Under the pieces are notes generated by a model, which had not been told where the DNA came from, did not search any database, and saw nothing but the letters and a program-made list of their open reading frames with translations. From Gammaproteobacteria bacterium (GTDB lineage Bacteria; Pseudomonadota; Gammaproteobacteria; Steroidobacterales; PWYM01): a DNA stretch of 56,277 nucleotides. The number at the start of each line of letters is the position of its first letter. Position 1 is the first letter of the stretch. Below, in pieces: positions 1-56,277 of this stretch. The translations under genes and the position numbers were made by a program. The stretch is taken from contig RECU01000049.1 in NCBI GenBank assembly GCA_007693855.1, forward strand, positions 1 through 56,277, in the 5' to 3' direction.

Positions 1-1766
1 CCTGGCTCGAGCGCATCCAGGCCGCGGAACTGACTGCGCTGGACACCGAGACCACCAGCCTGGATTACATGCAGGCCGAACTGGTGGGCCTGTCGCTCGC
101 CGTGACGCCCCACGAAGCCTGTTACATCCCGCTGGACCACCGCTACCCGGGTGCGCCCGACCAGCTCGACCGCGACACCGTACTGGCGCGGCTGAAACCC
201 TGGCTGGAGGATGCCGACGCCGCCAAGGTCGGCCATCACCTGAAGTACGACGCGCACGTGCTCGCGCATTACGGCATCGAACTGCGGGGCCAGCGCTACG
301 ACACCATGCTCGAGTCCTACGTGCTGAACAGCGTGGCCACGCGTCACGACATGGATTCCGTGGCGGCCCGTTACCTGGGCGTCCAGACCACGAGCTACGA
401 GAGCATCGCGGGCAAGGGCGCGAAGCAGATCGGCTTCGAACAGGTGGCCCTCGAGCAGGCCGCCCCTTACGCCGCCGAGGATGCCGACATCACGCTGCAG
501 CTCCATCACGTGCTGTGGCCGAAGCTCGAAGCCGCAGGGCGGCTGGCAGAGGTGTATCGAGAGATCGAGCAGCCGCTGGTACCCGTGCTCACACGCATGG
601 AACATGCCGGCGTACTGGTGGACCGCAAACGCCTGCAGCGCCAGAGCGGCGAACTCGCCGAGAAGATGGCGAGCGTGGGGGAACAGGCCTGGGCGGCAGC
701 CGGTGGTGAATTCAACCTCGGCAGCCCCAAGCAGCTCCAGGAAATCCTGTTCGAGCGCCAGGGCCTGCCGGTGCTGCGCAAGACACCGAAAGGACAACCG
801 TCCACGGCGGAGGACGTGCTCGCGGAACTGGCCGAGGACTACGAACTGCCGCGGGTGATCCTCGAGTACCGCAGCCTCTCCAAGCTCAAGTCCACCTACA
901 CCGACAAGCTCCCGGAGATGATCAACCCGCGCACCGGACGCATCCACACCTCGTATCACCAGGCGGTGGCGGCCACCGGCCGGCTGTCCTCCTCGGACCC
1001 GAATCTGCAGAACATCCCGATCCGCACCCCGGAAGGCCGACGTATCCGCCAGGCGTTCATCGCCCCGGAAGGCCTGCGCCTGATTGCCGCCGACTACTCG
1101 CAGATCGAGCTCAGGATCATGGCGCATCTGTCCGGTGACGAGGCCCTGCTCGAGGCCTTCGCCAGGGAGCGCGACATCCACCAGGCCACGGCCGCCGAGG
1201 TGTTCGGCGTCGCGCTCGATGCCGTGACCGGGGAGCAGCGACGCTCGGCCAAGGCCATCAACTTCGGGCTGATTTACGGCATGTCCGCCTTCGGGCTGGG
1301 TCGGCAGCTGGGCATCTCTCGCCAGGAAGCACAGCACTACGTCGACACCTACTTCGAGCGGTATCCGGGCGTGGCCCGCTATATGGAAGACACGCGACGC
1401 AAGGCCCGCGAGGACGGCTACGTGGAAACCGTGTTCGGCCGCAGGCTCCATCTGCCCGAGATCAATGCGCGCGACGCCCAGCGCCGCCAGTACGCCGAGC
1501 GTTCAGCCATCAACGCGCCGATGCAGGGCACCGCCGCCGACATCATCAAGCGCGCCATGATCGATGTCGATGCGTGGCTGCAGTCCGGTGCCACCAAGGC
1601 CCGACTGATCATGCAGGTCCATGACGAGCTGGTGCTGGAAGCGCCCGAGGCTGAAGCCGATGAGCTCGCACAGGCGCTGGCCGCGCGGATGGAGGCGGCC
1701 GCCGAGCTGCGCGTGCCGCTACGGGTCGACGCCCGTCACGGCGCCAACTGGGACGAGGCGCACTGA
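1..1766 (+). CDS. polA: DNA polymerase I, 3' part (5' end outside window)
   Basis: Replication and repair polymerase. The frame is open from base 3, so the gene enters from the left; about 587 residues are present of the usual ~900. The N-terminal 5' nuclease domain is missing from view. The 3'-5' exonuclease domain is first: Exo I is DTETTSLD (bases ~45-68), Exo II HHLKYD and Exo [11 protein letters not shown], so the proofreading acidic residues look intact. The polymerase domain follows with motif A ([17 protein letters not shown]), motif B ([19 protein letters not shown]) and motif C (QVHDELVLE). The C-terminal His-containing end is normal for the family. A perfect 16-bp inverted repeat follows the stop codon. 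Identification is secure. Confidence 0.97.
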
Positions 1767-1771
1767 CCCCC

Positions 1772-1810
1772 CCGGGGCTGGCGCGCCGCGTCGTGGCGCG
1801 CCAGCCCCGG
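1772..1810. terminator. 16-bp perfect hairpin between convergent polA and TonB receptor genes
   Basis: Bases 1772-1787 pair perfectly with 1795-1810 around a 7-base loop, starting five bases after the polA stop. The stem is all but two pairs G-C. There is no U-run on either strand, so it is a strong structure but not a classical intrinsic terminator. It may block read-through from both sides or protect 3' ends. Immediately after it is a tandem decamer (TCAGCCACCG at 1811-1820 and 1821-1830). Confidence 0.55.
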
Positions 1811-1830
1811 TCAGCCACCGTCAGCCACCG

Positions 1831-4386
1831 TCAGAACCGCCAGGTCGCCGTCGCGCCCACCTGGCGGAGGTTCGGCAGCGTCACCCCGAAATCACGAATG
1901 AAAAACGGGTTGAAGCCGGCGAAGGGGCTGCCACCCAGTGGCGGCTGTCCGGGCGGCAGGCCAGGCTGGCTGGCATCCACGTATCGGAGCACGTCCACCG
2001 GCGTGCGGTTGTTGAAGGCGTTGTTGACGAACACCGTGAAGGTCCACTGCTCCGCGTCCAGCCCCGCGCGGAAATTCCACAGGTTGCTGCTGCCCATCTT
2101 CGCCAGGTTGTGTACCTGGACGTAACGCGAGCCCTCGATGCTGTAATCCGCACGGAAAAAGAACTCCGGATTGCCGGCGATCAGGTTCACCGGATTGCGG
2201 AACGTCGCCGACAGCGTGCCCGAGTGCCGCGGCACTCGGGGCAGTTCGTTGCCCGAGACGTCGCCCGCCGCGAGATACGCGTCGAGGCACGGACCCACGC
2301 AGGGCACGATCGGCGCGCCGGCCGGATAGTCGGTGAAGATCAGGTCGGCCTGGTCGAGGCTGAAGAACTCCTTGATCTTGCTGTCCATCACCGACCAGGT
2401 CGCCCGCACGTCCCAGAAGTCGTTGAGCACGTAACGCAGCTCGGCCTCGAAGCCCTTCACCTCGCTCTGGCCGAGGTTGCGGGTGTAGGAGGTGACGAAC
2501 TGACCGCCGCCTTCCTGGGCGGTGGCCTGGTTTTCGGTCAGCTGCTGGTTGGTCCAGTCGATGTAGTAGGCCGAGAGATTGAACAGACCCCGGCCCTCGG
2601 CGAACGTCGACTTCAAGCCGATCTCGAAGGTGTCGGCTTCTTCTTCGTCGAAACTGCTGAGGCCCTGGTCACGCAACTGCTGGCGCGCCTGCGGCGTCAG
2701 TCGGGCGTTCTCCACGGCGGAGTTGAACCCGCCCGGTTTGTTGCCGCGGGCCCAGAGTCCGTACAGCGTGACATCCGGGTTCAGCAGGTAGGTGATCGTG
2801 AAGCGCGGCAGGAAGCTCGTGAAGGTCTCGCTGAGGTCTATCGGGTTGCTGCAGCTGACGGTGAACAGCGGCGAGCCCGGGAACAGCGGCGTATTGGTGC
2901 AGAACTCGCTGCCGGGAATCGGTGTCGGCGCCGTGCGATTGAAGTTGGAGATCCCGCTGGAGCTGACCTTGTCGCGGGCATAGCGCGCCTCGGCGGTCAG
3001 CGTCAGCTGGTCGTTGACATCGAACTCCACCATCGCAAACAGCGCCTGGTTCTCCACCTTGGCCCCACCGACCTGTGGCGTCAGCGCGGCAGGCGCGCCG
3101 GTGGCGACGGTCCCCGCGAGATCCCCCGAGAACCGGTCACCGTCCTTTTCGTTGTAGTAATACAGGCCTGCCAGCCAGCGAATGCGCTCGTCGCGCGGCG
3201 AGAGAATCTTCAGCTCCTGGCTGTAGTCCCGCGCGCCCTTCTCCCGGCTGATGGTTTCAAACGCGCCGGCCGAACCGCGAATCCCGGAGTAGTCCTGGTC
3301 GACGGCGCTGTAGAGCGAGGTCTCGTTGTAGGCGGAGACGGAGCTCAGCAGATAGCCGCCCAGATCCCAGTCGAGGCTCAGGCTGTAGCGGAATGACTCG
3401 CGCGTCAGCCCGGCGTCGAAGCCCGCTTCGGCGAAACCGTCGGTGTTCAGCGCGAGCGGGGTCGGCTCACCGAGGGTGCCGCAGAAATACCCGCGCTGGC
3501 GCGTCGAGTAGATCGGCGTGCCGGTGAAGGGCGGGCCGGAGACGCCCACCTGCGTGGGCAGAAAGCAGTTGTTGTTGTCGCTGCCGTACAGCGTGATCGG
3601 GAAGTGTTCGTCGTCATTGCGGGTCCAGTTGAAGCGCAGCATGGCCTCGAAAGTCTCCGTGGGCAACCAGTAGAGCGTACCGCCCGCCGAGCGCGTTTCC
3701 TGGCCACCGACATCCTTCCGACCGGTGACGGTGTTGCGATAGTAGCCATCCCGCTCGAAGAAACGCGCATTGGCCTGGAAGAGCAGCTGATCGCCAAGCA
3801 GCGGACCGCCGATACTCCCCGCAGTTTCCAGCCAGCCGTTGTCGCCGAGGGTGCCGGTGACCCGGCCGCTCAGCTCGTCGCCAGGCCGGCGGGTGACATA
3901 GTTGATCGCACCGGCGAAGGTCCGCCGGCCGTACAGCGCGGACTGCGGCCCGCGGATCACCTCGACGCGCTCGAGATTGTCGAGGTCGTAGCCACTGATC
4001 GAACCCGAGACGAAAATGCCGTCGATGAAAAACGAGGCGTTGGGCTCACCCTGGATGTTCGACTGGCCGCGGATGACCGGCCGGTCGCCGGTGCGCCCGA
4101 ACGCCGAGCGGAAAGAGAACCCGGGGGTCTGCTGGGCAAGATCCTCCACCGAACGCAAGCCCGCATTCTCGATATCCTGCGCCGTGAAGGCACTGATCGA
4201 CAGCGGCACCTGCTGCAGCGACTCCTCGGCACGACGGGCGGTGACGACGATCTCCTCCAGCGCGCGAGCGCCGGGCTGCTGGGCGTGAACAAGACCCGGC
4301 AGGATCGCGAGCGGCACGGCGGCGGCGGCCGATGCGGCCAGCAGGCGACGGACCGACGTACGAATGACGTTCGGTGTGACTGACAT
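1831..4386 (-). CDS. TonB-dependent receptor
   Basis: Outer-membrane active transporter of unknown substrate, 851 residues. Start chosen at base 4386 (ATGTCAGTC) because GGGGAGA lies just upstream; an upstream in-frame ATG (4407) would place the ribosome site inside the gene. Signal peptide ends near VHAQQ. A TonB box-like EEIVVTARR follows, then the plug domain (RGQSNIQGEPNASFFIDG, then RVEVIRGPQSALYG) and a long beta-barrel ending in the aromatic WRF typical of outer-membrane proteins. It belongs to the large receptor family common in oligotrophic Gammaproteobacteria. It and the next gene lie on the minus strand between polA and engB, where relatives have only a small RNA, which suggests insertion at this locus. 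Confidence 0.93.
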   Translation of the reverse strand: MSVTPNVIRTSVRRLLAASAAAAVPLAILPGLVHAQQPGARALEEIVVTARRAEESLQQVPLSISAFTAQDIENAGLRSVEDLAQQTPGFSFRSAFGRTGDRPVIRGQSNIQGEPNASFFIDGIFVSGSISGYDLDNLERVEVIRGPQSALYGRRTFAGAINYVTRRPGDELSGRVTGTLGDNGWLETAGSIGGPLLGDQLLFQANARFFERDGYYRNTVTGRKDVGGQETRSAGGTLYWLPTETFEAMLRFNWTRNDDEHFPITLYGSDNNNCFLPTQVGVSGPPFTGTPIYSTRQRGYFCGTLGEPTPLALNTDGFAEAGFDAGLTRESFRYSLSLDWDLGGYLLSSVSAYNETSLYSAVDQDYSGIRGSAGAFETISREKGARDYSQELKILSPRDERIRWLAGLYYYNEKDGDRFSGDLAGTVATGAPAALTPQVGGAKVENQALFAMVEFDVNDQLTLTAEARYARDKVSSSGISNFNRTAPTPIPGSEFCTNTPLFPGSPLFTVSCSNPIDLSETFTSFLPRFTITYLLNPDVTLYGLWARGNKPGGFNSAVENARLTPQARQQLRDQGLSSFDEEEADTFEIGLKSTFAEGRGLFNLSAYYIDWTNQQLTENQATAQEGGGQFVTSYTRNLGQSEVKGFEAELRYVLNDFWDVRATWSVMDSKIKEFFSLDQADLIFTDYPAGAPIVPCVGPCLDAYLAAGDVSGNELPRVPRHSGTLSATFRNPVNLIAGNPEFFFRADYSIEGSRYVQVHNLAKMGSSNLWNFRAGLDAEQWTFTVFVNNAFNNRTPVDVLRYVDASQPGLPPGQPPLGGSPFAGFNPFFIRDFGVTLPNLRQVGATATWRF

Positions 4387-4467
4387 GTGATTCTCCCCTG
4401 TAATCAAGACGGCCCGGTGCGGTAAACCAACACCGGATGAGCGCAGAGCACACTCCCCCAGAGGGCT

Positions 4468-4496
4468 AATGTAAACCTGATCACAAATAGCGACAA
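4468..4496 (-). promoter_or_regulatory. Candidate promoter of the TonB receptor, with CRP-like half-sites
   Basis: On the minus strand TTGTCG (4491-4496) and TACATT (4468-4473) are separated by 17 bases, each matching 4 of 6 sigma-70 consensus bases, in the only AT-rich patch of this intergenic region. The spacer contains TGTGA-N6-TTACA, one base off the CRP/Vfr consensus TGTGA-N6-TCACA. Assignment is by consensus only. Confidence 0.4.
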
Positions 4497-4635
4497 GATA
4501 GAATTCAGGCCAAATAACAATGGCTTCGGAAGATACCTACAGCCTCGGTCCGCTCGGTGGGCCGCGCTGACGCGAGAGACCTGCACAATGACCGATGCTG
4601 CTACGCAACAGAACGGCAGACGGTCTGCCGGCGTC

Positions 4636-5442
4636 TCAGTCGCCCGGCAGACGCCGGAGCTGCACCACCCAGTCGTCCTGACCGAGTTCGTCATCATTGA
4701 CCACGGCAAAGCTCTTGTTGCGAGCTGCGGGTTCGGTCAGCACCGCAATCGTCAGCCAGGCCACGTCGGCCCGTGAAATCAACGCCCTGCGGTAGTCCTC
4801 GCGGCGACTCACGCGGATGCCACTGCGCCGGGCAGGACCATCCACCAGTCCCCCGGGCCCGATAATGGTGTAGTCGAGACCGCTGGCACGCAGGTAGGCC
4901 TCGCCCTTGGTTTTCCAGAACAGCACGTAGCCGAGGCGGGGATTGTCGCGGTGGTCGCGGTGGGGACCTGCGGCCGCGGAGGAGATGAGGACGAAGTGCC
5001 GTGCGCCCGCAGCATTCGCGGCATCCACCAGGTTGCGCACGCCGCCATAGTCCACGAAGCGCGGGCTGTTATCGCCACGCCACTCGCGCGCGCCGATGGC
5101 GCTGATCACGTATTCCACGCCGACCATGGCGGCCGCCACCGCTTCGGGATCACGAACGTCGACCTCGAGCCAGTCGATATCCAGACCGGTGCGTTCGCGG
5201 GCATGGAAAGCATTGGTCGTCAGCGGGCGGACGCGGTAGCCCTGGTCGAGCAGTTGCGTGACGACATGCCGGCCCGTCTTGCCGGAGGCGCCGGCGACGA
5301 GCACCACCGGACCGGCCGCCCGCATCGGATCGGTGGCGGCCGTCCGTTCTGTGGTGTGCCCCACGACGAGCGCCAGCGCCGCCACCAGGGCGCCCAGCCC
5401 CTGCACCTGCCATCTGCGCATGCGAACCCCCTGTCTGCTCAC
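4636..5442 (-). CDS. NAD(P)-binding atypical short-chain dehydrogenase-like protein, exported or membrane-anchored
   Basis: 268 residues. After an N-terminal hydrophobic segment (GLGALVAALALVVG, about residues 15-28) comes a Rossmann dinucleotide-binding motif GASGKTGR, then the features of NAD(P)H-binding NmrA/HSCARG-like proteins (DIDWLEVDVRDPEAV, ISAIGARE, HFVLISSAAA). The active-site Tyr-x-x-x-Lys of classical dehydrogenases is not evident, so a catalytic role is uncertain; such proteins can act as redox sensors or isomerases/reductases. A second start (ATG at 5421) is equally possible. Minus strand, 249 bases upstream of the TonB receptor start, so co-transcription is possible but the receptor seems to have its own promoter. 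A cytosolic family member with a signal-like N terminus is unusual. Confidence 0.8.
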   Translation of the reverse strand: MSRQGVRMRRWQVQGLGALVAALALVVGHTTERTAATDPMRAAGPVVLVAGASGKTGRHVVTQLLDQGYRVRPLTTNAFHARERTGLDIDWLEVDVRDPEAVAAAMVGVEYVISAIGAREWRGDNSPRFVDYGGVRNLVDAANAAGARHFVLISSAAAGPHRDHRDNPRLGYVLFWKTKGEAYLRASGLDYTIIGPGGLVDGPARRSGIRVSRREDYRRALISRADVAWLTIAVLTEPAARNKSFAVVNDDELGQDDWVVQLRRLPGD

Positions 5443-5468
5443 CCGATCGCAAGAGGTCTCACGATGCG

Positions 5469-5497
5469 GGAACTCAGCCCGCTGGCGAGAGTCTCAA
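5469..5497 (+). promoter_or_regulatory. Sigma-E-like promoter for the small RNA at 5504-5635
   Basis: GGAACTC (5469-5475) and TCTCAA (5492-5497) are separated by 16 bases. The sigma-E/AlgU consensus is GGAACTT-N15-17-TCTGA or TCAAA. The predicted start lies near 5503-5505, at the foot of a perfect hairpin. P. aeruginosa ErsA, which occupies the same locus, is driven by this class of promoter. Match is by eye. Confidence 0.5.
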
Positions 5498-5503
5498 CTC
5501 TCG

Positions 5504-5635
5504 AGTGCTACCCCTGCACTCGTGGTCCGCAATCCTCCCTTGTGCGGGCCCGCTGCCCGGCAACCCCACGCCGGGAGTTGCGCCCCGGAGTGGCACGGCG
5601 CGGTCACGCGTCGATGCCCCCGGGGCTTTTTTTTT
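5504..5635 (+). ncRNA. Candidate trans-acting small RNA at the Spot 42/ErsA locus
   Basis: About 130 nt, between a sigma-E-like promoter and an intrinsic terminator. Hairpin 1 pairs 5502-5508 with 5516-5522 (7 bp, loop TACCCCT). Hairpin 2 pairs 5527-5531 with 5543-5547 and exposes ATCCTCCCTTG, which contains CCTCC, complementary to a Shine-Dalgarno. Hairpin 3 pairs 5556-5561 with 5570-5575. The terminator GCCCCCGGGGC plus T9 is at 5616-5635. In E. coli spf (Spot 42) and in Pseudomonas ErsA lie between polA and engB on the polA strand; this has the same strand and the same engB neighbour. No primary-sequence match to either could be tested. No convincing protein is encoded here. Confidence 0.6.
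5616..5635 (+). terminator. Intrinsic terminator of the candidate small RNA
   Basis: GCCCCCGGGGC (5616-5626) is followed directly by nine T (5627-5635). Wider pairing between GTCGA (5610-5614) and TCGAC just downstream could extend it. The T-run lies on the plus strand, which implies a plus-strand transcript ending here although the nearest genes are on the minus strand. Confidence 0.65.
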
Positions 5636-5690
5636 GCCGGGTCGACACTGCGCCATGACCCGAGGCTTTGCAAGCCCGGGAAACGGGATA

Positions 5691-6326
5691 TCACTCGATC
5701 GGCCGCGGGGTGGCCAGCGTCGCATCAGGCGCCGGCATGAGGGCCTCCAGCGCCTGACGCGCTTCTTCCACTCCCTGACGCGCCAGCGCTGAGAACAGCT
5801 GCACGCTGCCGGCAGACGGCTCGAGCTCACGGCGCACCTCGGCAAGTGTCCGCGCCGCCACGCCGCGGCTGAGTTTGTCAGCCTTGGTCAGCAGCACATG
5901 CACCGGGCAGCGGGCACCCGCCGCCCAGGCCAGCATCTGGCGATCGTAGTCCATGAGTCCACGGCGGCTGTCGACCACGAGCATCAGACCTGTCAGGGCG
6001 CGGCGGTCCGTGAAATACCCCTCCATCAGCCGCCGCCAGTGCCGCTGCATGGCCTCCGGCACCCGCGCGAAGCCGTAACCGGGGAGATCGACCAGTCGCC
6101 GCCCGCCCGTGACGGCATCGTCAAGAGCGAAAAAATTCACCAGCTGGGTGCGGCCAGGGGTCCGGCTCACACGGGCGAACTGCCGTCGGCCGACAATGGC
6201 ATTGAGCGCGCTGGACTTCCCCGCATTCGACCGTCCGGCGAACGCGACTTCCATGCCCTCGTCGGGCACGAACTGGCCCGGGCTGTGGGCGCTCTTCAGA
6301 AAGCTTGCGGCGGGGTAGGCTGACAT
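5691..6326 (-). CDS. engB: Ribosome biogenesis GTP-binding protein EngB (YihA/YsxC)
   Basis: Essential GTPase acting in assembly of the large ribosomal subunit. 211 residues, family length. G1 is GRSNAGKSS, the switch region TPGRTQLVNFF follows, G3 is DLPGYGFARV, G4 is LLTKADKLSR and G5 is near LFSALARQG, all in order. Divergent from cytochrome c4 (137-base gap) and downstream on the opposite strand from polA, as in Pseudomonas and E. coli. Identification is secure. Confidence 0.96.
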   Translation of the reverse strand: MSAYPAASFLKSAHSPGQFVPDEGMEVAFAGRSNAGKSSALNAIVGRRQFARVSRTPGRTQLVNFFALDDAVTGGRRLVDLPGYGFARVPEAMQRHWRRLMEGYFTDRRALTGLMLVVDSRRGLMDYDRQMLAWAAGARCPVHVLLTKADKLSRGVAARTLAEVRRELEPSAGSVQLFSALARQGVEEARQALEALMPAPDATLATPRPIE

Positions 6327-6463
6327 GGCTCCACTCTACAGGTGTGGCGGGGAGATTTGCCCCTGGCGATAATGTACAATCCGCGGCCAATCTGCACGAA
6401 TGGACGCTAAGGTGGCAGTGGTGCTGTCCGGCACCCGCCCAGGGATTTTGGGAGCACTCCGGG

Positions 6464-7111
6464 ATGTTCGACAAATTCTTTTTTAATGTTGACCGCGGAT
6501 TCGGTCGCACGTTGATCGCATGCGCCTTGATGGGCATGGCCGTGACAGGCGCGGCACGCGCCGAAGGCGATCCTGAGGCCGGCCAGGCCAAGTCCCTGGT
6601 CTGCGCAGCGTGCCACGGCGCGGACGGCAACAGCGTGAACCCTGAGTGGCCATCACTCGCCGGCCAGCATGCCAATTACAGCGTCCGCCAGCTGCAGGCC
6701 TATCAAAACGGCCTCAGAAACAACGTGCTCATGCTTGGCCAGGTGGCCGGCCTGAGTGAGCAGGATATGAAGGATCTCTCTGCCTTCTACGAGACACAGA
6801 CGAAAAATCCGCTCCCTGCCGGCGACGGCGACCTCGAGCTCGGCGAGCGGATCTACCGCGGCGGTAACGCGGAGACTGGTGTCTCCGCCTGTATCGCCTG
6901 CCACGGCCCGCGCGGCCTCGGCAATCCGCTGGAAGACTACCCCCGCGTAGGGAGTCAGCACGCGCGCTACCTCGCCGACACGCTGCGCGACTACCGCTCG
7001 GGTGCGCGCCAGTCCGACGAGGATATGAACCAGATGATGCGCAGCATCGCCCGGCGCATGACCGACGAGGAAATCGACGCCGTCGCGGCGTACATGCAGG
7101 GGCTGCAGTAA
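6464..7111 (+). CDS. Dihaem cytochrome c4
   Basis: Periplasmic electron carrier, probably delivering electrons to terminal oxidases. Start chosen at ATG 6464 (MFDKFFFNVD), which begins a good signal peptide ending at ARAEG; an open frame runs further upstream but lacks one. The mature protein has two haem motifs, CAACH and CIACH, about 90 residues apart, each followed by a class I cytochrome domain, and distal Met candidates (e.g. NNVLMLGQ, DEDMNQMMRS). 215 residues. The neighbours engB and dsbA match the cc4 locus of Pseudomonas. Confidence 0.93.
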   Translation: MFDKFFFNVDRGFGRTLIACALMGMAVTGAARAEGDPEAGQAKSLVCAACHGADGNSVNPEWPSLAGQHANYSVRQLQAYQNGLRNNVLMLGQVAGLSEQDMKDLSAFYETQTKNPLPAGDGDLELGERIYRGGNAETGVSACIACHGPRGLGNPLEDYPRVGSQHARYLADTLRDYRSGARQSDEDMNQMMRSIARRMTDEEIDAVAAYMQGLQ

Positions 7112-7212
7112 GCCGCCAGGACACCACGCCTCCGCAGGTCACCAGGCTACCGCGGAACTCCGGGGGTATTTGCCGCCCTAAACACAGGCATCAACGGACA
7201 GGCAGGAACGCC

Positions 7213-8079
7213 ATGAGAACGATGATCATCGCCGGCGCGCTGCTCGCGCTTGCCGCCTGCAGCCAGCAGGCACCGCCCGCCCAGGTCGACCAGCCCGCGC
7301 CGGAGCCCGGCGAGGAGACACTGTTCGCCACCGCACCGCTCGATCCCATGGCCCACGGGGACGTCCAGGTCATCGAACAGGCCCCTGAGGACACCGACGG
7401 TGCGACGACCGGAACATTGGTGACCGAGGAAGCCGTCGACGAGCCCGCACCGGCCACCGCCAGCGGACCCGGGGTGCTGCAGCTCGCCCAGGCGCGAACC
7501 GCGCCGAGCAACGGCCAGTTTCGCGAGGGGCGGCACTACCAGCGGCTGTCGCCGTCGCAGCCGACCTCCAGCGGTCCGGACACCATCGAGGTCGCGGAGG
7601 TCTTCTGGTATGGCTGCCCGCACTGTTATGAGTTCGAGCCGTTCGTGCGTAACTGGAAACAGAACGCGCCGGACGGGGTGACGGTCGTCGGTATCCCGGC
7701 CACCTGGAACCCCCTGCTCCTCCTGCATGCCCGCGCCTACTACACCGCCGAGCATCTCGGCGTGCTCGATGAACTGCACATGGCGATCTTTCGTGAGTAT
7801 CACGAGCGTCGTAACCCGCTCGACAGCGAAGGGCGCATCAGGGACTTTTTCGGCACCCAGGGCGTCAGCGGCGAGGACTTCGATCGCGCCTGGAACTCAT
7901 TCAACGTGCAAAGCCGCGTGCAGCGGGCCGAACAGATGGCGCGGCGCTACCGTGTGTCGGGGGTCCCGATGATCGTGGTCAACGGCAAGTATACGGTGGA
8001 CGGGCGCTCGGCTGGCGGCCTGCGCCAGATGCTGGACGTGGCGGAAGAACTCGTCGCACGCGAAAAGGCCGCGCGCTGA
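7213..8079 (+). CDS. dsbA: Thiol:disulfide interchange protein DsbA, lipoprotein form with long linker
   Basis: Oxidises cysteine pairs of exported proteins. 288 residues, about 80 longer than usual DsbA. Residues 1-16 form a lipoprotein signal with lipobox LAAC (Cys16). Residues 17-100 are a Pro/Ala/Glu-rich, mostly acidic linker. The thioredoxin/DsbA domain follows with active site CPHC at 135-138 (context FWYGCPHCYEFEP), helical insertion and the cis-Pro loop VSGVP. Lipid-anchored DsbAs are known in Neisseria and Xanthomonas; the linker would let the domain reach out from the membrane. It lies 100 bases after cytochrome c4, probably in the same operon. Confidence 0.93.
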   Translation: MRTMIIAGALLALAACSQQAPPAQVDQPAPEPGEETLFATAPLDPMAHGDVQVIEQAPEDTDGATTGTLVTEEAVDEPAPATASGPGVLQLAQARTAPSNGQFREGRHYQRLSPSQPTSSGPDTIEVAEVFWYGCPHCYEFEPFVRNWKQNAPDGVTVVGIPATWNPLLLLHARAYYTAEHLGVLDELHMAIFREYHERRNPLDSEGRIRDFFGTQGVSGEDFDRAWNSFNVQSRVQRAEQMARRYRVSGVPMIVVNGKYTVDGRSAGGLRQMLDVAEELVAREKAAR

Positions 8080-8304
8080 CCGGTGGCGCGGCGGCGATCC
8101 GCCGCCGCCGCGTGACCGGCGTCACGCCGTGCACAACTGGCCTGTTAGCCAGTTCTCATTCCGTAGTTTTTTTCGTTGTCTGCTTATTGAAAAGCGGTTT
8201 TCCGCAGCCCAAGATTGGCGCACGTCGGGACAACATAAGTCCTGACATGAGAGCCACCGCAGGGCATGTCGCCCAGCGGTCTGGGGGTCAGCCGGAGAAA
8301 GGCG

Positions 8305-8538
8305 ATGAGCGACTTCAAGCACTACGACGAAGAAGGCGACGAGAACGATTTTCTTCACGATGAAGACTTCGACGCCGAGGATTTTCTGGACGCGATGTCA
8401 GACACGACTCCATCGCGCAGACGGCCTGCGCGCATGCAAGCTGGGCGTTCAGCGCTGGAAATGATCGAGCGGCGTAACGAGGAACGCTGGCTGCGCGCGC
8501 AGCTGAGTGACCTGGACGACGACGAGCTGTTTCACTAG
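8305..8538 (+). CDS. Small acidic protein, PA3496-like family
   Basis: 77 residues. Start ATG 8305 is set by GGAGAAAGG eight bases upstream; a longer frame from 8266 lacks this. The N-terminal half is very acidic (DEEGDENDFLHDEDFDAEDF), followed by a basic stretch (SRRRPARM) and a charged helix RSALEMIERRNEERWLRAQL ending in DDDELFH. The C-terminal helix pattern resembles the short PA3496-type proteins of pseudomonads, annotated as putative envelope-integrity factors; this is a similarity of pattern only. A strong terminator follows. Confidence 0.7.
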   Translation: MSDFKHYDEEGDENDFLHDEDFDAEDFLDAMSDTTPSRRRPARMQAGRSALEMIERRNEERWLRAQLSDLDDDELFH

Positions 8539-8590
8539 GCCCGGGCGGCGTGCCGGCGCGTCCGGTACGCCAACAGTCAGCTACGGCCTG

Positions 8591-8615
8591 ATCCGCCGGC
8601 CGGCGGATTTTTTTT
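8591..8615 (+). terminator. Intrinsic terminator after the small acidic protein
   Basis: The perfect palindrome ATCCGCCGGCCGGCGGAT (8591-8608) is followed by a run of eight T (8608-8615). It closes the plus-strand cc4-dsbA-small protein region and faces the convergent minus-strand operon ending at 8622. Confidence 0.85.
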
Positions 8616-8621
8616 GCCCGC

Positions 8622-8960
8622 TCAGGCGTGAGCCACGTCGTGATCGGTCGGGGTGTGATAGTAGTCACTGCTCCGCGCGAACTCCTGCAACAGACGCCGC
8701 AGCTCTGCCAGACGCAGATCCGCCGTACTGATCGGTCCACACTCGTCGCACTGGCGATCGTCGCAGGGCTGGTGGGCATACAGCCACCAATGCACGGCGC
8801 CCGCAAGCAGGCCGTCGGCGATATCCCGCAGGTCAGCCTCCGGGCTCAGATCCGCCAGCCGGTTACCCAGTTCAACCAGCTCCCTGGCGGTCTCTTCATG
8901 AGTGTCGAGATGCTGTTCCATCGCAGCCTGCCCTGCCGTCTGTTCAATCGAGAGGCCCAT
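8622..8960 (-). CDS. Small soluble protein of unknown function with a Cys cluster
   Basis: 112 residues, start ATG 8960 (MGLSIEQTAG), 11 bases after the ABC permease stop, so likely the last gene of that operon. Mostly helical, with no signal peptide. The central motif CDDRQCDEC could bind a metal or be redox-active. No family is recognised. It could be a small accessory protein of the transporter or simply co-transcribed. Confidence 0.7.
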   Translation of the reverse strand: MGLSIEQTAGQAAMEQHLDTHEETARELVELGNRLADLSPEADLRDIADGLLAGAVHWWLYAHQPCDDRQCDECGPISTADLRLAELRRLLQEFARSSDYYHTPTDHDVAHA

Positions 8961-8971
8961 GATACCGCCGC

Positions 8972-9763
8972 CTAGCGGGCGCTGTCGTGCCAACGGGCGA
9001 GCAGTCGGCGCTCCAGCCAGGCGAGAACCGCGAACAGGCCGATCCCGATGGCGGCAAGCAGCAGCAACGCGGCAAACATCCGGGGGGTCTGCAGGCGGTT
9101 GCCAGCCTCGATGATCCGCCAAGCCAGCCCAGGCGAGGTGCCGGAGCCGGCGACGAACTCGGCAACCACCACCCCCACCAGCGACAGCCCGGCCGAGACC
9201 TTCATCGCTGACAGCAGGTAGGGCAGCGCTGCGGGCAGCCGAAGTCGCCACAATTCCTGCCAGCGACTACCGCCGTAGAGCCGAAACAGTGCCCGCAGCC
9301 CCGGATCGACCGCCCGCAAGCCGAGCGTCATGTTCGACAGCACCGGGAAAAACGCAACGATCCAGGCCAGCAACACCACCGCCGTGCTGGCGTTGTCCAC
9401 GCCCACCCAGATCAGCACCAAAGGGGCGATCGCGACCACCGGGGTCACCTGCAGCACCACCGCGTACGGGTAAAGCGCCGCCTCGATCAGGCGGCTGCCG
9501 GTGAACAGGACTGCAATCAGCACGCCGCCAGCGACCGCGGCGAGAAAGGCGGTCAACGTCAGGCGCAGCGTGTATCCGGCGGATGACAGCAACAGCGGCG
9601 CAGACTCGAGGCCGGCCATGAGAATCCTGCTCGGCGCCGGCAGCACGAACACCGGGATGCCAGTGAGGCGAACCGCCACTTCCCAGGCCAGCAGCACCAG
9701 GACCCCCAGCCCCAACGGGGCCAGCCAGCGTAACCAGGTCACTGGGGTCAGCCTGGCGCTCAA
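8972..9763 (-). CDS. ABC transporter permease, SsuC/TauC/ThiX type
   Basis: Inner-membrane subunit of a small-molecule importer. About 263 residues if it starts at TTG 9763 (TTG AGC GCC AGG), the size usual for this family; the upstream ATG at 9862 would overlap the ATPase gene by 89 bases and adds an unlikely Arg/Ser-rich tail. About six membrane segments are visible. The coupling loop of the binding-protein-dependent permease family is around GGSRWQELWRLRLPAALPYL, matching the EAA motif. The partner ATPase and binding protein are immediately upstream. Confidence 0.88.
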   Translation of the reverse strand: MSARLTPVTWLRWLAPLGLGVLVLLAWEVAVRLTGIPVFVLPAPSRILMAGLESAPLLLSSAGYTLRLTLTAFLAAVAGGVLIAVLFTGSRLIEAALYPYAVVLQVTPVVAIAPLVLIWVGVDNASTAVVLLAWIVAFFPVLSNMTLGLRAVDPGLRALFRLYGGSRWQELWRLRLPAALPYLLSAMKVSAGLSLVGVVVAEFVAGSGTSPGLAWRIIEAGNRLQTPRMFAALLLLAAIGIGLFAVLAWLERRLLARWHDSAR

Positions 9764-9773
9764 GGCCGAGCGC

Positions 9774-10535
<762 letters not shown>

Positions 10536-10541
10536 CGGAGT

Positions 10542-11564
10542 TCAGTCCGCCCGGTCCGGGCCCGCGACGAACTCGAGCGTGTAGGCGCGCCGGGGATCGA
10601 GCTGCTCACTGTAGATGCCCTCGGCGGCCATGGTCGCGTGGAACTCCCGCCAACGCGCATGGCTCATGCTCCCGATCCCCCAGCGCTCGGCATCGCCGGA
10701 GTCCACCAGTCCAAAGGCGCGCATCTGCGCAATCGCATGCGCCAGCAGTTCGGGGGTCATCTCGGGATTGTCCTGCAGGATGAGTGCATTGCCGGGCCCG
10801 GGATCACCCCGCAGGTACTCCGCCCAGCCGCGTGCGGTGGCGTCCACGAATGCCTGCACCACCTCCGGGCGCTGGTCGATGAGACGCTGGTGCGCCAGCA
10901 CCATTGCAGCGTAGCCCGGATAGCCTTCGTCAGCGAGCAGGAAGACCTGCGGCAGCTCACCCAGCGCCTGGGCGATGGCGAAAGGCTCCGACGTCACGTA
11001 GCCCTGCTGAATGGCGCCGGGATCAACCAGAAACGGCGCGAGATTGAAGGTGTAGCGTCGGATCTGGCTGTCCTCGAAGCCGAAGCGCGCCTGCAGCCAG
11101 ACCCAGAAGGCGCCGATGGCCGCATCGGAGAGCATGATCGGCAGTCCGCGCATGTCCTGCAGACTGCGCACGTCCTCGCGCGGATGGGTGATGATGACCT
11201 GCGGATCTTTCTGGAAGATGGCCATCACGGCACGCACCGGCGCGTCCTCGGCGGCGAGGTTCATGCTGATGAAGGCGTTGGAACCGAGACCGAGCTCGAC
11301 GGCCCCGGTAGCGACCAGCTGGGCGACGTTGACCGCGGGACCGCCCTGTCGCAGCTGCACGTCAAGCCCGGCCTCGCGGTAGAACCCGCGTGCGAGCGCC
11401 TGGTAGAAGCCCCCGTGCTCGGCCTGGGCGCGCCAGTCGGTCGCGAAGCTGATCCTGACCAGCGCCTCGTCGTCACCGGCCGGGGGCTCGCCGGCACAAC
11501 CGGCCAGCCAGACCAACGCGAACAGCGCGATCACCCTGGAATTTCTGTTTACACTGCGCATCAC
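10542..11564 (-). CDS. ABC substrate-binding lipoprotein, NMT1/THI5-like (ThiY-like)
   Basis: Periplasmic ligand receptor of the importer. 340 residues with lipoprotein signal (LVWLAGC, Cys about residue 23). The N-terminal lobe, FATDWRAQAEHGGFYQALAR followed by GLDVQLRQGGPAVNVAQLVA, is close to ThiY and other NMT1/THI5-like proteins that bind pyrimidine precursors of thiamine. No TPP riboswitch (no CTGAGA/ACCTGA pair) was found in the short leader, so a thiamine role is not supported by regulation; other aromatic or sulfonate ligands remain possible. Divergent from nikR with 116 bases between. Confidence 0.87.
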   Translation of the reverse strand: MMRSVNRNSRVIALFALVWLAGCAGEPPAGDDEALVRISFATDWRAQAEHGGFYQALARGFYREAGLDVQLRQGGPAVNVAQLVATGAVELGLGSNAFISMNLAAEDAPVRAVMAIFQKDPQVIITHPREDVRSLQDMRGLPIMLSDAAIGAFWVWLQARFGFEDSQIRRYTFNLAPFLVDPGAIQQGYVTSEPFAIAQALGELPQVFLLADEGYPGYAAMVLAHQRLIDQRPEVVQAFVDATARGWAEYLRGDPGPGNALILQDNPEMTPELLAHAIAQMRAFGLVDSGDAERWGIGSMSHARWREFHATMAAEGIYSEQLDPRRAYTLEFVAGPDRAD

Positions 11565-11680
11565 CCGTCAACACTCCGGCCCGCGGGACAGCGTGCAACT
11601 CTAACGCCCTCCCCAGCGGCCGTCACGCCGCTCGTCAGGCGCGACGTCGCGGGGCCGCCATACCGCCAGAGGAACCCCAG

Positions 11681-12118
11681 ATGACCGACAGGTTCACCGT
11701 CTCGCTGGAGCCCGCGCTCGCCGCCGAATTCTCGGCTCTCCTGGCCCGCAAGGGCTATGACAACCGCTCGGAGGCCGTGCGGGATCTGATCCGTGAGGCG
11801 CTCACGCGGGAGCGGCTGGAACGGGCGCCGGAGGGGGACTGCGTGGGCGTGCTGAGCTATCTGTACGACCACCATGAGCGCGAACTCTCCAAACGCCTGA
11901 CGGAAGTCCAGCACGCTCGCCACGACCTGAGCGTCACGACACTGCACATGCACCTGGACCACGACACCTGTGTCGAGGCCGCGCTGCTGCGCGGTCAGGC
12001 GAGCGAGGTGCTGGCCTTCGGTGAAACGGTCATGGCGCGGCCGGGCATCCAGCACGGCAGGCTGCATCGCATCCCCCTCCCCGACGGCACACCCGGGCGA
12101 GGCACCCGCAGCAAGTGA
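11681..12118 (+). CDS. nikR: Nickel-responsive regulator NikR
   Basis: Ribbon-helix-helix repressor that senses Ni(II). 145 residues. The N-terminal ribbon-helix-helix is RFTVSLEP...NRSEAVRDLIREAL. The C-terminal ACT-like domain carries the full ligand set: His78, His89, His91 and Cys97, whose spacing (11, 2, 6) equals His76/87/89/Cys95 of E. coli NikR. Start ATG 11681 has AGAGGAA upstream. The next genes encode a nickel ECF importer, as expected for its regulon. Confidence 0.95.
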   Translation: MTDRFTVSLEPALAAEFSALLARKGYDNRSEAVRDLIREALTRERLERAPEGDCVGVLSYLYDHHERELSKRLTEVQHARHDLSVTTLHMHLDHDTCVEAALLRGQASEVLAFGETVMARPGIQHGRLHRIPLPDGTPGRGTRSK

Positions 12119-12161
12119 GTCGCCGGCGGCGGGGGTCGCGATTGACGGCGCTTGGCCCCGC

Positions 12162-12188
12162 GTATGAATTATGAAAAACTTTTCATAT
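12162..12188 (+). promoter_or_regulatory. Candidate NikR operator upstream of nikK
   Basis: GTATGA (12162-12167) and TCATAT (12183-12188) face each other with 15 bases between; the E. coli NikR site is GTATGA-N16-TCATAC. Inside it is a tighter palindrome, TATGAAAA (12170-12177), two centre bases, TTTTCATA (12180-12187). It lies 17 bases before the nikK start, between nikR and the transporter. Binding is inferred. Confidence 0.55.
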
Positions 12189-12204
12189 GGATGAGGAATC
12201 CCGC

Positions 12205-13011
12205 ATGTCAGCGCCGTCCTTGACCCCGCGGACAGCCACGCCCCTGCGCCGCCGCAGTCCACTGCCCGGTGCGGTCCTGGCCGGCCTGCTGCTCGCCGCC
12301 GTCCCGGCTGCCGAAGCTCATTTCGCCTGGCTGGAGGTGGTCGACACAGAGGGCGGGCAGGTACACGTCGAGGTCGTCTTCGGGCATCACCCCCCGGGTG
12401 ACCGGCGCCTGCCCGCAGACCGCGTGGTGGGGGTGGAGATCATCGCACCCGATGGCCGGCGCAGCGCGGCAGTAGCAAGCGACGGCGGCTGGCGTGGTGA
12501 ACTCACCGGGGCGGGCAGCCACGTGGTGACCGCCCGCCAGCAGCCGAGTTACTGGACACGCACAGTCGAAGGGGGACGTGCCGCCTCACGCCGAGAGTAT
12601 CCCGATGCCCTGAGCTGCCGGGTGTCGGACAACATCATGAAGACGATCGTCATGACCCGCGCCGACGACAGCCTGGCGGCTGCGGTCACGCAGCCCGTCG
12701 GGCACCCGCTGGAGATCATTCCGGAGACCGATCCGACCACGCTCTCGGCGGGCGACAGCCTCACACTCCGCGTCCTGTTCGACGGGCAGCCGTGGCAGGG
12801 CCGGCTCCGCGCCACCTGGGCCGGCTATCCCTCCGCGCACGATGACGACTACCCGGTGCACCTCGACACCGGCGCGGACGGCCGCACGGTGCTGGCGCTC
12901 TCGCGCGGCGGCACGTGGCTGATCCATGCCAACACACAGGCAGCTCATCCAGAGCCCGAGGTCTGCGACCGCCAGGCCTGGAACGCCGCCCTCAGCTTCA
13001 CCCTGCGCTGA
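12205..13011 (+). CDS. nikK: NikK-like periplasmic component of nickel ECF transporter (DUF4198)
   Basis: 268 residues. Start ATG 12205 preceded by GAGGAA; an upstream ATG at 12187 lies within the proposed operator. Signal peptide with cleavage near AEA|HFAW, leaving His at the mature N terminus, typical of DUF4198 nickel-uptake proteins. The rest is beta-rich with two domains; HHPPGDRRLP is part of the conserved first domain. NikK takes part with NikL in the periplasmic side of nickel ECF systems lacking NikN. First gene after nikR. Confidence 0.85.
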   Translation: MSAPSLTPRTATPLRRRSPLPGAVLAGLLLAAVPAAEAHFAWLEVVDTEGGQVHVEVVFGHHPPGDRRLPADRVVGVEIIAPDGRRSAAVASDGGWRGELTGAGSHVVTARQQPSYWTRTVEGGRAASRREYPDALSCRVSDNIMKTIVMTRADDSLAAAVTQPVGHPLEIIPETDPTTLSAGDSLTLRVLFDGQPWQGRLRATWAGYPSAHDDDYPVHLDTGADGRTVLALSRGGTWLIHANTQAAHPEPEVCDRQAWNAALSFTLR

Positions 13012-13015
13012 CCTG

Positions 13016-13486
13016 ATGGTGCCTCGCGGACATCGGGGTGACGGGCTGGCTGCGGGTATCGTGCTGGCCAGCCTGTGGGTATCCGCGGCGCCTCCCCAGG
13101 CACACGCCCATGCGCTCTTGCACGAGCTGACTGAAGGCCGCGCCATCACGGCGCGCTTCTACTTTCCTGATGACGACAGCCCGCTGTTCGAGCCCTACCA
13201 GGTCTTCGCTCCGGGGAGCGAACGGCCTTTCCAGACGGGCAGGGTCAATGCGCTGGGCGAGGTGACCTTCCGGCCCGACCGGCCCGGTGAGTGGCGGGTC
13301 CAGGTGACCACCGCGGACGGGCACGGGGCACGCCTGGTGGTCACGGTCGACGACACCCTGACCCCCACCGCTGCGCCAGCCGCGCCGGTCTGGATGATGC
13401 GCATCCTCACGGGGCTGGGCTGGCTGCTGGGCATCTTCGGCATCCTCGCCCTGTGGCGCCTGTACCGCGTGTCCGGACCAGGCTGA
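13016..13486 (+). CDS. nikL: NikL-like membrane-anchored component of nickel ECF transporter
   Basis: 156 residues. Start ATG 13016 is four bases after the nikK stop. Signal peptide ends near PPQAHAHA, giving a His-rich mature N terminus (AHAHALLHE). A beta-sandwich domain follows (RPGEWRVQVTTADGHG), then one C-terminal membrane helix (MRILTGLGWLLGIFGILALW). This topology matches NikL, which replaces NikN in NikKLMQO systems. Confidence 0.82.
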   Translation: MVPRGHRGDGLAAGIVLASLWVSAAPPQAHAHALLHELTEGRAITARFYFPDDDSPLFEPYQVFAPGSERPFQTGRVNALGEVTFRPDRPGEWRVQVTTADGHGARLVVTVDDTLTPTAAPAAPVWMMRILTGLGWLLGIFGILALWRLYRVSGPG

Positions 13487-13502
13487 GGCCAGGATCCCAG
13501 CA

Positions 13503-14153
13503 ATGCACATTCCTGATGGACTGCTGTCGCCCCAGACGTTCCTCCCGGCCTTTGTCCTGGCGGTGCCCGCATGGTGGTGGGCGAGCCGTCGCGCGCGCCG
13601 ACAGCTAGATGACGCCTTGTTGCCCCGCCTGGCCGTCTTCACCGCGCTGGCCTTCCTGCTGTCCACACTGATGCTGCCGCTGCCCGGCGGTACATCGGGG
13701 CATGCGCTCGGTGTCGCGTTGCTCGCGCTGTGCTTCGGCGTCCCGCTGGCCTTCCTGGCCTACACCCTGGTGCTGGTCCTCCAGGCGCTGGCACTCGGCG
13801 CCGGTGGACTGACCGCTCTGCCGGTCAACGCGCTGTGCATGGGGCTGGTCGGTGCACTGGTCGCGACTGGCGCCTATCGGCTGTTCGCCGGACTGCACAC
13901 CCATGGCGCCGTGCTGCTGGCCACCTGGCTGTCGGTGATGGTGTCGGCCACCCTGGTCGCCCTGGTGCTTGGCATGCAACCGCTGATCGCCCGGGATGCC
14001 GGGGGGGCGCCGCTGTTCTTCCCGTTCGGGCCGGCGGTCACTCTGCCGGCCATTCTGCTCCCCCACGCGCTGCTGGCGGCGGCCGAGGCGGCCCTGACGC
14101 TGCTGGTCTGGCGCCATGCCAGGCGCCGACACTGGCTCAGCCACCCCGCATGA
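13503..14153 (+). CDS. nikM: NikM/CbiM-type substrate-binding membrane component
   Basis: S-component that binds the metal, 216 residues. The N terminus is MHIPDGLLSP, in which Met1 and His2 bind nickel in NikM structures, so the start is fixed at ATG 13503. The GTSGHALG motif supplies the third conserved His. About seven membrane helices. NikR control and NikK/NikL point to nickel rather than cobalt. It overlaps the next gene by four bases (ATGA). Confidence 0.92.
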   Translation: MHIPDGLLSPQTFLPAFVLAVPAWWWASRRARRQLDDALLPRLAVFTALAFLLSTLMLPLPGGTSGHALGVALLALCFGVPLAFLAYTLVLVLQALALGAGGLTALPVNALCMGLVGALVATGAYRLFAGLHTHGAVLLATWLSVMVSATLVALVLGMQPLIARDAGGAPLFFPFGPAVTLPAILLPHALLAAAEAALTLLVWRHARRRHWLSHPA

Positions 14154-14710
14154 GTGCCCCGCGACACCGCCTGGCACTACTCGCCTGGGCGGCGGCCGTG
14201 GTGGCGAGCACCCTGGTGCATGACCCCGTAGTGCTGACGGCCGCATTGCTGCTCGCCCTGCTCGTCTCGGGAACCGGACGGCTGGCGCTGGCCGGCCGCG
14301 CCGTGAGGGCCGTGGCTGCCATCCTGCTGCTGATCAGCGCCGGCTACGTCGGCATGAGCATGTTCTCCGGTACTTTGGAGACGGGTGTCCTGATGCGCTT
14401 CAACCTGCGGGTGCTGCTGATCGCCGTGCTCACCGCGTGGATGCTGCGTGAGGTGCGGCTGGTCCTGGCGCTCTCAGGATGGCCCGCGGCACAACGCTGG
14501 CTGCTGATCGTCCAGGCCCAGATTACCCTGTTCCGACGCCTCGCCCAGGACTACCGGCTCGCCCGCCGCAGTCGCAGCACCGTCGCCCCGACCCTGCGCC
14601 AGCGCTATCTCGGCGTGAGCAGCCTGACGCTGGCGGCACTGGACAAGGCGGTACACAACGCCGAGACGGTCACCCAGGCGCTGCGCGCGCGCGGAGCGCT
14701 GGATGAATAA
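14150..14710 (+). CDS. nikQ: ECF transporter T component NikQ/CbiQ
   Basis: Transmembrane coupling subunit, 186 residues, shorter than the usual ~230. Several hydrophobic helices occupy the first half, and the C-terminal cytoplasmic helices end in ALRARG, matching the second Ala-Arg-Gly coupling motif that docks to the ATPase. The start overlaps nikM and the end overlaps nikO, so translation is probably coupled. The shortness lies in the loop region, not in the coupling end. Confidence 0.88.
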   Translation: MSAPRHRLALLAWAAAVVASTLVHDPVVLTAALLLALLVSGTGRLALAGRAVRAVAAILLLISAGYVGMSMFSGTLETGVLMRFNLRVLLIAVLTAWMLREVRLVLALSGWPAAQRWLLIVQAQITLFRRLAQDYRLARRSRSTVAPTLRQRYLGVSSLTLAALDKAVHNAETVTQALRARGALDE

Positions 14711-15512
14711 GCCGCGCGCCAACGTGGCCGGCGTCGACCTGATGACGCTGGAGGATGTGCACCTGGTACAGCCAGACGGCCGGGTCGCGCTCGCGGGCGT
14801 CAACCTGACGATTCAACCGGGCGAGCGGGTAGTTCTGCTCGGCGCCAACGGCAGCGGCAAGAGCACGCTGCTCAAGCTCCTGGATGCGCTGGTCTTCCCG
14901 ACACGCGGCCGTTATCTGTTCGAGGGCCGGGCCATGGCGGGCGCGGGCACCGCCCAGGGCAGCGGCAACCGCAGTTTTCGACAGCGGGTGGTCATGATGT
15001 TCCAGCACCCGGAAGCCATGCTGTTCAACCCGAGCGTCCGTGAGGAGATCGCCTACGGCTTGCGTCACCTGCCCGTCGACGAGTGTCAGAGGCGTGTGAC
15101 CCATTGGGCGGCACAGCTGGGGCTGACCTCCCGGCTGGATACGCCGCCTTCGGAGCTCTCGGGCGGTGAGAAGCAGCGGCTCTGCCTGGCCTGTCTGCTG
15201 GCCGTGGATCCTCAGGTGCTGCTGCTCGACGAACCGACGGCCAATCTGGATCCTCGCACGGTCGGCTGGCTGCTCGACTGGCTGGCGACACAGCACATCA
15301 CCACGGTGGTGGCGACCCACCAGCTGGCGATGGCTGGAGAACTCGGCGAGCGCCTGCTGATCCTTGGCGAGGACCACACGATCGTGTTCGACGGGCCAAT
15401 CGATCGGGGCCTCGCCGACATGGCGCTCCTGACCGACCAGGGGCTGGCCCATGTCCACCGGCACCGCCATGGTGGGCGGGTGCATCGCCACCCGCATGGC
15501 CATGGTGACTGA
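14703..15512 (+). CDS. nikO: ECF transporter ATPase NikO/CbiO with His-rich tail
   Basis: 269 residues. Walker A GANGSGKST, Q-loop MFQHPEAMLF, signature LSGGEKQRLCLACLL, Walker B VLLLDEPTANLD and switch His in VATHQLAMAG are complete. The last ~20 residues (HVHRHRHGGRVHRHPHGHGD) hold eight His residues, unlike a plain CbiO, and could buffer or sense imported nickel in the cytoplasm. Last gene of the nik operon, convergent with the DUF2845 gene. Confidence 0.92.
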   Translation: MNKPRANVAGVDLMTLEDVHLVQPDGRVALAGVNLTIQPGERVVLLGANGSGKSTLLKLLDALVFPTRGRYLFEGRAMAGAGTAQGSGNRSFRQRVVMMFQHPEAMLFNPSVREEIAYGLRHLPVDECQRRVTHWAAQLGLTSRLDTPPSELSGGEKQRLCLACLLAVDPQVLLLDEPTANLDPRTVGWLLDWLATQHITTVVATHQLAMAGELGERLLILGEDHTIVFDGPIDRGLADMALLTDQGLAHVHRHRHGGRVHRHPHGHGD

Positions 15513-15521
15513 CAGCCCCGT

Positions 15522-16103
15522 TCAGGGGCCCCGGCCGCGGCGCCCGGTGTCGACGTCGGCCACGCGTCCGTCAACGACGGTCACGATGCGGTAAAACCGC
15601 GCCGGCCCGAAGTCATAGATCCACTGCTCCTCGAGGACCACGCTGGCGGTAGCAAACGGCTGGAGAGGACGCCAGCCACCCTGGCGCACCCGCTGTTCCA
15701 GATCGGCAGGCGCACCGCAGCGGGCGAGCAGTTCCAGAACGGTCATGCCGCGGCGCAGATCCTCAGGGCGGCAAGAGCCGGGGGTCGACACTGCAAATCC
15801 GTAGCCTGCGCTGTCGATCGCCAGGATGCGATCACTGCGCAGACGTACCTGACGGATCAGCCTATGCGGACCAAAGTTGTAGTACCAGACCTCTTCGTAG
15901 GGCAGCACCGGTACCGCACCGAGCAACTCGAGGCGCACGGGGACGCGAAGGTCGGGCTCGCCGCAGGCAGCGATGAGATCGAAGCGGCGGTCGCCGACAC
16001 TCACGAGCCGCCCGTCACAGCGCAGGGTCTGCGCCTCGGCAGGGTCGGCCGACCCGAGCACCAAGACCATCAGCAGAATCAGAGCAACCACCAGCCGATA
16101 CAC
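15522..16103 (-). CDS. DUF2845 protein, exported, two tandem repeats
   Basis: 193 residues from GTG 16103, preceded by GGGGGAGG; a longer frame to 16169 has no ribosome site. Signal peptide VALILLMVLVLGSADPAEA. Two copies of one domain follow: the first contains LIAACGEPD then VWYYNFGP, the second contains LLARCGAPADLE then QWIYDFGP. Each has Cys before the Gly-Pro pair and an aromatic strand. DUF2845 proteins are periplasmic with no known role. Confidence 0.8.
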   Translation of the reverse strand: MYRLVVALILLMVLVLGSADPAEAQTLRCDGRLVSVGDRRFDLIAACGEPDLRVPVRLELLGAVPVLPYEEVWYYNFGPHRLIRQVRLRSDRILAIDSAGYGFAVSTPGSCRPEDLRRGMTVLELLARCGAPADLEQRVRQGGWRPLQPFATASVVLEEQWIYDFGPARFYRIVTVVDGRVADVDTGRRGRGP

Positions 16104-16142
16104 TGGCCTCCCCCGCGACGACGGACGTTCCCAGTCTAGGGA

Positions 16143-18098
16143 ATGGCGCACGGATCTGCACGCTGGCAAGGCCTACACTCCGACCCTGTTGCCACCCCTC
16201 ACAGGACCCTGGCCTTGCAGAACAGCCTGAGCGTCATCCACCAGAAACCGCCCCGGAAAACAGCGCGTCTGGAACGTATCTTCCCGGCCAACAGCCCCGA
16301 CGCGCTTGCCGCCATCCGTGGGCGCCTGCGTCGGGTCGGCCCTATCTCACTCGGCGATGCGCTGCTGGCCCTGGACCTGGTCGAGCCATCCGCGCTCGAG
16401 GCGGCGTCGGCACGCCAGGCCGATCAGCCCCATCGCCCCATAGGCGCAATCCTGCACGAACTCGGCCAGGTCGACGAAGAGGGCATCCGTGCAGGCCTGG
16501 CGCTGCAACTGGGTGTCCCTCCCGTCGACCTGACGCATTGGCCGCTGGAACCGGCGCTGCTGGCCAGCCTGCCAGCATCGCTGGCGCGTGCCCACGGTGT
16601 GTTGCCGCTGTACAAGCAGGACGGCACACTGTACGTGGCACTGAGCAACGTGCTCGACCGGGACGCTCTGGAGACGTTGCGGTTCCGTTCATCCTGCAGC
16701 GTAGAGCCGGTCTACGCGCCTCGGGCCGACATCGACAAGGTGCTCGGTGATCACTACTTCACTGAGGCGGTGGTCCCGCTCAGCGAGGAGGAACTGCGCG
16801 CCGAGGAACGCGCCCGGACCGACGATCTCGAGGAGGCCCGCGAGGAACCGGCGGCGATCACCGACAACGTGGTGGTCCGCCTGGCCAACCAGATCATCGC
16901 CGAGGCCTATAGGGCGCGTGCCTCGGACATTCATATCGAGCCTTCTTCCGGCCGCGGACCGACGCTCGTACGCTTCCGCGTCGACGGACGGCTCTACCTG
17001 CGCCACAGCATCCCATGGTCCTATCGCGATGCACTGGTCTCGCGCTTCAAGGTGATGGCCGGGCTGGATATCGCCGACCACCGACTGCCACAGGATGGCA
17101 AGATCCGCTTCCGGCGCGCCGGTGCACCGCCCGTGGAGCTGCGCATCGTCACCCTGCCGACTGCCGGCGGGGTGGAGGATGTGGTGATGCGTATCCTGGC
17201 CTCGTCGACCGCGCTGCCGCTGGCCGCGCTCGGACTGCAGGACGACGATCACGCGAAACTGCGTGCCATCATCGAGAAGCCCTACGGCATCCTGCTCGTC
17301 TGTGGGCCCACAGGCTCCGGCAAGACCACTACCCTGCACGCGGTGGTCCGCCATCTCAACGACGGCGCACGCAAGATCTGGACCGCGGAGAACCCCATCG
17401 AAATCACCCAGCCAGGGCTCAGGCAGGTGGAAATCAAGCCACGCACGGGGCTGACGTTCGCCGCCGCCCTGCGCTCTTTCCTGCGCGCCGACCCGGACGT
17501 CATCATGGTCGGCGAGATCCGGGACCCGGAAACCGCGAAGACTGCGCTGGAAGCCTCGCTCACAGGCCATCTCGTGCTCTCCACACTGCACACCAACACT
17601 GCCCCGGAAAGCATCGTGCGACTGCTGGAAATGGGCATGAACCCCTTCAATTTCGCCGATTCCCTGCTCGGCATCCTGGCCCAGCGACTGGTCCGCTGCC
17701 TGTGCAGGAAGTGTAGTGAACCCCGGGTAGCCGATGCGGCGATGCTGGAGGCACTGGCGAGGGAATATCTCAACAACCACGCCGTACCCCAGGCGCGGAT
17801 CGACGCCCTGGTCGCCGAGTGGCGTGAGACCTTCGGCACGGACGGCAGGATGACGCTGCAGCACGCCAAGGGCTGCGACGAGTGCCGCGGCACAGGCTAC
17901 CGGGGACGACTCGGGCTTTTCGAACTGATGCCCGGCAGCGACGAGATCCGCCATGCCATCATCCATGGGGCAGGCGCCGCCGAGCTCTTCGAGCTCGCCC
18001 AGGCCGAAGGCATGCGTACCCTGAAGCAGGACGGCATCCTCAAAGTCCTGGCAGGGCAGACCGACCTTGCCCAGGTGCTGGCGGTCAGCCAGCGCTAG
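16143..18098 (+). CDS. Type II secretion/type IV pilus assembly ATPase (PilB/GspE family)
   Basis: Hexameric motor ATPase. 651 residues from ATG 16143; a TTG at 16215 with AGGA nine bases upstream is a fair alternative. The N-terminal MshE-type domain (about residues 50-190) can bind cyclic di-GMP in relatives. Walker A GPTGSGKTTTLHAVV, Asp box, Walker B-containing DPDVIMVGEIRDPETA and His box LVLSTLHTNTA are present, then a zinc module with CLCRKC and CDEC. No pilC, pilD or pilin genes are in the window, so it appears as an orphan here. The CBS-domain gene follows 29 bases later. Confidence 0.9.
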   Translation: MAHGSARWQGLHSDPVATPHRTLALQNSLSVIHQKPPRKTARLERIFPANSPDALAAIRGRLRRVGPISLGDALLALDLVEPSALEAASARQADQPHRPIGAILHELGQVDEEGIRAGLALQLGVPPVDLTHWPLEPALLASLPASLARAHGVLPLYKQDGTLYVALSNVLDRDALETLRFRSSCSVEPVYAPRADIDKVLGDHYFTEAVVPLSEEELRAEERARTDDLEEAREEPAAITDNVVVRLANQIIAEAYRARASDIHIEPSSGRGPTLVRFRVDGRLYLRHSIPWSYRDALVSRFKVMAGLDIADHRLPQDGKIRFRRAGAPPVELRIVTLPTAGGVEDVVMRILASSTALPLAALGLQDDDHAKLRAIIEKPYGILLVCGPTGSGKTTTLHAVVRHLNDGARKIWTAENPIEITQPGLRQVEIKPRTGLTFAAALRSFLRADPDVIMVGEIRDPETAKTALEASLTGHLVLSTLHTNTAPESIVRLLEMGMNPFNFADSLLGILAQRLVRCLCRKCSEPRVADAAMLEALAREYLNNHAVPQARIDALVAEWRETFGTDGRMTLQHAKGCDECRGTGYRGRLGLFELMPGSDEIRHAIIHGAGAAELFELAQAEGMRTLKQDGILKVLAGQTDLAQVLAVSQR

Positions 18099-18127
18099 CC
18101 TGTCGGCACACTCTCGGGAGAACAGCC

Positions 18128-18751
18128 GTGAAAGACCAGCCCATCAGCCGCATCATGACCCCCGACCCGGTGACCGTGACGCCGGCGGATACCGCCGCCC
18201 AGGCGTTCGCCGCCATGCGGGCAGCCCGCTGCCATCATCTGCCAGTGGTCGAGAATGGGGTGCTCGTGGGCATGCTCGGCAGCGCGGATCTCGTCAAGGC
18301 GCTCATCTCGTCCTCGCATCCTGACCACCCGCAAACCGGCCATGCGCTACTCGAGACCTGCCGCGTGGCAACGATCATGGCCCGCAGGCTGATCACGCTG
18401 CCGCAGCAGGCCACGCTGCTCGACGCTGTGAAAACGCTGGCGCGAGGTGATATCCACGCGCTGCCGGTGGTCGCGCCGGGTCACGTACTCGCGGGTATCG
18501 TCACCTCGACCGATCTGGTCGAGGCGCTGCGCGACGCCCTCGTCTACCCTATCGCCCAGGACAGCAACGTCAGCGAGGCGCCACACGCCAGTCCCAGCCC
18601 CGCGGCGGCAGCCAGCACCGCGCTACACGCCCTCTACCGTGCGGTCGGCCACTATCTGCACTCCGGGCGAGGCGATCTCGAGCACGGTCGGCTCCTGCAG
18701 GCATGGCATCACGCCCGCGAGCACCAGGAGGCGCGCAACACCCCGTTCTGA
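18128..18751 (+). CDS. CBS-domain pair protein with C-terminal helical extension
   Basis: 207 residues from GTG 18128 (GGGAGA upstream). Two CBS motifs: residues ~1-62 (IMTPDPVTVTPADTAAQA, then HLPVVENGVLVGMLGSADL) and ~75-137 (VATIMARRLITLPQQAT, then HALPVVAPGHVLAGIVTSTDL). The remaining 70 residues are unique and helical. CBS pairs bind adenine nucleotides and act as energy sensors. It lies directly after the pilus-type ATPase, and a shared transcript is likely; a regulatory link is inference. Confidence 0.85.
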   Translation: MKDQPISRIMTPDPVTVTPADTAAQAFAAMRAARCHHLPVVENGVLVGMLGSADLVKALISSSHPDHPQTGHALLETCRVATIMARRLITLPQQATLLDAVKTLARGDIHALPVVAPGHVLAGIVTSTDLVEALRDALVYPIAQDSNVSEAPHASPSPAAAASTALHALYRAVGHYLHSGRGDLEHGRLLQAWHHAREHQEARNTPF

Positions 18752-18876
18752 ATCCATGCACGGCCCTTGGCCGTATACTTCGCGGTCGCGACATGCCCGG
18801 TGGGGGCAGATGCGGTACCGGGGGTGAGCATGGTCAATGGGGATGCACTGCGGCGGCAGTGCTGTGCAACAGTCGT

Positions 18877-20154
18877 ATGAAAGTCGCCGTCATCGGCACC
18901 GGAATCTCCGGGCTGGCCGCGGCGCGCCAACTCGCGGCACTGGGCTGCGAGCTGGTGGTCTTCGAGGCGCTGCCGCGAGTGGGCGGCCACACACACACGC
19001 ACTCGGTGGCCGTCGCCGGGCGGGAATACCGGGTCGACACCGGATTCATCGTCTTCAACGACCGCACCTACCCCGAATTCCGCAAGCTGTTGCAGACCCT
19101 TCAGGTCGCCAGCCGCGACGCGCCCATGAGCTTTAGTGTGCGCTGCGAGGACACGGGCCTGGAGTACGCCGGCACCAGCCTGGACAGCCTGTTCGCCCAG
19201 CGGCGCAACCTGCTCTCGCCGCGGTTCCTGGGCATGCTCGGCGATATCCTGCGCTTCAATCGCAGCGCACCGCGTGACCTGGCGGCAGGCCGGGCAGAAG
19301 GCGGCCTTGGCGACTACCTCGCCGCGAAGGGCTTTGGTGAACGCTTTATCCGCCACTACATCGTGCCGATGGGTGCCGCGATCTGGTCTACCGATCCGGC
19401 GCGGATGCTGGCCTTCCCCGCAGCCTTCTTCATCCGCTTCTTTCTCAACCATGGTCTGCTCACGCTCGATGATCGTCCTCAGTGGCAGGTGGTCGCGGGC
19501 GGCTCCAGCAGCTATATAGAGCCGTTGGTGCGGCCGTTTGCCGACAGCATACGTCGGGCGTGCCCAGTGCGGCAGGTTCGACGGCTCGGCGATGCGGTCG
19601 AGATCCACAGCGACGCTGCGGGCTGGGAGCGGTTCGATGCGGCCTTTCTTGCCTGCCATGCGGATGAGGCACTGGCGATGCTCGATGCCCCTACGCCCCT
19701 GGAACATGAGGTCCTCGGGGCGCTGCCCTACCAGCGCAACGAGGCGATCCTGCACACCGACAGCCGTGTCATGCCCCTGCGGCGGCGCGCGTGGGCGGCC
19801 TGGAACTACCATGTGGTGGATCCGGGCCAGCCGGTCTGCCTGAGCTACAATATGAACATCCTGCAGGGCATCGAGGCACCGGTGCAGTTCTGCGTCACGC
19901 TCAACAATCCCGAGGCGATGGCAGCTGAGTCGGTGATCGCGCGCATGGACTATGCCCACCCGGTCTTCACGCCGGCGAGCGTGAATGCACAGGCACGACA
20001 TGGCGAGCTGCACGCTGGCGGTCGGGTGTTCTTCTGCGGCGCCTATTGGGGCTACGGCTTTCATGAGGACGGGTTGCGCAGCGCGCAGCGCGCCGTCAAC
20101 GACTTCGAACACCGCTTCGGCTATGCACAGCGCGATCTACCGCGGTCGGCTTGA
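18877..20154 (+). CDS. FAD-dependent amine oxidase-like oxidoreductase
   Basis: 425 residues. Start ATG 18877 opens directly with the dinucleotide motif VAVIGTGISGLAAARQL, followed by VFEALPRVGGHT. It belongs to the flavin monooxygenase/desaturase-like proteins found next to DUF1365 and cyclopropane-fatty-acid synthase genes; members may modify fatty acyl chains of phospholipids, for example furan fatty acid or related steps, but the reaction here is unknown. Its end overlaps the DUF1365 start by 32 bases. Confidence 0.88.
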   Translation: MKVAVIGTGISGLAAARQLAALGCELVVFEALPRVGGHTHTHSVAVAGREYRVDTGFIVFNDRTYPEFRKLLQTLQVASRDAPMSFSVRCEDTGLEYAGTSLDSLFAQRRNLLSPRFLGMLGDILRFNRSAPRDLAAGRAEGGLGDYLAAKGFGERFIRHYIVPMGAAIWSTDPARMLAFPAAFFIRFFLNHGLLTLDDRPQWQVVAGGSSSYIEPLVRPFADSIRRACPVRQVRRLGDAVEIHSDAAGWERFDAAFLACHADEALAMLDAPTPLEHEVLGALPYQRNEAILHTDSRVMPLRRRAWAAWNYHVVDPGQPVCLSYNMNILQGIEAPVQFCVTLNNPEAMAAESVIARMDYAHPVFTPASVNAQARHGELHAGGRVFFCGAYWGYGFHEDGLRSAQRAVNDFEHRFGYAQRDLPRSA

Positions 20155-20890
20155 GCACCACCGACACCTGCCGGTGGCGCATGCCTTTCGCCACCAGCTG
20201 TTCATGGTCTATCTCGACCTCGATGAACTCGACGAGGTGTTCCAGGGCCGCTGGCTGTGGTCGACGCGCCGCCCGGCGCCGGCGTGGCTGCGGCGTGCCG
20301 ATCATCTCGGCGATCCGGGGCGCCCGCTGGCCGAGTGCGTCCGCGATCTGGTCGAGGCCCGGCTGGGCCGCCGACCGGCCGGACCGATCCGCCTGCTGAC
20401 CCACCTGCGGTATTTCGGCCACTGCTTCAATCCGGTGAGCTTCTATTACTGTTTCGACGAGAGCGGCTCCCGGATCGACGCCATGGTCCTCGAGGTCACG
20501 AACACGCCGTGGCATGAGCGCTACTGCTACGTGCTGGCCAATGCGTCCCCCGAAGAACATATCGCGCATTACCGCTTCGGTAAGGATTTCCACGTGTCAC
20601 CGTTCCTGCCGATGGACATGGCCTATGACTGGAGATTTGCGCCGCCGGGCGGCATGCTCCGAGCCGGCATGCAGGCCAGCCGCGAGGGGCAGCGGGTCTT
20701 CGCTGCCAGCCTGGCCCTCGAGCGTGAGGAGATGACCGGTGCGCGGCTGGCCACAACGCTTGCCCGCCAGCCACTCATGACGCTCAAGGTTGTCATGCTG
20801 ATCCACTATCAGGCACTGCGCCTGTGGTTGAAGCGCGTGCCAGTACACACCCACCCCGCTCGACGGTCAGCTGAAGGAGGTCAGCGTTGA
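20123..20890 (+). CDS. DUF1365 protein
   Basis: 255 residues from ATG 20123 (MHSAIYRGRLEHHR), inside the end of the flavin gene. Typical family features are seen: AHAFRHQLFMVYLDLDEL near the N terminus, HLRYFGHCFNPVSFYYCFD in the middle and the HYRFGKDFHVSPFLPMD block. The biochemical role is unestablished; it is nearly always beside cyclopropane synthase-type methyltransferases, suggesting lipid modification. GGAGG near its end serves the next gene. Confidence 0.88.
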   Translation: MHSAIYRGRLEHHRHLPVAHAFRHQLFMVYLDLDELDEVFQGRWLWSTRRPAPAWLRRADHLGDPGRPLAECVRDLVEARLGRRPAGPIRLLTHLRYFGHCFNPVSFYYCFDESGSRIDAMVLEVTNTPWHERYCYVLANASPEEHIAHYRFGKDFHVSPFLPMDMAYDWRFAPPGGMLRAGMQASREGQRVFAASLALEREEMTGARLATTLARQPLMTLKVVMLIHYQALRLWLKRVPVHTHPARRSAEGGQR

Positions 20891-22158
20891 TGAATGAGGA
20901 TATTCTCGCGGGCAGGATCCGCCCAGTGGCGAGGCGGCGCGGCCGCTGGCTGGCCCGTCGGGCCCGAGCCGGGGTGCTGGCACTGCTTTCCGGGCTCCGC
21001 GAAGGGCGCTTGCATCTGCGCGAGGGGGGAGAAGAGCAGGTCTTCGGGGATCCGGATGCCGAGCCCGGGCTTGTGGCACGGGTGGACATTCACGAGCCCC
21101 GCTGTTTCAGCGACATCGCGCTGGGCGGCACGGTCGGGGTGGCCGAGGCGTACATGGCCGGCGACTTCGACTGCGATGACCCCACCGCGCTGGTGCGGAT
21201 CTTCGTGCGTAATCGTGAGGTGATGGAGCGCATGGAAGGCGGGGCTGCGCGCCTGATCATGCCGCTGCTCCGGCTCGCGCATCATCTCAATCGCAATACC
21301 CGTCGTGGCAGCCGCCGCAACATTGCCGCCCACTATGACCTCGGCAACCCCTTCTTCCGGCTGTTTCTCGACCCGACGATGATGTATTCGAGTGCCATCT
21401 ATCCCAGTGAGAATGCCTCGCTGGAAGAGGCGGCGGTCTACAAGCTCGATGAGATCTGCCGCAAGCTCGAGCTCGGTCCGGAAGATCACCTGCTCGAAAT
21501 CGGCACGGGCTGGGGCGGGCTGGCCGTACATGCGGCCGGACAGTATGGCTGCCAGGTCACCACCACCACCCTGTCAGCCGAGCAGTACGCGCTCGCCAGG
21601 GAGCGGGTCGCGGCCGCCGGCCTTGAGAATCGGATCGAGGTGCTGCAGCGCGATTACCGCGACCTGCAGGGCCAGTACGACAAGCTGGTGTCGGTGGAGA
21701 TGTTCGAAGCGGTCGGCCACCGGTATTTCGACACGTTCTTCCGCCAGTGCGCGACCCTGCTCAAGCCGGCCGGCCAGATGCTGCTGCAGACGATCACGAT
21801 CACCGACCAGCATTTCGACCAGGCGCGCCGCAATGTCGACTTCATTCAACGCTATATTTTTCCCGGCGGCTGTCTGCCCTCGGTGGCGGCGATCGCCGGC
21901 GCCGTGGCGCGCGCCAGCGACCTGCGAATCGTCGGTCTCGACGACATCGGCCCGCACTACGCCCGCACGCTGCGCGACTGGCGTGAACGCTTTCACGCCA
22001 ACCTGCTCGAAGTCCGGCGCCTGGGGTACCCGGAGCCCTTCGTGCGGATGTGGGACTGGTACCTGTGCTACTGCGAGGGCGGCTTCCTCGAGCGCGCCAT
22101 TGGTGACGTCCAGCTGGTGCTGGCCAAGCCGCGCAACCAGCGCCCCCTGCCGATCTGA
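20890..22158 (+). CDS. cfa: Cyclopropane-fatty-acyl-phospholipid synthase family protein
   Basis: SAM-dependent methyl/methylene transfer to unsaturated phospholipid acyl chains at the inner membrane. 422 residues; start ATG 20890 with AAGGAGG nine bases upstream. The N-terminal domain binds lipid. The methyltransferase domain has AHYDLGNPFFRLFLDPTMMYSS, motif I LLEIGTGWGGLAVHA, and a later VSVEMFEAVGHRYF with the conserved Glu. With the two genes before it this forms a lipid-modification operon; members of such operons need not make cyclopropanes. Confidence 0.92.
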   Translation: MNEDILAGRIRPVARRRGRWLARRARAGVLALLSGLREGRLHLREGGEEQVFGDPDAEPGLVARVDIHEPRCFSDIALGGTVGVAEAYMAGDFDCDDPTALVRIFVRNREVMERMEGGAARLIMPLLRLAHHLNRNTRRGSRRNIAAHYDLGNPFFRLFLDPTMMYSSAIYPSENASLEEAAVYKLDEICRKLELGPEDHLLEIGTGWGGLAVHAAGQYGCQVTTTTLSAEQYALARERVAAAGLENRIEVLQRDYRDLQGQYDKLVSVEMFEAVGHRYFDTFFRQCATLLKPAGQMLLQTITITDQHFDQARRNVDFIQRYIFPGGCLPSVAAIAGAVARASDLRIVGLDDIGPHYARTLRDWRERFHANLLEVRRLGYPEPFVRMWDWYLCYCEGGFLERAIGDVQLVLAKPRNQRPLPI

Positions 22159-22173
22159 GGCCGTCGCGGCCTC
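22157..22173. terminator. Compact hairpin shared by convergent cfa and selO genes
   Basis: GAGGCC (22157-22162) pairs with GGCCTC (22168-22173) around GTCGC. It overlaps both stop codons, whose genes are only 13 bases apart. There is no T-run, so termination efficiency is uncertain. Confidence 0.35.
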
Positions 22174-23731
22174 AGGAGCTGCAACTGAGCATCGAACACC
22201 CGGCGCGGTGACGCGCCCATTCGGGGCGACGGGCGGCAAACGCCTCACGCCCCGGCTGGTCATCATACGGGCGGCGCAGCACCTCCATGAGCTCGCCGAC
22301 CATCGTGTAATCGCCCTGCTCGGCCTGGTCGATGGCCTGCTGGGCCAGCCAGTTGCGCAGCACGTAACGGGGATTCACCGAGGCCATTGACTCGCGTCGC
22401 TCGGCCGCGGGCAGCGCATCCTGACGGATGCGCGCGGCATAGTCGTCCAGCCAGTCCTGCCAGGCGTCGGCGTGCCGCGCACGCAGGTCCTCGCGATAAA
22501 AGGCGGACTCCAGCGGTGCGGGTGAGGGGTGTGCCGGATCCACATCGGCCAGCGCGCGAAAGGCCAGGGTGAAGTCCACCTCCGCCTGCTGCATCAGCCG
22601 GTAGAGCTGCTGCACCAGCACCACGTCCGTCTCGGTGATCTCGCGCAGGCCAAGCTTGGCCGCATGCATGCGCCGGTACTCGTCACTGTAGACCTCCACG
22701 TAACGCTCCAGGGCTGCGCGCAGCGGCTCGGGGTCCTCGACCAGCGAGGCCAGCGCACGGGCCAGACACAACAGATTCCACTGGCCGATCTCCGGCTGGC
22801 GACCGAAGGCGTAGCGGCGACCGTGCGCGTCGGTGGTGTTCGGCGTCCAGTTCGGATCGACATCCTCCAGCCAGCCATAGGGGCCGTAGTCGATGGTCAA
22901 GCCGAGAATGGAGAGGTTGTCGGTGTTCATCACGCCGTGGACGAAGCCCACCCGCATCCAGTGGGCGATCAGCCGCGCCGTGCGCACACAGACTTCCTCG
23001 AACCACCGGGCGATGCAGTCCGGCGCCTCAGGATCCAGCTCGGGGAAATCGCGGCGGATGGTGAAATCGACCAGTCGGGCGAGCAGATCCCGCTCACCGC
23101 GGGCGGCAAAGAGTTCGAAATTACCCAGCCGGATGAACGAGGGCGCGACCCGGCAGACGATGGCCCCGGGTTCGGCGCGCGGGTGGCCATCGTAGAACAT
23201 GTCGCGCACGACCTCTTCGCCGGTCAGCACCAGCGACAGCGCACGCGTGGTGGGCACCCCGAGGTGGTGCATCGCTTCGCTGCAGAGGAACTCACGCAGC
23301 GACGAGCGCAGCACGGCCCGCCCGTCGGCCATACGGGAATAGGGCGTCGGGCCCGCGCCCTTGAGTTGCAGTTCGTGGCGGTTGCCATCGGCGCCGAGGG
23401 CCTCCCCGAGCGAAATGGCCCGCCCGTCCCCGAGCTGACCGGCCCAGTTGCCGAACTGATGGCCGCCGTAGCAGGCCGCCCACGGCGCCATACCGGGCAG
23501 CAACGCATTGCCGGCAAACACCTCGGCAAAGCGCGGATCGCGAACATCCGCCGCCGTGAGACCGAGCGCTGCAGCCACCTCCGGGGAATACGCGATCAGC
23601 CTGGGAGCGGCCACCGGTGTGGGCTGGACAGGCGACCAGCAGGCCCCGGTGACCTGGCGCGGACGCACACTGGTGTCCGGATCACCGGGGAGTTCGCGGA
23701 TAAAGCGGTTGTCGAATTCGAGGGTCTGCAT
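22172..23731 (-). CDS. selO: Protein adenylyltransferase SelO (YdiU family)
   Basis: Pseudokinase-fold enzyme that AMPylates proteins, linked to redox stress. 519 residues. The kinase-like core carries [12 protein letters not shown], the Lys/Arg-rich [20 protein letters not shown], the catalytic-loop-like [11 protein letters not shown] and the metal-binding [14 protein letters not shown]. The C-terminal tail CSMLSCSS has Cys at the position of the selenocysteine of eukaryotic SelO. Last gene of a minus-strand run, 46 bases after the PhyH gene. It is not related to selenium metabolism or selD in this window. Confidence 0.94.
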
Positions 23732-23777
23732 GACGGAGGCGCCTTGAGCCGGGGCGGCATCGCCAGCCTGTGGCGAA

Positions 23778-24638
23778 TCAGCGCGGCCAGAGCACCGGGA
23801 ACAGTGCCTCGGGTGGAGGCGCGCCGCGCCGCATCAGCGGGTGATTGTCCAGTGAAGGAATCCGTACGGCAAGTTCGTCCGGTGCCCAGATGACATCGCT
23901 GCCGAGCCAGCGGGTGGTGAAGGCCAGCCGGCGTCCTGGCGCCGTACTGAGACGAGGCAGCGAGGCGTGGATGGTCTTCGGATGAATCAGCATCGCATCA
24001 CCGGCCCGTGCCGGCCAGACACGAATGGGGGCATCCGCGGCCTCGACCCGCGCGAGCAGTTCCGCCCACGGGCGATAGCCGACGGGCGTGGGAATGTCCT
24101 GCCGGGACAACGGAGAGTGATAGCGGAACGGATCGCGGTGCGAACCGATCAGCGTCTGCATCGGCGCGTTGTCCTCGGGCACATCCGTCAGCGCCACCCA
24201 GAACGAGGGCATGTGCTCACCCCAGAACGGAAAGGTGCAGACGTCGTTATGCCAGGGGGTCGCGGTGCCGGGCTGCGTGCCTTCCTTCAGGAAGGAGGCA
24301 TCCATCCAGAAGCGTACCTTCTCGGCCCCGATGACGGTGGCGACGATCCGCGCGGCATCCGACGCCCGCAACCAGTCGTCGAACTCCGGCGCATGATGCA
24401 TGAGGTTGCGCAGGATGACCGCGCCGTCGCGGTCATCCATGGACAGGGGATTCTGCGTCGCACTGCCCGCGAACACCTCGATGCCCTCGGCGCGGACCCG
24501 CGCGACGATGCGATCGATCGCGCTGGTCAGGCACTCCACCCACTCCGCGGAGAACGCGCCGGGCACCAGTACCGCGCCCTCTTCGGCATAAACGCGGACG
24601 TGCTCCTCGGTGACCGGAAACGCCATACGCTCGTTCAC
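23778..24638 (-). CDS. Phytanoyl-CoA dioxygenase (PhyH) family protein
   Basis: Fe(II)/2-oxoglutarate-dependent hydroxylase of a lipid or other small molecule. 286 residues. The metal ligands are visible as HND in [14 protein letters not shown], with the distal His in [12 protein letters not shown], and Arg in RLAFTTRW for 2-oxoglutarate. Its start overlaps the preceding small gene by four bases (ATGA). It sits in a minus-strand set with a methyltransferase and flavin dehydrogenase, suggesting a modification or degradation pathway. The substrate is unknown. Confidence 0.88.
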
Positions 24639-24940
24639 CGCTCGAAGACTCCTGATGTGTTGCCGTCATCCAGTAACGCGTCGGTCAGCGCCTGCATGAT
24701 GCGCTTGCGCTCGCCATCGAGCTTCGCCTGGAGGGCCGCATCGGGCACGTGGCTGTCGACCAGCGCGGCGACCTCCACGCCCTGTTCACCAAGCACATGC
24801 TCGAGCACCATCATGCGATCGCGCACGATCCAGAGTTCCGCGGCGAGCGTCAGCAGCGCCTGGCCGAGGTTGTGGACATCCTGACTGCCGAGGATCCGCT
24901 GCGGCGCCTCGCCGCCGTTGCTCTCTTGCGACGTCGTCAT
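24635..24940 (-). CDS. Small helical protein of unknown function
   Basis: 101 residues from ATG 24940 (MTTSQESNGG), with GATGAGGG upstream; it begins five bases after the methyltransferase stop and overlaps the PhyH gene by four. Predicted helices run through NLGQALLTLAAELWIVRDRMMVLEHVL and LQAKLDGERKRIMQALTDALL, likely a helical bundle or coiled coil. No family recognised. Tight coupling on both sides suggests it is a partner of these enzymes. Confidence 0.75.
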   Translation of the reverse strand: MTTSQESNGGEAPQRILGSQDVHNLGQALLTLAAELWIVRDRMMVLEHVLGEQGVEVAALVDSHVPDAALQAKLDGERKRIMQALTDALLDDGNTSGVFER

Positions 24941-24945
24941 GGCCC

Positions 24946-25992
24946 TCATCCCGGCTTGTGGGCGACGGTCACCCAAGGGTACTTCGCCCCCTCGAGACCA
25001 TAGGAGCGGGCGTCGATGAACCCTGCCTCGCGGGCGACCTCGGCAAGGTCCAGACTGGCGGACTCACGCCAGTGCGGCTCGCCCCCATGGGTGGCCTCGT
25101 AATCCGCCCGCCACTGCCCCAGGCGATCCAGCGCCCGGTAAGGTGTGACATCGCTCATCAGCAGATCCCCGCCGGGGCGCAGCACGCGGAAGGCTTCACG
25201 AAACACCGCGCGCACCACCTCAGCCGGCAGTTCATGCAGCAGAATGTAGGAGGTCACCAGATCGAAGGCCGCATCCGGCTGCCCGGTGGCCTCGGCACGC
25301 GCCTGAAACAGATGCCAGTGATGACCGCCCAGGTTACCGACACGCCGGGCATGTTTCAGCAGGGTCGGGCTGATGTCACACCCCCACAGCTCGGCGTCGG
25401 GGAACACGTCCTGAATGGCGACGGTGAAGTGCGCAGTACTGGTGCCGAGCTCGAGAATGCGCCCGTAGTCGCTGCGCGGGAGCTCCTTGAGCACCTGCCG
25501 GCGCTGGCCAAAGATATCGCCGCCGTAGGCCCGATTCACCAGTTGCTTATGGATCAGCTCACCATGAATCAGGCCCATCTCGGGGTGGCCTTCCCAGCCG
25601 CCGCGGGTTCGGTGGAAATCCACCTTGCGCCAATAGTCAGGCAGCGGCAGCTCAGGGTCCAGAACCAGCTCGGTCGGGCCGTGATCCAGCGCCTGCAGCT
25701 GCGGGTCGAGCTCTTCGGCAAGCTCATCATAGGCCAGGGTACAGGCGCGCCCGTGCTCGTCGGCGTAGAAATCGCGCAGCAGGTTGGCGACGCGAAAGGC
25801 CCGCAGCGGCCCGAGGGCACGCTCGAACTGCGCGTCGCGTGCATCGAGGTCCTCGGCCAGCGCCTCGTCCTGGTCGAGACCGGCCTCGCGAATCCGCTGG
25901 TCGACCGCGGCGGAGATCGGCGGGAAGGCGAGCCCGAGCCCGCCGATGAAATCGATGGCAGCGCGGCCGCGCTGCTTCAGTTGAATATCCAT
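24946..25992 (-). CDS. Class I SAM-dependent methyltransferase
   Basis: 348 residues from ATG 25992 with AAGGGGG upstream. The first ~150 residues are a helical domain without clear family. The Rossmann domain begins at ILELGTSTAHFTVAI (motif I), then AELWGCDISPTLLKHARR, DLVTSYILLHEL and VLRPGGDLLMSD. The acceptor is unknown. Its order in a run with a PhyH oxygenase and flavin dehydrogenase suggests small-molecule tailoring. Confidence 0.88.
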   Translation of the reverse strand: MDIQLKQRGRAAIDFIGGLGLAFPPISAAVDQRIREAGLDQDEALAEDLDARDAQFERALGPLRAFRVANLLRDFYADEHGRACTLAYDELAEELDPQLQALDHGPTELVLDPELPLPDYWRKVDFHRTRGGWEGHPEMGLIHGELIHKQLVNRAYGGDIFGQRRQVLKELPRSDYGRILELGTSTAHFTVAIQDVFPDAELWGCDISPTLLKHARRVGNLGGHHWHLFQARAEATGQPDAAFDLVTSYILLHELPAEVVRAVFREAFRVLRPGGDLLMSDVTPYRALDRLGQWRADYEATHGGEPHWRESASLDLAEVAREAGFIDARSYGLEGAKYPWVTVAHKPG

Positions 25993-26089
25993 GGACGCCC
26001 CCTTAGACGTTATCTCCAACCCGTCAAGATGCGCCGGTGTCGCGCCAACGGCCAGTCTGGCGCATCAGGCGTCCACGCATCGGATAGCC

Positions 26090-27490
26090 TCAGTTCGAGG
26101 CCAGGCGGGCCGCGCCCCGTCCCGCCGCCCGGCCCAGCGCCGTCGCCGTCAGCAGGCCATTGCCCGCCAGGTAGCCGCTCGCCCCCGGACCCGAGATGCC
26201 CCGTGCTGCACCCCCACCCGCGAACAGGTTCGGCAATGGCGTGCCGTCAGCACGCAGCACCCGGGCCTGTTCGTCGACCTCCAGCCCGCCCTGGGTATGG
26301 AACAGCGCACCGGTCACGCGAACAGCACGATACGGCGGCGCGAGCGTGCCACCGGTGGTGAAATCGCGTCCGAAGGGATCCTCGCGTTCGCCGCGCGCCA
26401 TGGCCGTGACGGCCGCGAGCGTCTCGGTGAGCGGCGCCAGGGGCAGCCCCGTCAGTTCGGCGAGTTTCGGCAGGGAGTCGGCCTGCAACACGCAGCGCGC
26501 CTCCAGCGCATCGCGGTAGTCGTCGAACTCCTGCATCGATGCATGGATACGCTCATCGAAAATACTCCAGGCCACGTGACCCGGCTGAGCGAGGATATCC
26601 ACGGCCTGCTCGGAATAGCCCCGCGCCTCGTTGGCGAAGCGCTCACCGAGCGTGTTGACCTGGAAGCCGCCGAGCACGATGTGCGCCCAGAGGATGGGCA
26701 CCCCCTGGCCGGCCGCGAGGCCGCCATGGCCCTGGTAGGCATGCATGTCGGCCAGGCTGGCACCAAGTGCCGTGCCCCAGCGGATGGCATCGCCCTTGTT
26801 GCCCGGATGACCGAAGAAGGTACCGGCGGCGATCTCCGGAATGTAGTGCTGCACCAACTCGGGACTGCCGGCAAACCCGCAGCAGGCCAGCACCAGCGCA
26901 TCACAGCCGATATCCTCGTGGCTGCCGTCCGGCCGCCGGACCCGCACGCCGTGCACGCGGCCGGTGTCGTCCGCGAACAGCACCGTGGCCTGGGCCGAGA
27001 GCAGCAGGTCCAGCCCACGGCGCTCCACCTCGCCCTGCAGCGCCCCCATCAGCTCGGCGCCGGTCCGGTTCGGCGTGCCATGCATGCGCATGCGCGAATG
27101 CCCGGGGTAGAGAAACGTGTCGACCAGCGACAGCGGCACATGGCACTCCTCCGCCAGCCAGTCCACCGTTTCGCCGGACACCCGCGCCAAGTGCTCGACG
27201 AGGGCGCGATCCACCTGGCCGCCGGTCTTGGCCAGGATGTCGGCGGCGAAACGCGTCGGGCTGTCGTCGATGCCGCGCTCGCGCTGGCAACGGCTGCCGG
27301 CGCCAGGGATCAGTCCCGTGGACATGGCGGTCGTCCCCATGGCCGAGTCATCGCGCTCCAGCACCAGGACCTCGGCACCCGCCTCCTGGGCGGCCAGCGC
27401 CGCCGACAGGCCGCAGGCGCCGGCGCCGATGACCAGCACCGGCACGCTGCCGATGAACTCGGCGGTTTCGGGGGGCCGCACGTCACTCAT
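26090..27490 (-). CDS. FAD-dependent dehydrogenase of the fumarate reductase/ketosteroid dehydrogenase family
   Basis: 466 residues. N-terminal FAD site VLVIGAGACGLSAALAAQEAGAEVLVLERD, and the C-terminal flavin-binding end LFAGGGAARGISGPGASGYLAGNGLL, are typical. The middle capping domain binds the substrate. The family includes fumarate reductase flavoproteins, 3-ketosteroid-1-dehydrogenases and tricarballylate dehydrogenase; the window does not distinguish these. Its start overlaps the end of the upstream membrane protein gene by four bases. Confidence 0.88.
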   Translation of the reverse strand: MSDVRPPETAEFIGSVPVLVIGAGACGLSAALAAQEAGAEVLVLERDDSAMGTTAMSTGLIPGAGSRCQRERGIDDSPTRFAADILAKTGGQVDRALVEHLARVSGETVDWLAEECHVPLSLVDTFLYPGHSRMRMHGTPNRTGAELMGALQGEVERRGLDLLLSAQATVLFADDTGRVHGVRVRRPDGSHEDIGCDALVLACCGFAGSPELVQHYIPEIAAGTFFGHPGNKGDAIRWGTALGASLADMHAYQGHGGLAAGQGVPILWAHIVLGGFQVNTLGERFANEARGYSEQAVDILAQPGHVAWSIFDERIHASMQEFDDYRDALEARCVLQADSLPKLAELTGLPLAPLTETLAAVTAMARGEREDPFGRDFTTGGTLAPPYRAVRVTGALFHTQGGLEVDEQARVLRADGTPLPNLFAGGGAARGISGPGASGYLAGNGLLTATALGRAAGRGAARLASN

Positions 27491-28068
27491 TGGCCCGGCT
27501 CCGGCGTTTGGGGACGGACCAGATCACCCACGCCACTGATGGCCGCGAAGTCGCCATCCCGCTGCAGATCCCAGCGCAGGTTCAGGGCGATACCGGTGTA
27601 GTGCACGCCGATATTGATGAGCCAGAGCACCAGCAGTGCCACCAGGGTGACCTGTGTCAGCATGAGGCCCTCCAAGGGCCAGACCGTCACGAGCCCGACG
27701 TACACCTGAAAACACCGCCACGGCAGGAACAGACACGGCACCAGCACCCAGACCACCGAGCGCCAGCGCTTCCAGACGAACAGTTCAAAGGCGATCTGCA
27801 CCAGGAACATGAGCAGATACGGAACCAGTGCCAGCCAGACCACCGCCTGCCCGCCCAGCACGCCATCCACCACCATGGCGGCCACGGGCAGGGCAAAGCC
27901 CACCAGCCAGATCACCAGCAGCCACCAGCGAAAGACCTTGCCCACCGGCCGCGGCCCCGGCCAGGGGGGTGCATGACGTACCCTGGCCTGGCCCCAGATC
28001 AGGATGCCCGCGGCAAACAGGATGAACGCGATATTCTGGATGACGACGCCAGCGAGACTGGTCAACAT
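27487..28068 (-). CDS. Multi-spanning membrane protein of unknown function
   Basis: 193 residues from ATG 28068 (MLTSLAGVVI), with GGGGAA upstream; a start at 28101 would overlap the divergent hydrolase start. About five hydrophobic segments: IQNIAFILFAAGILIWG, WWLLVIWLVGFALPVAAMVV, VVWLALVPYLLMFLVQIAF, VVWVLVPCLFLP and LTQVTLVALLVLWLINIG. Overlaps the flavin dehydrogenase gene by four bases, so it may pass electrons to quinone or anchor the enzyme, though no haem or quinone motif is evident. Confidence 0.78.
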   Translation of the reverse strand: MLTSLAGVVIQNIAFILFAAGILIWGQARVRHAPPWPGPRPVGKVFRWWLLVIWLVGFALPVAAMVVDGVLGGQAVVWLALVPYLLMFLVQIAFELFVWKRWRSVVWVLVPCLFLPWRCFQVYVGLVTVWPLEGLMLTQVTLVALLVLWLINIGVHYTGIALNLRWDLQRDGDFAAISGVGDLVRPQTPEPGQ

Positions 28069-28094
28069 GTTGGCGATTCCCCGGAGGACAGGAC

Positions 28095-28925
28095 ATGACA
28101 CAGGCTAACAGTGCCCACGATAAACGCTACGTCGACACCCGCGCCGGGCAGGTGTTCTGCCGCTGCCTCGGCGCTGGGCGACCCCTCCTGCTGGTGCATT
28201 GGACGCCGCTGTCCAGTCGCATGTACCGCCACATCATGCCGCTGCTGGCGGCCCAGGGCTTCGCCTGCATCGCCCCGGACCTGCCCGGCTATGGCCGCTC
28301 CGACCCGCGCCCGGAGCGCTGGAGCATGCCCGAGTATGCCGGCGTCATGCTGGAGGTGCTCGATACGCTGGGCCATGCCCAGGCCTGCGTGCTCGGCGGG
28401 CATAACGGCAGTTCGGTGGCGGCCGAGATGGCCAGGCAGGCACCCGAGCGCACCACGGCGGTGGTGCTCGACGGCGTGCCGCTGCTCACACCCGAACTGC
28501 GCGCCGCTTTCGCGCGCCTGAGCACGGCAGCACGCCCGGCCACCCGCGCCGACGGCAGCCATGCCACCCAGGGCTTCGACACGGCCGTCGCCCTGCTGCG
28601 CGAATACATCCCGGGCTTCGAGGTCAGCGACGAGACCCTGCCGCTGGTCTACGAGACGCTGATCGACTATCTCGAAACCGACTTCGTCTCGTCCGGGCCG
28701 ATCGCCGGGGCCTATGACCTCGCCGAAGCGCTGCCCGAACTCACGCGGCCGGTACTGCTGCTGGGGGCGGAACGAGACTCCCTGGCCGGCAATTTCGCCG
28801 GCGCCACGGCACTGCTGACCTCGCCCCGCACCCACCTGTTTGCTGGTCATCATCCGATTCATTTCCCCTCGCGTGCGGCCGAGTACGTGGAGGTGATCGC
28901 CGATTTTCTGAACACGCCTGACTGA
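28095..28925 (+). CDS. Alpha/beta hydrolase-fold protein with Asn at the nucleophile position
   Basis: 276 residues, start ATG 28095 with GGAGGACAGG upstream. The fold is clear: LLLVHWTPLSSRMYRH (oxyanion loop), IAPDLPGYGRSD, then the nucleophile elbow VLGGHNGSSVAAEM, LLLGAERDSLAG (acid) and GHHPIHFPS (His). In the elbow the usual Ser/Asp/Cys is Asn104; Ser106 is two residues later. Either the enzyme works differently or is inactive. Divergent from the membrane protein/flavin operon by 26 bases and 278 bases ahead of a TonB receptor. Confidence 0.87.
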   Translation: MTQANSAHDKRYVDTRAGQVFCRCLGAGRPLLLVHWTPLSSRMYRHIMPLLAAQGFACIAPDLPGYGRSDPRPERWSMPEYAGVMLEVLDTLGHAQACVLGGHNGSSVAAEMARQAPERTTAVVLDGVPLLTPELRAAFARLSTAARPATRADGSHATQGFDTAVALLREYIPGFEVSDETLPLVYETLIDYLETDFVSSGPIAGAYDLAEALPELTRPVLLLGAERDSLAGNFAGATALLTSPRTHLFAGHHPIHFPSRAAEYVEVIADFLNTPD

Positions 28926-29144
28926 GCGCCAACCCGCCTGGCGCTGCGGCCACCTGGCGGTTGCGCTGCCGCAAAACCGCAGGCATGGCCGGCGAGCACG
29001 GCGGCGCCGCCCGCGACCCGCCCCGCGGTCGACCGACCCTGATCAAAGCCGTCTTATTCACGCAACACTCGCTCCGGCCACTAGGCGGACATCAAGAGAG
29101 AAGACGCTTGCGTTGCTGAGAGCTCGGCAGCGTAGTCTCAGTGA

Positions 29145-29170
29145 AGTGCTGACCGGGGGCGATCAGCACT
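29145..29170. promoter_or_regulatory. 8-bp perfect inverted repeat in the leader of the TonB receptor gene
   Basis: AGTGCTGA (29145-29152) and TCAGCACT (29163-29170) are perfect complements around ten bases, 34 bases before the receptor start. No T-run follows. It may be an operator or a leader hairpin. The rest of the 28926-29203 gap shows one further inverted repeat, AGCGCCA/TGGCGCT, just after the hydrolase stop, that may end its transcript. Confidence 0.35.
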
Positions 29171-29203
29171 GTCACTAATCTACAACAGAGGGGCTCGACG
29201 ACC

Positions 29204-31552
29204 ATGGGGATCAGAACCACAACGAAGCACGGAGATGGGGCGGCGGTCGCGGTGGCGGTCGCCATCGCCCTCGGCAGCATCAGCACGGGTGTGCAGGCGC
29301 AGGCGGGCCTCAGTGGGCTTGAGGAAATCGTCGTCACCGCACGCAAACGCGAGGAAAACCTGCAGGAGATTCCGGTCGCGGTGACCGCCTTCTCCGCCGC
29401 CGACATCACCTCGCGACGCATCGAATCGCTGGCGGACGTCGCCGCACTCACCCCGGGCTTCAATATCGACGAATTCGGCTCCGGAGGCTTCACCGCCCCG
29501 GTGATCCGCGGCCTGTCGCAGACCCGGCTCAGCAACCCGGAACAGAACGTCTCAACGTTCCTGGACGGCATTTATCTGCAGCGCAGCTACATGATCGACA
29601 TCGGCTTCCTCGACATCGAGCGCATCGAAGTCGTCAAGGGACCGCAGAGCGCGCTGTATGGACGAAACTCTTTCGCCGGCGCGGTCAACTACGTGACGCG
29701 CGCGCCCAGTGACGAGTTCGAGGCCGAGGTCCGCGCCAGCTTCGGCAGCGATGAGCGCCGGGGCGGCCAGGTTTCGATCAGCGGCCCGATCGTCGCTGAT
29801 GTGCTGACCGGTCGTGCCACCTACGGGCGTACGCGATTCGACGGCACATGGCGGAACCAGCATCCGCTGAGCGACAGTAATCTGGGCGGCTACGACAACG
29901 AAGGTCTGTCGCTGGCGCTGCGCTTCACGCCCACGGATGCCCTCGAGTTCAATGCGGGGTTCTACCGCACCGATATGAACTACGATCACCAGGCGCAGAT
30001 CGTGCTGTCCGGTCTGCGTGCCGTGGGCTTCGGCCTCTCGCCGGTGAATGACCTGAACTGCGGCCCTGGCGCGGCGTTCAGTGTCCTGGAAGGCGGCCTT
30101 ATTTTCGGCAACCAGCTGTTCTGTGGCACGCTTCCGAGCACGGTCGAACAAGTCGAGGGGGATACCCGCAGCGCCGTCCCAGCCGTCGACCCGCGCGCCA
30201 CCGGCCCCGTGGGCCGCAACGAGATCGTTCGCCTGAACGCCAGCTGGGCACTGAACGACACCTACACCCTGATGGCGCAGTACGGCCGCACCAAGTCCAA
30301 TGTCACCTCGCTGGGTGACGCCTCCCGCGACTCGGTCAACGGCAGTCCCGTGTTTGGCATCCCGGGAAGCCTGTTCATCGATTCGCAACCCAACGGTGGT
30401 CTGGAATCAGATTCCCTCGAACTCAAGCTCGAATCGGATTCGGGCACCGGACTGCGCTGGACGGTGGGCGGCTATTACTCGAAAGTCGAGGACCGCTATA
30501 TCGCCCGTGGTTGGGTCATCCCGGCCCAAAGCACCGCACCGTTCACCGACTTCCCGACCTTCGGTCCGCCGACAGACACCACGCGGGACGACCGCGTCTC
30601 CGCGCTGTTCGGCTCAGTCGGTGTCGCGCTCGGCCAGGACACCAACGTCAACCTCGAGGGCCGCTATACCCGCGAGAAGAAGTCCATCGGCGGCCCCAGC
30701 GCGCCGAGCCTGCCTGACGCCAGGTTCTCCAACTTTACCCCCAGGCTGACCCTCGACCACGGATTGACCGAGGACAGCATCGTCTACGGCTCGATTGCCC
30801 GGGGCGAGAAGACCGGCGGTTTCAATCGCCTGACGGCCACGCCGGCCCAGTTCACCTACGAGCCCGAGACCAACTGGACGTACGAGGTCGGCTACAAGAG
30901 CAGCTGGCTCGACAACCGGCTGCTGTTCAATGTCAGCGTCTACTACGTGGACTGGTCCGACCTGCAGATCAACGTGCCGGAGATCGATGGTCCGCCGCTG
31001 GCAGCCGTCGTCATCGACAACATCGGCGGCGCGTCCTCGCTGGGTATCGAGATCGAGGGTCAGTTCCTGGTCACGGACACCCTCAGCCTGCTGTACGGCC
31101 TGTCGCTGAACGACCCCAAGTTCGACAACGGCACCGTCTACGAAGAGGCCCTGCGCGGCGGCTGGTGCGTCAATGAGCCGCGCTGTGATGCGGCCGGCGA
31201 TATTGGCGGCAACAAGCTCTCTCGCACCTCCCAACGCCAGGGCGTGCTGGGCGCGGTTTACACGGCCGGACTCGGCGGTGGCCTGGAGGGACGGCTGCGT
31301 GCCGACCTGACCTATCAATCCAGCCAGTACGCGGAATTCCTTAATGTGGGCGAGTTGCCTTCGCGTACCCTGGTGAATGCTTCGGCAACGCTCGCTGGAG
31401 AGCGCTGGGAGGCGCAGCTGTGGGTCAAGAATGCGTTCGACCGGGAGTATGCGGCGAACTCGTTCTTTCTGGGTTTCAGCAACAGCTATGTCGTCGCACT
31501 CGGTGCCCAGCGCACCTGGGGGATCGACCTGAGCTACCGCTTCGGCAACTGA
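29204..31552 (+). CDS. TonB-dependent receptor
   Basis: Outer-membrane transporter, 782 residues. Signal peptide to VQAQA; TonB-box region EEIVVTARKREENLQEIP; plug domain with PVIRGLSQTRLSNPEQNV and IEVVKGPQSALYGRNSFAGA; barrel ending in LSYRFGN. It is of the same broad family as the receptor at 1.8-4.4 kb but not a close copy. It is followed after 71 bases by a TlpA-like lipoprotein on the same strand, possibly co-transcribed. Substrate unknown; the hydrolase upstream hints at a lipophilic or ester substrate (inference). Confidence 0.93.
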   Translation: MGIRTTTKHGDGAAVAVAVAIALGSISTGVQAQAGLSGLEEIVVTARKREENLQEIPVAVTAFSAADITSRRIESLADVAALTPGFNIDEFGSGGFTAPVIRGLSQTRLSNPEQNVSTFLDGIYLQRSYMIDIGFLDIERIEVVKGPQSALYGRNSFAGAVNYVTRAPSDEFEAEVRASFGSDERRGGQVSISGPIVADVLTGRATYGRTRFDGTWRNQHPLSDSNLGGYDNEGLSLALRFTPTDALEFNAGFYRTDMNYDHQAQIVLSGLRAVGFGLSPVNDLNCGPGAAFSVLEGGLIFGNQLFCGTLPSTVEQVEGDTRSAVPAVDPRATGPVGRNEIVRLNASWALNDTYTLMAQYGRTKSNVTSLGDASRDSVNGSPVFGIPGSLFIDSQPNGGLESDSLELKLESDSGTGLRWTVGGYYSKVEDRYIARGWVIPAQSTAPFTDFPTFGPPTDTTRDDRVSALFGSVGVALGQDTNVNLEGRYTREKKSIGGPSAPSLPDARFSNFTPRLTLDHGLTEDSIVYGSIARGEKTGGFNRLTATPAQFTYEPETNWTYEVGYKSSWLDNRLLFNVSVYYVDWSDLQINVPEIDGPPLAAVVIDNIGGASSLGIEIEGQFLVTDTLSLLYGLSLNDPKFDNGTVYEEALRGGWCVNEPRCDAAGDIGGNKLSRTSQRQGVLGAVYTAGLGGGLEGRLRADLTYQSSQYAEFLNVGELPSRTLVNASATLAGERWEAQLWVKNAFDREYAANSFFLGFSNSYVVALGAQRTWGIDLSYRFGN

Positions 31553-31623
31553 TGGAGAGGGCGGACACGCGGCCGGTCAACGGCTGCGTGTCCGCCGACC
31601 CACCCACACGGGGACACCACAGC

Positions 31624-32940
31624 ATGTTCAATAGCTCTTCAGTCTCACCGCAGCGACTCCTCGCACCTGCACTGCTGGTCCTGCTCGCCGCGTGCAGTGG
31701 CCCTGACAGCGCGCCCGGAACAGTCCTCTCCGAACCCGCCACGGCCGAGCCTCTGGCGACCGGTCCCTGGCGCGGGGAGATCGAGCATTTCGGGCACCCG
31801 CTGCCGTTCAATTTCGAGGTGGCCTATGGCGACGACGGTGTACTCAGCGTCACCTATCTCAACGGACCCGAGCGGATGCCCGTGGAACAGGTCGTCGAGC
31901 ATCCCGACGGGCGGATCGAACTCAACTTCCCCTCCTATTCCGCGACGCTCAGTGCGCAACACAGCGACGGACGGCTGCAGGGCGAGATCGGGCTCGCCCG
32001 CCGCGATGGCGTGCAGACGTTCGGATTCACTGCGGAGCCCGGTCCCACCCACCGGTTCTTCGCCACACCGGAACCGGCCGCCATCGATGTCAGCGGTCGC
32101 TGGCAGGCAACGATCAGTTATCCGGGCCTGGGCTTCGACCAGGACGCCGTGGCCATCCTCGAGCAGAATGGCCACCGGGTGCACGGGACCTTCATGACCG
32201 ACGTTGGCGACTTCCGCTTCCTCTATGGCGAGGTACGGGGCCGCGAGCTGCACCTGTCGGCCTATGACGGTGGCTACACCCAGCTCTGGTTCGGCGAACT
32301 GGATGACGAGGGGCGGCTGGCGGGCCGATTCGACAGCGCCACCTATGCCGAGGCCACCTGGGTGGCCGAACTCAACCCCGAGGCTCGACTGGTCGACCCG
32401 GCCTCGGTGACCTGGCTGCAGGACGGTGTCGAGCGCTTCGACTTCACGTTTCCCGATCTTGACGGTCAGCCGGTTTCGCTCAGCGACCCTCGCTATGAAG
32501 GCAAGGTCGTGATCGTGGTGCTGGCGGGGTCCTGGTGTCCGTCCTGTCATGACGAGGCGGCCTTCATGGCGCCCTTCTACGAAACCCACCGTGACCGCGG
32601 CCTCGCCATCGTGAACCTGATGTTCGAGTACTCCAACGATTTCGAGGATGTCCGCGAACAGGTCGAGGCCTTCCGGGACCGCTACGACATCGGCTATGAC
32701 ATGCTGTTCGCGGGCGACTCGAGCCGCATGACCCGCGGCAGCCTGTTGCCCGCGCTGAACGGCATCTTCGCCTTCCCGACGACGATCTTTGTCGACCGTC
32801 GTGGCGAGGTCCGGCGGATTCACACGTCCTTCCCCGGCCCGGCCACCGGCCTTGAACACGACAACTACGTGCGTGAACTCCGTGCCTTCGTGGACATGCT
32901 GCTGGCCGAGACGCCCGACATCAGCCAGCCACGAGGGTGA
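31624..32940 (+). CDS. TlpA-like redoxin lipoprotein with large N-terminal beta domain
   Basis: 438 residues from ATG 31624. Lipoprotein signal with lipobox LLAAC (Cys about residue 24). Residues ~30-275 form a beta-rich domain of repeated 'edge' strands (e.g. LPFNFEVAYGDDGVLSVTYL, RWQATISYPG) that I cannot assign. Residues ~295-438 are a thioredoxin fold: FTFPDLDGQPVSLSD, active site WCPSCHDEAAF, and cis-Pro FAFPTTIFVDRRGEV. Similar two-domain proteins are described as peroxiredoxin/TlpA family lipoproteins. Its role may be disulfide reduction for an exported partner. Confidence 0.88.
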   Translation: MFNSSSVSPQRLLAPALLVLLAACSGPDSAPGTVLSEPATAEPLATGPWRGEIEHFGHPLPFNFEVAYGDDGVLSVTYLNGPERMPVEQVVEHPDGRIELNFPSYSATLSAQHSDGRLQGEIGLARRDGVQTFGFTAEPGPTHRFFATPEPAAIDVSGRWQATISYPGLGFDQDAVAILEQNGHRVHGTFMTDVGDFRFLYGEVRGRELHLSAYDGGYTQLWFGELDDEGRLAGRFDSATYAEATWVAELNPEARLVDPASVTWLQDGVERFDFTFPDLDGQPVSLSDPRYEGKVVIVVLAGSWCPSCHDEAAFMAPFYETHRDRGLAIVNLMFEYSNDFEDVREQVEAFRDRYDIGYDMLFAGDSSRMTRGSLLPALNGIFAFPTTIFVDRRGEVRRIHTSFPGPATGLEHDNYVRELRAFVDMLLAETPDISQPRG

Positions 32941-33571
32941 CGGTCTCGCCGACCAGCGCCTCGTCCTCCAGGCAGTCGATCATGGCCCGCGCCACGGCTG
33001 CCCGGGGGATCATGCGCGTGGCCTTGTCCAGTGGCGCCGAGGCCGGCAGCGCACGCCAGTCACGCGCCTCGGCGTGGGTGAGACCTCCCGGGCGCAACAG
33101 GGTCCAGTCCAGACCCGATACGCGGATCACCGCCTCCTGGCGGTTCTTGTCGGCCCAGATCTCGCGGGCCAGCCGCTTGACGATCAGTTCACGGAAGATG
33201 AACCCAGGGACCTGGTCGAGTGAATCGCCGCAGCCCAGACTGGTGATGGCGACCAGCCGACGGAGACCCCGGGCCTGCATGGCCTTGACGATCCGCGCCG
33301 TGCCGTCCGACAGCTCGGTATTTGGTTTGCGGTTGGCATTGCCGAGTGTGAGCAACACCGCCTCGCAACCCTCCAGCGTGGCGGCGATCGCCGACTCGTC
33401 GGCGGTGTCGCCCGCCACCACCGTCAGGCGCGCAGCCTCGTCGGTGTGCGCGGCCGGGTCCAGCGCCTCCGGGCGTCGCACGAGACAGCGAAACGCGTGG
33501 CCGCGGGCCAGACCTTCATCGAGGACGCAGCGGCCGGTGCCACCGGTGGCGCCAAACAGTGCGATGAGCAT
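32921..33571 (-). CDS. NAD(P)H-binding atypical short-chain dehydrogenase
   Basis: 216 residues from ATG 33571 with GGAGA upstream; a frame open to 33787 is not needed. Begins with the NmrA-like motif LIALFGATGGTGRCVLDEGL, then CEAVLLTLGNANRK, LVAITSLGCGDS and the late TLLRPGGLTHAEA. Likely a flavin/biliverdin-reductase-like or epimerase-like protein. It ends in a 20-base convergent overlap with the redoxin gene. A paralogue-like gene lies at 4636-5442. Confidence 0.88.
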   Translation of the reverse strand: MLIALFGATGGTGRCVLDEGLARGHAFRCLVRRPEALDPAAHTDEAARLTVVAGDTADESAIAATLEGCEAVLLTLGNANRKPNTELSDGTARIVKAMQARGLRRLVAITSLGCGDSLDQVPGFIFRELIVKRLAREIWADKNRQEAVIRVSGLDWTLLRPGGLTHAEARDWRALPASAPLDKATRMIPRAAVARAMIDCLEDEALVGETVTLVAG

Positions 33572-33725
33572 GGTGAGTCTCCTGGTGACATCGTCCCAGG
33601 GTGCATTGTGCTCAGGACGGCTCACATGGCGATAGACTGGCCACTCCGACGTCCGCCTGGCGACCGGCAGGAGGCAGTTCAAACGCCCCACACCGACATT
33701 CACCGCCTCAGGGAGGAGCCTAACC

Positions 33726-34394
33726 ATGACCGATATCCAGACGCTCAAGGCAGACCTGCATGCCTGCCTCGACACCGCCGACGACAACGGGGGACTCGAT
33801 GAACCCCACTACGAAAAACTGATGGAGCTGATCGACGCACTCGCGGCCCAGAACCCGCACATCGCCCGCGAACGCCCGGAGATGGTCGCCGGCAGCTGGG
33901 AAACCCTGTTCGCCTCCTTCGGCGCGCGACACTCCTCGGGCAAGACCGTACGGCATGCGGCCGACCTGCAGATCCACAGCCTGGGCAAGCTGCCCAAGGC
34001 GCAGATGCAGGTGCTGTCGATCATCCAGGAGATCGACGAGCAGGGCGAGGCGTACAACAACGTGGTCGACTTCGAGTGCGGACCTGACAACACCCCGGGG
34101 CGCCTGATCGTCCGCGGCCGCTTCAGCTGCACCGAGGACGCTCCGATCCGCTACCAGGTGCGCTTCTACCGCGCCGACGCGCAGCCGCGAGACGGCAGCA
34201 CGGAAGACTCGCTGCGCGCCGGACTCGGCCTGCCCGCTGATGAATCGCTGAGTGCGGAGTTTCCGCCACCGCCGTTCTTCTCGGACATTCTCTTCGTCGA
34301 CGAAGAGCTCAGGATCAATCGTGGCAACTTCGGGGGCACTTATGTGCTCAAGCGGCGCTCGGCGCCGGCGCTGTCACTCGGTGAGGCGTCCTGA
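33726..34394 (+). CDS. PAP/fibrillin-like protein
   Basis: 222 residues, start ATG 33726 preceded by GGGAGGAG. The pattern ALAAQNPHIARERPEMVAGS followed by WETLFASFG, a central beta region and the C-terminal LRINRGNFGGTYVLKR matches the plastid-lipid-associated protein/fibrillin (PAP) fold, a lipocalin-like family best known from plastids and cyanobacteria and sporadic in Proteobacteria. It would bind a small lipid or isoprenoid; function in bacteria is unknown. No signal peptide. Ends in a 21-base overlap with the convergent glycosyltransferase. Confidence 0.72.
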   Translation: MTDIQTLKADLHACLDTADDNGGLDEPHYEKLMELIDALAAQNPHIARERPEMVAGSWETLFASFGARHSSGKTVRHAADLQIHSLGKLPKAQMQVLSIIQEIDEQGEAYNNVVDFECGPDNTPGRLIVRGRFSCTEDAPIRYQVRFYRADAQPRDGSTEDSLRAGLGLPADESLSAEFPPPPFFSDILFVDEELRINRGNFGGTYVLKRRSAPALSLGEAS

Positions 34395-35477
34395 CCGCCG
34401 GGTATCGAGCAGCCGGGTCAGCAGCCCGGCCACACGCTGCACATCATTGCGAAGGCCGGTAGCTGCCGCAGCCTGGGCCAAGCCTGCAGCCAGTGCCGGC
34501 TCGGTGACCAGGCGAGATACCGCCTCGGCGATTCCGGGCGGCTCGAGCGGCGCGGCCAGGGCGGCGCCCGCCTCGGACAGCGCACGAATCCGCGCAGGCT
34601 GGTCCGTGCCACCCGCCGGCACCAGCACCGTCGCCACTCCAGTGGCCACACCCTGCGCCACCATCATGCTGCCGGCGCCGGTCACCGCCGCGCGGGCACA
34701 GGCCAGCAGCGCACCCAGTTCCGCCGTCGGCAACGCGTCCAGCAACTGCACGCCGACAGGCGCCGCAGGCCGCCCGGCCGCGCCGGGCCGGTATTGCGGC
34801 CCCAGCACCACCACCGCGGGCAGGCCGCACTGTCGATGCGCGAGACCGGCCGCGTCGATCAGCAGCTCTGGGATGGGTCGACCGTCATGCCGATATCCGC
34901 CACCGCCCGCAACGAACAGGAGATACCCACCGGGCACGACCTGCAGCGATGTCAGCCACGGCTGGGCCAGCAGGGCATCCGCACCCGGAGCAATCGTGCT
35001 GAAAAACTCCACGGCCGTCGCCGGCACCAGCCGGCGCATCAGGCGTTCGCGCACGTCCAGCACAGGCTGCGGCTGCCCGGGCGCCGCCACCAGGTGCAGG
35101 TCGAGCTGGCGCATGGCCCGCCAGCGAAAGCCCTTGCGCCGTTTGCCTGGCCGGTCGCTCAGCCAGACGGTGGCTGCACCCGCTGCACGGGCCGCGCGCA
35201 GCTGGCGCAACCGGCCCGCAGAGTCGAACAGCACGAGGCCGGGCTCGAGCCGCTCGATGCACTCGAGCACCTGGGGTGTCTGCCGCGTCGGCGTGTCGTC
35301 CAGCAGGTGACAGGGGATCTCCGGGTCCAGCTCCACGCCGGCCTCGCGATGCACCAGCAGATGACACTCGCAGTCGGGCGACCGCGCACGCACGGCGCGT
35401 GCAAGCGCGAGGCAACGATAGTATTCCCCTGACCCTGTCGGGCCGCTGGCGGGCACGAACAGCATGAGCTCGCGCAT
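34374..35477 (-). CDS. GT-B fold glycosyltransferase, MurG/GT28-like
   Basis: 367 residues from ATG 35477 with GGAGGG upstream. The N-terminal lobe opens LMLFVPASGPTGSGEYYRCLALARA, which resembles the donor/acceptor entry loop; the C-terminal lobe has YLLFVAGGGGYRHDGRP and the donor-binding AVTGAGSMMVAQGVATGVAT followed by VPAGGTDQPARIRALSEAGAA, like MurG and UDP-sugar transferases. Acceptor unknown. Divergent from an FkbM methyltransferase, suggesting surface glycan or glycolipid modification. Confidence 0.82.
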   Translation of the reverse strand: MRELMLFVPASGPTGSGEYYRCLALARAVRARSPDCECHLLVHREAGVELDPEIPCHLLDDTPTRQTPQVLECIERLEPGLVLFDSAGRLRQLRAARAAGAATVWLSDRPGKRRKGFRWRAMRQLDLHLVAAPGQPQPVLDVRERLMRRLVPATAVEFFSTIAPGADALLAQPWLTSLQVVPGGYLLFVAGGGGYRHDGRPIPELLIDAAGLAHRQCGLPAVVVLGPQYRPGAAGRPAAPVGVQLLDALPTAELGALLACARAAVTGAGSMMVAQGVATGVATVLVPAGGTDQPARIRALSEAGAALAAPLEPPGIAEAVSRLVTEPALAAGLAQAAAATGLRNDVQRVAGLLTRLLDTRRSGRLTE

Positions 35478-35577
35478 CTGCCCTCCGGTGGTTCGGCGAC
35501 ATCCATTACACTGGTCATTGGGCACACCCGCCCGACGGCGACCACAGGAGACCCGCGCCATCAACGTCCGCAGCATA

Positions 35578-36375
35578 ATGCACTTCATGCACCGCTGGCT
35601 GCTGCGCTCGCGCCATATCGAGGCGCGCGTGCCGGTGTACGACCTCAAGCTGACGGTGACCCCAGCCGATGTGGTCGGCCGTCATCTCTACAAATATCGC
35701 GAGTACGAGCCCGAGCTCGCCGCCGCGCTGGCCTCTCATGTCAAGCCCGGTGAGGACGACCTCTGCCTCGATGTCGGTGCCAATATCGGCTGGTATTCCC
35801 TGCTGCTCTGGCGGCTTTCCGCCGGGCGCGCAGCGATTCTCTGCTTCGAGCCCGACCCGGACAACTTCGCTCTGCTCCAGCGGAATCTGGCACAGAACGA
35901 CGCGGCAGGGGTGCAGCCGTTTCAGCTCGCCGCAGGCAGCGAACCAGGCACACTGGCGTTGCACCGCTATGGCCGCAGCAATACCGGCCGCCACTCGCTC
36001 CTGCCGCTGCACGCAGGGGAGAGCGTGCCGGTCGAGGTGGTCACCCTGGATGACTTTCTCGACACCCACGGCCTGGGCGATACTCCCGTGAAGTGTCTCA
36101 AGATGGACATCGAGGGCTACGAATTACCGGCCCTGCGCGGCGCGACCCGCACACTCGCTCGCACCCGCTGGATCCTGCTCGAACATTCGCCCGCCTACAT
36201 GCGCCAGGCCGGTCTGGACCCCGCCGAGCTGGTGGCGCTGCTTGCAGACAGCGGATTCACGCCCTGCGTGCCCGAGGCCGGCCCGCTGACCGGGATCCCG
36301 CGCGCGGAACTCGCGCAGGACCCGGCCCAGCGCAACGTGCTCTGGCAGCGAGTCGACGCTCAGCGCTCGCCGTAA
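35578..36375 (+). CDS. FkbM family methyltransferase
   Basis: 265 residues from ATG 35578. A GGAG at 35547-35550 sits about 30 bases upstream, better placed for a non-ATG codon near 35560, so the start may be slightly longer. Motif I CLDVGANIGWYSLLLWRL, then ILCFEPDPDNFALLQRNLAQND, then LKMDIEGYELPALRG and ILLEHSPAYMRQAG are family hallmarks. Members O-methylate sugars or polyketides. Its end overlaps the convergent btuB gene by 16 bases. Confidence 0.9.
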   Translation: MHFMHRWLLRSRHIEARVPVYDLKLTVTPADVVGRHLYKYREYEPELAAALASHVKPGEDDLCLDVGANIGWYSLLLWRLSAGRAAILCFEPDPDNFALLQRNLAQNDAAGVQPFQLAAGSEPGTLALHRYGRSNTGRHSLLPLHAGESVPVEVVTLDDFLDTHGLGDTPVKCLKMDIEGYELPALRGATRTLARTRWILLEHSPAYMRQAGLDPAELVALLADSGFTPCVPEAGPLTGIPRAELAQDPAQRNVLWQRVDAQRSP

Positions 36376-38162
36376 CGCAGCCGCAGGAACACCGTACGAC
36401 CCGGCTCCTGGAAATCGAAACCGGCGAAACTGTCGCGGGCGGTGGTGTAAGTCTTGTCCAGGGCGTTATCCAGCGACAGGCGCAGCGACAGCCGCTCGCT
36501 GAACGCCCAGCCCGCGCGCAGGCTCAGCAGGCCGAAGCCCCCGAGCCGCTCGGTGGCTGCCGGGTTGTTGTAGCGATCCCCCTGCACCACCAGGCTGGCG
36601 CCGAACGACCAGCGCTCGGTGCCGGTGTCGGCATCCAGACGCAGGCTGTCGCGCGTGCGCCGGGGCAGCCGGAGCCCGGTCTGGCGGTCCACCGGATCGA
36701 GGTGGCTCCAGGCCAGCGCCAGCGACCAGCCGGCAAGCTCCACACCGCCACTGGCCTCGATGCCGCGGATCCGTGCCTCGGCGACGTTGAAGGCGGCGAA
36801 CCGGCCATCGACCAGGGTGAAGGCGATCAGGTCGTCGATGTCCGTCTGGTAGACGGCAACGTCCCAGAACAGTGCCTGCGCGCGCCCGCTGATGCCCAGC
36901 TCGAGGCTGCGGGAGGTCTCGGCCTGGACGTCCGGATTACCGAAGCCAGGGAAGTACAGGTCGTTGAAGGTCGGCGCGCGGAAGGCGGTCCCGACGCTGG
37001 CGCGCAGTCGCTGACTCGCGCCCAGTGGCATGCCAAGCGTCAGCCCACCGGTCCACTCGCTGCCATAGGCTTCATTGTCATCGAAACGCAGCGCCGGCTG
37101 CACATCGACCGCGCCAAGTCGCAGCAGGCCGCGGGCAAACACGCCGAGGTTGTCGCGTGAGCCGTCGTCATAGGCGGTGGTGCTGTCGACCGCATCCTCG
37201 CGCCAGTCGGCACCGAAGACGAACTCCTGGCCGCCGAGGTCCAGCACGTTCAGCCAGCGCAACGCCCGCAGGCGCGTATCGAAACGGCTCGCGCCGAAGG
37301 CGGTGAGATTGTCCGCCTCATCGCGGCCCTCGTTGAGTGACAGCGAGGTCGTCCACGCTTCACCCAGCGGCAGCGAGACGGTCATGGCCGCCGACTGGTG
37401 AACGTAATCGGTCTCGCCGCCGACGAACTCGGTGTTCCCCTCGGCACGCAGCGCGTTTACCGTCACGGCAAGTCCGTTGTCCAGACTGGCATCGCCACGC
37501 AAGAAGAATGAGGTGTTGTCGTAACCCTTGCGGTCCCCGCCCGGCTGCAGCGCGATGCCGTCCGTGCGGAAGCGGTTGACGGCCACCCCGAGAGACGCCC
37601 GCTCGCCGCCGGTGTCGAACCCCGCCCCGAGCTCGCGGGTATCGAAGCTGCCGAGGCCGGCGTTACCCCAGACGCCGGGCGTGTCGGCCCGCGCGCGGGT
37701 GAACACCTGGACCACACCACCGACCGCATCGGCACCGTAAATGGCGCCCCGCGGACCACGTACGATCTCGATACGGTCGATCAGCTGCGTCGGCACAAAC
37801 TGCCAGGTCGGACCACCGCTGGTGGCCGAACCCATGCGCACGCCATCCACCAGCAACAGCGACTGGCTGTTGCTGGTCCCGCGGAGGAAAAAGCTGGTGA
37901 CCTTGCCATAGGGGCCGTTGCCACTGACGTCGACGCCGGGCTGGGCGCGCAGCAGGTGGCCGAGATCACGCGGAAGTTGGCGCTCGATGGTCAAGCCATC
38001 GATCACAGTGATCGAGACATCACTCTCCGAGAGCAGGCGCTCGGTGAGTGTCGGTGTGACGACGAGCGTGTCGACCGGGACTGCGTCATCGTCCGCGAGG
38101 GCATTGATGGACAGGGCGCTGAGCAGGCCCAGCGCAACGAACTGGGGGAACAGAGACTTCAT
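36360..38162 (-). CDS. btuB: TonB-dependent vitamin B12 receptor BtuB
   Basis: Outer-membrane cobalamin transporter. 600 residues, start ATG 38162 with GGAG upstream. Signal peptide to NALAD; TonB box DTLVVTPTLTER; plug RAQPGVDVSGNGPYGKVTSF, then SLLLVDGVRM and IEIVRGPRGAIYGADAVGGV, as in BtuB; barrel ends VFLRLRYGER. Identification rests on the compact size and the cobalamin riboswitch in its leader. No B12 ABC importer is nearby. Confidence 0.93.
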   Translation of the reverse strand: MKSLFPQFVALGLLSALSINALADDDAVPVDTLVVTPTLTERLLSESDVSITVIDGLTIERQLPRDLGHLLRAQPGVDVSGNGPYGKVTSFFLRGTSNSQSLLLVDGVRMGSATSGGPTWQFVPTQLIDRIEIVRGPRGAIYGADAVGGVVQVFTRARADTPGVWGNAGLGSFDTRELGAGFDTGGERASLGVAVNRFRTDGIALQPGGDRKGYDNTSFFLRGDASLDNGLAVTVNALRAEGNTEFVGGETDYVHQSAAMTVSLPLGEAWTTSLSLNEGRDEADNLTAFGASRFDTRLRALRWLNVLDLGGQEFVFGADWREDAVDSTTAYDDGSRDNLGVFARGLLRLGAVDVQPALRFDDNEAYGSEWTGGLTLGMPLGASQRLRASVGTAFRAPTFNDLYFPGFGNPDVQAETSRSLELGISGRAQALFWDVAVYQTDIDDLIAFTLVDGRFAAFNVAEARIRGIEASGGVELAGWSLALAWSHLDPVDRQTGLRLPRRTRDSLRLDADTGTERWSFGASLVVQGDRYNNPAATERLGGFGLLSLRAGWAFSERLSLRLSLDNALDKTYTTARDSFAGFDFQEPGRTVFLRLRYGER

Positions 38163-38310
38163 GGATGGGTTCTCCGCCGGACGCGCCAACCCGCACGACC
38201 GACCTTGCAACGGCTGACGTGCGACGGAGAGGGTCAGGCAGAGCAGAGGGCGCGCGAAGCCGCGCACTCGAGACCGGCCCGGTGTTGCCCTCCGCAACAC
38301 GTGGTGCATG

Positions 38311-38506
38311 CATCAGGCCGGTCTACGGGCTCACGCGTGATGCAGCAGCTGCATCCGGCTGACCACCTTCCCATGCAATCGCACAGTGGCGTACGGCCAG
38401 CCTTGACGTCGTTTACCGTTGCGGGGGCAGCACCGGGGTTGTGCAAAGTGAGCGCTCTGCACGCACCGGTTTCCCGATTATTTCCGCTCAACGCGGAACA
38501 CCTGAA
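38311..38506 (-). ncRNA. Cobalamin riboswitch (aptamer)
   Basis: Reading the minus strand from 38506: CAGGTG, then GCGGAAATAATCGGGAAACC and GGTGC; then the B12 box core GCTGCCCCCGCAACGGTAA; then GCCACTG, GGGAAGGTGG; then GAGCCCGTAGACCGGCCTGA at the 3' side. These are the conserved aptamer elements in order. It lies about 150 bases upstream of btuB. Downstream (38282-38300) is a 7-bp hairpin displaying GGAGG in its loop, then a GCGCG/CGCGC hairpin (38252-38265); no T-run is present, so control is probably translational or Rho-dependent. Ligand binding represses btuB in this family. The 38163-38583 gap holds this element and no gene. Confidence 0.95.
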
Positions 38507-38583
38507 GCGGGCGGGAAACTAGCACGCGCGAAACCGCGGGGTCAATTTCGCCAGCGGCGAGCGGCCTGTCGCCCCAGGCTGCG

Positions 38584-39222
38584 TTAGGGGGTATCGGCGG
38601 AAGGTGGGCTCTGGCCCGCAATGCGGGCCACTTCGGCGATGTCCGTCGACAACGGGAGCAGCAGCTCAGCGGCCCGCGGCATGCCGGCGGATCCCTGGGC
38701 ATTGAGTACCGACAGTGCCTGGGCCGGGCGCGCCAGCAGGTCCTGGGCATGCTGACAGCGCGCCGGCGTCGGCGGCAGGGAGCCATCATGCACCCAGGCC
38801 CGCGCGAGCTCCGCCGGGCCGAGCGCATCGACCAATGCGCGGGCATCCAGCACCAGCGTGAAGTACTCGGTACAGCCAGGATGGGCGGCGGTCACCTGCT
38901 CCAGCACCGGCACGGCGAGCTCGAGCAACTCGCGCAGCAAACCGTCCAGGGGTGCTGCCAGCGCCGCACCCCTGTCCCCCGGCGACCCCGCCGCATCGGC
39001 GAGCAGCGTGTCCAGCACGTCGGCACGGCGCGCATAGGCCTCCAGCGGTGTGGCCGCGGCTGCCAGCGGGACGCCGGCCTGTTGGGCGGCCTGTTCGCCA
39101 GGCCGCGGTGCCGAAGCGTCGGGGTCAGCCCCTTGCCCCGGGCCGCACGCGGCACAGCTCAGGGCGATGAGTGCGGGCAGCAGGCTCCTGACCCACGCGA
39201 TTTTCTGATGACCAGCCTCCAT
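38584..39222 (-). CDS. Lipoprotein of unknown function
   Basis: 212 residues, start ATG 39222. Type II signal with lipobox-like SCAAC (Cys about residue 26). The rest is Ala/Leu-rich and helical, with two cysteines, CTEYF and RCQHAQDLL, that could form a disulfide. No family recognised. It precedes the riboswitch on the same strand but is not under it. Divergent from the azurin-like gene with about 174 bases between. Confidence 0.72.
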   Translation of the reverse strand: MEAGHQKIAWVRSLLPALIALSCAACGPGQGADPDASAPRPGEQAAQQAGVPLAAAATPLEAYARRADVLDTLLADAAGSPGDRGAALAAPLDGLLRELLELAVPVLEQVTAAHPGCTEYFTLVLDARALVDALGPAELARAWVHDGSLPPTPARCQHAQDLLARPAQALSVLNAQGSAGMPRAAELLLPLSTDIAEVARIAGQSPPSADTP

Positions 39223-39396
39223 GCGCTAAAGTGTGAATGCCGAGCGCGCTGTCTGCCGTGCACCACATCACGCGACGCGACAGCCGATGCGTCTGGACGG
39301 CAAGCCACCGGGTGCCAGTCCTGGCGCAGAGGAGTATGCTCAGGCCATCGTCGCAAGTGTCTTGCGGCTGGATTGTCACTCGATGGAGAACAACGC

Positions 39397-40029
39397 ATGA
39401 CTATCTCGCTTCGCGCCATGCCCAGCTGGCTTGTGCTGGTCATTGCCGGCCTCTGGCTTGCCGGCTGCAGCCCACCCGCCGACGAGCCGCCCGCGCCGCC
39501 TCCGGCCGCGGATGACGCGCCGCCGTTGCCCGCGCCGGCCCCCGAGCCGGCCCCCGAGCCGGCCGCGACACCGGCAGAGGCTGACGAGGACGCCGTCGAG
39601 ATGGTGCCCCCTGAGGAGGCGGTCAGCGTCGATGACGCCGGCGTCGCCCAGGTCACTATCGGCAGCACCGACCAGATGCAGTTCACCGTCCGCGAGTTCA
39701 CTGTCGAGGCCGGCCAGGAGGTCGAACTCACGCTCATACATGAGGGCCGCCTGGCCGCGCAGGTGATGGGCCACAATGTCGTCATCCTGCAGCCCGGCGA
39801 GGATTACATGGCCTTCGGCGGCCAGGTGATGATCGAAGGCGGGTCGATGGACAACGATTACCTGCCTGAGGGCATGCGTGATCGGGTGATCGCCTATACG
39901 CGCATGATCGGCGGTGGCGAAACCGACACCATCCGCTTCACCGCACCGGACACCCCCGGCGAGTACCCCTTCCTGTGCACGTTCCCGGGACATTTCGGGG
40001 CCATGAACGGTGTCATGATCGTCCGCTGA
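39397..40029 (+). CDS. Azurin/plastocyanin-like type 1 copper lipoprotein
   Basis: 210 residues from ATG 39397 with GGAGAAC upstream. Lipobox LAGC gives lipid Cys24. Residues 25-75 are a Pro/Ala/Glu linker. The cupredoxin domain follows with ligands His126 (MGHNVV), Cys194, His199 and Met203 in LCTFPGHFGAMNG, the complete azurin set and spacing. A likely periplasmic one-electron carrier tethered to a membrane. It heads a likely operon with SCO and PCu(A)C genes. Confidence 0.93.
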   Translation: MTISLRAMPSWLVLVIAGLWLAGCSPPADEPPAPPPAADDAPPLPAPAPEPAPEPAATPAEADEDAVEMVPPEEAVSVDDAGVAQVTIGSTDQMQFTVREFTVEAGQEVELTLIHEGRLAAQVMGHNVVILQPGEDYMAFGGQVMIEGGSMDNDYLPEGMRDRVIAYTRMIGGGETDTIRFTAPDTPGEYPFLCTFPGHFGAMNGVMIVR

Positions 40030-40105
40030 GGCCCATGCGCCACTGACCCACTGACCCGGCGGGCGCGATCCCGAAACGTTGGATCGCGCCCGCTGATGAG
40101 ATGAC

Positions 40106-40600
40106 ATGCACGACACGGATTCGTCGTCCCGGCGACTGCGGCTGATCGCGGTACCCCTGGCTGTGGTGATGGTGCTCGTCGGGGTGCTCGCCGCAGTGCT
40201 CTGGCAGCGACTGCAGCTCCCGGCAGACGCCCGGGTCATCTACGCCGCAGCAGACTGTGATCTCCATGCCGGGCCCTGCCGCGCCGAGTGGCCTGAAGGC
40301 GGCTGGGTGGAGCTTGCAATCGCACCGCGCCCCATCGAGATGCTGGTGCCGCTGGAACTCTCCGTTCGCGCGACGGGTCTGGAGATCGAGGCCGCGCGCA
40401 TCGATTTCGCCGGGGAGGACATGTACATGGGCTACAACCGACCGGTACTCGCACCCGACGAGGACCGCTTCACCGGCCAAGGCATTCTGCCGATGTGCGT
40501 CACCGACTCGATGACCTGGCGCACCAGTGTCCTGCTGGACACCCCGGAGGGCCCGATCGCCGCGATATTCCGCTTCAAGACGTGGCGAACGCAGCCATGA
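40106..40600 (+). CDS. Met-rich membrane-anchored protein of copper cluster, function unknown
   Basis: 164 residues. One N-terminal transmembrane helix (residues ~13-33), then a periplasmic beta domain with CDLHAGPC (Cys51, Cys58), EDMYMGYN (Met106, Met108) and LPMCVTDSMTW (Met130, Cys131, Met136). These potential Cu ligands and the sequence pattern resemble FixH/YtkA-like domains, but I cannot assign it. Its stop overlaps the SCO start (ATGA), indicating translational coupling. Confidence 0.78.
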   Translation: MHDTDSSSRRLRLIAVPLAVVMVLVGVLAAVLWQRLQLPADARVIYAAADCDLHAGPCRAEWPEGGWVELAIAPRPIEMLVPLELSVRATGLEIEAARIDFAGEDMYMGYNRPVLAPDEDRFTGQGILPMCVTDSMTWRTSVLLDTPEGPIAAIFRFKTWRTQP

Positions 40601-41238
40601 GCCTCCGCAGCCAGCCCGCACGAGCCCTGTGGCTTGTCGCCGGTGCGCTTGCGGTCGCCCTGGTGCTGGTGCTGACGCTGTGGCGCCCCGATGCGGCTCA
40701 GGCACCGGGTGGCCATACGGCACTGCCCGTGGCGGATGCACCGGGCGGCGGTGATTTCACCCTGACCGGCCCGGAAGGTGTCTTCGAGCTGGCCGAGCTG
40801 CGTGGTGAGGCGGTACTGATTTACTTCGGCTACAGCTGGTGCCCGGACGCCTGTCCGATGTCGCTGGCCGTGATCGCGCAGGCCCTGGATGCACTGAGCC
40901 CGGAGGAGCGGGCGCGGACGCGCGGACTGTTCATCAGCGTCGATCCCGAGCGCGATACGCCCGAGCGCCTGGCCGAATACGCCACGTTTTTTCACTCGCG
41001 GATGATCGGCGTGTCCGGACAGCCCGAGGAACTCGCGGCCGCTGGCCGACGCTATGGCGCTGTCTGGTACCGAGTCGAGGGGGGGACACCCACGGCTTAC
41101 CTGATCGATCACACCTCGGCGAGCTATCTCGTCGACCCGGATGGGCGCCTTGCGGCCACCTTTCCTCACGGGACCCCGGCCTCGCGCCTGGTCGAGGCCA
41201 CACGAGAGGTGTTGGGCACCGCTACAACGGAGTTCTGA
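40597..41238 (+). CDS. SCO1/SenC family copper chaperone
   Basis: Inserts copper into, or reduces, the CuA site of cytochrome oxidase. 213 residues from ATG 40597. One N-terminal membrane anchor, then a thioredoxin fold with the conserved CPDAC (Cys82, Cys86 in YSWCPDACPM), FISVDPERDTPERL and the copper-ligand His in YLIDHTSASYLVD. Complete by all family signatures. Confidence 0.94.
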   Translation: MSLRSQPARALWLVAGALAVALVLVLTLWRPDAAQAPGGHTALPVADAPGGGDFTLTGPEGVFELAELRGEAVLIYFGYSWCPDACPMSLAVIAQALDALSPEERARTRGLFISVDPERDTPERLAEYATFFHSRMIGVSGQPEELAAAGRRYGAVWYRVEGGTPTAYLIDHTSASYLVDPDGRLAATFPHGTPASRLVEATREVLGTATTEF

Positions 41239-41241
41239 ACC

Positions 41242-41748
41242 ATGCGCACTGTATTCAAGAGCCTGATCCTCATCCTCACTTCGACCTTACCTCTGGCGAC
41301 GGCGGTTGCGGACACGTCTGCAGTGCCTGTTCCGACCATGGCCGAGCGGATCAGCGTGCAGTCACCGTGGGCGCGACTCATGCCGCCGGGGCAGCCGAAT
41401 ACCGCCGCCTTCATGCTGCTGGAGAACGTCAGCGAGGAAGATGTCGCGCTGGTCGCCGCGCGCAGCCCCGCCTCGGAGGTGGTGGAACTCCACACCCATA
41501 CCGAGGAGGACGGCATGATGCGCATGCGCGAGGTGGCGCAGATTGACGTGCCGGCCGGCGGGCGCGCCGAACTTCGCCCCGGCGGACTGCACGTCATGCT
41601 GATCGGCCTGGTCGAGCCGTTGTCACCGGAGGTGCCGGTGGCGATCACTCTCGTCTTTGCCGATGACTCGACGCTGGAGATCGAAGCCCCGACGCGCCAC
41701 CCCCGCGACATGCCGGGCGGGCGCCATCATCGCGTACCGCCGCAGTAA
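41242..41748 (+). CDS. PCu(A)C periplasmic copper chaperone
   Basis: 168 residues, signal peptide to AVADT. The family motif H-x10-M-x21-H-x-M is exact: His84, Met95, His117, Met119. It starts three bases after the SCO stop. PCu(A)C delivers Cu(I) to cytochrome oxidase together with SCO. A basic, His-containing C-terminal tail (GGRHHRVPPQ) may also hold copper. Confidence 0.93.
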   Translation: MRTVFKSLILILTSTLPLATAVADTSAVPVPTMAERISVQSPWARLMPPGQPNTAAFMLLENVSEEDVALVAARSPASEVVELHTHTEEDGMMRMREVAQIDVPAGGRAELRPGGLHVMLIGLVEPLSPEVPVAITLVFADDSTLEIEAPTRHPRDMPGGRHHRVPPQ

Positions 41749-41752
41749 GTTC

Positions 41753-43483
41753 TCAGTAGCCAGCCGCCTGACCGTCCTTGCGCGACTCCGAGGCGCCGAT
41801 CCACACACCATGGCGGGCGTCACGCTCGACGGCCTGGTAGCCGCCGTACGGCCCCTGCGCCCAGGTGACGCGATGGCCCATCTCCAGCAGCCTGCGGACC
41901 GTCTCGTAGGAAAACCCTGACTCGAGCTGCAGCTGCCCTCCGTCGGTCATCGCCAGGGCCTGACCGGTGGGCTCGGTGGAGCCCGAGTGATGGATGCGCG
42001 GCGCATCACCCGCCTCCTGCAGGCTCATGCCGAAATCGACCAGGTTGATCACGATCTGCGCGTGGCCCTGCGGCTGCATGCCGCCGCCCATCAGCCCGAA
42101 ACTCACCCACGGCTCACCGTCACGGGTGAGGAAAGCGGGGATGATGGTGTGGAACGGTCGCTTACCCGGGGCATAGGTGTTCGGGTGGCCTTCCTGGAGC
42201 ACGAACATCTCGGCACGGTTCTGCAGGATGAAGCCGAGCCCCGGCGGAGTCATCCCCGAGCCCTTGCCGCGGTAGTTGCTCTGGATCAGCGAGACCATGT
42301 TACCGTGGCGATCGGCCGTGGCCAGATTGATGGTGTCGCCCTCGTTGAGCTGCGCACGACCGGCATCGACCGCATTGGCCGCCCGCGTCGGGTCGATCAA
42401 GGCACGACGCTCCTCAGCGTAGTCCTTGCTGATCAACCAGTCGACCTCGACCTCCATGAAGTCCAGGTCGGCGTAGTGGCGGGCGCGATCCTCGAAGGCG
42501 AGCTTCTTGGCCTCGGTGAACAGGTGCACGTGCTCGGGTGAGCCGAAGCCGTAGCCGGCGAGATCGAAGCCTTCCAGGATATTCAGGATCTGCAGCGCGG
42601 CGATGCCCTGGCCGTTTGGCGGCAGCTGCCAGACATCCACGCCACGGTAGTTGGTGGAGACCGGCTCGACCCACTCGCCGGTGTGCGAGGCCAGGTCCTC
42701 GTAGCTCAGGAAGCCGCCGTGCTCGGCCATGTAATCGGCGATGATGCGGGCGATGTCGCCACGATAGAAGGCATCCCGTCCGTCATCGGCAAGCTGCTGC
42801 AAGGTGTTGGCGATGCCTGGGTTTTTCCACAGTTCACCGGCCCGTGGCGCGCGTCCGTCGATGGTGAACTGTTCAAGAAACCCCGGCCACTCGGCGAGGA
42901 TCGGCACCGAGCGTTCCCAGTACCAGGCGATGAGCTCCGGCACCGGATGGCCGTCTCGCGCGTAATCAATGGTCGGTGCGAGGATGTCGGCCATCGGCAG
43001 CTCGCCGAAGCGCTCATGGAGGGCGAACCAGCCATCGACCACACCGGGCACGGACACCGGCAGCGGGCCACGCTGCGGAATGTCCTCGTAACCGTTCTCG
43101 AGGAACCACTCCAGGGTGAGACTTTGCGGCGAGCGCCCTGAGCCGTTGTAGCCGTACAGCCGTCCACTCTCGGCATGCCAGACGATCGCGAAGAAATCCC
43201 CGCCCAGCCCGTTGCCCGTGGGTTCCATCAAGGTGAGGGCGGCATTCGCGGCGATGGCGGCATCGATGGCGTTGCCGCCCTGCTTGAGCACATCGAGGGC
43301 GATCTGCGTTGCCAGCGGATGGGAGGTTGCCGCCATCCCATGCTGGGCGATCACCTCGGAGCGGCTTTTCATCGGACTGCCGGTAATCCGGTCGTAGGCC
43401 GCAGTCTGCTCACCGGTCAGCATGCCGACGCCAAACACCATCACCGTCGCCAGTGCAAGCAACCCCAGTCCGGTCCGCTTCAT
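41753..43483 (-). CDS. ggt: Gamma-glutamyltransferase
   Basis: Hydrolyses or transfers the gamma-glutamyl group of glutathione and other peptides; periplasmic. 576 residues from ATG 43483 (MKRTGLG) with GGGGAGGG upstream. Signal/anchor GLLALATVMVFGVGML. The proenzyme halves are separated near EGDTINLATADRHGNMVS, whose Thr is the N-terminal nucleophile of the small subunit. The oxyanion GGGMQPQGHAQ block follows. Ends five bases from the PCu(A)C stop on the other strand. Confidence 0.93.
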   Translation of the reverse strand: MKRTGLGLLALATVMVFGVGMLTGEQTAAYDRITGSPMKSRSEVIAQHGMAATSHPLATQIALDVLKQGGNAIDAAIAANAALTLMEPTGNGLGGDFFAIVWHAESGRLYGYNGSGRSPQSLTLEWFLENGYEDIPQRGPLPVSVPGVVDGWFALHERFGELPMADILAPTIDYARDGHPVPELIAWYWERSVPILAEWPGFLEQFTIDGRAPRAGELWKNPGIANTLQQLADDGRDAFYRGDIARIIADYMAEHGGFLSYEDLASHTGEWVEPVSTNYRGVDVWQLPPNGQGIAALQILNILEGFDLAGYGFGSPEHVHLFTEAKKLAFEDRARHYADLDFMEVEVDWLISKDYAEERRALIDPTRAANAVDAGRAQLNEGDTINLATADRHGNMVSLIQSNYRGKGSGMTPPGLGFILQNRAEMFVLQEGHPNTYAPGKRPFHTIIPAFLTRDGEPWVSFGLMGGGMQPQGHAQIVINLVDFGMSLQEAGDAPRIHHSGSTEPTGQALAMTDGGQLQLESGFSYETVRRLLEMGHRVTWAQGPYGGYQAVERDARHGVWIGASESRKDGQAAGY

Positions 43484-43543
43484 CACACGCCCTCCCCGCA
43501 TGAATACCCTTGGATGCATCTCCGAAACCCTAGCACACGACAC

Positions 43544-43885
43544 TCAGTGCACCTCCCGCGGCTGTTCCGGCGGCAGGTTACCCGGCGGCTCGGACACCGC
43601 GGCGGCGAGGGCGGACTCGAGCAGTTCGCGCGACAGGCCGGCCAGCATCTCCTCACGACCCGGGAGGATACGCGTGCGCACGGCCAGCAGCATGGCCAGC
43701 GCCTGCAGTACGTCGCCGTTGCTGACCCCCGGCACGTGCCGGAGCTCGCGATCTAGGGTCCCCAGCAGGACGTCGAGCAGGTTGTGCACATGCACCGAAG
43801 AGGCGGTGTCCGGGTGCAGCGGGAACTCGAACTCGAACTGGTTGCCACTGGCAGTGACGGCTCGATACGGGAGTTTTTTCGCCAT
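43544..43885 (-). CDS. Small protein of unknown function
   Basis: 113 residues, ATG 43885 with GAGGT upstream. Starts MAKKLPYRAVTASGNQFEFE, with a beta strand then helical segments (DVLQALAMLLAVRTRIL). No signal peptide and no motif recognised. It lies 60 bases upstream of ggt on the same strand and may share its transcript. Confidence 0.72.
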   Translation of the reverse strand: MAKKLPYRAVTASGNQFEFEFPLHPDTASSVHVHNLLDVLLGTLDRELRHVPGVSNGDVLQALAMLLAVRTRILPGREEMLAGLSRELLESALAAAVSEPPGNLPPEQPREVH

Positions 43886-43978
43886 ATGGAAGACCTCGTG
43901 CGGAAGCGAATTCGCCGTCAGTATAGTGGCGATCCCGTGCCAGAGCGTTCCCGAGGCGTGGTGTGGGCGGTCGTAGCA

Positions 43979-46198
43979 CTACTGACGGCTGGGGCGAACA
44001 AGACTGCCGAAATTGAGATAAATGGCGCTGCTGCCCTCACTGGATCGGCCATAGCCAAGAAACACCGGTCCAAGCGGCGTAGAGATCCCGAGATACAGCG
44101 CTCCGGCATAGATCAGGTCGTCAAACGAGAAGTCAGCGCGCTGCTCCCAGACATTTCCGGCTTCGAGGCTCACGCCCAGATACGTGGGCAAGGAAAACAG
44201 CTGCTGGGTATCGCCCATACGGCGCATCAGCAGACTCCGGGCCAGAAAAACCTGCGGTCCGGCCAGCTGGCGCTCACCGTATCCGGACAGGTTGGCCAGC
44301 CCACCAAGGAAATCCACCGCCTGCAGGGAGACGGTATCGCTGCGGGCAGACGCCGCGCGGATGCCGGCCAGCATCAGGTAGCGCTCATGGGAGAACGCGC
44401 GGTTCAGGTCGAGACGCAGCACCTGCGCCGTGCTCTCCGAACCGAGCCAGGGCTGATACACCTCGACCCGCCCATCGAACAGGACGCCCCGCGTGGGGAA
44501 TGTTGCATCGTCCAGACTGTCGCGGATGAGGCCAATGGCAGTGAAACCATAGTCCTCCCGCTGTCGGCCGGGGAGCTCTCCTGAGCCAATGCGCCGGGAC
44601 AGGCGGTCCTGGCCCCGCTCCAGCTGCACATAGCTGCGGGTGACGGGGCTCCAGTCATAGCCGAACTCGGTGCCGATACGCCCGCGAGTCCAGCGCAGCC
44701 TGGCGAGTTCCGCACGCTGATCGGCGATGAACAGCGGCTGGTCCAACGCCCGCAGGGCGGCATACGGGTAGACGTAGAGACGGGAGTTCTCTCCAAACGG
44801 GACCCGCCAACCCGCCGACAGCTCGTTAAGCTCGCCCAGCGCCAGGCGCAACCGCCACTCGGCGCCTGGACGGATGTCGCTGGCCAGGCGCGCCAGGGCG
44901 TCGACCTGGTAGGTGCTGCCACCATCGAAGTCATCGCTCAGCCGCAGGCCAAGACGCAGGAAGCTTGGGCCCCAGCTCTTGTCGTACGGGATGACCTTGA
45001 GCACCAGCGCATCCTCCGAGTCCTCCAGGCGGTAGCTGATGCGCTCGTAGTGGCCTTCGCCATAGAGCTCACCAATCCGGGTCTCGATCCCGAGCGGATC
45101 CGCCCGCGAACCCAGCAACGTCGCCAGACGGGTCTCGACCAGAAATGCTGTTCGGCTGTGCGAGCCGTCGACCTCGATACGCCCGATCCGACGCTCCGAC
45201 GCCCATGCCGGCTGCGGCCGTGCGTCGAATGTCGCCAGCCGATCGGGCGTCGCGGCAAAGTCGCGCAATTGATCGATAGCCCCCCGGGCGGCGACCTCGC
45301 CCGGCAGCACGGCGTCAACGGCACGAGGAAAATCCGCCGAGCCCATATCGCCCAGCTCGGGCCGAATCAGCACGTCGCCAGTCTCCAGCAGTTCGAGCGT
45401 CCGACGGGTCTGACTCGCCATGAGGATGGAGATCACCTGCCTGGTCACCGATGCGGGCGAGCTGAGGGCGTCTTCCGACAGCAGTCCGCCACCAACATCC
45501 ACAACAATCAGCCGATCCGCGCCCATGGCGCGGGCCACGTCGATGGGCACGTTATCGACGACCCCACCGTCGACCAGCAGCCGCTCGTCGATGCGGATCG
45601 GCTGGAACGCCCCGGGCACCGACATGCTGGCGCGCACGGCGTCCACCAGATCACCCGAACCGAGGATGACCTGCTCACCCGTGACCACGTCCGCGGCCAC
45701 GGCGCGAAACGGGATCGGCAGGTGATCGAAGTTCTCAAGCGGGCCGACATGGAGCAGCAGCTGGCGCAGCAGCAGGCCGAGGTTCTGCCCCTGGATCAAG
45801 CCCTGCGGGGCGCGCAGGCCCTCGAGGCTGATGCCCACCTCGAGGCTGGAGGGGATGAGCGCGGCATCGGCCTTGCGCTGCGGGCTGAGCTGTTCCCGGC
45901 CCGGCTGGTCGCTCAAGGCGGCGGCCCAATCGATCCGCTCGAGAATCTGCTCGATGTCGGCGGCCCGGTAGCCGCTGGCGTAGAGGGCACCGATAATCGC
46001 CCCCATCGAGGTACCGACCACCACGTCCACGGCGATGCCCTGTTCTTCCAGGACCTTGAGGACACCGACATGGGCGGCGCCGCGTGCACCGCCACCGCCG
46101 AGGACGAGGCCGATGCGTTCGTCTTCGGCAAGGCCCGGAAACGCAATGAACAGCAGGGTCAACAGCAGCATAAACCGCACGGCGTATCCGGATATCAA
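43979..46198 (-). CDS. PlpD-type patatin-like phospholipase with POTRA and outer-membrane barrel
   Basis: About 739 residues. Start TTG 46198 fits GGAGG six bases upstream; a GTG at 46210 is the other candidate. Signal peptide FMLLLTLLFIAFPGLA. Patatin domain ~20-320: oxyanion loop LGGGGARGAAHVGV, nucleophile GTSMGAIIG and DGGVVDNVPID for the Ser-Asp dyad. A POTRA-like region follows (IGRIEVDGSHSRTAFLVETR), then a beta-barrel to the end (IYLNFGSLV...). Architecture is that of type Vd autotransporters such as PlpD. Divergent from the NMNAT-like operon with 138 bases between. Confidence 0.9.
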   Translation of the reverse strand: MISGYAVRFMLLLTLLFIAFPGLAEDERIGLVLGGGGARGAAHVGVLKVLEEQGIAVDVVVGTSMGAIIGALYASGYRAADIEQILERIDWAAALSDQPGREQLSPQRKADAALIPSSLEVGISLEGLRAPQGLIQGQNLGLLLRQLLLHVGPLENFDHLPIPFRAVAADVVTGEQVILGSGDLVDAVRASMSVPGAFQPIRIDERLLVDGGVVDNVPIDVARAMGADRLIVVDVGGGLLSEDALSSPASVTRQVISILMASQTRRTLELLETGDVLIRPELGDMGSADFPRAVDAVLPGEVAARGAIDQLRDFAATPDRLATFDARPQPAWASERRIGRIEVDGSHSRTAFLVETRLATLLGSRADPLGIETRIGELYGEGHYERISYRLEDSEDALVLKVIPYDKSWGPSFLRLGLRLSDDFDGGSTYQVDALARLASDIRPGAEWRLRLALGELNELSAGWRVPFGENSRLYVYPYAALRALDQPLFIADQRAELARLRWTRGRIGTEFGYDWSPVTRSYVQLERGQDRLSRRIGSGELPGRQREDYGFTAIGLIRDSLDDATFPTRGVLFDGRVEVYQPWLGSESTAQVLRLDLNRAFSHERYLMLAGIRAASARSDTVSLQAVDFLGGLANLSGYGERQLAGPQVFLARSLLMRRMGDTQQLFSLPTYLGVSLEAGNVWEQRADFSFDDLIYAGALYLGISTPLGPVFLGYGRSSEGSSAIYLNFGSLVRPSRQ

Positions 46199-46279
46199 AA
46201 CGGCCTCCACAGGCTCGGGTCTTTACTGATCATAAGCAAGCTGATGGCAGCATGGCGCCGATTCTGGCATGATGCGGGC

Positions 46280-46295
46280 AATTGTCCGGACAAAT
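46280..46295. promoter_or_regulatory. Palindromic operator candidate, site 1 (TTGTCCGGACAA)
   Basis: A 12-bp perfect palindrome TTGTCCGGACAA at 46282-46293, flanked by A/T, lies in the divergent region 57 bases ahead of the NMNAT-like gene and 82 bases from the patatin start. A near copy at 51583-51598 adjoins a GntR gene. Two such matches in regulatory positions suggest a common DNA-binding protein. Confidence 0.55.
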
Positions 46296-46336
46296 AAGCG
46301 AGCCTGCACGCCCCAGCGGCGGGCAGCAAGACGACG

Positions 46337-46954
46337 ATGCCACCCAGCCCAGAACACCGCGCGCGCCAGCGTCCAGACACCCTGACCCGCGTCGCCGTGA
46401 CCGGTCGGTTCCAACCCTTCCATGTCGACCATCTTGCGCTGGTCGTGGATGCCCTGTCGCGGGCCGAACAGGTGCTGATCGGCATCACCAATCCCGATGT
46501 GCGCTCGCTGCAGCCGGCGCCGGAGAGCGATCATCGGCATCTGCCGGCAGCCAATCCGTTCACCTGGCTGGAACGGCTGGTATTCATCGAGGCGGCCCTC
46601 GAGCACCACGGTGTGGCGCGCTCGCGCTACACGATCACGCCCTTCCCGCTGGACGCACCCGAGACCTGGTCCGCCTATGTGCCTGCCGGGACGCCTCAGC
46701 TGGTCCGGATCTTTTCGGACTGGGAGCGCGAGAAAAGTCGCCGACTGGCAGCCGGCGACTATCCGGTGATCGAGCTGCAGGGGGATCCGCTCCACCGGGT
46801 GTCCGCCAGCGACATTCGTGCGGCCATGGCGCGTCGTGACGGGACCTGGCGCGAGCTCGTCCCCGCCGGCACACGCGCGAGACTCGAGGCCATCGGCGAT
46901 GATGAACTCTGCAGGCGCTGTGCCGCGACACCCCGCAACGGGGACCAGGGATGA
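46337..46954 (+). CDS. Nicotinamide-nucleotide adenylyltransferase-like protein
   Basis: 205 residues. N-terminal nucleotidyltransferase motif VAVTGRFQPFHVDHLALV holds the G-x-F-x-P-x-H-x-x-H signature; the C-terminal SASDIRAAMARRDG equals the ISxTxIR motif. Both are present as in archaeal-type NMN adenylyltransferases, which make NAD from NMN. The N-terminal 17 residues are extra. It overlaps the apgM gene by four bases. In archaea and some bacteria such proteins also act on other nucleotides, so the substrate is not certain. Confidence 0.85.
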   Translation: MPPSPEHRARQRPDTLTRVAVTGRFQPFHVDHLALVVDALSRAEQVLIGITNPDVRSLQPAPESDHRHLPAANPFTWLERLVFIEAALEHHGVARSRYTITPFPLDAPETWSAYVPAGTPQLVRIFSDWEREKSRRLAAGDYPVIELQGDPLHRVSASDIRAAMARRDGTWRELVPAGTRARLEAIGDDELCRRCAATPRNGDQG

Positions 46955-48273
46955 AGGACGATCGACTGCCAATCGTGCTGGTCATCCTCGATGGCCTGGG
47001 CGACCGGGCCTGCCCGGAACTGGGCGGCAGGACCCCCTGCGAGGCTGCGGACACCCCCGTGCTCGACCGGCTGGTCAGCCAGGGCATGAGTGCCGTGCAT
47101 GTCCCCTTCGGCCCCGGCCGCGCCACCTCCAGCGAATTCGCGCACTGGTCGCTGTTCGGCTTCCAGCGCATCGCCTTTCCCGGCCGCGCGGCTATCGAGG
47201 CCCTGGGTGTGGGTCAGTCACCGCCGGTGGCGACACCGTTGTTCCACCTCGCCCTGCGCGCCGGCGAACCGCGCGACGGCGCGCTGTGGTTGGGCGCGCG
47301 CGCCAGGCGGGGCCACGACGAGGCCGATGCCGCGGCGCTGTTCGAGGCGCTGGCGGGACGCACCCGGGAAGGGGTCCGCTTCGAGCTGCTGGCGCTGCGC
47401 ACCGGTGAATGTGTGCTGGCCGCTCATGGCGCCGGCACGCGCGCGGTCAGCGATACCGATGCCCTGTTCGACCACCTGCATCCGTGGATGCGACCCACCG
47501 CGCTGGCCGACGCCCCCGACGAGGCCGCGGCACACGCCTTCGCCCGGACCCTGGAACACTGGCTGCTGGAGAGCCGCGAGATGCTCATCGCCCATCCGGT
47601 CAATCGGCGACGACAGCGCGAGGGCCTGGTCCCGCTGGACGTCGCCGTGACCAAGTGGGCCAGCTGGATCGACCCTGAGGCGCCTTGTTTCCAGGCGCAC
47701 ACGGGACTGCGCGGGGGTGCCGTCACCGACACGGCGCTGTACCGCGGGCTGGCGCGCCTGCTCGACATGCGGGGCGCGGATCTCGCCTACGACAGTCGCG
47801 ACCCAGGCGGGGACATGCGTACACGCCTGGCCATGGCCGGTGACCTGCTGGCCGACTGCGACTTCGTGCATGTGCATGTCAAAGCCACCGACGAAGCCGG
47901 TCATACCAAGCGCCCGGCCTTCAAGCAGGCTGTGATCGAGGCCATCGATGCCGGCCTCGAGCCGCTGCTGTCGCTGGCTGACCATGCCATCGTCGCCGTC
48001 ACCGGTGATCATGCCACGCCATCGGTCGGCGCCCTGCTGCATAGCGGTGACCCGACGCCCTTCGTGGTGGCCGGCCCCGGTGTGCGCGCGGACGGCATCC
48101 GCAGCTTTGGCGAGTGCCATGCCCTTGGCGGCGCGGGCGGTCGCCTGGCAGCCGACGATGTCCTGCCCCTGCTTGCAGGGCTCTCGAACCAGCCGTTTTT
48201 TCTTGGGCACCGCCCCGGCGCACGGGAGACCATCGCACTCCCACGCGCGCCCGAGCCGATGCCCGTTCTTTGA
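46951..48273 (+). CDS. apgM: Cofactor-independent phosphoglycerate mutase-like, apgM type
   Basis: 440 residues. Alkaline phosphatase superfamily: metal-binding LVILDGLGDR at the start, nucleophile Ser in GRATSSEFAHW, HVKATDEAGHTKRPAF and VTGDHATPSVG for the second metal set. The archaeal-type (ApgM) subfamily interconverts 2- and 3-phosphoglycerate, but bacterial copies in accessory contexts may act on other phosphates. Its start overlaps the NMNAT-like gene, so they are translated together. Confidence 0.83.
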   Translation: MKDDRLPIVLVILDGLGDRACPELGGRTPCEAADTPVLDRLVSQGMSAVHVPFGPGRATSSEFAHWSLFGFQRIAFPGRAAIEALGVGQSPPVATPLFHLALRAGEPRDGALWLGARARRGHDEADAAALFEALAGRTREGVRFELLALRTGECVLAAHGAGTRAVSDTDALFDHLHPWMRPTALADAPDEAAAHAFARTLEHWLLESREMLIAHPVNRRRQREGLVPLDVAVTKWASWIDPEAPCFQAHTGLRGGAVTDTALYRGLARLLDMRGADLAYDSRDPGGDMRTRLAMAGDLLADCDFVHVHVKATDEAGHTKRPAFKQAVIEAIDAGLEPLLSLADHAIVAVTGDHATPSVGALLHSGDPTPFVVAGPGVRADGIRSFGECHALGGAGGRLAADDVLPLLAGLSNQPFFLGHRPGARETIALPRAPEPMPVL

Positions 48274-48287
48274 CAGAGGAGGCCACC

Positions 48288-49601
48288 ATGAGCAGTCCTG
48301 ATCCCCAGACGCACCACCCGATCGAGGCCGAACTTCGCCCACCCGAGCGTCTCGAGGAGACCCTTGCGCGCGTCGAGCGGCTGTACCGTGACGTGGTCGT
48401 GCCGCGCGAGCAGGCGCTGTCGCATCGACTCAGCAACGAGCGGGCGTTTCTTGATGATGCGGGGAAACTGCACCCGGAGATCATCGAGGCGCGCCGCGAG
48501 ATCATGCGCGCCGCGGGTGAACAGGGCATCTACAGCCTGCACCTGCCGGAACGGCTTGGCGGGGGTGGCCTGGACCGCGAAGACATGATCTACGTCGAAG
48601 AGAAGGTCTACGGCTACGGCGTCAAACTCAATCCGGCCATGCTGTCCTGGTCCGAGGGCGCGACGCCGCGCCTGCTCTACTGTCACGACCATCAGCAGGA
48701 GCAGTTCGTGGCGCCACTGGTGCGCGGTGAGAAAACCAGCCTGCACGGGGTGACCGAAGACGGCGCGGGCTCGAATCTCTTCGACATGAAGACCCGCGCA
48801 ACCCGTCGCGGCAAGGACTGGGTGCTGAGCGGTGCCAAGGCCTACATCACCAATGCCTTCGATGCCGACATCGCGCAGGTGCTGGCGATCACCGATCCGG
48901 GACAGGGCCGGCGCTCGTTCACCTATTTCATGTTCGATACCCGCGAGTACCTGAACAAGGGCTACCGGATCGGCCGTGTATTCCAGACCATGTTCGGCGA
49001 TGGCTATACCGGCGAGATCTTCTTCGACGACATGGTATTGCCGGAGTCCGCCGTGATCGGCGAGCCGGGCCAGGGCTTTGACATCGCCGTCATGTCGTTC
49101 AATTACACGCGCATGCGTCGGGCCGGCATGTGTTCGGGCTGGTCGCGCTATCTCATCGAACGCGCGCTTGATCGGGTGAAACACCGCCAGGTCGGCAACC
49201 GTCCTCTGGGGGCCAACCAGGGTATCCAGTGGATGATTGCCGACATGTATGTGGACTGGCTGCAGGCCCGCTCCCTGTCGCTGGAGGTGGCCCGCTCGAT
49301 CGACACTCCCGGCCCTTGGTATCGCCTGCCGCGACCGAAGGATGAGGTGCGCCGGATCTGTGCGCTCAAGGTCAGCAACGATGAATCGTTCTACCGGGTC
49401 GCCGACCGGGCCCTGCAGGTGTTCGGCGGCGCTGGCGTGATGCGCGATACCGACATCAACAAGCTGTTCCAGATCGCCCGCAATTTGAGGATTCCGGGCG
49501 GCACCGACGAGGTGCAGCGCACCACCATCGCCGAGACCCTGGGACTGCGCTTCGATCCGTCGAAATCCGCACCGGCGGACGACCGTCTCAAGGGCAGCTG
49601 A
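48288..49601 (+). CDS. Acyl-CoA dehydrogenase, atypical active-site loop
   Basis: 437 residues, ATG 48288 with AGAGGAGG upstream. FAD-binding features include HGVTEDGAGSNLFDMKTRA and WVLSGAKAYITNAF. At the usual catalytic-Glu position (EGTxE-Q-R in medium-chain enzymes) the sequence is IPGGTDEVQRTTIAETLG, with Gly replacing Glu, as in enzymes that use a base elsewhere, such as isovaleryl-type. N-terminal ~40 residues are extra. Third gene of the operon. Confidence 0.87.
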   Translation: MSSPDPQTHHPIEAELRPPERLEETLARVERLYRDVVVPREQALSHRLSNERAFLDDAGKLHPEIIEARREIMRAAGEQGIYSLHLPERLGGGGLDREDMIYVEEKVYGYGVKLNPAMLSWSEGATPRLLYCHDHQQEQFVAPLVRGEKTSLHGVTEDGAGSNLFDMKTRATRRGKDWVLSGAKAYITNAFDADIAQVLAITDPGQGRRSFTYFMFDTREYLNKGYRIGRVFQTMFGDGYTGEIFFDDMVLPESAVIGEPGQGFDIAVMSFNYTRMRRAGMCSGWSRYLIERALDRVKHRQVGNRPLGANQGIQWMIADMYVDWLQARSLSLEVARSIDTPGPWYRLPRPKDEVRRICALKVSNDESFYRVADRALQVFGGAGVMRDTDINKLFQIARNLRIPGGTDEVQRTTIAETLGLRFDPSKSAPADDRLKGS

Positions 49602-49614
49602 GCCCCGCCAGGCG

Positions 49615-50652
49615 ATGAGCACAGCCACCCGCACGGGTGCCACGATGCCGACAGGGCTCAGAGCGCTGGCGGGCTGTGGCGGTTGCGCGGCGAAAGTCGA
49701 TCCGGCGCTGGTGTCGGCACTGGCCGCCACCGCACAGCGCGCCAACCTGCCGCAGGCGGCCGTGCTCTGCGGTCTGGATCCGGCTGACGATGCCGCCGTC
49801 TACCGCCTTGATGCCGAACGCGCGCTGGTCTCCACCCTCGATTTCTTCCCGCCGCTGGTGGACGACCCTGCCGACTATGGCGCGATCGCCGCAGCCAACG
49901 CGCTCAGTGACGTCTACGCCATGGGCGGCGAGGTCGCCTTCGCGCTGGTGGTGTCAGGCTTCCCGGCAACTGTGCCCGGACAGCTGGTCGAAACGGTCAC
50001 GGCCGCTGCCGCAGAGGTGGTGACCGGATGCGGCGGCGTCGTGCTCGGTGGCCATTCGATTCGCTGCGAGGAGCCGGTCTTCGGCCTCGCGGTCACGGGG
50101 TTCGTGCACCCGGAACGCATCTGGCGCAAGCGCGGCGCCAGGCCGGGAGACCTGCTGATGCTCTCCAAGCCCCTGGGTACCGGCATGCTGCTCTCCGCGG
50201 GCACGGCGCGCGGCATGGCGGTCGCCACGGCCTGCATGCGCGTCACCAACCAGGCTGCCGCGAAGGCCTTGCGGGCCCTGCCCGAGCCGCCCTCGGCGGT
50301 GACCGACGTGACCGGCTACGGGCTCGTAGGTCATGCCCTGGAGATCGCGCAGCACTCGGCGGTGCGGTTGCGAATCGAGGCGGCGCGGCTCCCGTGGCTG
50401 GACGGCGCACGTGCAGCCGCAGAGGCCGGTGTTCGCACCAGCGCGCATGCCCAGCTGCGCGCGGCCAGCGCCGATCACGTACGCATCGCCGACGACGTCC
50501 CAGCCGCAGTCGAGGCGCTCTGCCACGACCCGCAGACCTCGGGCGGACTGCTGGCGGCCGTGCCCGCCACGGCCCGGGCCGTGCTCGAAGCGAGTGGCTT
50601 TGCACTGATCGGGCGGGTCGAGCGGGGCCCGGCGGCGGTGATCGTCCGCTGA
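49615..50652 (+). CDS. selD: Selenide, water dikinase SelD
   Basis: Makes selenophosphate from selenide and ATP for selenocysteine or 2-selenouridine. 345 residues. N-terminal GCGGCAAKV has the catalytic Cys and Lys in the CGGCAAK form; DDAAVYRL, then GGHSIRCEEP and DVTGYGLVGHALE are also typical. The start at ATG 49615 lacks a clear ribosome site. No selA, selB, tRNA-Sec or mnmH gene is in this window, and no in-frame TGA suggesting selenocysteine was seen in the neighbours. Confidence 0.93.
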   Translation: MSTATRTGATMPTGLRALAGCGGCAAKVDPALVSALAATAQRANLPQAAVLCGLDPADDAAVYRLDAERALVSTLDFFPPLVDDPADYGAIAAANALSDVYAMGGEVAFALVVSGFPATVPGQLVETVTAAAAEVVTGCGGVVLGGHSIRCEEPVFGLAVTGFVHPERIWRKRGARPGDLLMLSKPLGTGMLLSAGTARGMAVATACMRVTNQAAAKALRALPEPPSAVTDVTGYGLVGHALEIAQHSAVRLRIEAARLPWLDGARAAAEAGVRTSAHAQLRAASADHVRIADDVPAAVEALCHDPQTSGGLLAAVPATARAVLEASGFALIGRVERGPAAVIVR

Positions 50653-50709
50653 GGCGGTCAGGCGGTGGGCGTCACGCCGCCGAGATCTCCGAGATCACCT
50701 CGTCGGTGC

Positions 50710-51540
50710 TCAGCCTCGGTCGCCACCGCTGGGCGCCGGCTCGTTGGTCCGCCAGTGTCGCGCCAGTTCGAGCTCGTAGCTGAAGCGCCCGGCCGGATGT
50801 TGCGCGTGCGAGATTTCGAACATCACGCCGTCGTCATCGAAGAAGCGGCGCGTGATCGCGAGCGCCGGCGAGCCGGCCGCCACGTGCAGGCTGTCCGCGA
50901 TCTCGGGCGAGAGGGCTGCGGCCTCCAGCTGGATGGTCACCCTGGCGACGCGTCTACCGGCCACCTCTTCGATGTGCTCGAAGATCTTTCTGGCGTCGCG
51001 GCCAAGGCGCTGCTCGATGCCCCCGAGTTCCGGCAACAGGTAGACATCGACCCGGCACAGCGGCGGGCCATCGTCAGGCGAGGCGCGCAACCCGCCCAGG
51101 TGATGCCAGCGGCTGCCCGCGGGCAGTTTGAGCGTGCCTGGCAGCCGACCATGCACCTGGAACGGGCCGGACTCGGTGATCTGCAGCGGCGTGTTGGGCG
51201 GATACTGCAGCAGCCCCGCACTGGACTGCACCGAGTGGCTGTAGGCCTCGGTGGGCTCGGTGGCCTGGAGTACCGTGCCGGTTCGCGGGCGGCGGCTGAT
51301 CAGGCCAAGGTGTTCGAGCTGCTGCAGCGCCGCGCGCACGGTGTGCCGGCCGACGCTGAAGCGTTGGGTGAGTTCCATGTCTCCCGGGAGGGTGTCGCCC
51401 ACCTGCCAGCGGCCTGCCTTGATGTCGCCGATCAGTTCGTCGGCAATCTGGCGGTAGCGCGGCAGCGCCGCCCGCTGACCCCGGCGTCGCGGCCGGCCCG
51501 GTTCCCGGGTGCGGCGGTTGTGTGGCGCGTTCTCCGTCAT
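50710..51540 (-). CDS. GntR family transcriptional regulator with UTRA domain
   Basis: 276 residues from ATG 51540; the same frame continues upstream but is only a shadow of the acyl-CoA dehydrogenase. Winged helix ~25-95: RYRQIADELIGDIKAGRWQV, then LPGDMELTQRFSVGRHTVRAAL and LISRRPRTGTVL. The UTRA ligand domain follows, ending RFSYELELARHW. HutC/FadR-like regulators of this class sense small metabolites. Divergent from the second acyl-CoA dehydrogenase gene with 78 bases between, where an operator candidate lies. Confidence 0.9.
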   Translation of the reverse strand: MTENAPHNRRTREPGRPRRRGQRAALPRYRQIADELIGDIKAGRWQVGDTLPGDMELTQRFSVGRHTVRAALQQLEHLGLISRRPRTGTVLQATEPTEAYSHSVQSSAGLLQYPPNTPLQITESGPFQVHGRLPGTLKLPAGSRWHHLGGLRASPDDGPPLCRVDVYLLPELGGIEQRLGRDARKIFEHIEEVAGRRVARVTIQLEAAALSPEIADSLHVAAGSPALAITRRFFDDDGVMFEISHAQHPAGRFSYELELARHWRTNEPAPSGGDRG

Positions 51541-51582
51541 GCTGGTGATGCTCGATTGACAGGGCCTGCCGGCCACCCTAGC

Positions 51583-51598
51583 ATTTATCCGGACAAAT
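51583..51598. promoter_or_regulatory. Palindromic operator candidate, site 2 (ATTTATCCGGACAAAT)
   Basis: ATTTATCCGGACAAAT at 51583-51598 is a 16-bp palindrome with a single mismatched pair, in the gap between the GntR gene (51540) and the second acyl-CoA dehydrogenase (51619). Its core matches site 1 at 46282-46293 in 11 of 12 bases. Suggested GntR operator for both promoters. Confidence 0.6.
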
Positions 51599-51618
51599 CG
51601 TCGATACGGAGCAGGGCC

Positions 51619-52791
51619 ATGGCAGCAAACACTCAGCAGGCGGCAGGGTTCACCGACGAGGACATGCAGATCCTCGACAGCATCGACCGCTGGGTGGACG
51701 GGGAGGTCAAGCCCATCGCCCGGAAGTTCGACCAGGCCGACGAATACCCCCATGACCTGGTCGAGCAGATGAAAGAGCTGGGCCTGTTCGGCGCGACCAT
51801 CGATCCTGAATATGGCGGTCTTGGACTTTCTGCGTCGGTGTATGCGCGCATCGTGGCCCGCATCGCCGAGGCCTGGATGGCCCCCACCGGCATTTTCAAT
51901 TCCCACCTGATCATGGCCGCCGCCGTGCAGCGCCATGGCACAGACGCCCAGAAGCAGAAATGGCTGCCGCGCTTTGCCACAGGCGAACTGCGCGGAGGCA
52001 TCGGGCTCACCGAACCCAACGCCGGCACCGACCTGCAGGGCATCCGCACCGTGGCGCGTCGTGATGGCGATCACTACGTACTGGACGGCACGAAAACCTG
52101 GATCACCAACGGCGTGCACGGCAGCTGTTTCGCGATTCTCACCAAGACCGATCCGCAGGCCACGCCGGCCCACAAGGGCATGAGCCTGTTCCTCGCCGAG
52201 AAAGGCGAGGGCTTCACCGTGGGCAAGAAGCTGAAGAAGCTCGGCTATCGCGCCATCGACAGCGCCGAACTGGTGTTCGAGAACTGTCGCGTGCCCGCTG
52301 ACCAGCTGATCGGCGAGCAGGAAGGCCGCGGCTTCCAGCATGCCGTCGGCGGCCTCGAGCTGGGGCGCATCAACATTGCCGCCCGCGGCGTGGGGCTGGC
52401 CAGCGCCGCCTTCAAGGACGCGCTGCGCTACAGCCAGGAGCGCAAGACCTTCGGCAAGCCCATCTGCAACCATCAGGCCATCCAGCTGAAACTCGCCGAG
52501 ATGGCCACCCGCCTGGAGGCCTCCAAACTCCTCGTCGAGCAGGCCGCACGCAAGTACGACACCGGCGAGCGCTGTGATCTCGAGGCCGGCATGGCCAAGC
52601 TGCACGCCTCCGAAGCGGCCGTGGCCAACTCGATGGATGCCATGCGGATCTTCGGGGGTTACAGCTATTCCACCGAGTATGACGTGGAGCGCTATTTCCG
52701 CGATTCGCCACTGATGTGCATCGGCGAGGGCACCAACGAGATGCAGCGCATCATCATCGCGCGCCAGCTGGTCGAGAGGCATCCTGCGTGA
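51619..52791 (+). CDS. Acyl-CoA dehydrogenase
   Basis: 390 residues, start ATG 51619. FAD/acyl binding motifs GGIGLTEPNAGTDLQG and YVLDGTKTWITNGVHG. The catalytic Glu is in CIGEGTNEMQRIIIARQL. C-terminal helix bundle RIFGGYSYSTEYDVERYFRD. Canonical enzyme, unlike the one at 48288. Translation appears coupled to the CoA-transferase gene, whose GTG overlaps its stop codon. Confidence 0.93.
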   Translation: MAANTQQAAGFTDEDMQILDSIDRWVDGEVKPIARKFDQADEYPHDLVEQMKELGLFGATIDPEYGGLGLSASVYARIVARIAEAWMAPTGIFNSHLIMAAAVQRHGTDAQKQKWLPRFATGELRGGIGLTEPNAGTDLQGIRTVARRDGDHYVLDGTKTWITNGVHGSCFAILTKTDPQATPAHKGMSLFLAEKGEGFTVGKKLKKLGYRAIDSAELVFENCRVPADQLIGEQEGRGFQHAVGGLELGRINIAARGVGLASAAFKDALRYSQERKTFGKPICNHQAIQLKLAEMATRLEASKLLVEQAARKYDTGERCDLEAGMAKLHASEAAVANSMDAMRIFGGYSYSTEYDVERYFRDSPLMCIGEGTNEMQRIIIARQLVERHPA

Positions 52792-53984
52792 GCCTGCCAC
52801 TCGAGGGCATGCGCATCCTGACGCTGGAGCAGTTCGGCGCCGGACCGTACGGCTCGATGCTGCTGGCCGATCTGGGGGCCGATGTCATCAAGGTGGAGAA
52901 TCCGTTCACCGGCGGCGATCCCTCCCGTGCGATGGGGCCGCACTTTCTCGGTGAGCATGATGGTCATTACTTTCAGACTTTCAGCCTCAACAAACGCAGC
53001 GTCGGCATCAATCTGAAGTCCGAGGAGGGCCGGGAGGCCTTCCACGCACTGGTGCGCACGGCCGATGCCGTACTGAACAACTTCCGTGGCGACCAGGCCG
53101 AGAAGCTTGGGCTGGACTACGCGGCGCTGGGGCCGGTCAACGAGCGCGTCGTGTGCGCGCACATCTCCGCCTACGGCCGCGACAACGACCGCAAGAGCTG
53201 GCCGGGCTATGACTACCTGATGCAGGCGGAGACCGGCTGGATGCAGCTGACCGGGGAACCCGGGGCGCCACCGGCCCGCTGCGGCCTGTCGATCGTGGAT
53301 TTCATGACCGGTACGACGGCGGCACTGGCGCTGGTGTCGGCACTCCTGGGGGTGGCGCGCAGCGGCCGCGGACAGGACGTCGATGTCTCGCTGTTCGACG
53401 TGGCGCTGCACCAGCTCTCCTACCCCGGCAACTGGTATCTGAACGAGGGTACGCGCACCGAACGGCTGCCGCGCAGCGCCCATCCTTCGGCTGTACCGGT
53501 GCAGCTGTTCGCCACCAGCGATGCCTGGATCTTCGTGATGTGCATGACCCAGAAATTCTGGCAGCTGCTGATCGAGGAACTCGGCCGCCCGGATCTCGGC
53601 GAGGACCCGCGCTTCACCGACCCGCGCAGCCGCCGCGAGAACATGGAGGCGCTGACGCCCCTCCTGGATGCAGAGTTCGTGCGCGACAGCACCGAGAACT
53701 GGCTCAAGCGCCTGTGTCATCTGCTGCCTGCCGCACCGGTCTACGACATCGCCAGGGCGCTCGATAATCCCTTCGTCCACCAGATCGGCATGGTGCGCGA
53801 GGTGCCGCATCCCCGGAAACGCGATTTCCGCGCGCTGGCCAACCCGATCAAGCTCTCAGGCAGTCGCCTGGCCTCCAAGGTCTGCTCGCCACTGGCGGCG
53901 GACACGGAGACGCTGCTGCGGGAAGCCGGACTCGATGAGGCGGATCTCACGCGCCTCGGCAAGGCCGGCGCCATCAAGCGCTGA
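52788..53984 (+). CDS. CaiB/BaiF family CoA-transferase
   Basis: 398 residues from GTG 52788, overlapping the dehydrogenase stop (GTGA). Family features: LTLEQFGAGPYGSMLLADLG and VIKVENP near the N terminus, NKRSVGINLKSEEG, and the conserved Asp in CGLSIVDFMTGTTAAL. Transfers CoA between acids through a glutamyl or aspartyl-CoA intermediate. Acyl substrate unknown. Confidence 0.92.
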   Translation: MSLPLEGMRILTLEQFGAGPYGSMLLADLGADVIKVENPFTGGDPSRAMGPHFLGEHDGHYFQTFSLNKRSVGINLKSEEGREAFHALVRTADAVLNNFRGDQAEKLGLDYAALGPVNERVVCAHISAYGRDNDRKSWPGYDYLMQAETGWMQLTGEPGAPPARCGLSIVDFMTGTTAALALVSALLGVARSGRGQDVDVSLFDVALHQLSYPGNWYLNEGTRTERLPRSAHPSAVPVQLFATSDAWIFVMCMTQKFWQLLIEELGRPDLGEDPRFTDPRSRRENMEALTPLLDAEFVRDSTENWLKRLCHLLPAAPVYDIARALDNPFVHQIGMVREVPHPRKRDFRALANPIKLSGSRLASKVCSPLAADTETLLREAGLDEADLTRLGKAGAIKR

Positions 53985-54029
53985 GCCGGCCGTCACGCCG
54001 CTGAACTGATCACCAGAGGAGTTGCCCGG

Positions 54030-55199
54030 ATGAAGCTGGAAGGTTTGCGTGTCCTGGATCTGTCGCTGTTTCTGCCGGGGCCTCACCTGACGATGATGAT
54101 GGCCGATCACGGCGCCGACGTGATCAAGCTGGAGCCGCCCGGCGAAGGTGACCCGGGGCGCGGCATCGGCCTCGGAGAACATGGCCACACGGTATTCTTC
54201 CGCAATGCCAACCGCGGCAAGCGCAGCATCTGCCTGAACCTCAAGACCGCGGAGGGGCGCGAGGCGCTGCTGCGCGTCGCCGCCGAGGTGGATGTGCTGA
54301 TCGAGGCGTTTCGCCCCGGCGTGGCTGCGCGACTGGGCTTCGATTACCCGACGGTGGCGGCGCGCAATCCAGGCATCATCTATTGTTCGATCGCCGCCTT
54401 CGGACAGACCGGCCCGTATCGTGATCGCCCGGCGCACGACCTGGCCTGCGAGGCGATGGCGGGGGTGGTCAGCGTCAACCTGGGCAATGATGATCAGCCG
54501 GCGATGCCGCATGTGCCGGCGGCCGACATGGCTGCCTCGCTGATGTCGCTGTCCGGCATTCTGATGGCGCTGTACCGGCGCGATCGCACCGGCCAGGGCG
54601 ATCATCTGGACATCAGCATGCATGACAGCATCCTCGCCTGGACGCCCAATGTGCTCGGGCCGGTGTTCGTCGAGAAGCGACCGCCCGTGCCCAAACATGA
54701 ACGCACCTGGGGCGGCGCGGCGTTCTACCGGATCTATCGCACGGCCGACAACCGCCACGTGGTGCTCGGTGGCCAGGAAGCGAAGTTCGTCCGCAATCTC
54801 CTCAATGAACTCGCGCGGCCCGACCTGATCGAGCTGTGCGATCGCGGCCCGGGGCCGCACCAGCAACCGGTCGTCGAGTTCCTGCAGGACGTGTTCGCCA
54901 CCCGCACGCAGGCCGAGTGGGTCGAATGGTTCGACGGCCGGGACATCTGCTTCGCGCCGGTGAAGAACCTTCGCGAGGCATTTGATGACCCGCAGGTCGC
55001 CGCGCGCGACATGCGCCTGGTCGACGAGCAGGGCCAGGAGCACATCGGCATCCCGATCCGCTTTCAGAATGAACCCGGGCAGGTGGAGTTTGCATTGCCG
55101 ACGCTGGGCGAGCATACCCGCGAGGTGCTGCAGGAGTTCGGTTACTCCGCCGCGGAGATCGAGGCCATGCAAACGGCTGGGGCCTGCCACGCGCCATGA
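54030..55199 (+). CDS. CaiB/BaiF family CoA-transferase (second)
   Basis: 389 residues, ATG 54030 with AGAGGAG upstream. Opens LEGLRVLDLSLFLPGPHLTMMM, with ADHGADVIKLEPP, NRGKRSICLNLKTAEGREALL and the Asp in VPAADMAASLMSL. 45 bases after the first; the two share only family-level features, so they may form a heteromeric enzyme or act in succession. Probably in one operon with the dehydrogenase at 51619. Confidence 0.92.
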   Translation: MKLEGLRVLDLSLFLPGPHLTMMMADHGADVIKLEPPGEGDPGRGIGLGEHGHTVFFRNANRGKRSICLNLKTAEGREALLRVAAEVDVLIEAFRPGVAARLGFDYPTVAARNPGIIYCSIAAFGQTGPYRDRPAHDLACEAMAGVVSVNLGNDDQPAMPHVPAADMAASLMSLSGILMALYRRDRTGQGDHLDISMHDSILAWTPNVLGPVFVEKRPPVPKHERTWGGAAFYRIYRTADNRHVVLGGQEAKFVRNLLNELARPDLIELCDRGPGPHQQPVVEFLQDVFATRTQAEWVEWFDGRDICFAPVKNLREAFDDPQVAARDMRLVDEQGQEHIGIPIRFQNEPGQVEFALPTLGEHTREVLQEFGYSAAEIEAMQTAGACHAP

Positions 55200-55342
55200 G
55201 TCTCACCGCTCGACCGACCGCCTGAACGGGTGACCGTCGGGCACACGACGGCACGATGACGTTGTATGCTCAGCTGAAGCCACGTGCGGCCTGCGCCGCA
55301 TCGGCACCCCCTGCACTCCCGACGTCCAGCCGAGGTCAACGT

Positions 55343-56277
55343 ATGCGCCACTTCGTTCGCTACTCTCACCGAAAGATCGGTCTTGCATACCGTTCGACCG
55401 CGGCGCTGCTCCTGTGCTGTCTGTTCGGCGCGAGTACCCCGCCAGCGCTCGCCGAGCTTCGCTACCAGACGATCGCCGGCCATGAGGGTGTGCCGCTCAA
55501 CGTGGTCTCCGCCGGGGATCCGGCCAACCCGACGCTGCTGCTGGTGCACGGCATCGGCCAGAGCCACGTTTCCTTCGAGGAACAGCTCCGCGCTCCGGTC
55601 ACCGATGAATTCCACGTGGTCGCGTTCGACCTCCGCGGCCATGGCAATTCCGGCAAGCCGTGGGAGGCGGAGGCTTACACCGACAGCCGCGCATGGGCGG
55701 GAGATGTCCAGAGCATCATCGATGCACTGGCCCTGGATCGGCCGGTGCTGCTCGGCTGGTCGTACGGGACACTGGTGGTCGCAGACTATGTTCGCCACTT
55801 CGGCACCGAGCAAATCTCAGGGATCGTGCTGACCGGCGCTTACGGTGGCATGACACCCCCGCCACCGCCGCCCGAGGCCGAGATGGTGGAACTGTTCGAA
55901 CGCAATCGCGCGCTGCAGCTCAGCGCGAACCCCGCTGACAACGCCATTGCGGCGAGGACCACAGCCGGGATGCTCACCAGCGCCGATATGGGCGATGCCT
56001 GGCGCGAGCGTGCCGCGCAGATCGCCATGATGCTGCCGGCGTATGCGCGCGAGCACATGGTAAGCCGTTCGTTCGCCAACATCGATGTGGTCCCGAAGCT
56101 CGCCGTACCGATCATGCTGGTGATTGGGGGCCGCGACGGCAGCACACCGGAGGATCAGGGGCGAGCGTTTGCCGCAACACTCGAGGCCCAGGGGACGCGC
56201 GTGGTGCTCAGTCTGTATCCGGACGCCGGCCACTCACCGTTTGCCGAGGATCCCGCGCGCTTCAACGAGGAACTGGC
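55343..56277 (+). CDS. Exported alpha/beta hydrolase, 3' end outside window
   Basis: Partial, 311 residues seen, frame open at the right edge. Start ATG 55343 with GAGGTC upstream. Signal peptide to PALAE (about residues 1-38). Alpha/beta hydrolase features: oxyanion LLLVHGIGQSHVSF, FDLRGHGNSGKP, nucleophile LLGWSYGTLVV (Ser), acid near IGGRDGSTPE and His in YPDAGHSPFAED. Nonspecific esterase or lactonase type; the signal peptide puts it in the periplasm. Confidence 0.88.
   Translation, partial: MRHFVRYSHRKIGLAYRSTAALLLCCLFGASTPPALAELRYQTIAGHEGVPLNVVSAGDPANPTLLLVHGIGQSHVSFEEQLRAPVTDEFHVVAFDLRGHGNSGKPWEAEAYTDSRAWAGDVQSIIDALALDRPVLLGWSYGTLVVADYVRHFGTEQISGIVLTGAYGGMTPPPPPPEAEMVELFERNRALQLSANPADNAIAARTTAGMLTSADMGDAWRERAAQIAMMLPAYAREHMVSRSFANIDVVPKLAVPIMLVIGGRDGSTPEDQGRAFAATLEAQGTRVVLSLYPDAGHSPFAEDPARFNEEL

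Follow-up and report, generated by a model that had tools for sequence, protein, structure and literature searches.

A small RNA gene with anti-Shine-Dalgarno-like loops at the polA-engB locus of a Steroidobacterales genome, and its probable place in a class-wide family with sX13 and anti-hemB

The small RNA sX13 has been described as exclusive to the Xanthomonadaceae and as always lying downstream of polA; it accumulates in high salt and at 37 °C, and its loops repress targets with G-rich motifs in a manner independent of Hfq, as shown with GFP fusions (PMC3771888). The alpha-r7 RNAs of alphaproteobacteria also lie at the polA locus and have three hairpins with C-rich loops (PMC3771888). ErsA is located in the polA-engB intergenic region under the control of the ECF factor sigma-22 and pairs through a U-rich single strand (PMC8575079), while Spot 42 is under CRP-cAMP control according to the title of a reference cited in PMC3771888. 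The RNA ncS04 of Burkholderia cenocepacia is transcribed and co-purifies with Hfq (PMC4603805, PMC5688073), and is arranged as BCAL0264 <- ncS04 -> BCAL0265 <- (PMC4603805). Here we describe a small RNA gene in a 56,277-nt stretch of DNA (the window) from a gammaproteobacterium of the order Steroidobacterales, and compare it with these systems.

The gene lies on the plus strand between a gene for an NAD(P)-binding protein and engB, and is preceded by an ECF-type promoter. The features of the locus are listed below (RBS, ribosome-binding site; SL, stem-loop; R1, the covariance model described further on).

69-1766, plus strand: polA (DNA polymerase I), the ancestral upstream neighbor (Pfam PF00476)
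1831-4386, minus strand: TonB-dependent receptor gene between polA and the RNA, with RBS ACAGGGGAG predicted to pair with the SL2 loop (Pfam PF00593, PF07715)
4636-5421, minus strand: NAD(P)-binding protein gene, divergent from the RNA, with G-rich RBS CAGGGGGU (Pfam PF13460)
5469-5475, plus strand: -35 element GGAACTC of the ECF/sigma-E-type promoter (motif; conserved ahead of homologs, with a spacing that varies little in most)
5492-5497, plus strand: -10 element TCTCAA, after a 16-nt spacer (conserved in homologs)
5503-5635, plus strand: small RNA gene, about 131-133 nt, start predicted (R1 match, fold)
5502-5522, plus strand: SL1, 5' hairpin of 7 bp with loop UACCCCU (fold; the helix covaries in homologs)
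5524-5550, plus strand: SL2, 8 bp including one G-U, with an 11-nt anti-Shine-Dalgarno-like loop AUCCUCCCUUG at 5532-5542 (fold; covariation)
5556-5575, plus strand: SL3, 6-bp core with loop AACCCCAC at 5562-5569 (fold; covariation)
5582-5635, plus strand: intrinsic terminator, a long G+C-rich hairpin (5582-5626) followed by T9 (5627-5635) (sequence, fold; outer stem kept and covarying)
5691-6326, minus strand: engB (yihA) GTPase gene, the convergent downstream neighbor (Pfam PF01926)

An earlier, sequence-only reading of this DNA had proposed a sigma-E-like promoter GGAACTC-N16-TCTCAA, a terminator with T9 and an RNA of about 130 nt starting near 5504. The letters and coordinates of the promoter were verified, the T9 tract was found at 5627-5635, and the proposed length and start agree with the predicted start at 5503/5504. 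The same reading had described three perfect hairpins, one with a C-rich 11-base loop. Three non-terminator hairpins do fold, but there are four with the terminator counted and SL2 contains a G-U pair; the 11-nt loop is that of SL2, but the loops of SL1 and SL3 are C-rich too. The fold energy of 5500-5640 is -77.5 kcal/mol, compared with -58.9 ± 3.7 kcal/mol in shuffled sequences (z = -5.0). The window holds a single GAACTY-N16-TCTNA site, where 0.02 would be expected, and no second site was present in the 345 kb of the same genome that were scanned. Elsewhere in the window, a cobalamin riboswitch lies at 38299-38520 on the minus strand (102 bits).

Two inserted genes separate polA from the RNA, while engB adjoins it in convergent orientation. 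In relatives of the order outside the genus the RNA lies directly after polA (for example at loci L009 and L015) and before engB. Three members of the genus (G000, G001 and G002) have the TonB receptor and the NAD(P)-binding protein between polA and the RNA, and in a further genome (G003) only the NAD(P) gene of the pair was found. This distribution fits the earlier suggestion that a receptor gene pair entered on the polA side, and the comparison of loci agrees with the placing of the small RNA gene at the polA-engB locus in the same orientation as E. coli spf.

To follow the element through the order, we searched for engB in 59 relatives and took the DNA adjoining it. The element was found in 40 of these, with a shared layout of GGAACTTT, about 15 nt, TCTNA, a 5' hairpin, a CUCCC-loop hairpin, a CCCC-loop hairpin and a terminator. 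The plain MAFFT alignment of the relatives has 21 consensus pairs, 17 of them with compensatory changes. The covariance model R1, whose E-values are rough because of a short calibration, was built from the alignment of the order relatives; its consensus leaves SL1 unpaired, and this hairpin was therefore tested separately. R1 matches 214 of 247 genomes and 55 of 62 genera of the order, and scores 71.4 bits (E = 5e-16) at 5500-5634 on the window RNA, which is itself in the R1 seed. Among 79 R1 matches from the order and the class, 95.1% of cells pair and 20 of 21 pairs have changed on both sides, counts that lean toward structure as the alignment was fitted to R1, with the plain MAFFT alignment giving the same trend. 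The covariation score of these homologs is 0.495, compared with 0.175 when shuffled and about 0.10 with slid partners. Double changes occur in all seven pairs of SL2 and all six of SL3, and in 25 of 26 pairs once the SL1 pairs are added by hand. Folding each sequence was uninformative for SL1 (76 of 79 fold, but so do 70% of shuffles), and the pair counts were used instead.

At aligned columns the loop cores are conserved at 99-100% (CUCCC) and 93-100% (CCCCA), and are steadier than the stems, suggesting that it is the loops that do the work. The sequence-only reading had looked to a loop kept across relatives for support, and had named drift without compensatory changes as the finding that would speak against it; the loops proved near-invariant, and the paired changes are the opposite of such drift. 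The RNA structure is under selection, and 5503-5635 is a real small RNA gene, as had been proposed. The RNA is absent between polA and engB in all sampled members of order families f12 and f3 (genus g17; L006, L008, L050-L052), apparently through losses in these lineages. In the genus of the window (window 5509-5515 and 5582-5626; L002, L003, L005) a CCCC loop is carried on SL1, and the terminator loop has lost the C run (CCCCUGUA type) that relatives commonly have; here the C-rich motif seems to have shifted from one hairpin to another.

We used R1 to search the class, taken in the GTDB sense as Gammaproteobacteria including the betaproteobacteria. At E <= 0.01, 188 of 369 genomes matched, many of them below 1e-12, while the rest of the phylum gave only weak matches (E >= 9e-5), which we took as the noise level. 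Weak matches elsewhere in the host's own genome (E >= 0.006) have no C loops, fall inside genes or at gene ends, and were set aside as noise. Synteny was not used in the search; engB and/or polA nevertheless stands beside the RNA in 26 of the 30 class-search loci fetched, a set that includes the window itself and three genomes of the order. In a Xanthomonadaceae-like family (f195), R1 matches 39 of 41 genomes at E <= 1, of which 38 remain at E <= 0.003; polA adjoins the RNA in 27 of 29 loci, and 10 of the 20 R1-found loci scanned pass the cut-off of the Rfam sX13 model (RF02232). The cut-off of the anti-hemB model (RF02837) is passed by some of the R1-found class loci, among them three intermediate loci (L058, L060 and L073) with R1 scores of 73-82 bits. 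One of the class loci that score as anti-hemB, L094/L124, has the layout hemB <- RNA -> engB <-, the same orientation as that reported for ncS04 of B. cenocepacia. Further carriers were found by pattern scan in Burkholderia, Cupriavidus, Variovorax, Nitrosospira, Methylovorus, Vogesella, Azoarcus, Ectothiorhodospira and others.

At some loci the small RNA is repeated in tandem, with between two and four copies in head-to-tail order (G227:C33:13148-13903; G334:C8:6557-7495; L073; L077; L177:1754-2065 in Ectothiorhodospira mobilis and L191:674-909 in Nitrosospira briensis, with two copies each), which suggests sibling RNAs with diverged loops. A betaproteobacterial-like genome (L095; G635:C10:720992-721274) has two copies that pass the anti-hemB cut-off and, close to them, a third, away from engB and beside an integrase-like reading frame; this may be a mobile or relocated copy.

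The promoter travels with the RNA. A GAACTT-(15-17)-TCTNA site (at least 8 of 10 positions) stands upstream in 95% of order loci, a figure biased in that these were mostly found by a GAACT pattern, and in 83% of class, 76% of named and 96% of f195 loci, sets free of that bias; random segments have such a site in 2-4% of cases. The spacer is usually 16 nt and the distance from site to RNA is mostly constant. The envelope-stress-type (ECF sigma-E) regulation put forward by the sequence-only reading is borne out to the extent that the motif is conserved with the RNA in 76-96% of loci. The genome encodes RpoE, above the NCBIfam cut-off, and Hfq. A site near-identical to the promoter of the RNA, GAACTT-N16-TCTAC, precedes rpoE (L302:1422-1448), starting 73 bases upstream of the likely start codon, and is probably its autoregulatory promoter, as expected of an autoregulated sigma-E. 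In two genomes of order family f15 (L013 and L022) the ECF site has weakened or shifted, and sigma-70-like elements, such as TTGAAC-N17-ATAAT-like in L013, were seen by eye at the position that it takes elsewhere; one family, represented by L013, thereby departs from the ECF pattern. It is possible that the regulator changed there while the RNA was kept.

Taken together, we put a probability of about 0.8 on the reading that the window RNA is the local member of an old, class-wide polA/engB family that takes in sX13 and anti-hemB/ncS04, and that it is transcribed by RpoE and masks G-rich RBSs with its loops. From the gene, structure, conservation, promoter and family links computed here, and the genes for RpoE and Hfq, a mechanism can be outlined. 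Envelope stress would free RpoE, and the RNA would be transcribed from the conserved GAACTT-N16-TCTNA-type promoter. Its predicted fold has a 5' hairpin, then two hairpins that display CUCCC and CCCCA in their loops, and finally a U-tailed terminator. Similar to the anti-Shine-Dalgarno end of 16S rRNA, the loops would pair with the G-rich RBSs of chosen mRNAs, and this pairing would block translation, possibly with the help of Hfq. Hfq use may not be general, since sX13 works without Hfq. The Hfq-linked control of outer-membrane proteins suggested by the sequence-only reading may apply here, given one known relative that binds Hfq (ncS04) and another that acts without it (sX13).

Candidate targets were ranked among 165 genes, crudely called over part of the genome. 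GGGAG occurs near the start of about 9% of these, so pairing would be selective. The RBS of the TonB receptor, ACAGGGGAG, is predicted to pair with CUCCCUUGU of SL2 over 9 bp at -15.2 kcal/mol, which places it tenth among the 165 genes; for pairing with SL3, the NAD(P) gene comes third. These ranks are to be read with the fact that any strong, G-rich Shine-Dalgarno site is inherently suited to pairing with a loop of this kind. These values make the neighboring receptor mRNA a plausible candidate target and are suggestive of the NAD(P) gene as another; the receptor RBS in genus member G002 pairs less well than that of the window. The RBS of hfq, a target of sX13, has no G run in the host genome.

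A family on this scale has to be weighed against convergence, in which the RNA is real but sX13, anti-hemB and the window RNA arrived independently at a shared locus and at C-rich hairpins, R1 merely recognizing G+C-rich hairpins followed by a terminator. The stems are G+C-rich, R1 gives matches outside the class at E-values of 1e-4 to 1e-3, and the window RNA passes neither the sX13 nor the anti-hemB model of Rfam. Against this, matches in the class reach 1e-12 to 1e-19 and fall mostly at polA/engB with synteny left out of the search, the same promoter recurs at about the same distance, and the anti-hemB cut-off is passed by the intermediate loci, whose R1 scores are 73-82 bits. We consider convergence unlikely. 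An extremely improbable account is that the hairpins are chance features of a short coding gene or of a neighbor's untranslated leader: each strand does have open frames overlapping the region, but all hairpins carry compensatory changes, the loops are invariant, and the RNA has a promoter and terminator of its own between a convergent engB and a divergent NAD(P) gene. Indels between homologs would shift any frame, and the coding reading was rejected on covariation and indels.

The sequence-only reading had taken the RNA for the local Spot 42/ErsA. In its strict form, this would make it an orthologue of one of these, closer to them than to sX13 or anti-hemB and with an enterobacterial-type single-stranded pairing region. 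Locus and orientation are those of spf, ErsA occupies the polA-engB region (PMC8575079) and is under sigma-22 control, and three Pseudomonas-like loci (L100, L101 and L107; identity inferred) share the promoter type and match R1 at a weak 22-26 bits. These ErsA scores lie far below those of sX13 or of many class loci (70-80 bits), however, and Spot 42 had no match in the Rfam scans, nor did R1 match at the E. coli or other Spot 42 loci (L099, L116, L123). Shared position and orientation thus stand from the earlier identification, kinship with Spot 42 does not, and a distant kinship with ErsA is weakly indicated by the R1 scores and the similar promoter; strict orthology is very unlikely. The closest relatives, sX13 (RF02232) and anti-hemB (RF02837), had been missed.

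Returning to the class-wide family, we suggest tentatively, at somewhat less than even odds, that a single ancestral sigma-E-driven small RNA with anti-Shine-Dalgarno loops lay between polA and engB early in the broad Gammaproteobacteria. sX13, anti-hemB/ncS04 and the window RNA would be its direct descendants and ErsA a strongly altered one, and Spot 42 would have taken its place in the enterobacterial/vibrio line, bringing a new promoter and a new mode of pairing. If the class-wide family itself is right, a great many genera carry an unannotated stress RNA to which the sX13 results are transferable as hypotheses, and the old question of what makes small RNAs so frequent in the polA-engB gap can be tested as one of descent, not coincidence. 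In the open-access literature the wider family has so far been noticed only piecemeal, as sX13 in relatives of Xanthomonas and as anti-hemB, the latter filed in Rfam as a Burkholderia RNA.

Among the known systems, Spot 42 (spf) of Enterobacterales and Vibrionaceae occupies the same gap in the same orientation, but has no C-rich loop hairpins, unlike the window RNA. The ErsA-type, Pseudomonas-like loci have a C-rich terminator loop, and the CUCCC hairpin was not seen there. The alpha-r7 RNAs are alike by description only, R1 giving weak matches outside the class. sX13 shares with the window RNA the polA locus and hairpins with C-rich apical loops, and the f195 (sX13-type) loci have a similar ECF-type promoter upstream. 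sX13 (RF02232) has three C-loop hairpins, the last being the terminator hairpin, whereas members of the window genus have no C run in the terminator loop but do have one in SL1; SL1 of f195 has a conserved ACGCAACGG not seen in the window RNA, and engB, which adjoins the window RNA, is not beside the RNA in the f195 loci seen. Anti-hemB/ncS04 (RF02837) lies beside engB in convergent orientation, as does the window RNA, and has the same UCCUCCCUGA type of SL2 loop; it is shorter (105 nt in B. cenocepacia), and hemB replaces polA upstream in anti-hemB loci, while no hemB was found at the window locus. The Rfam scan of the window gave nothing at Rfam cut-offs for the small RNA: its best match is anti-hemB (25.3 bits, E = 4e-4), below the gathering score of 49.5, and it has no match to the sX13 model (gathering score 50). 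Our claim is that the window RNA lies outside RF02232 and RF02837 as Rfam draws them and that all three belong to one wider family, in which a single model from a different, largely uncultured order recovers both sX13 and anti-hemB at the same locus and with a similar promoter.
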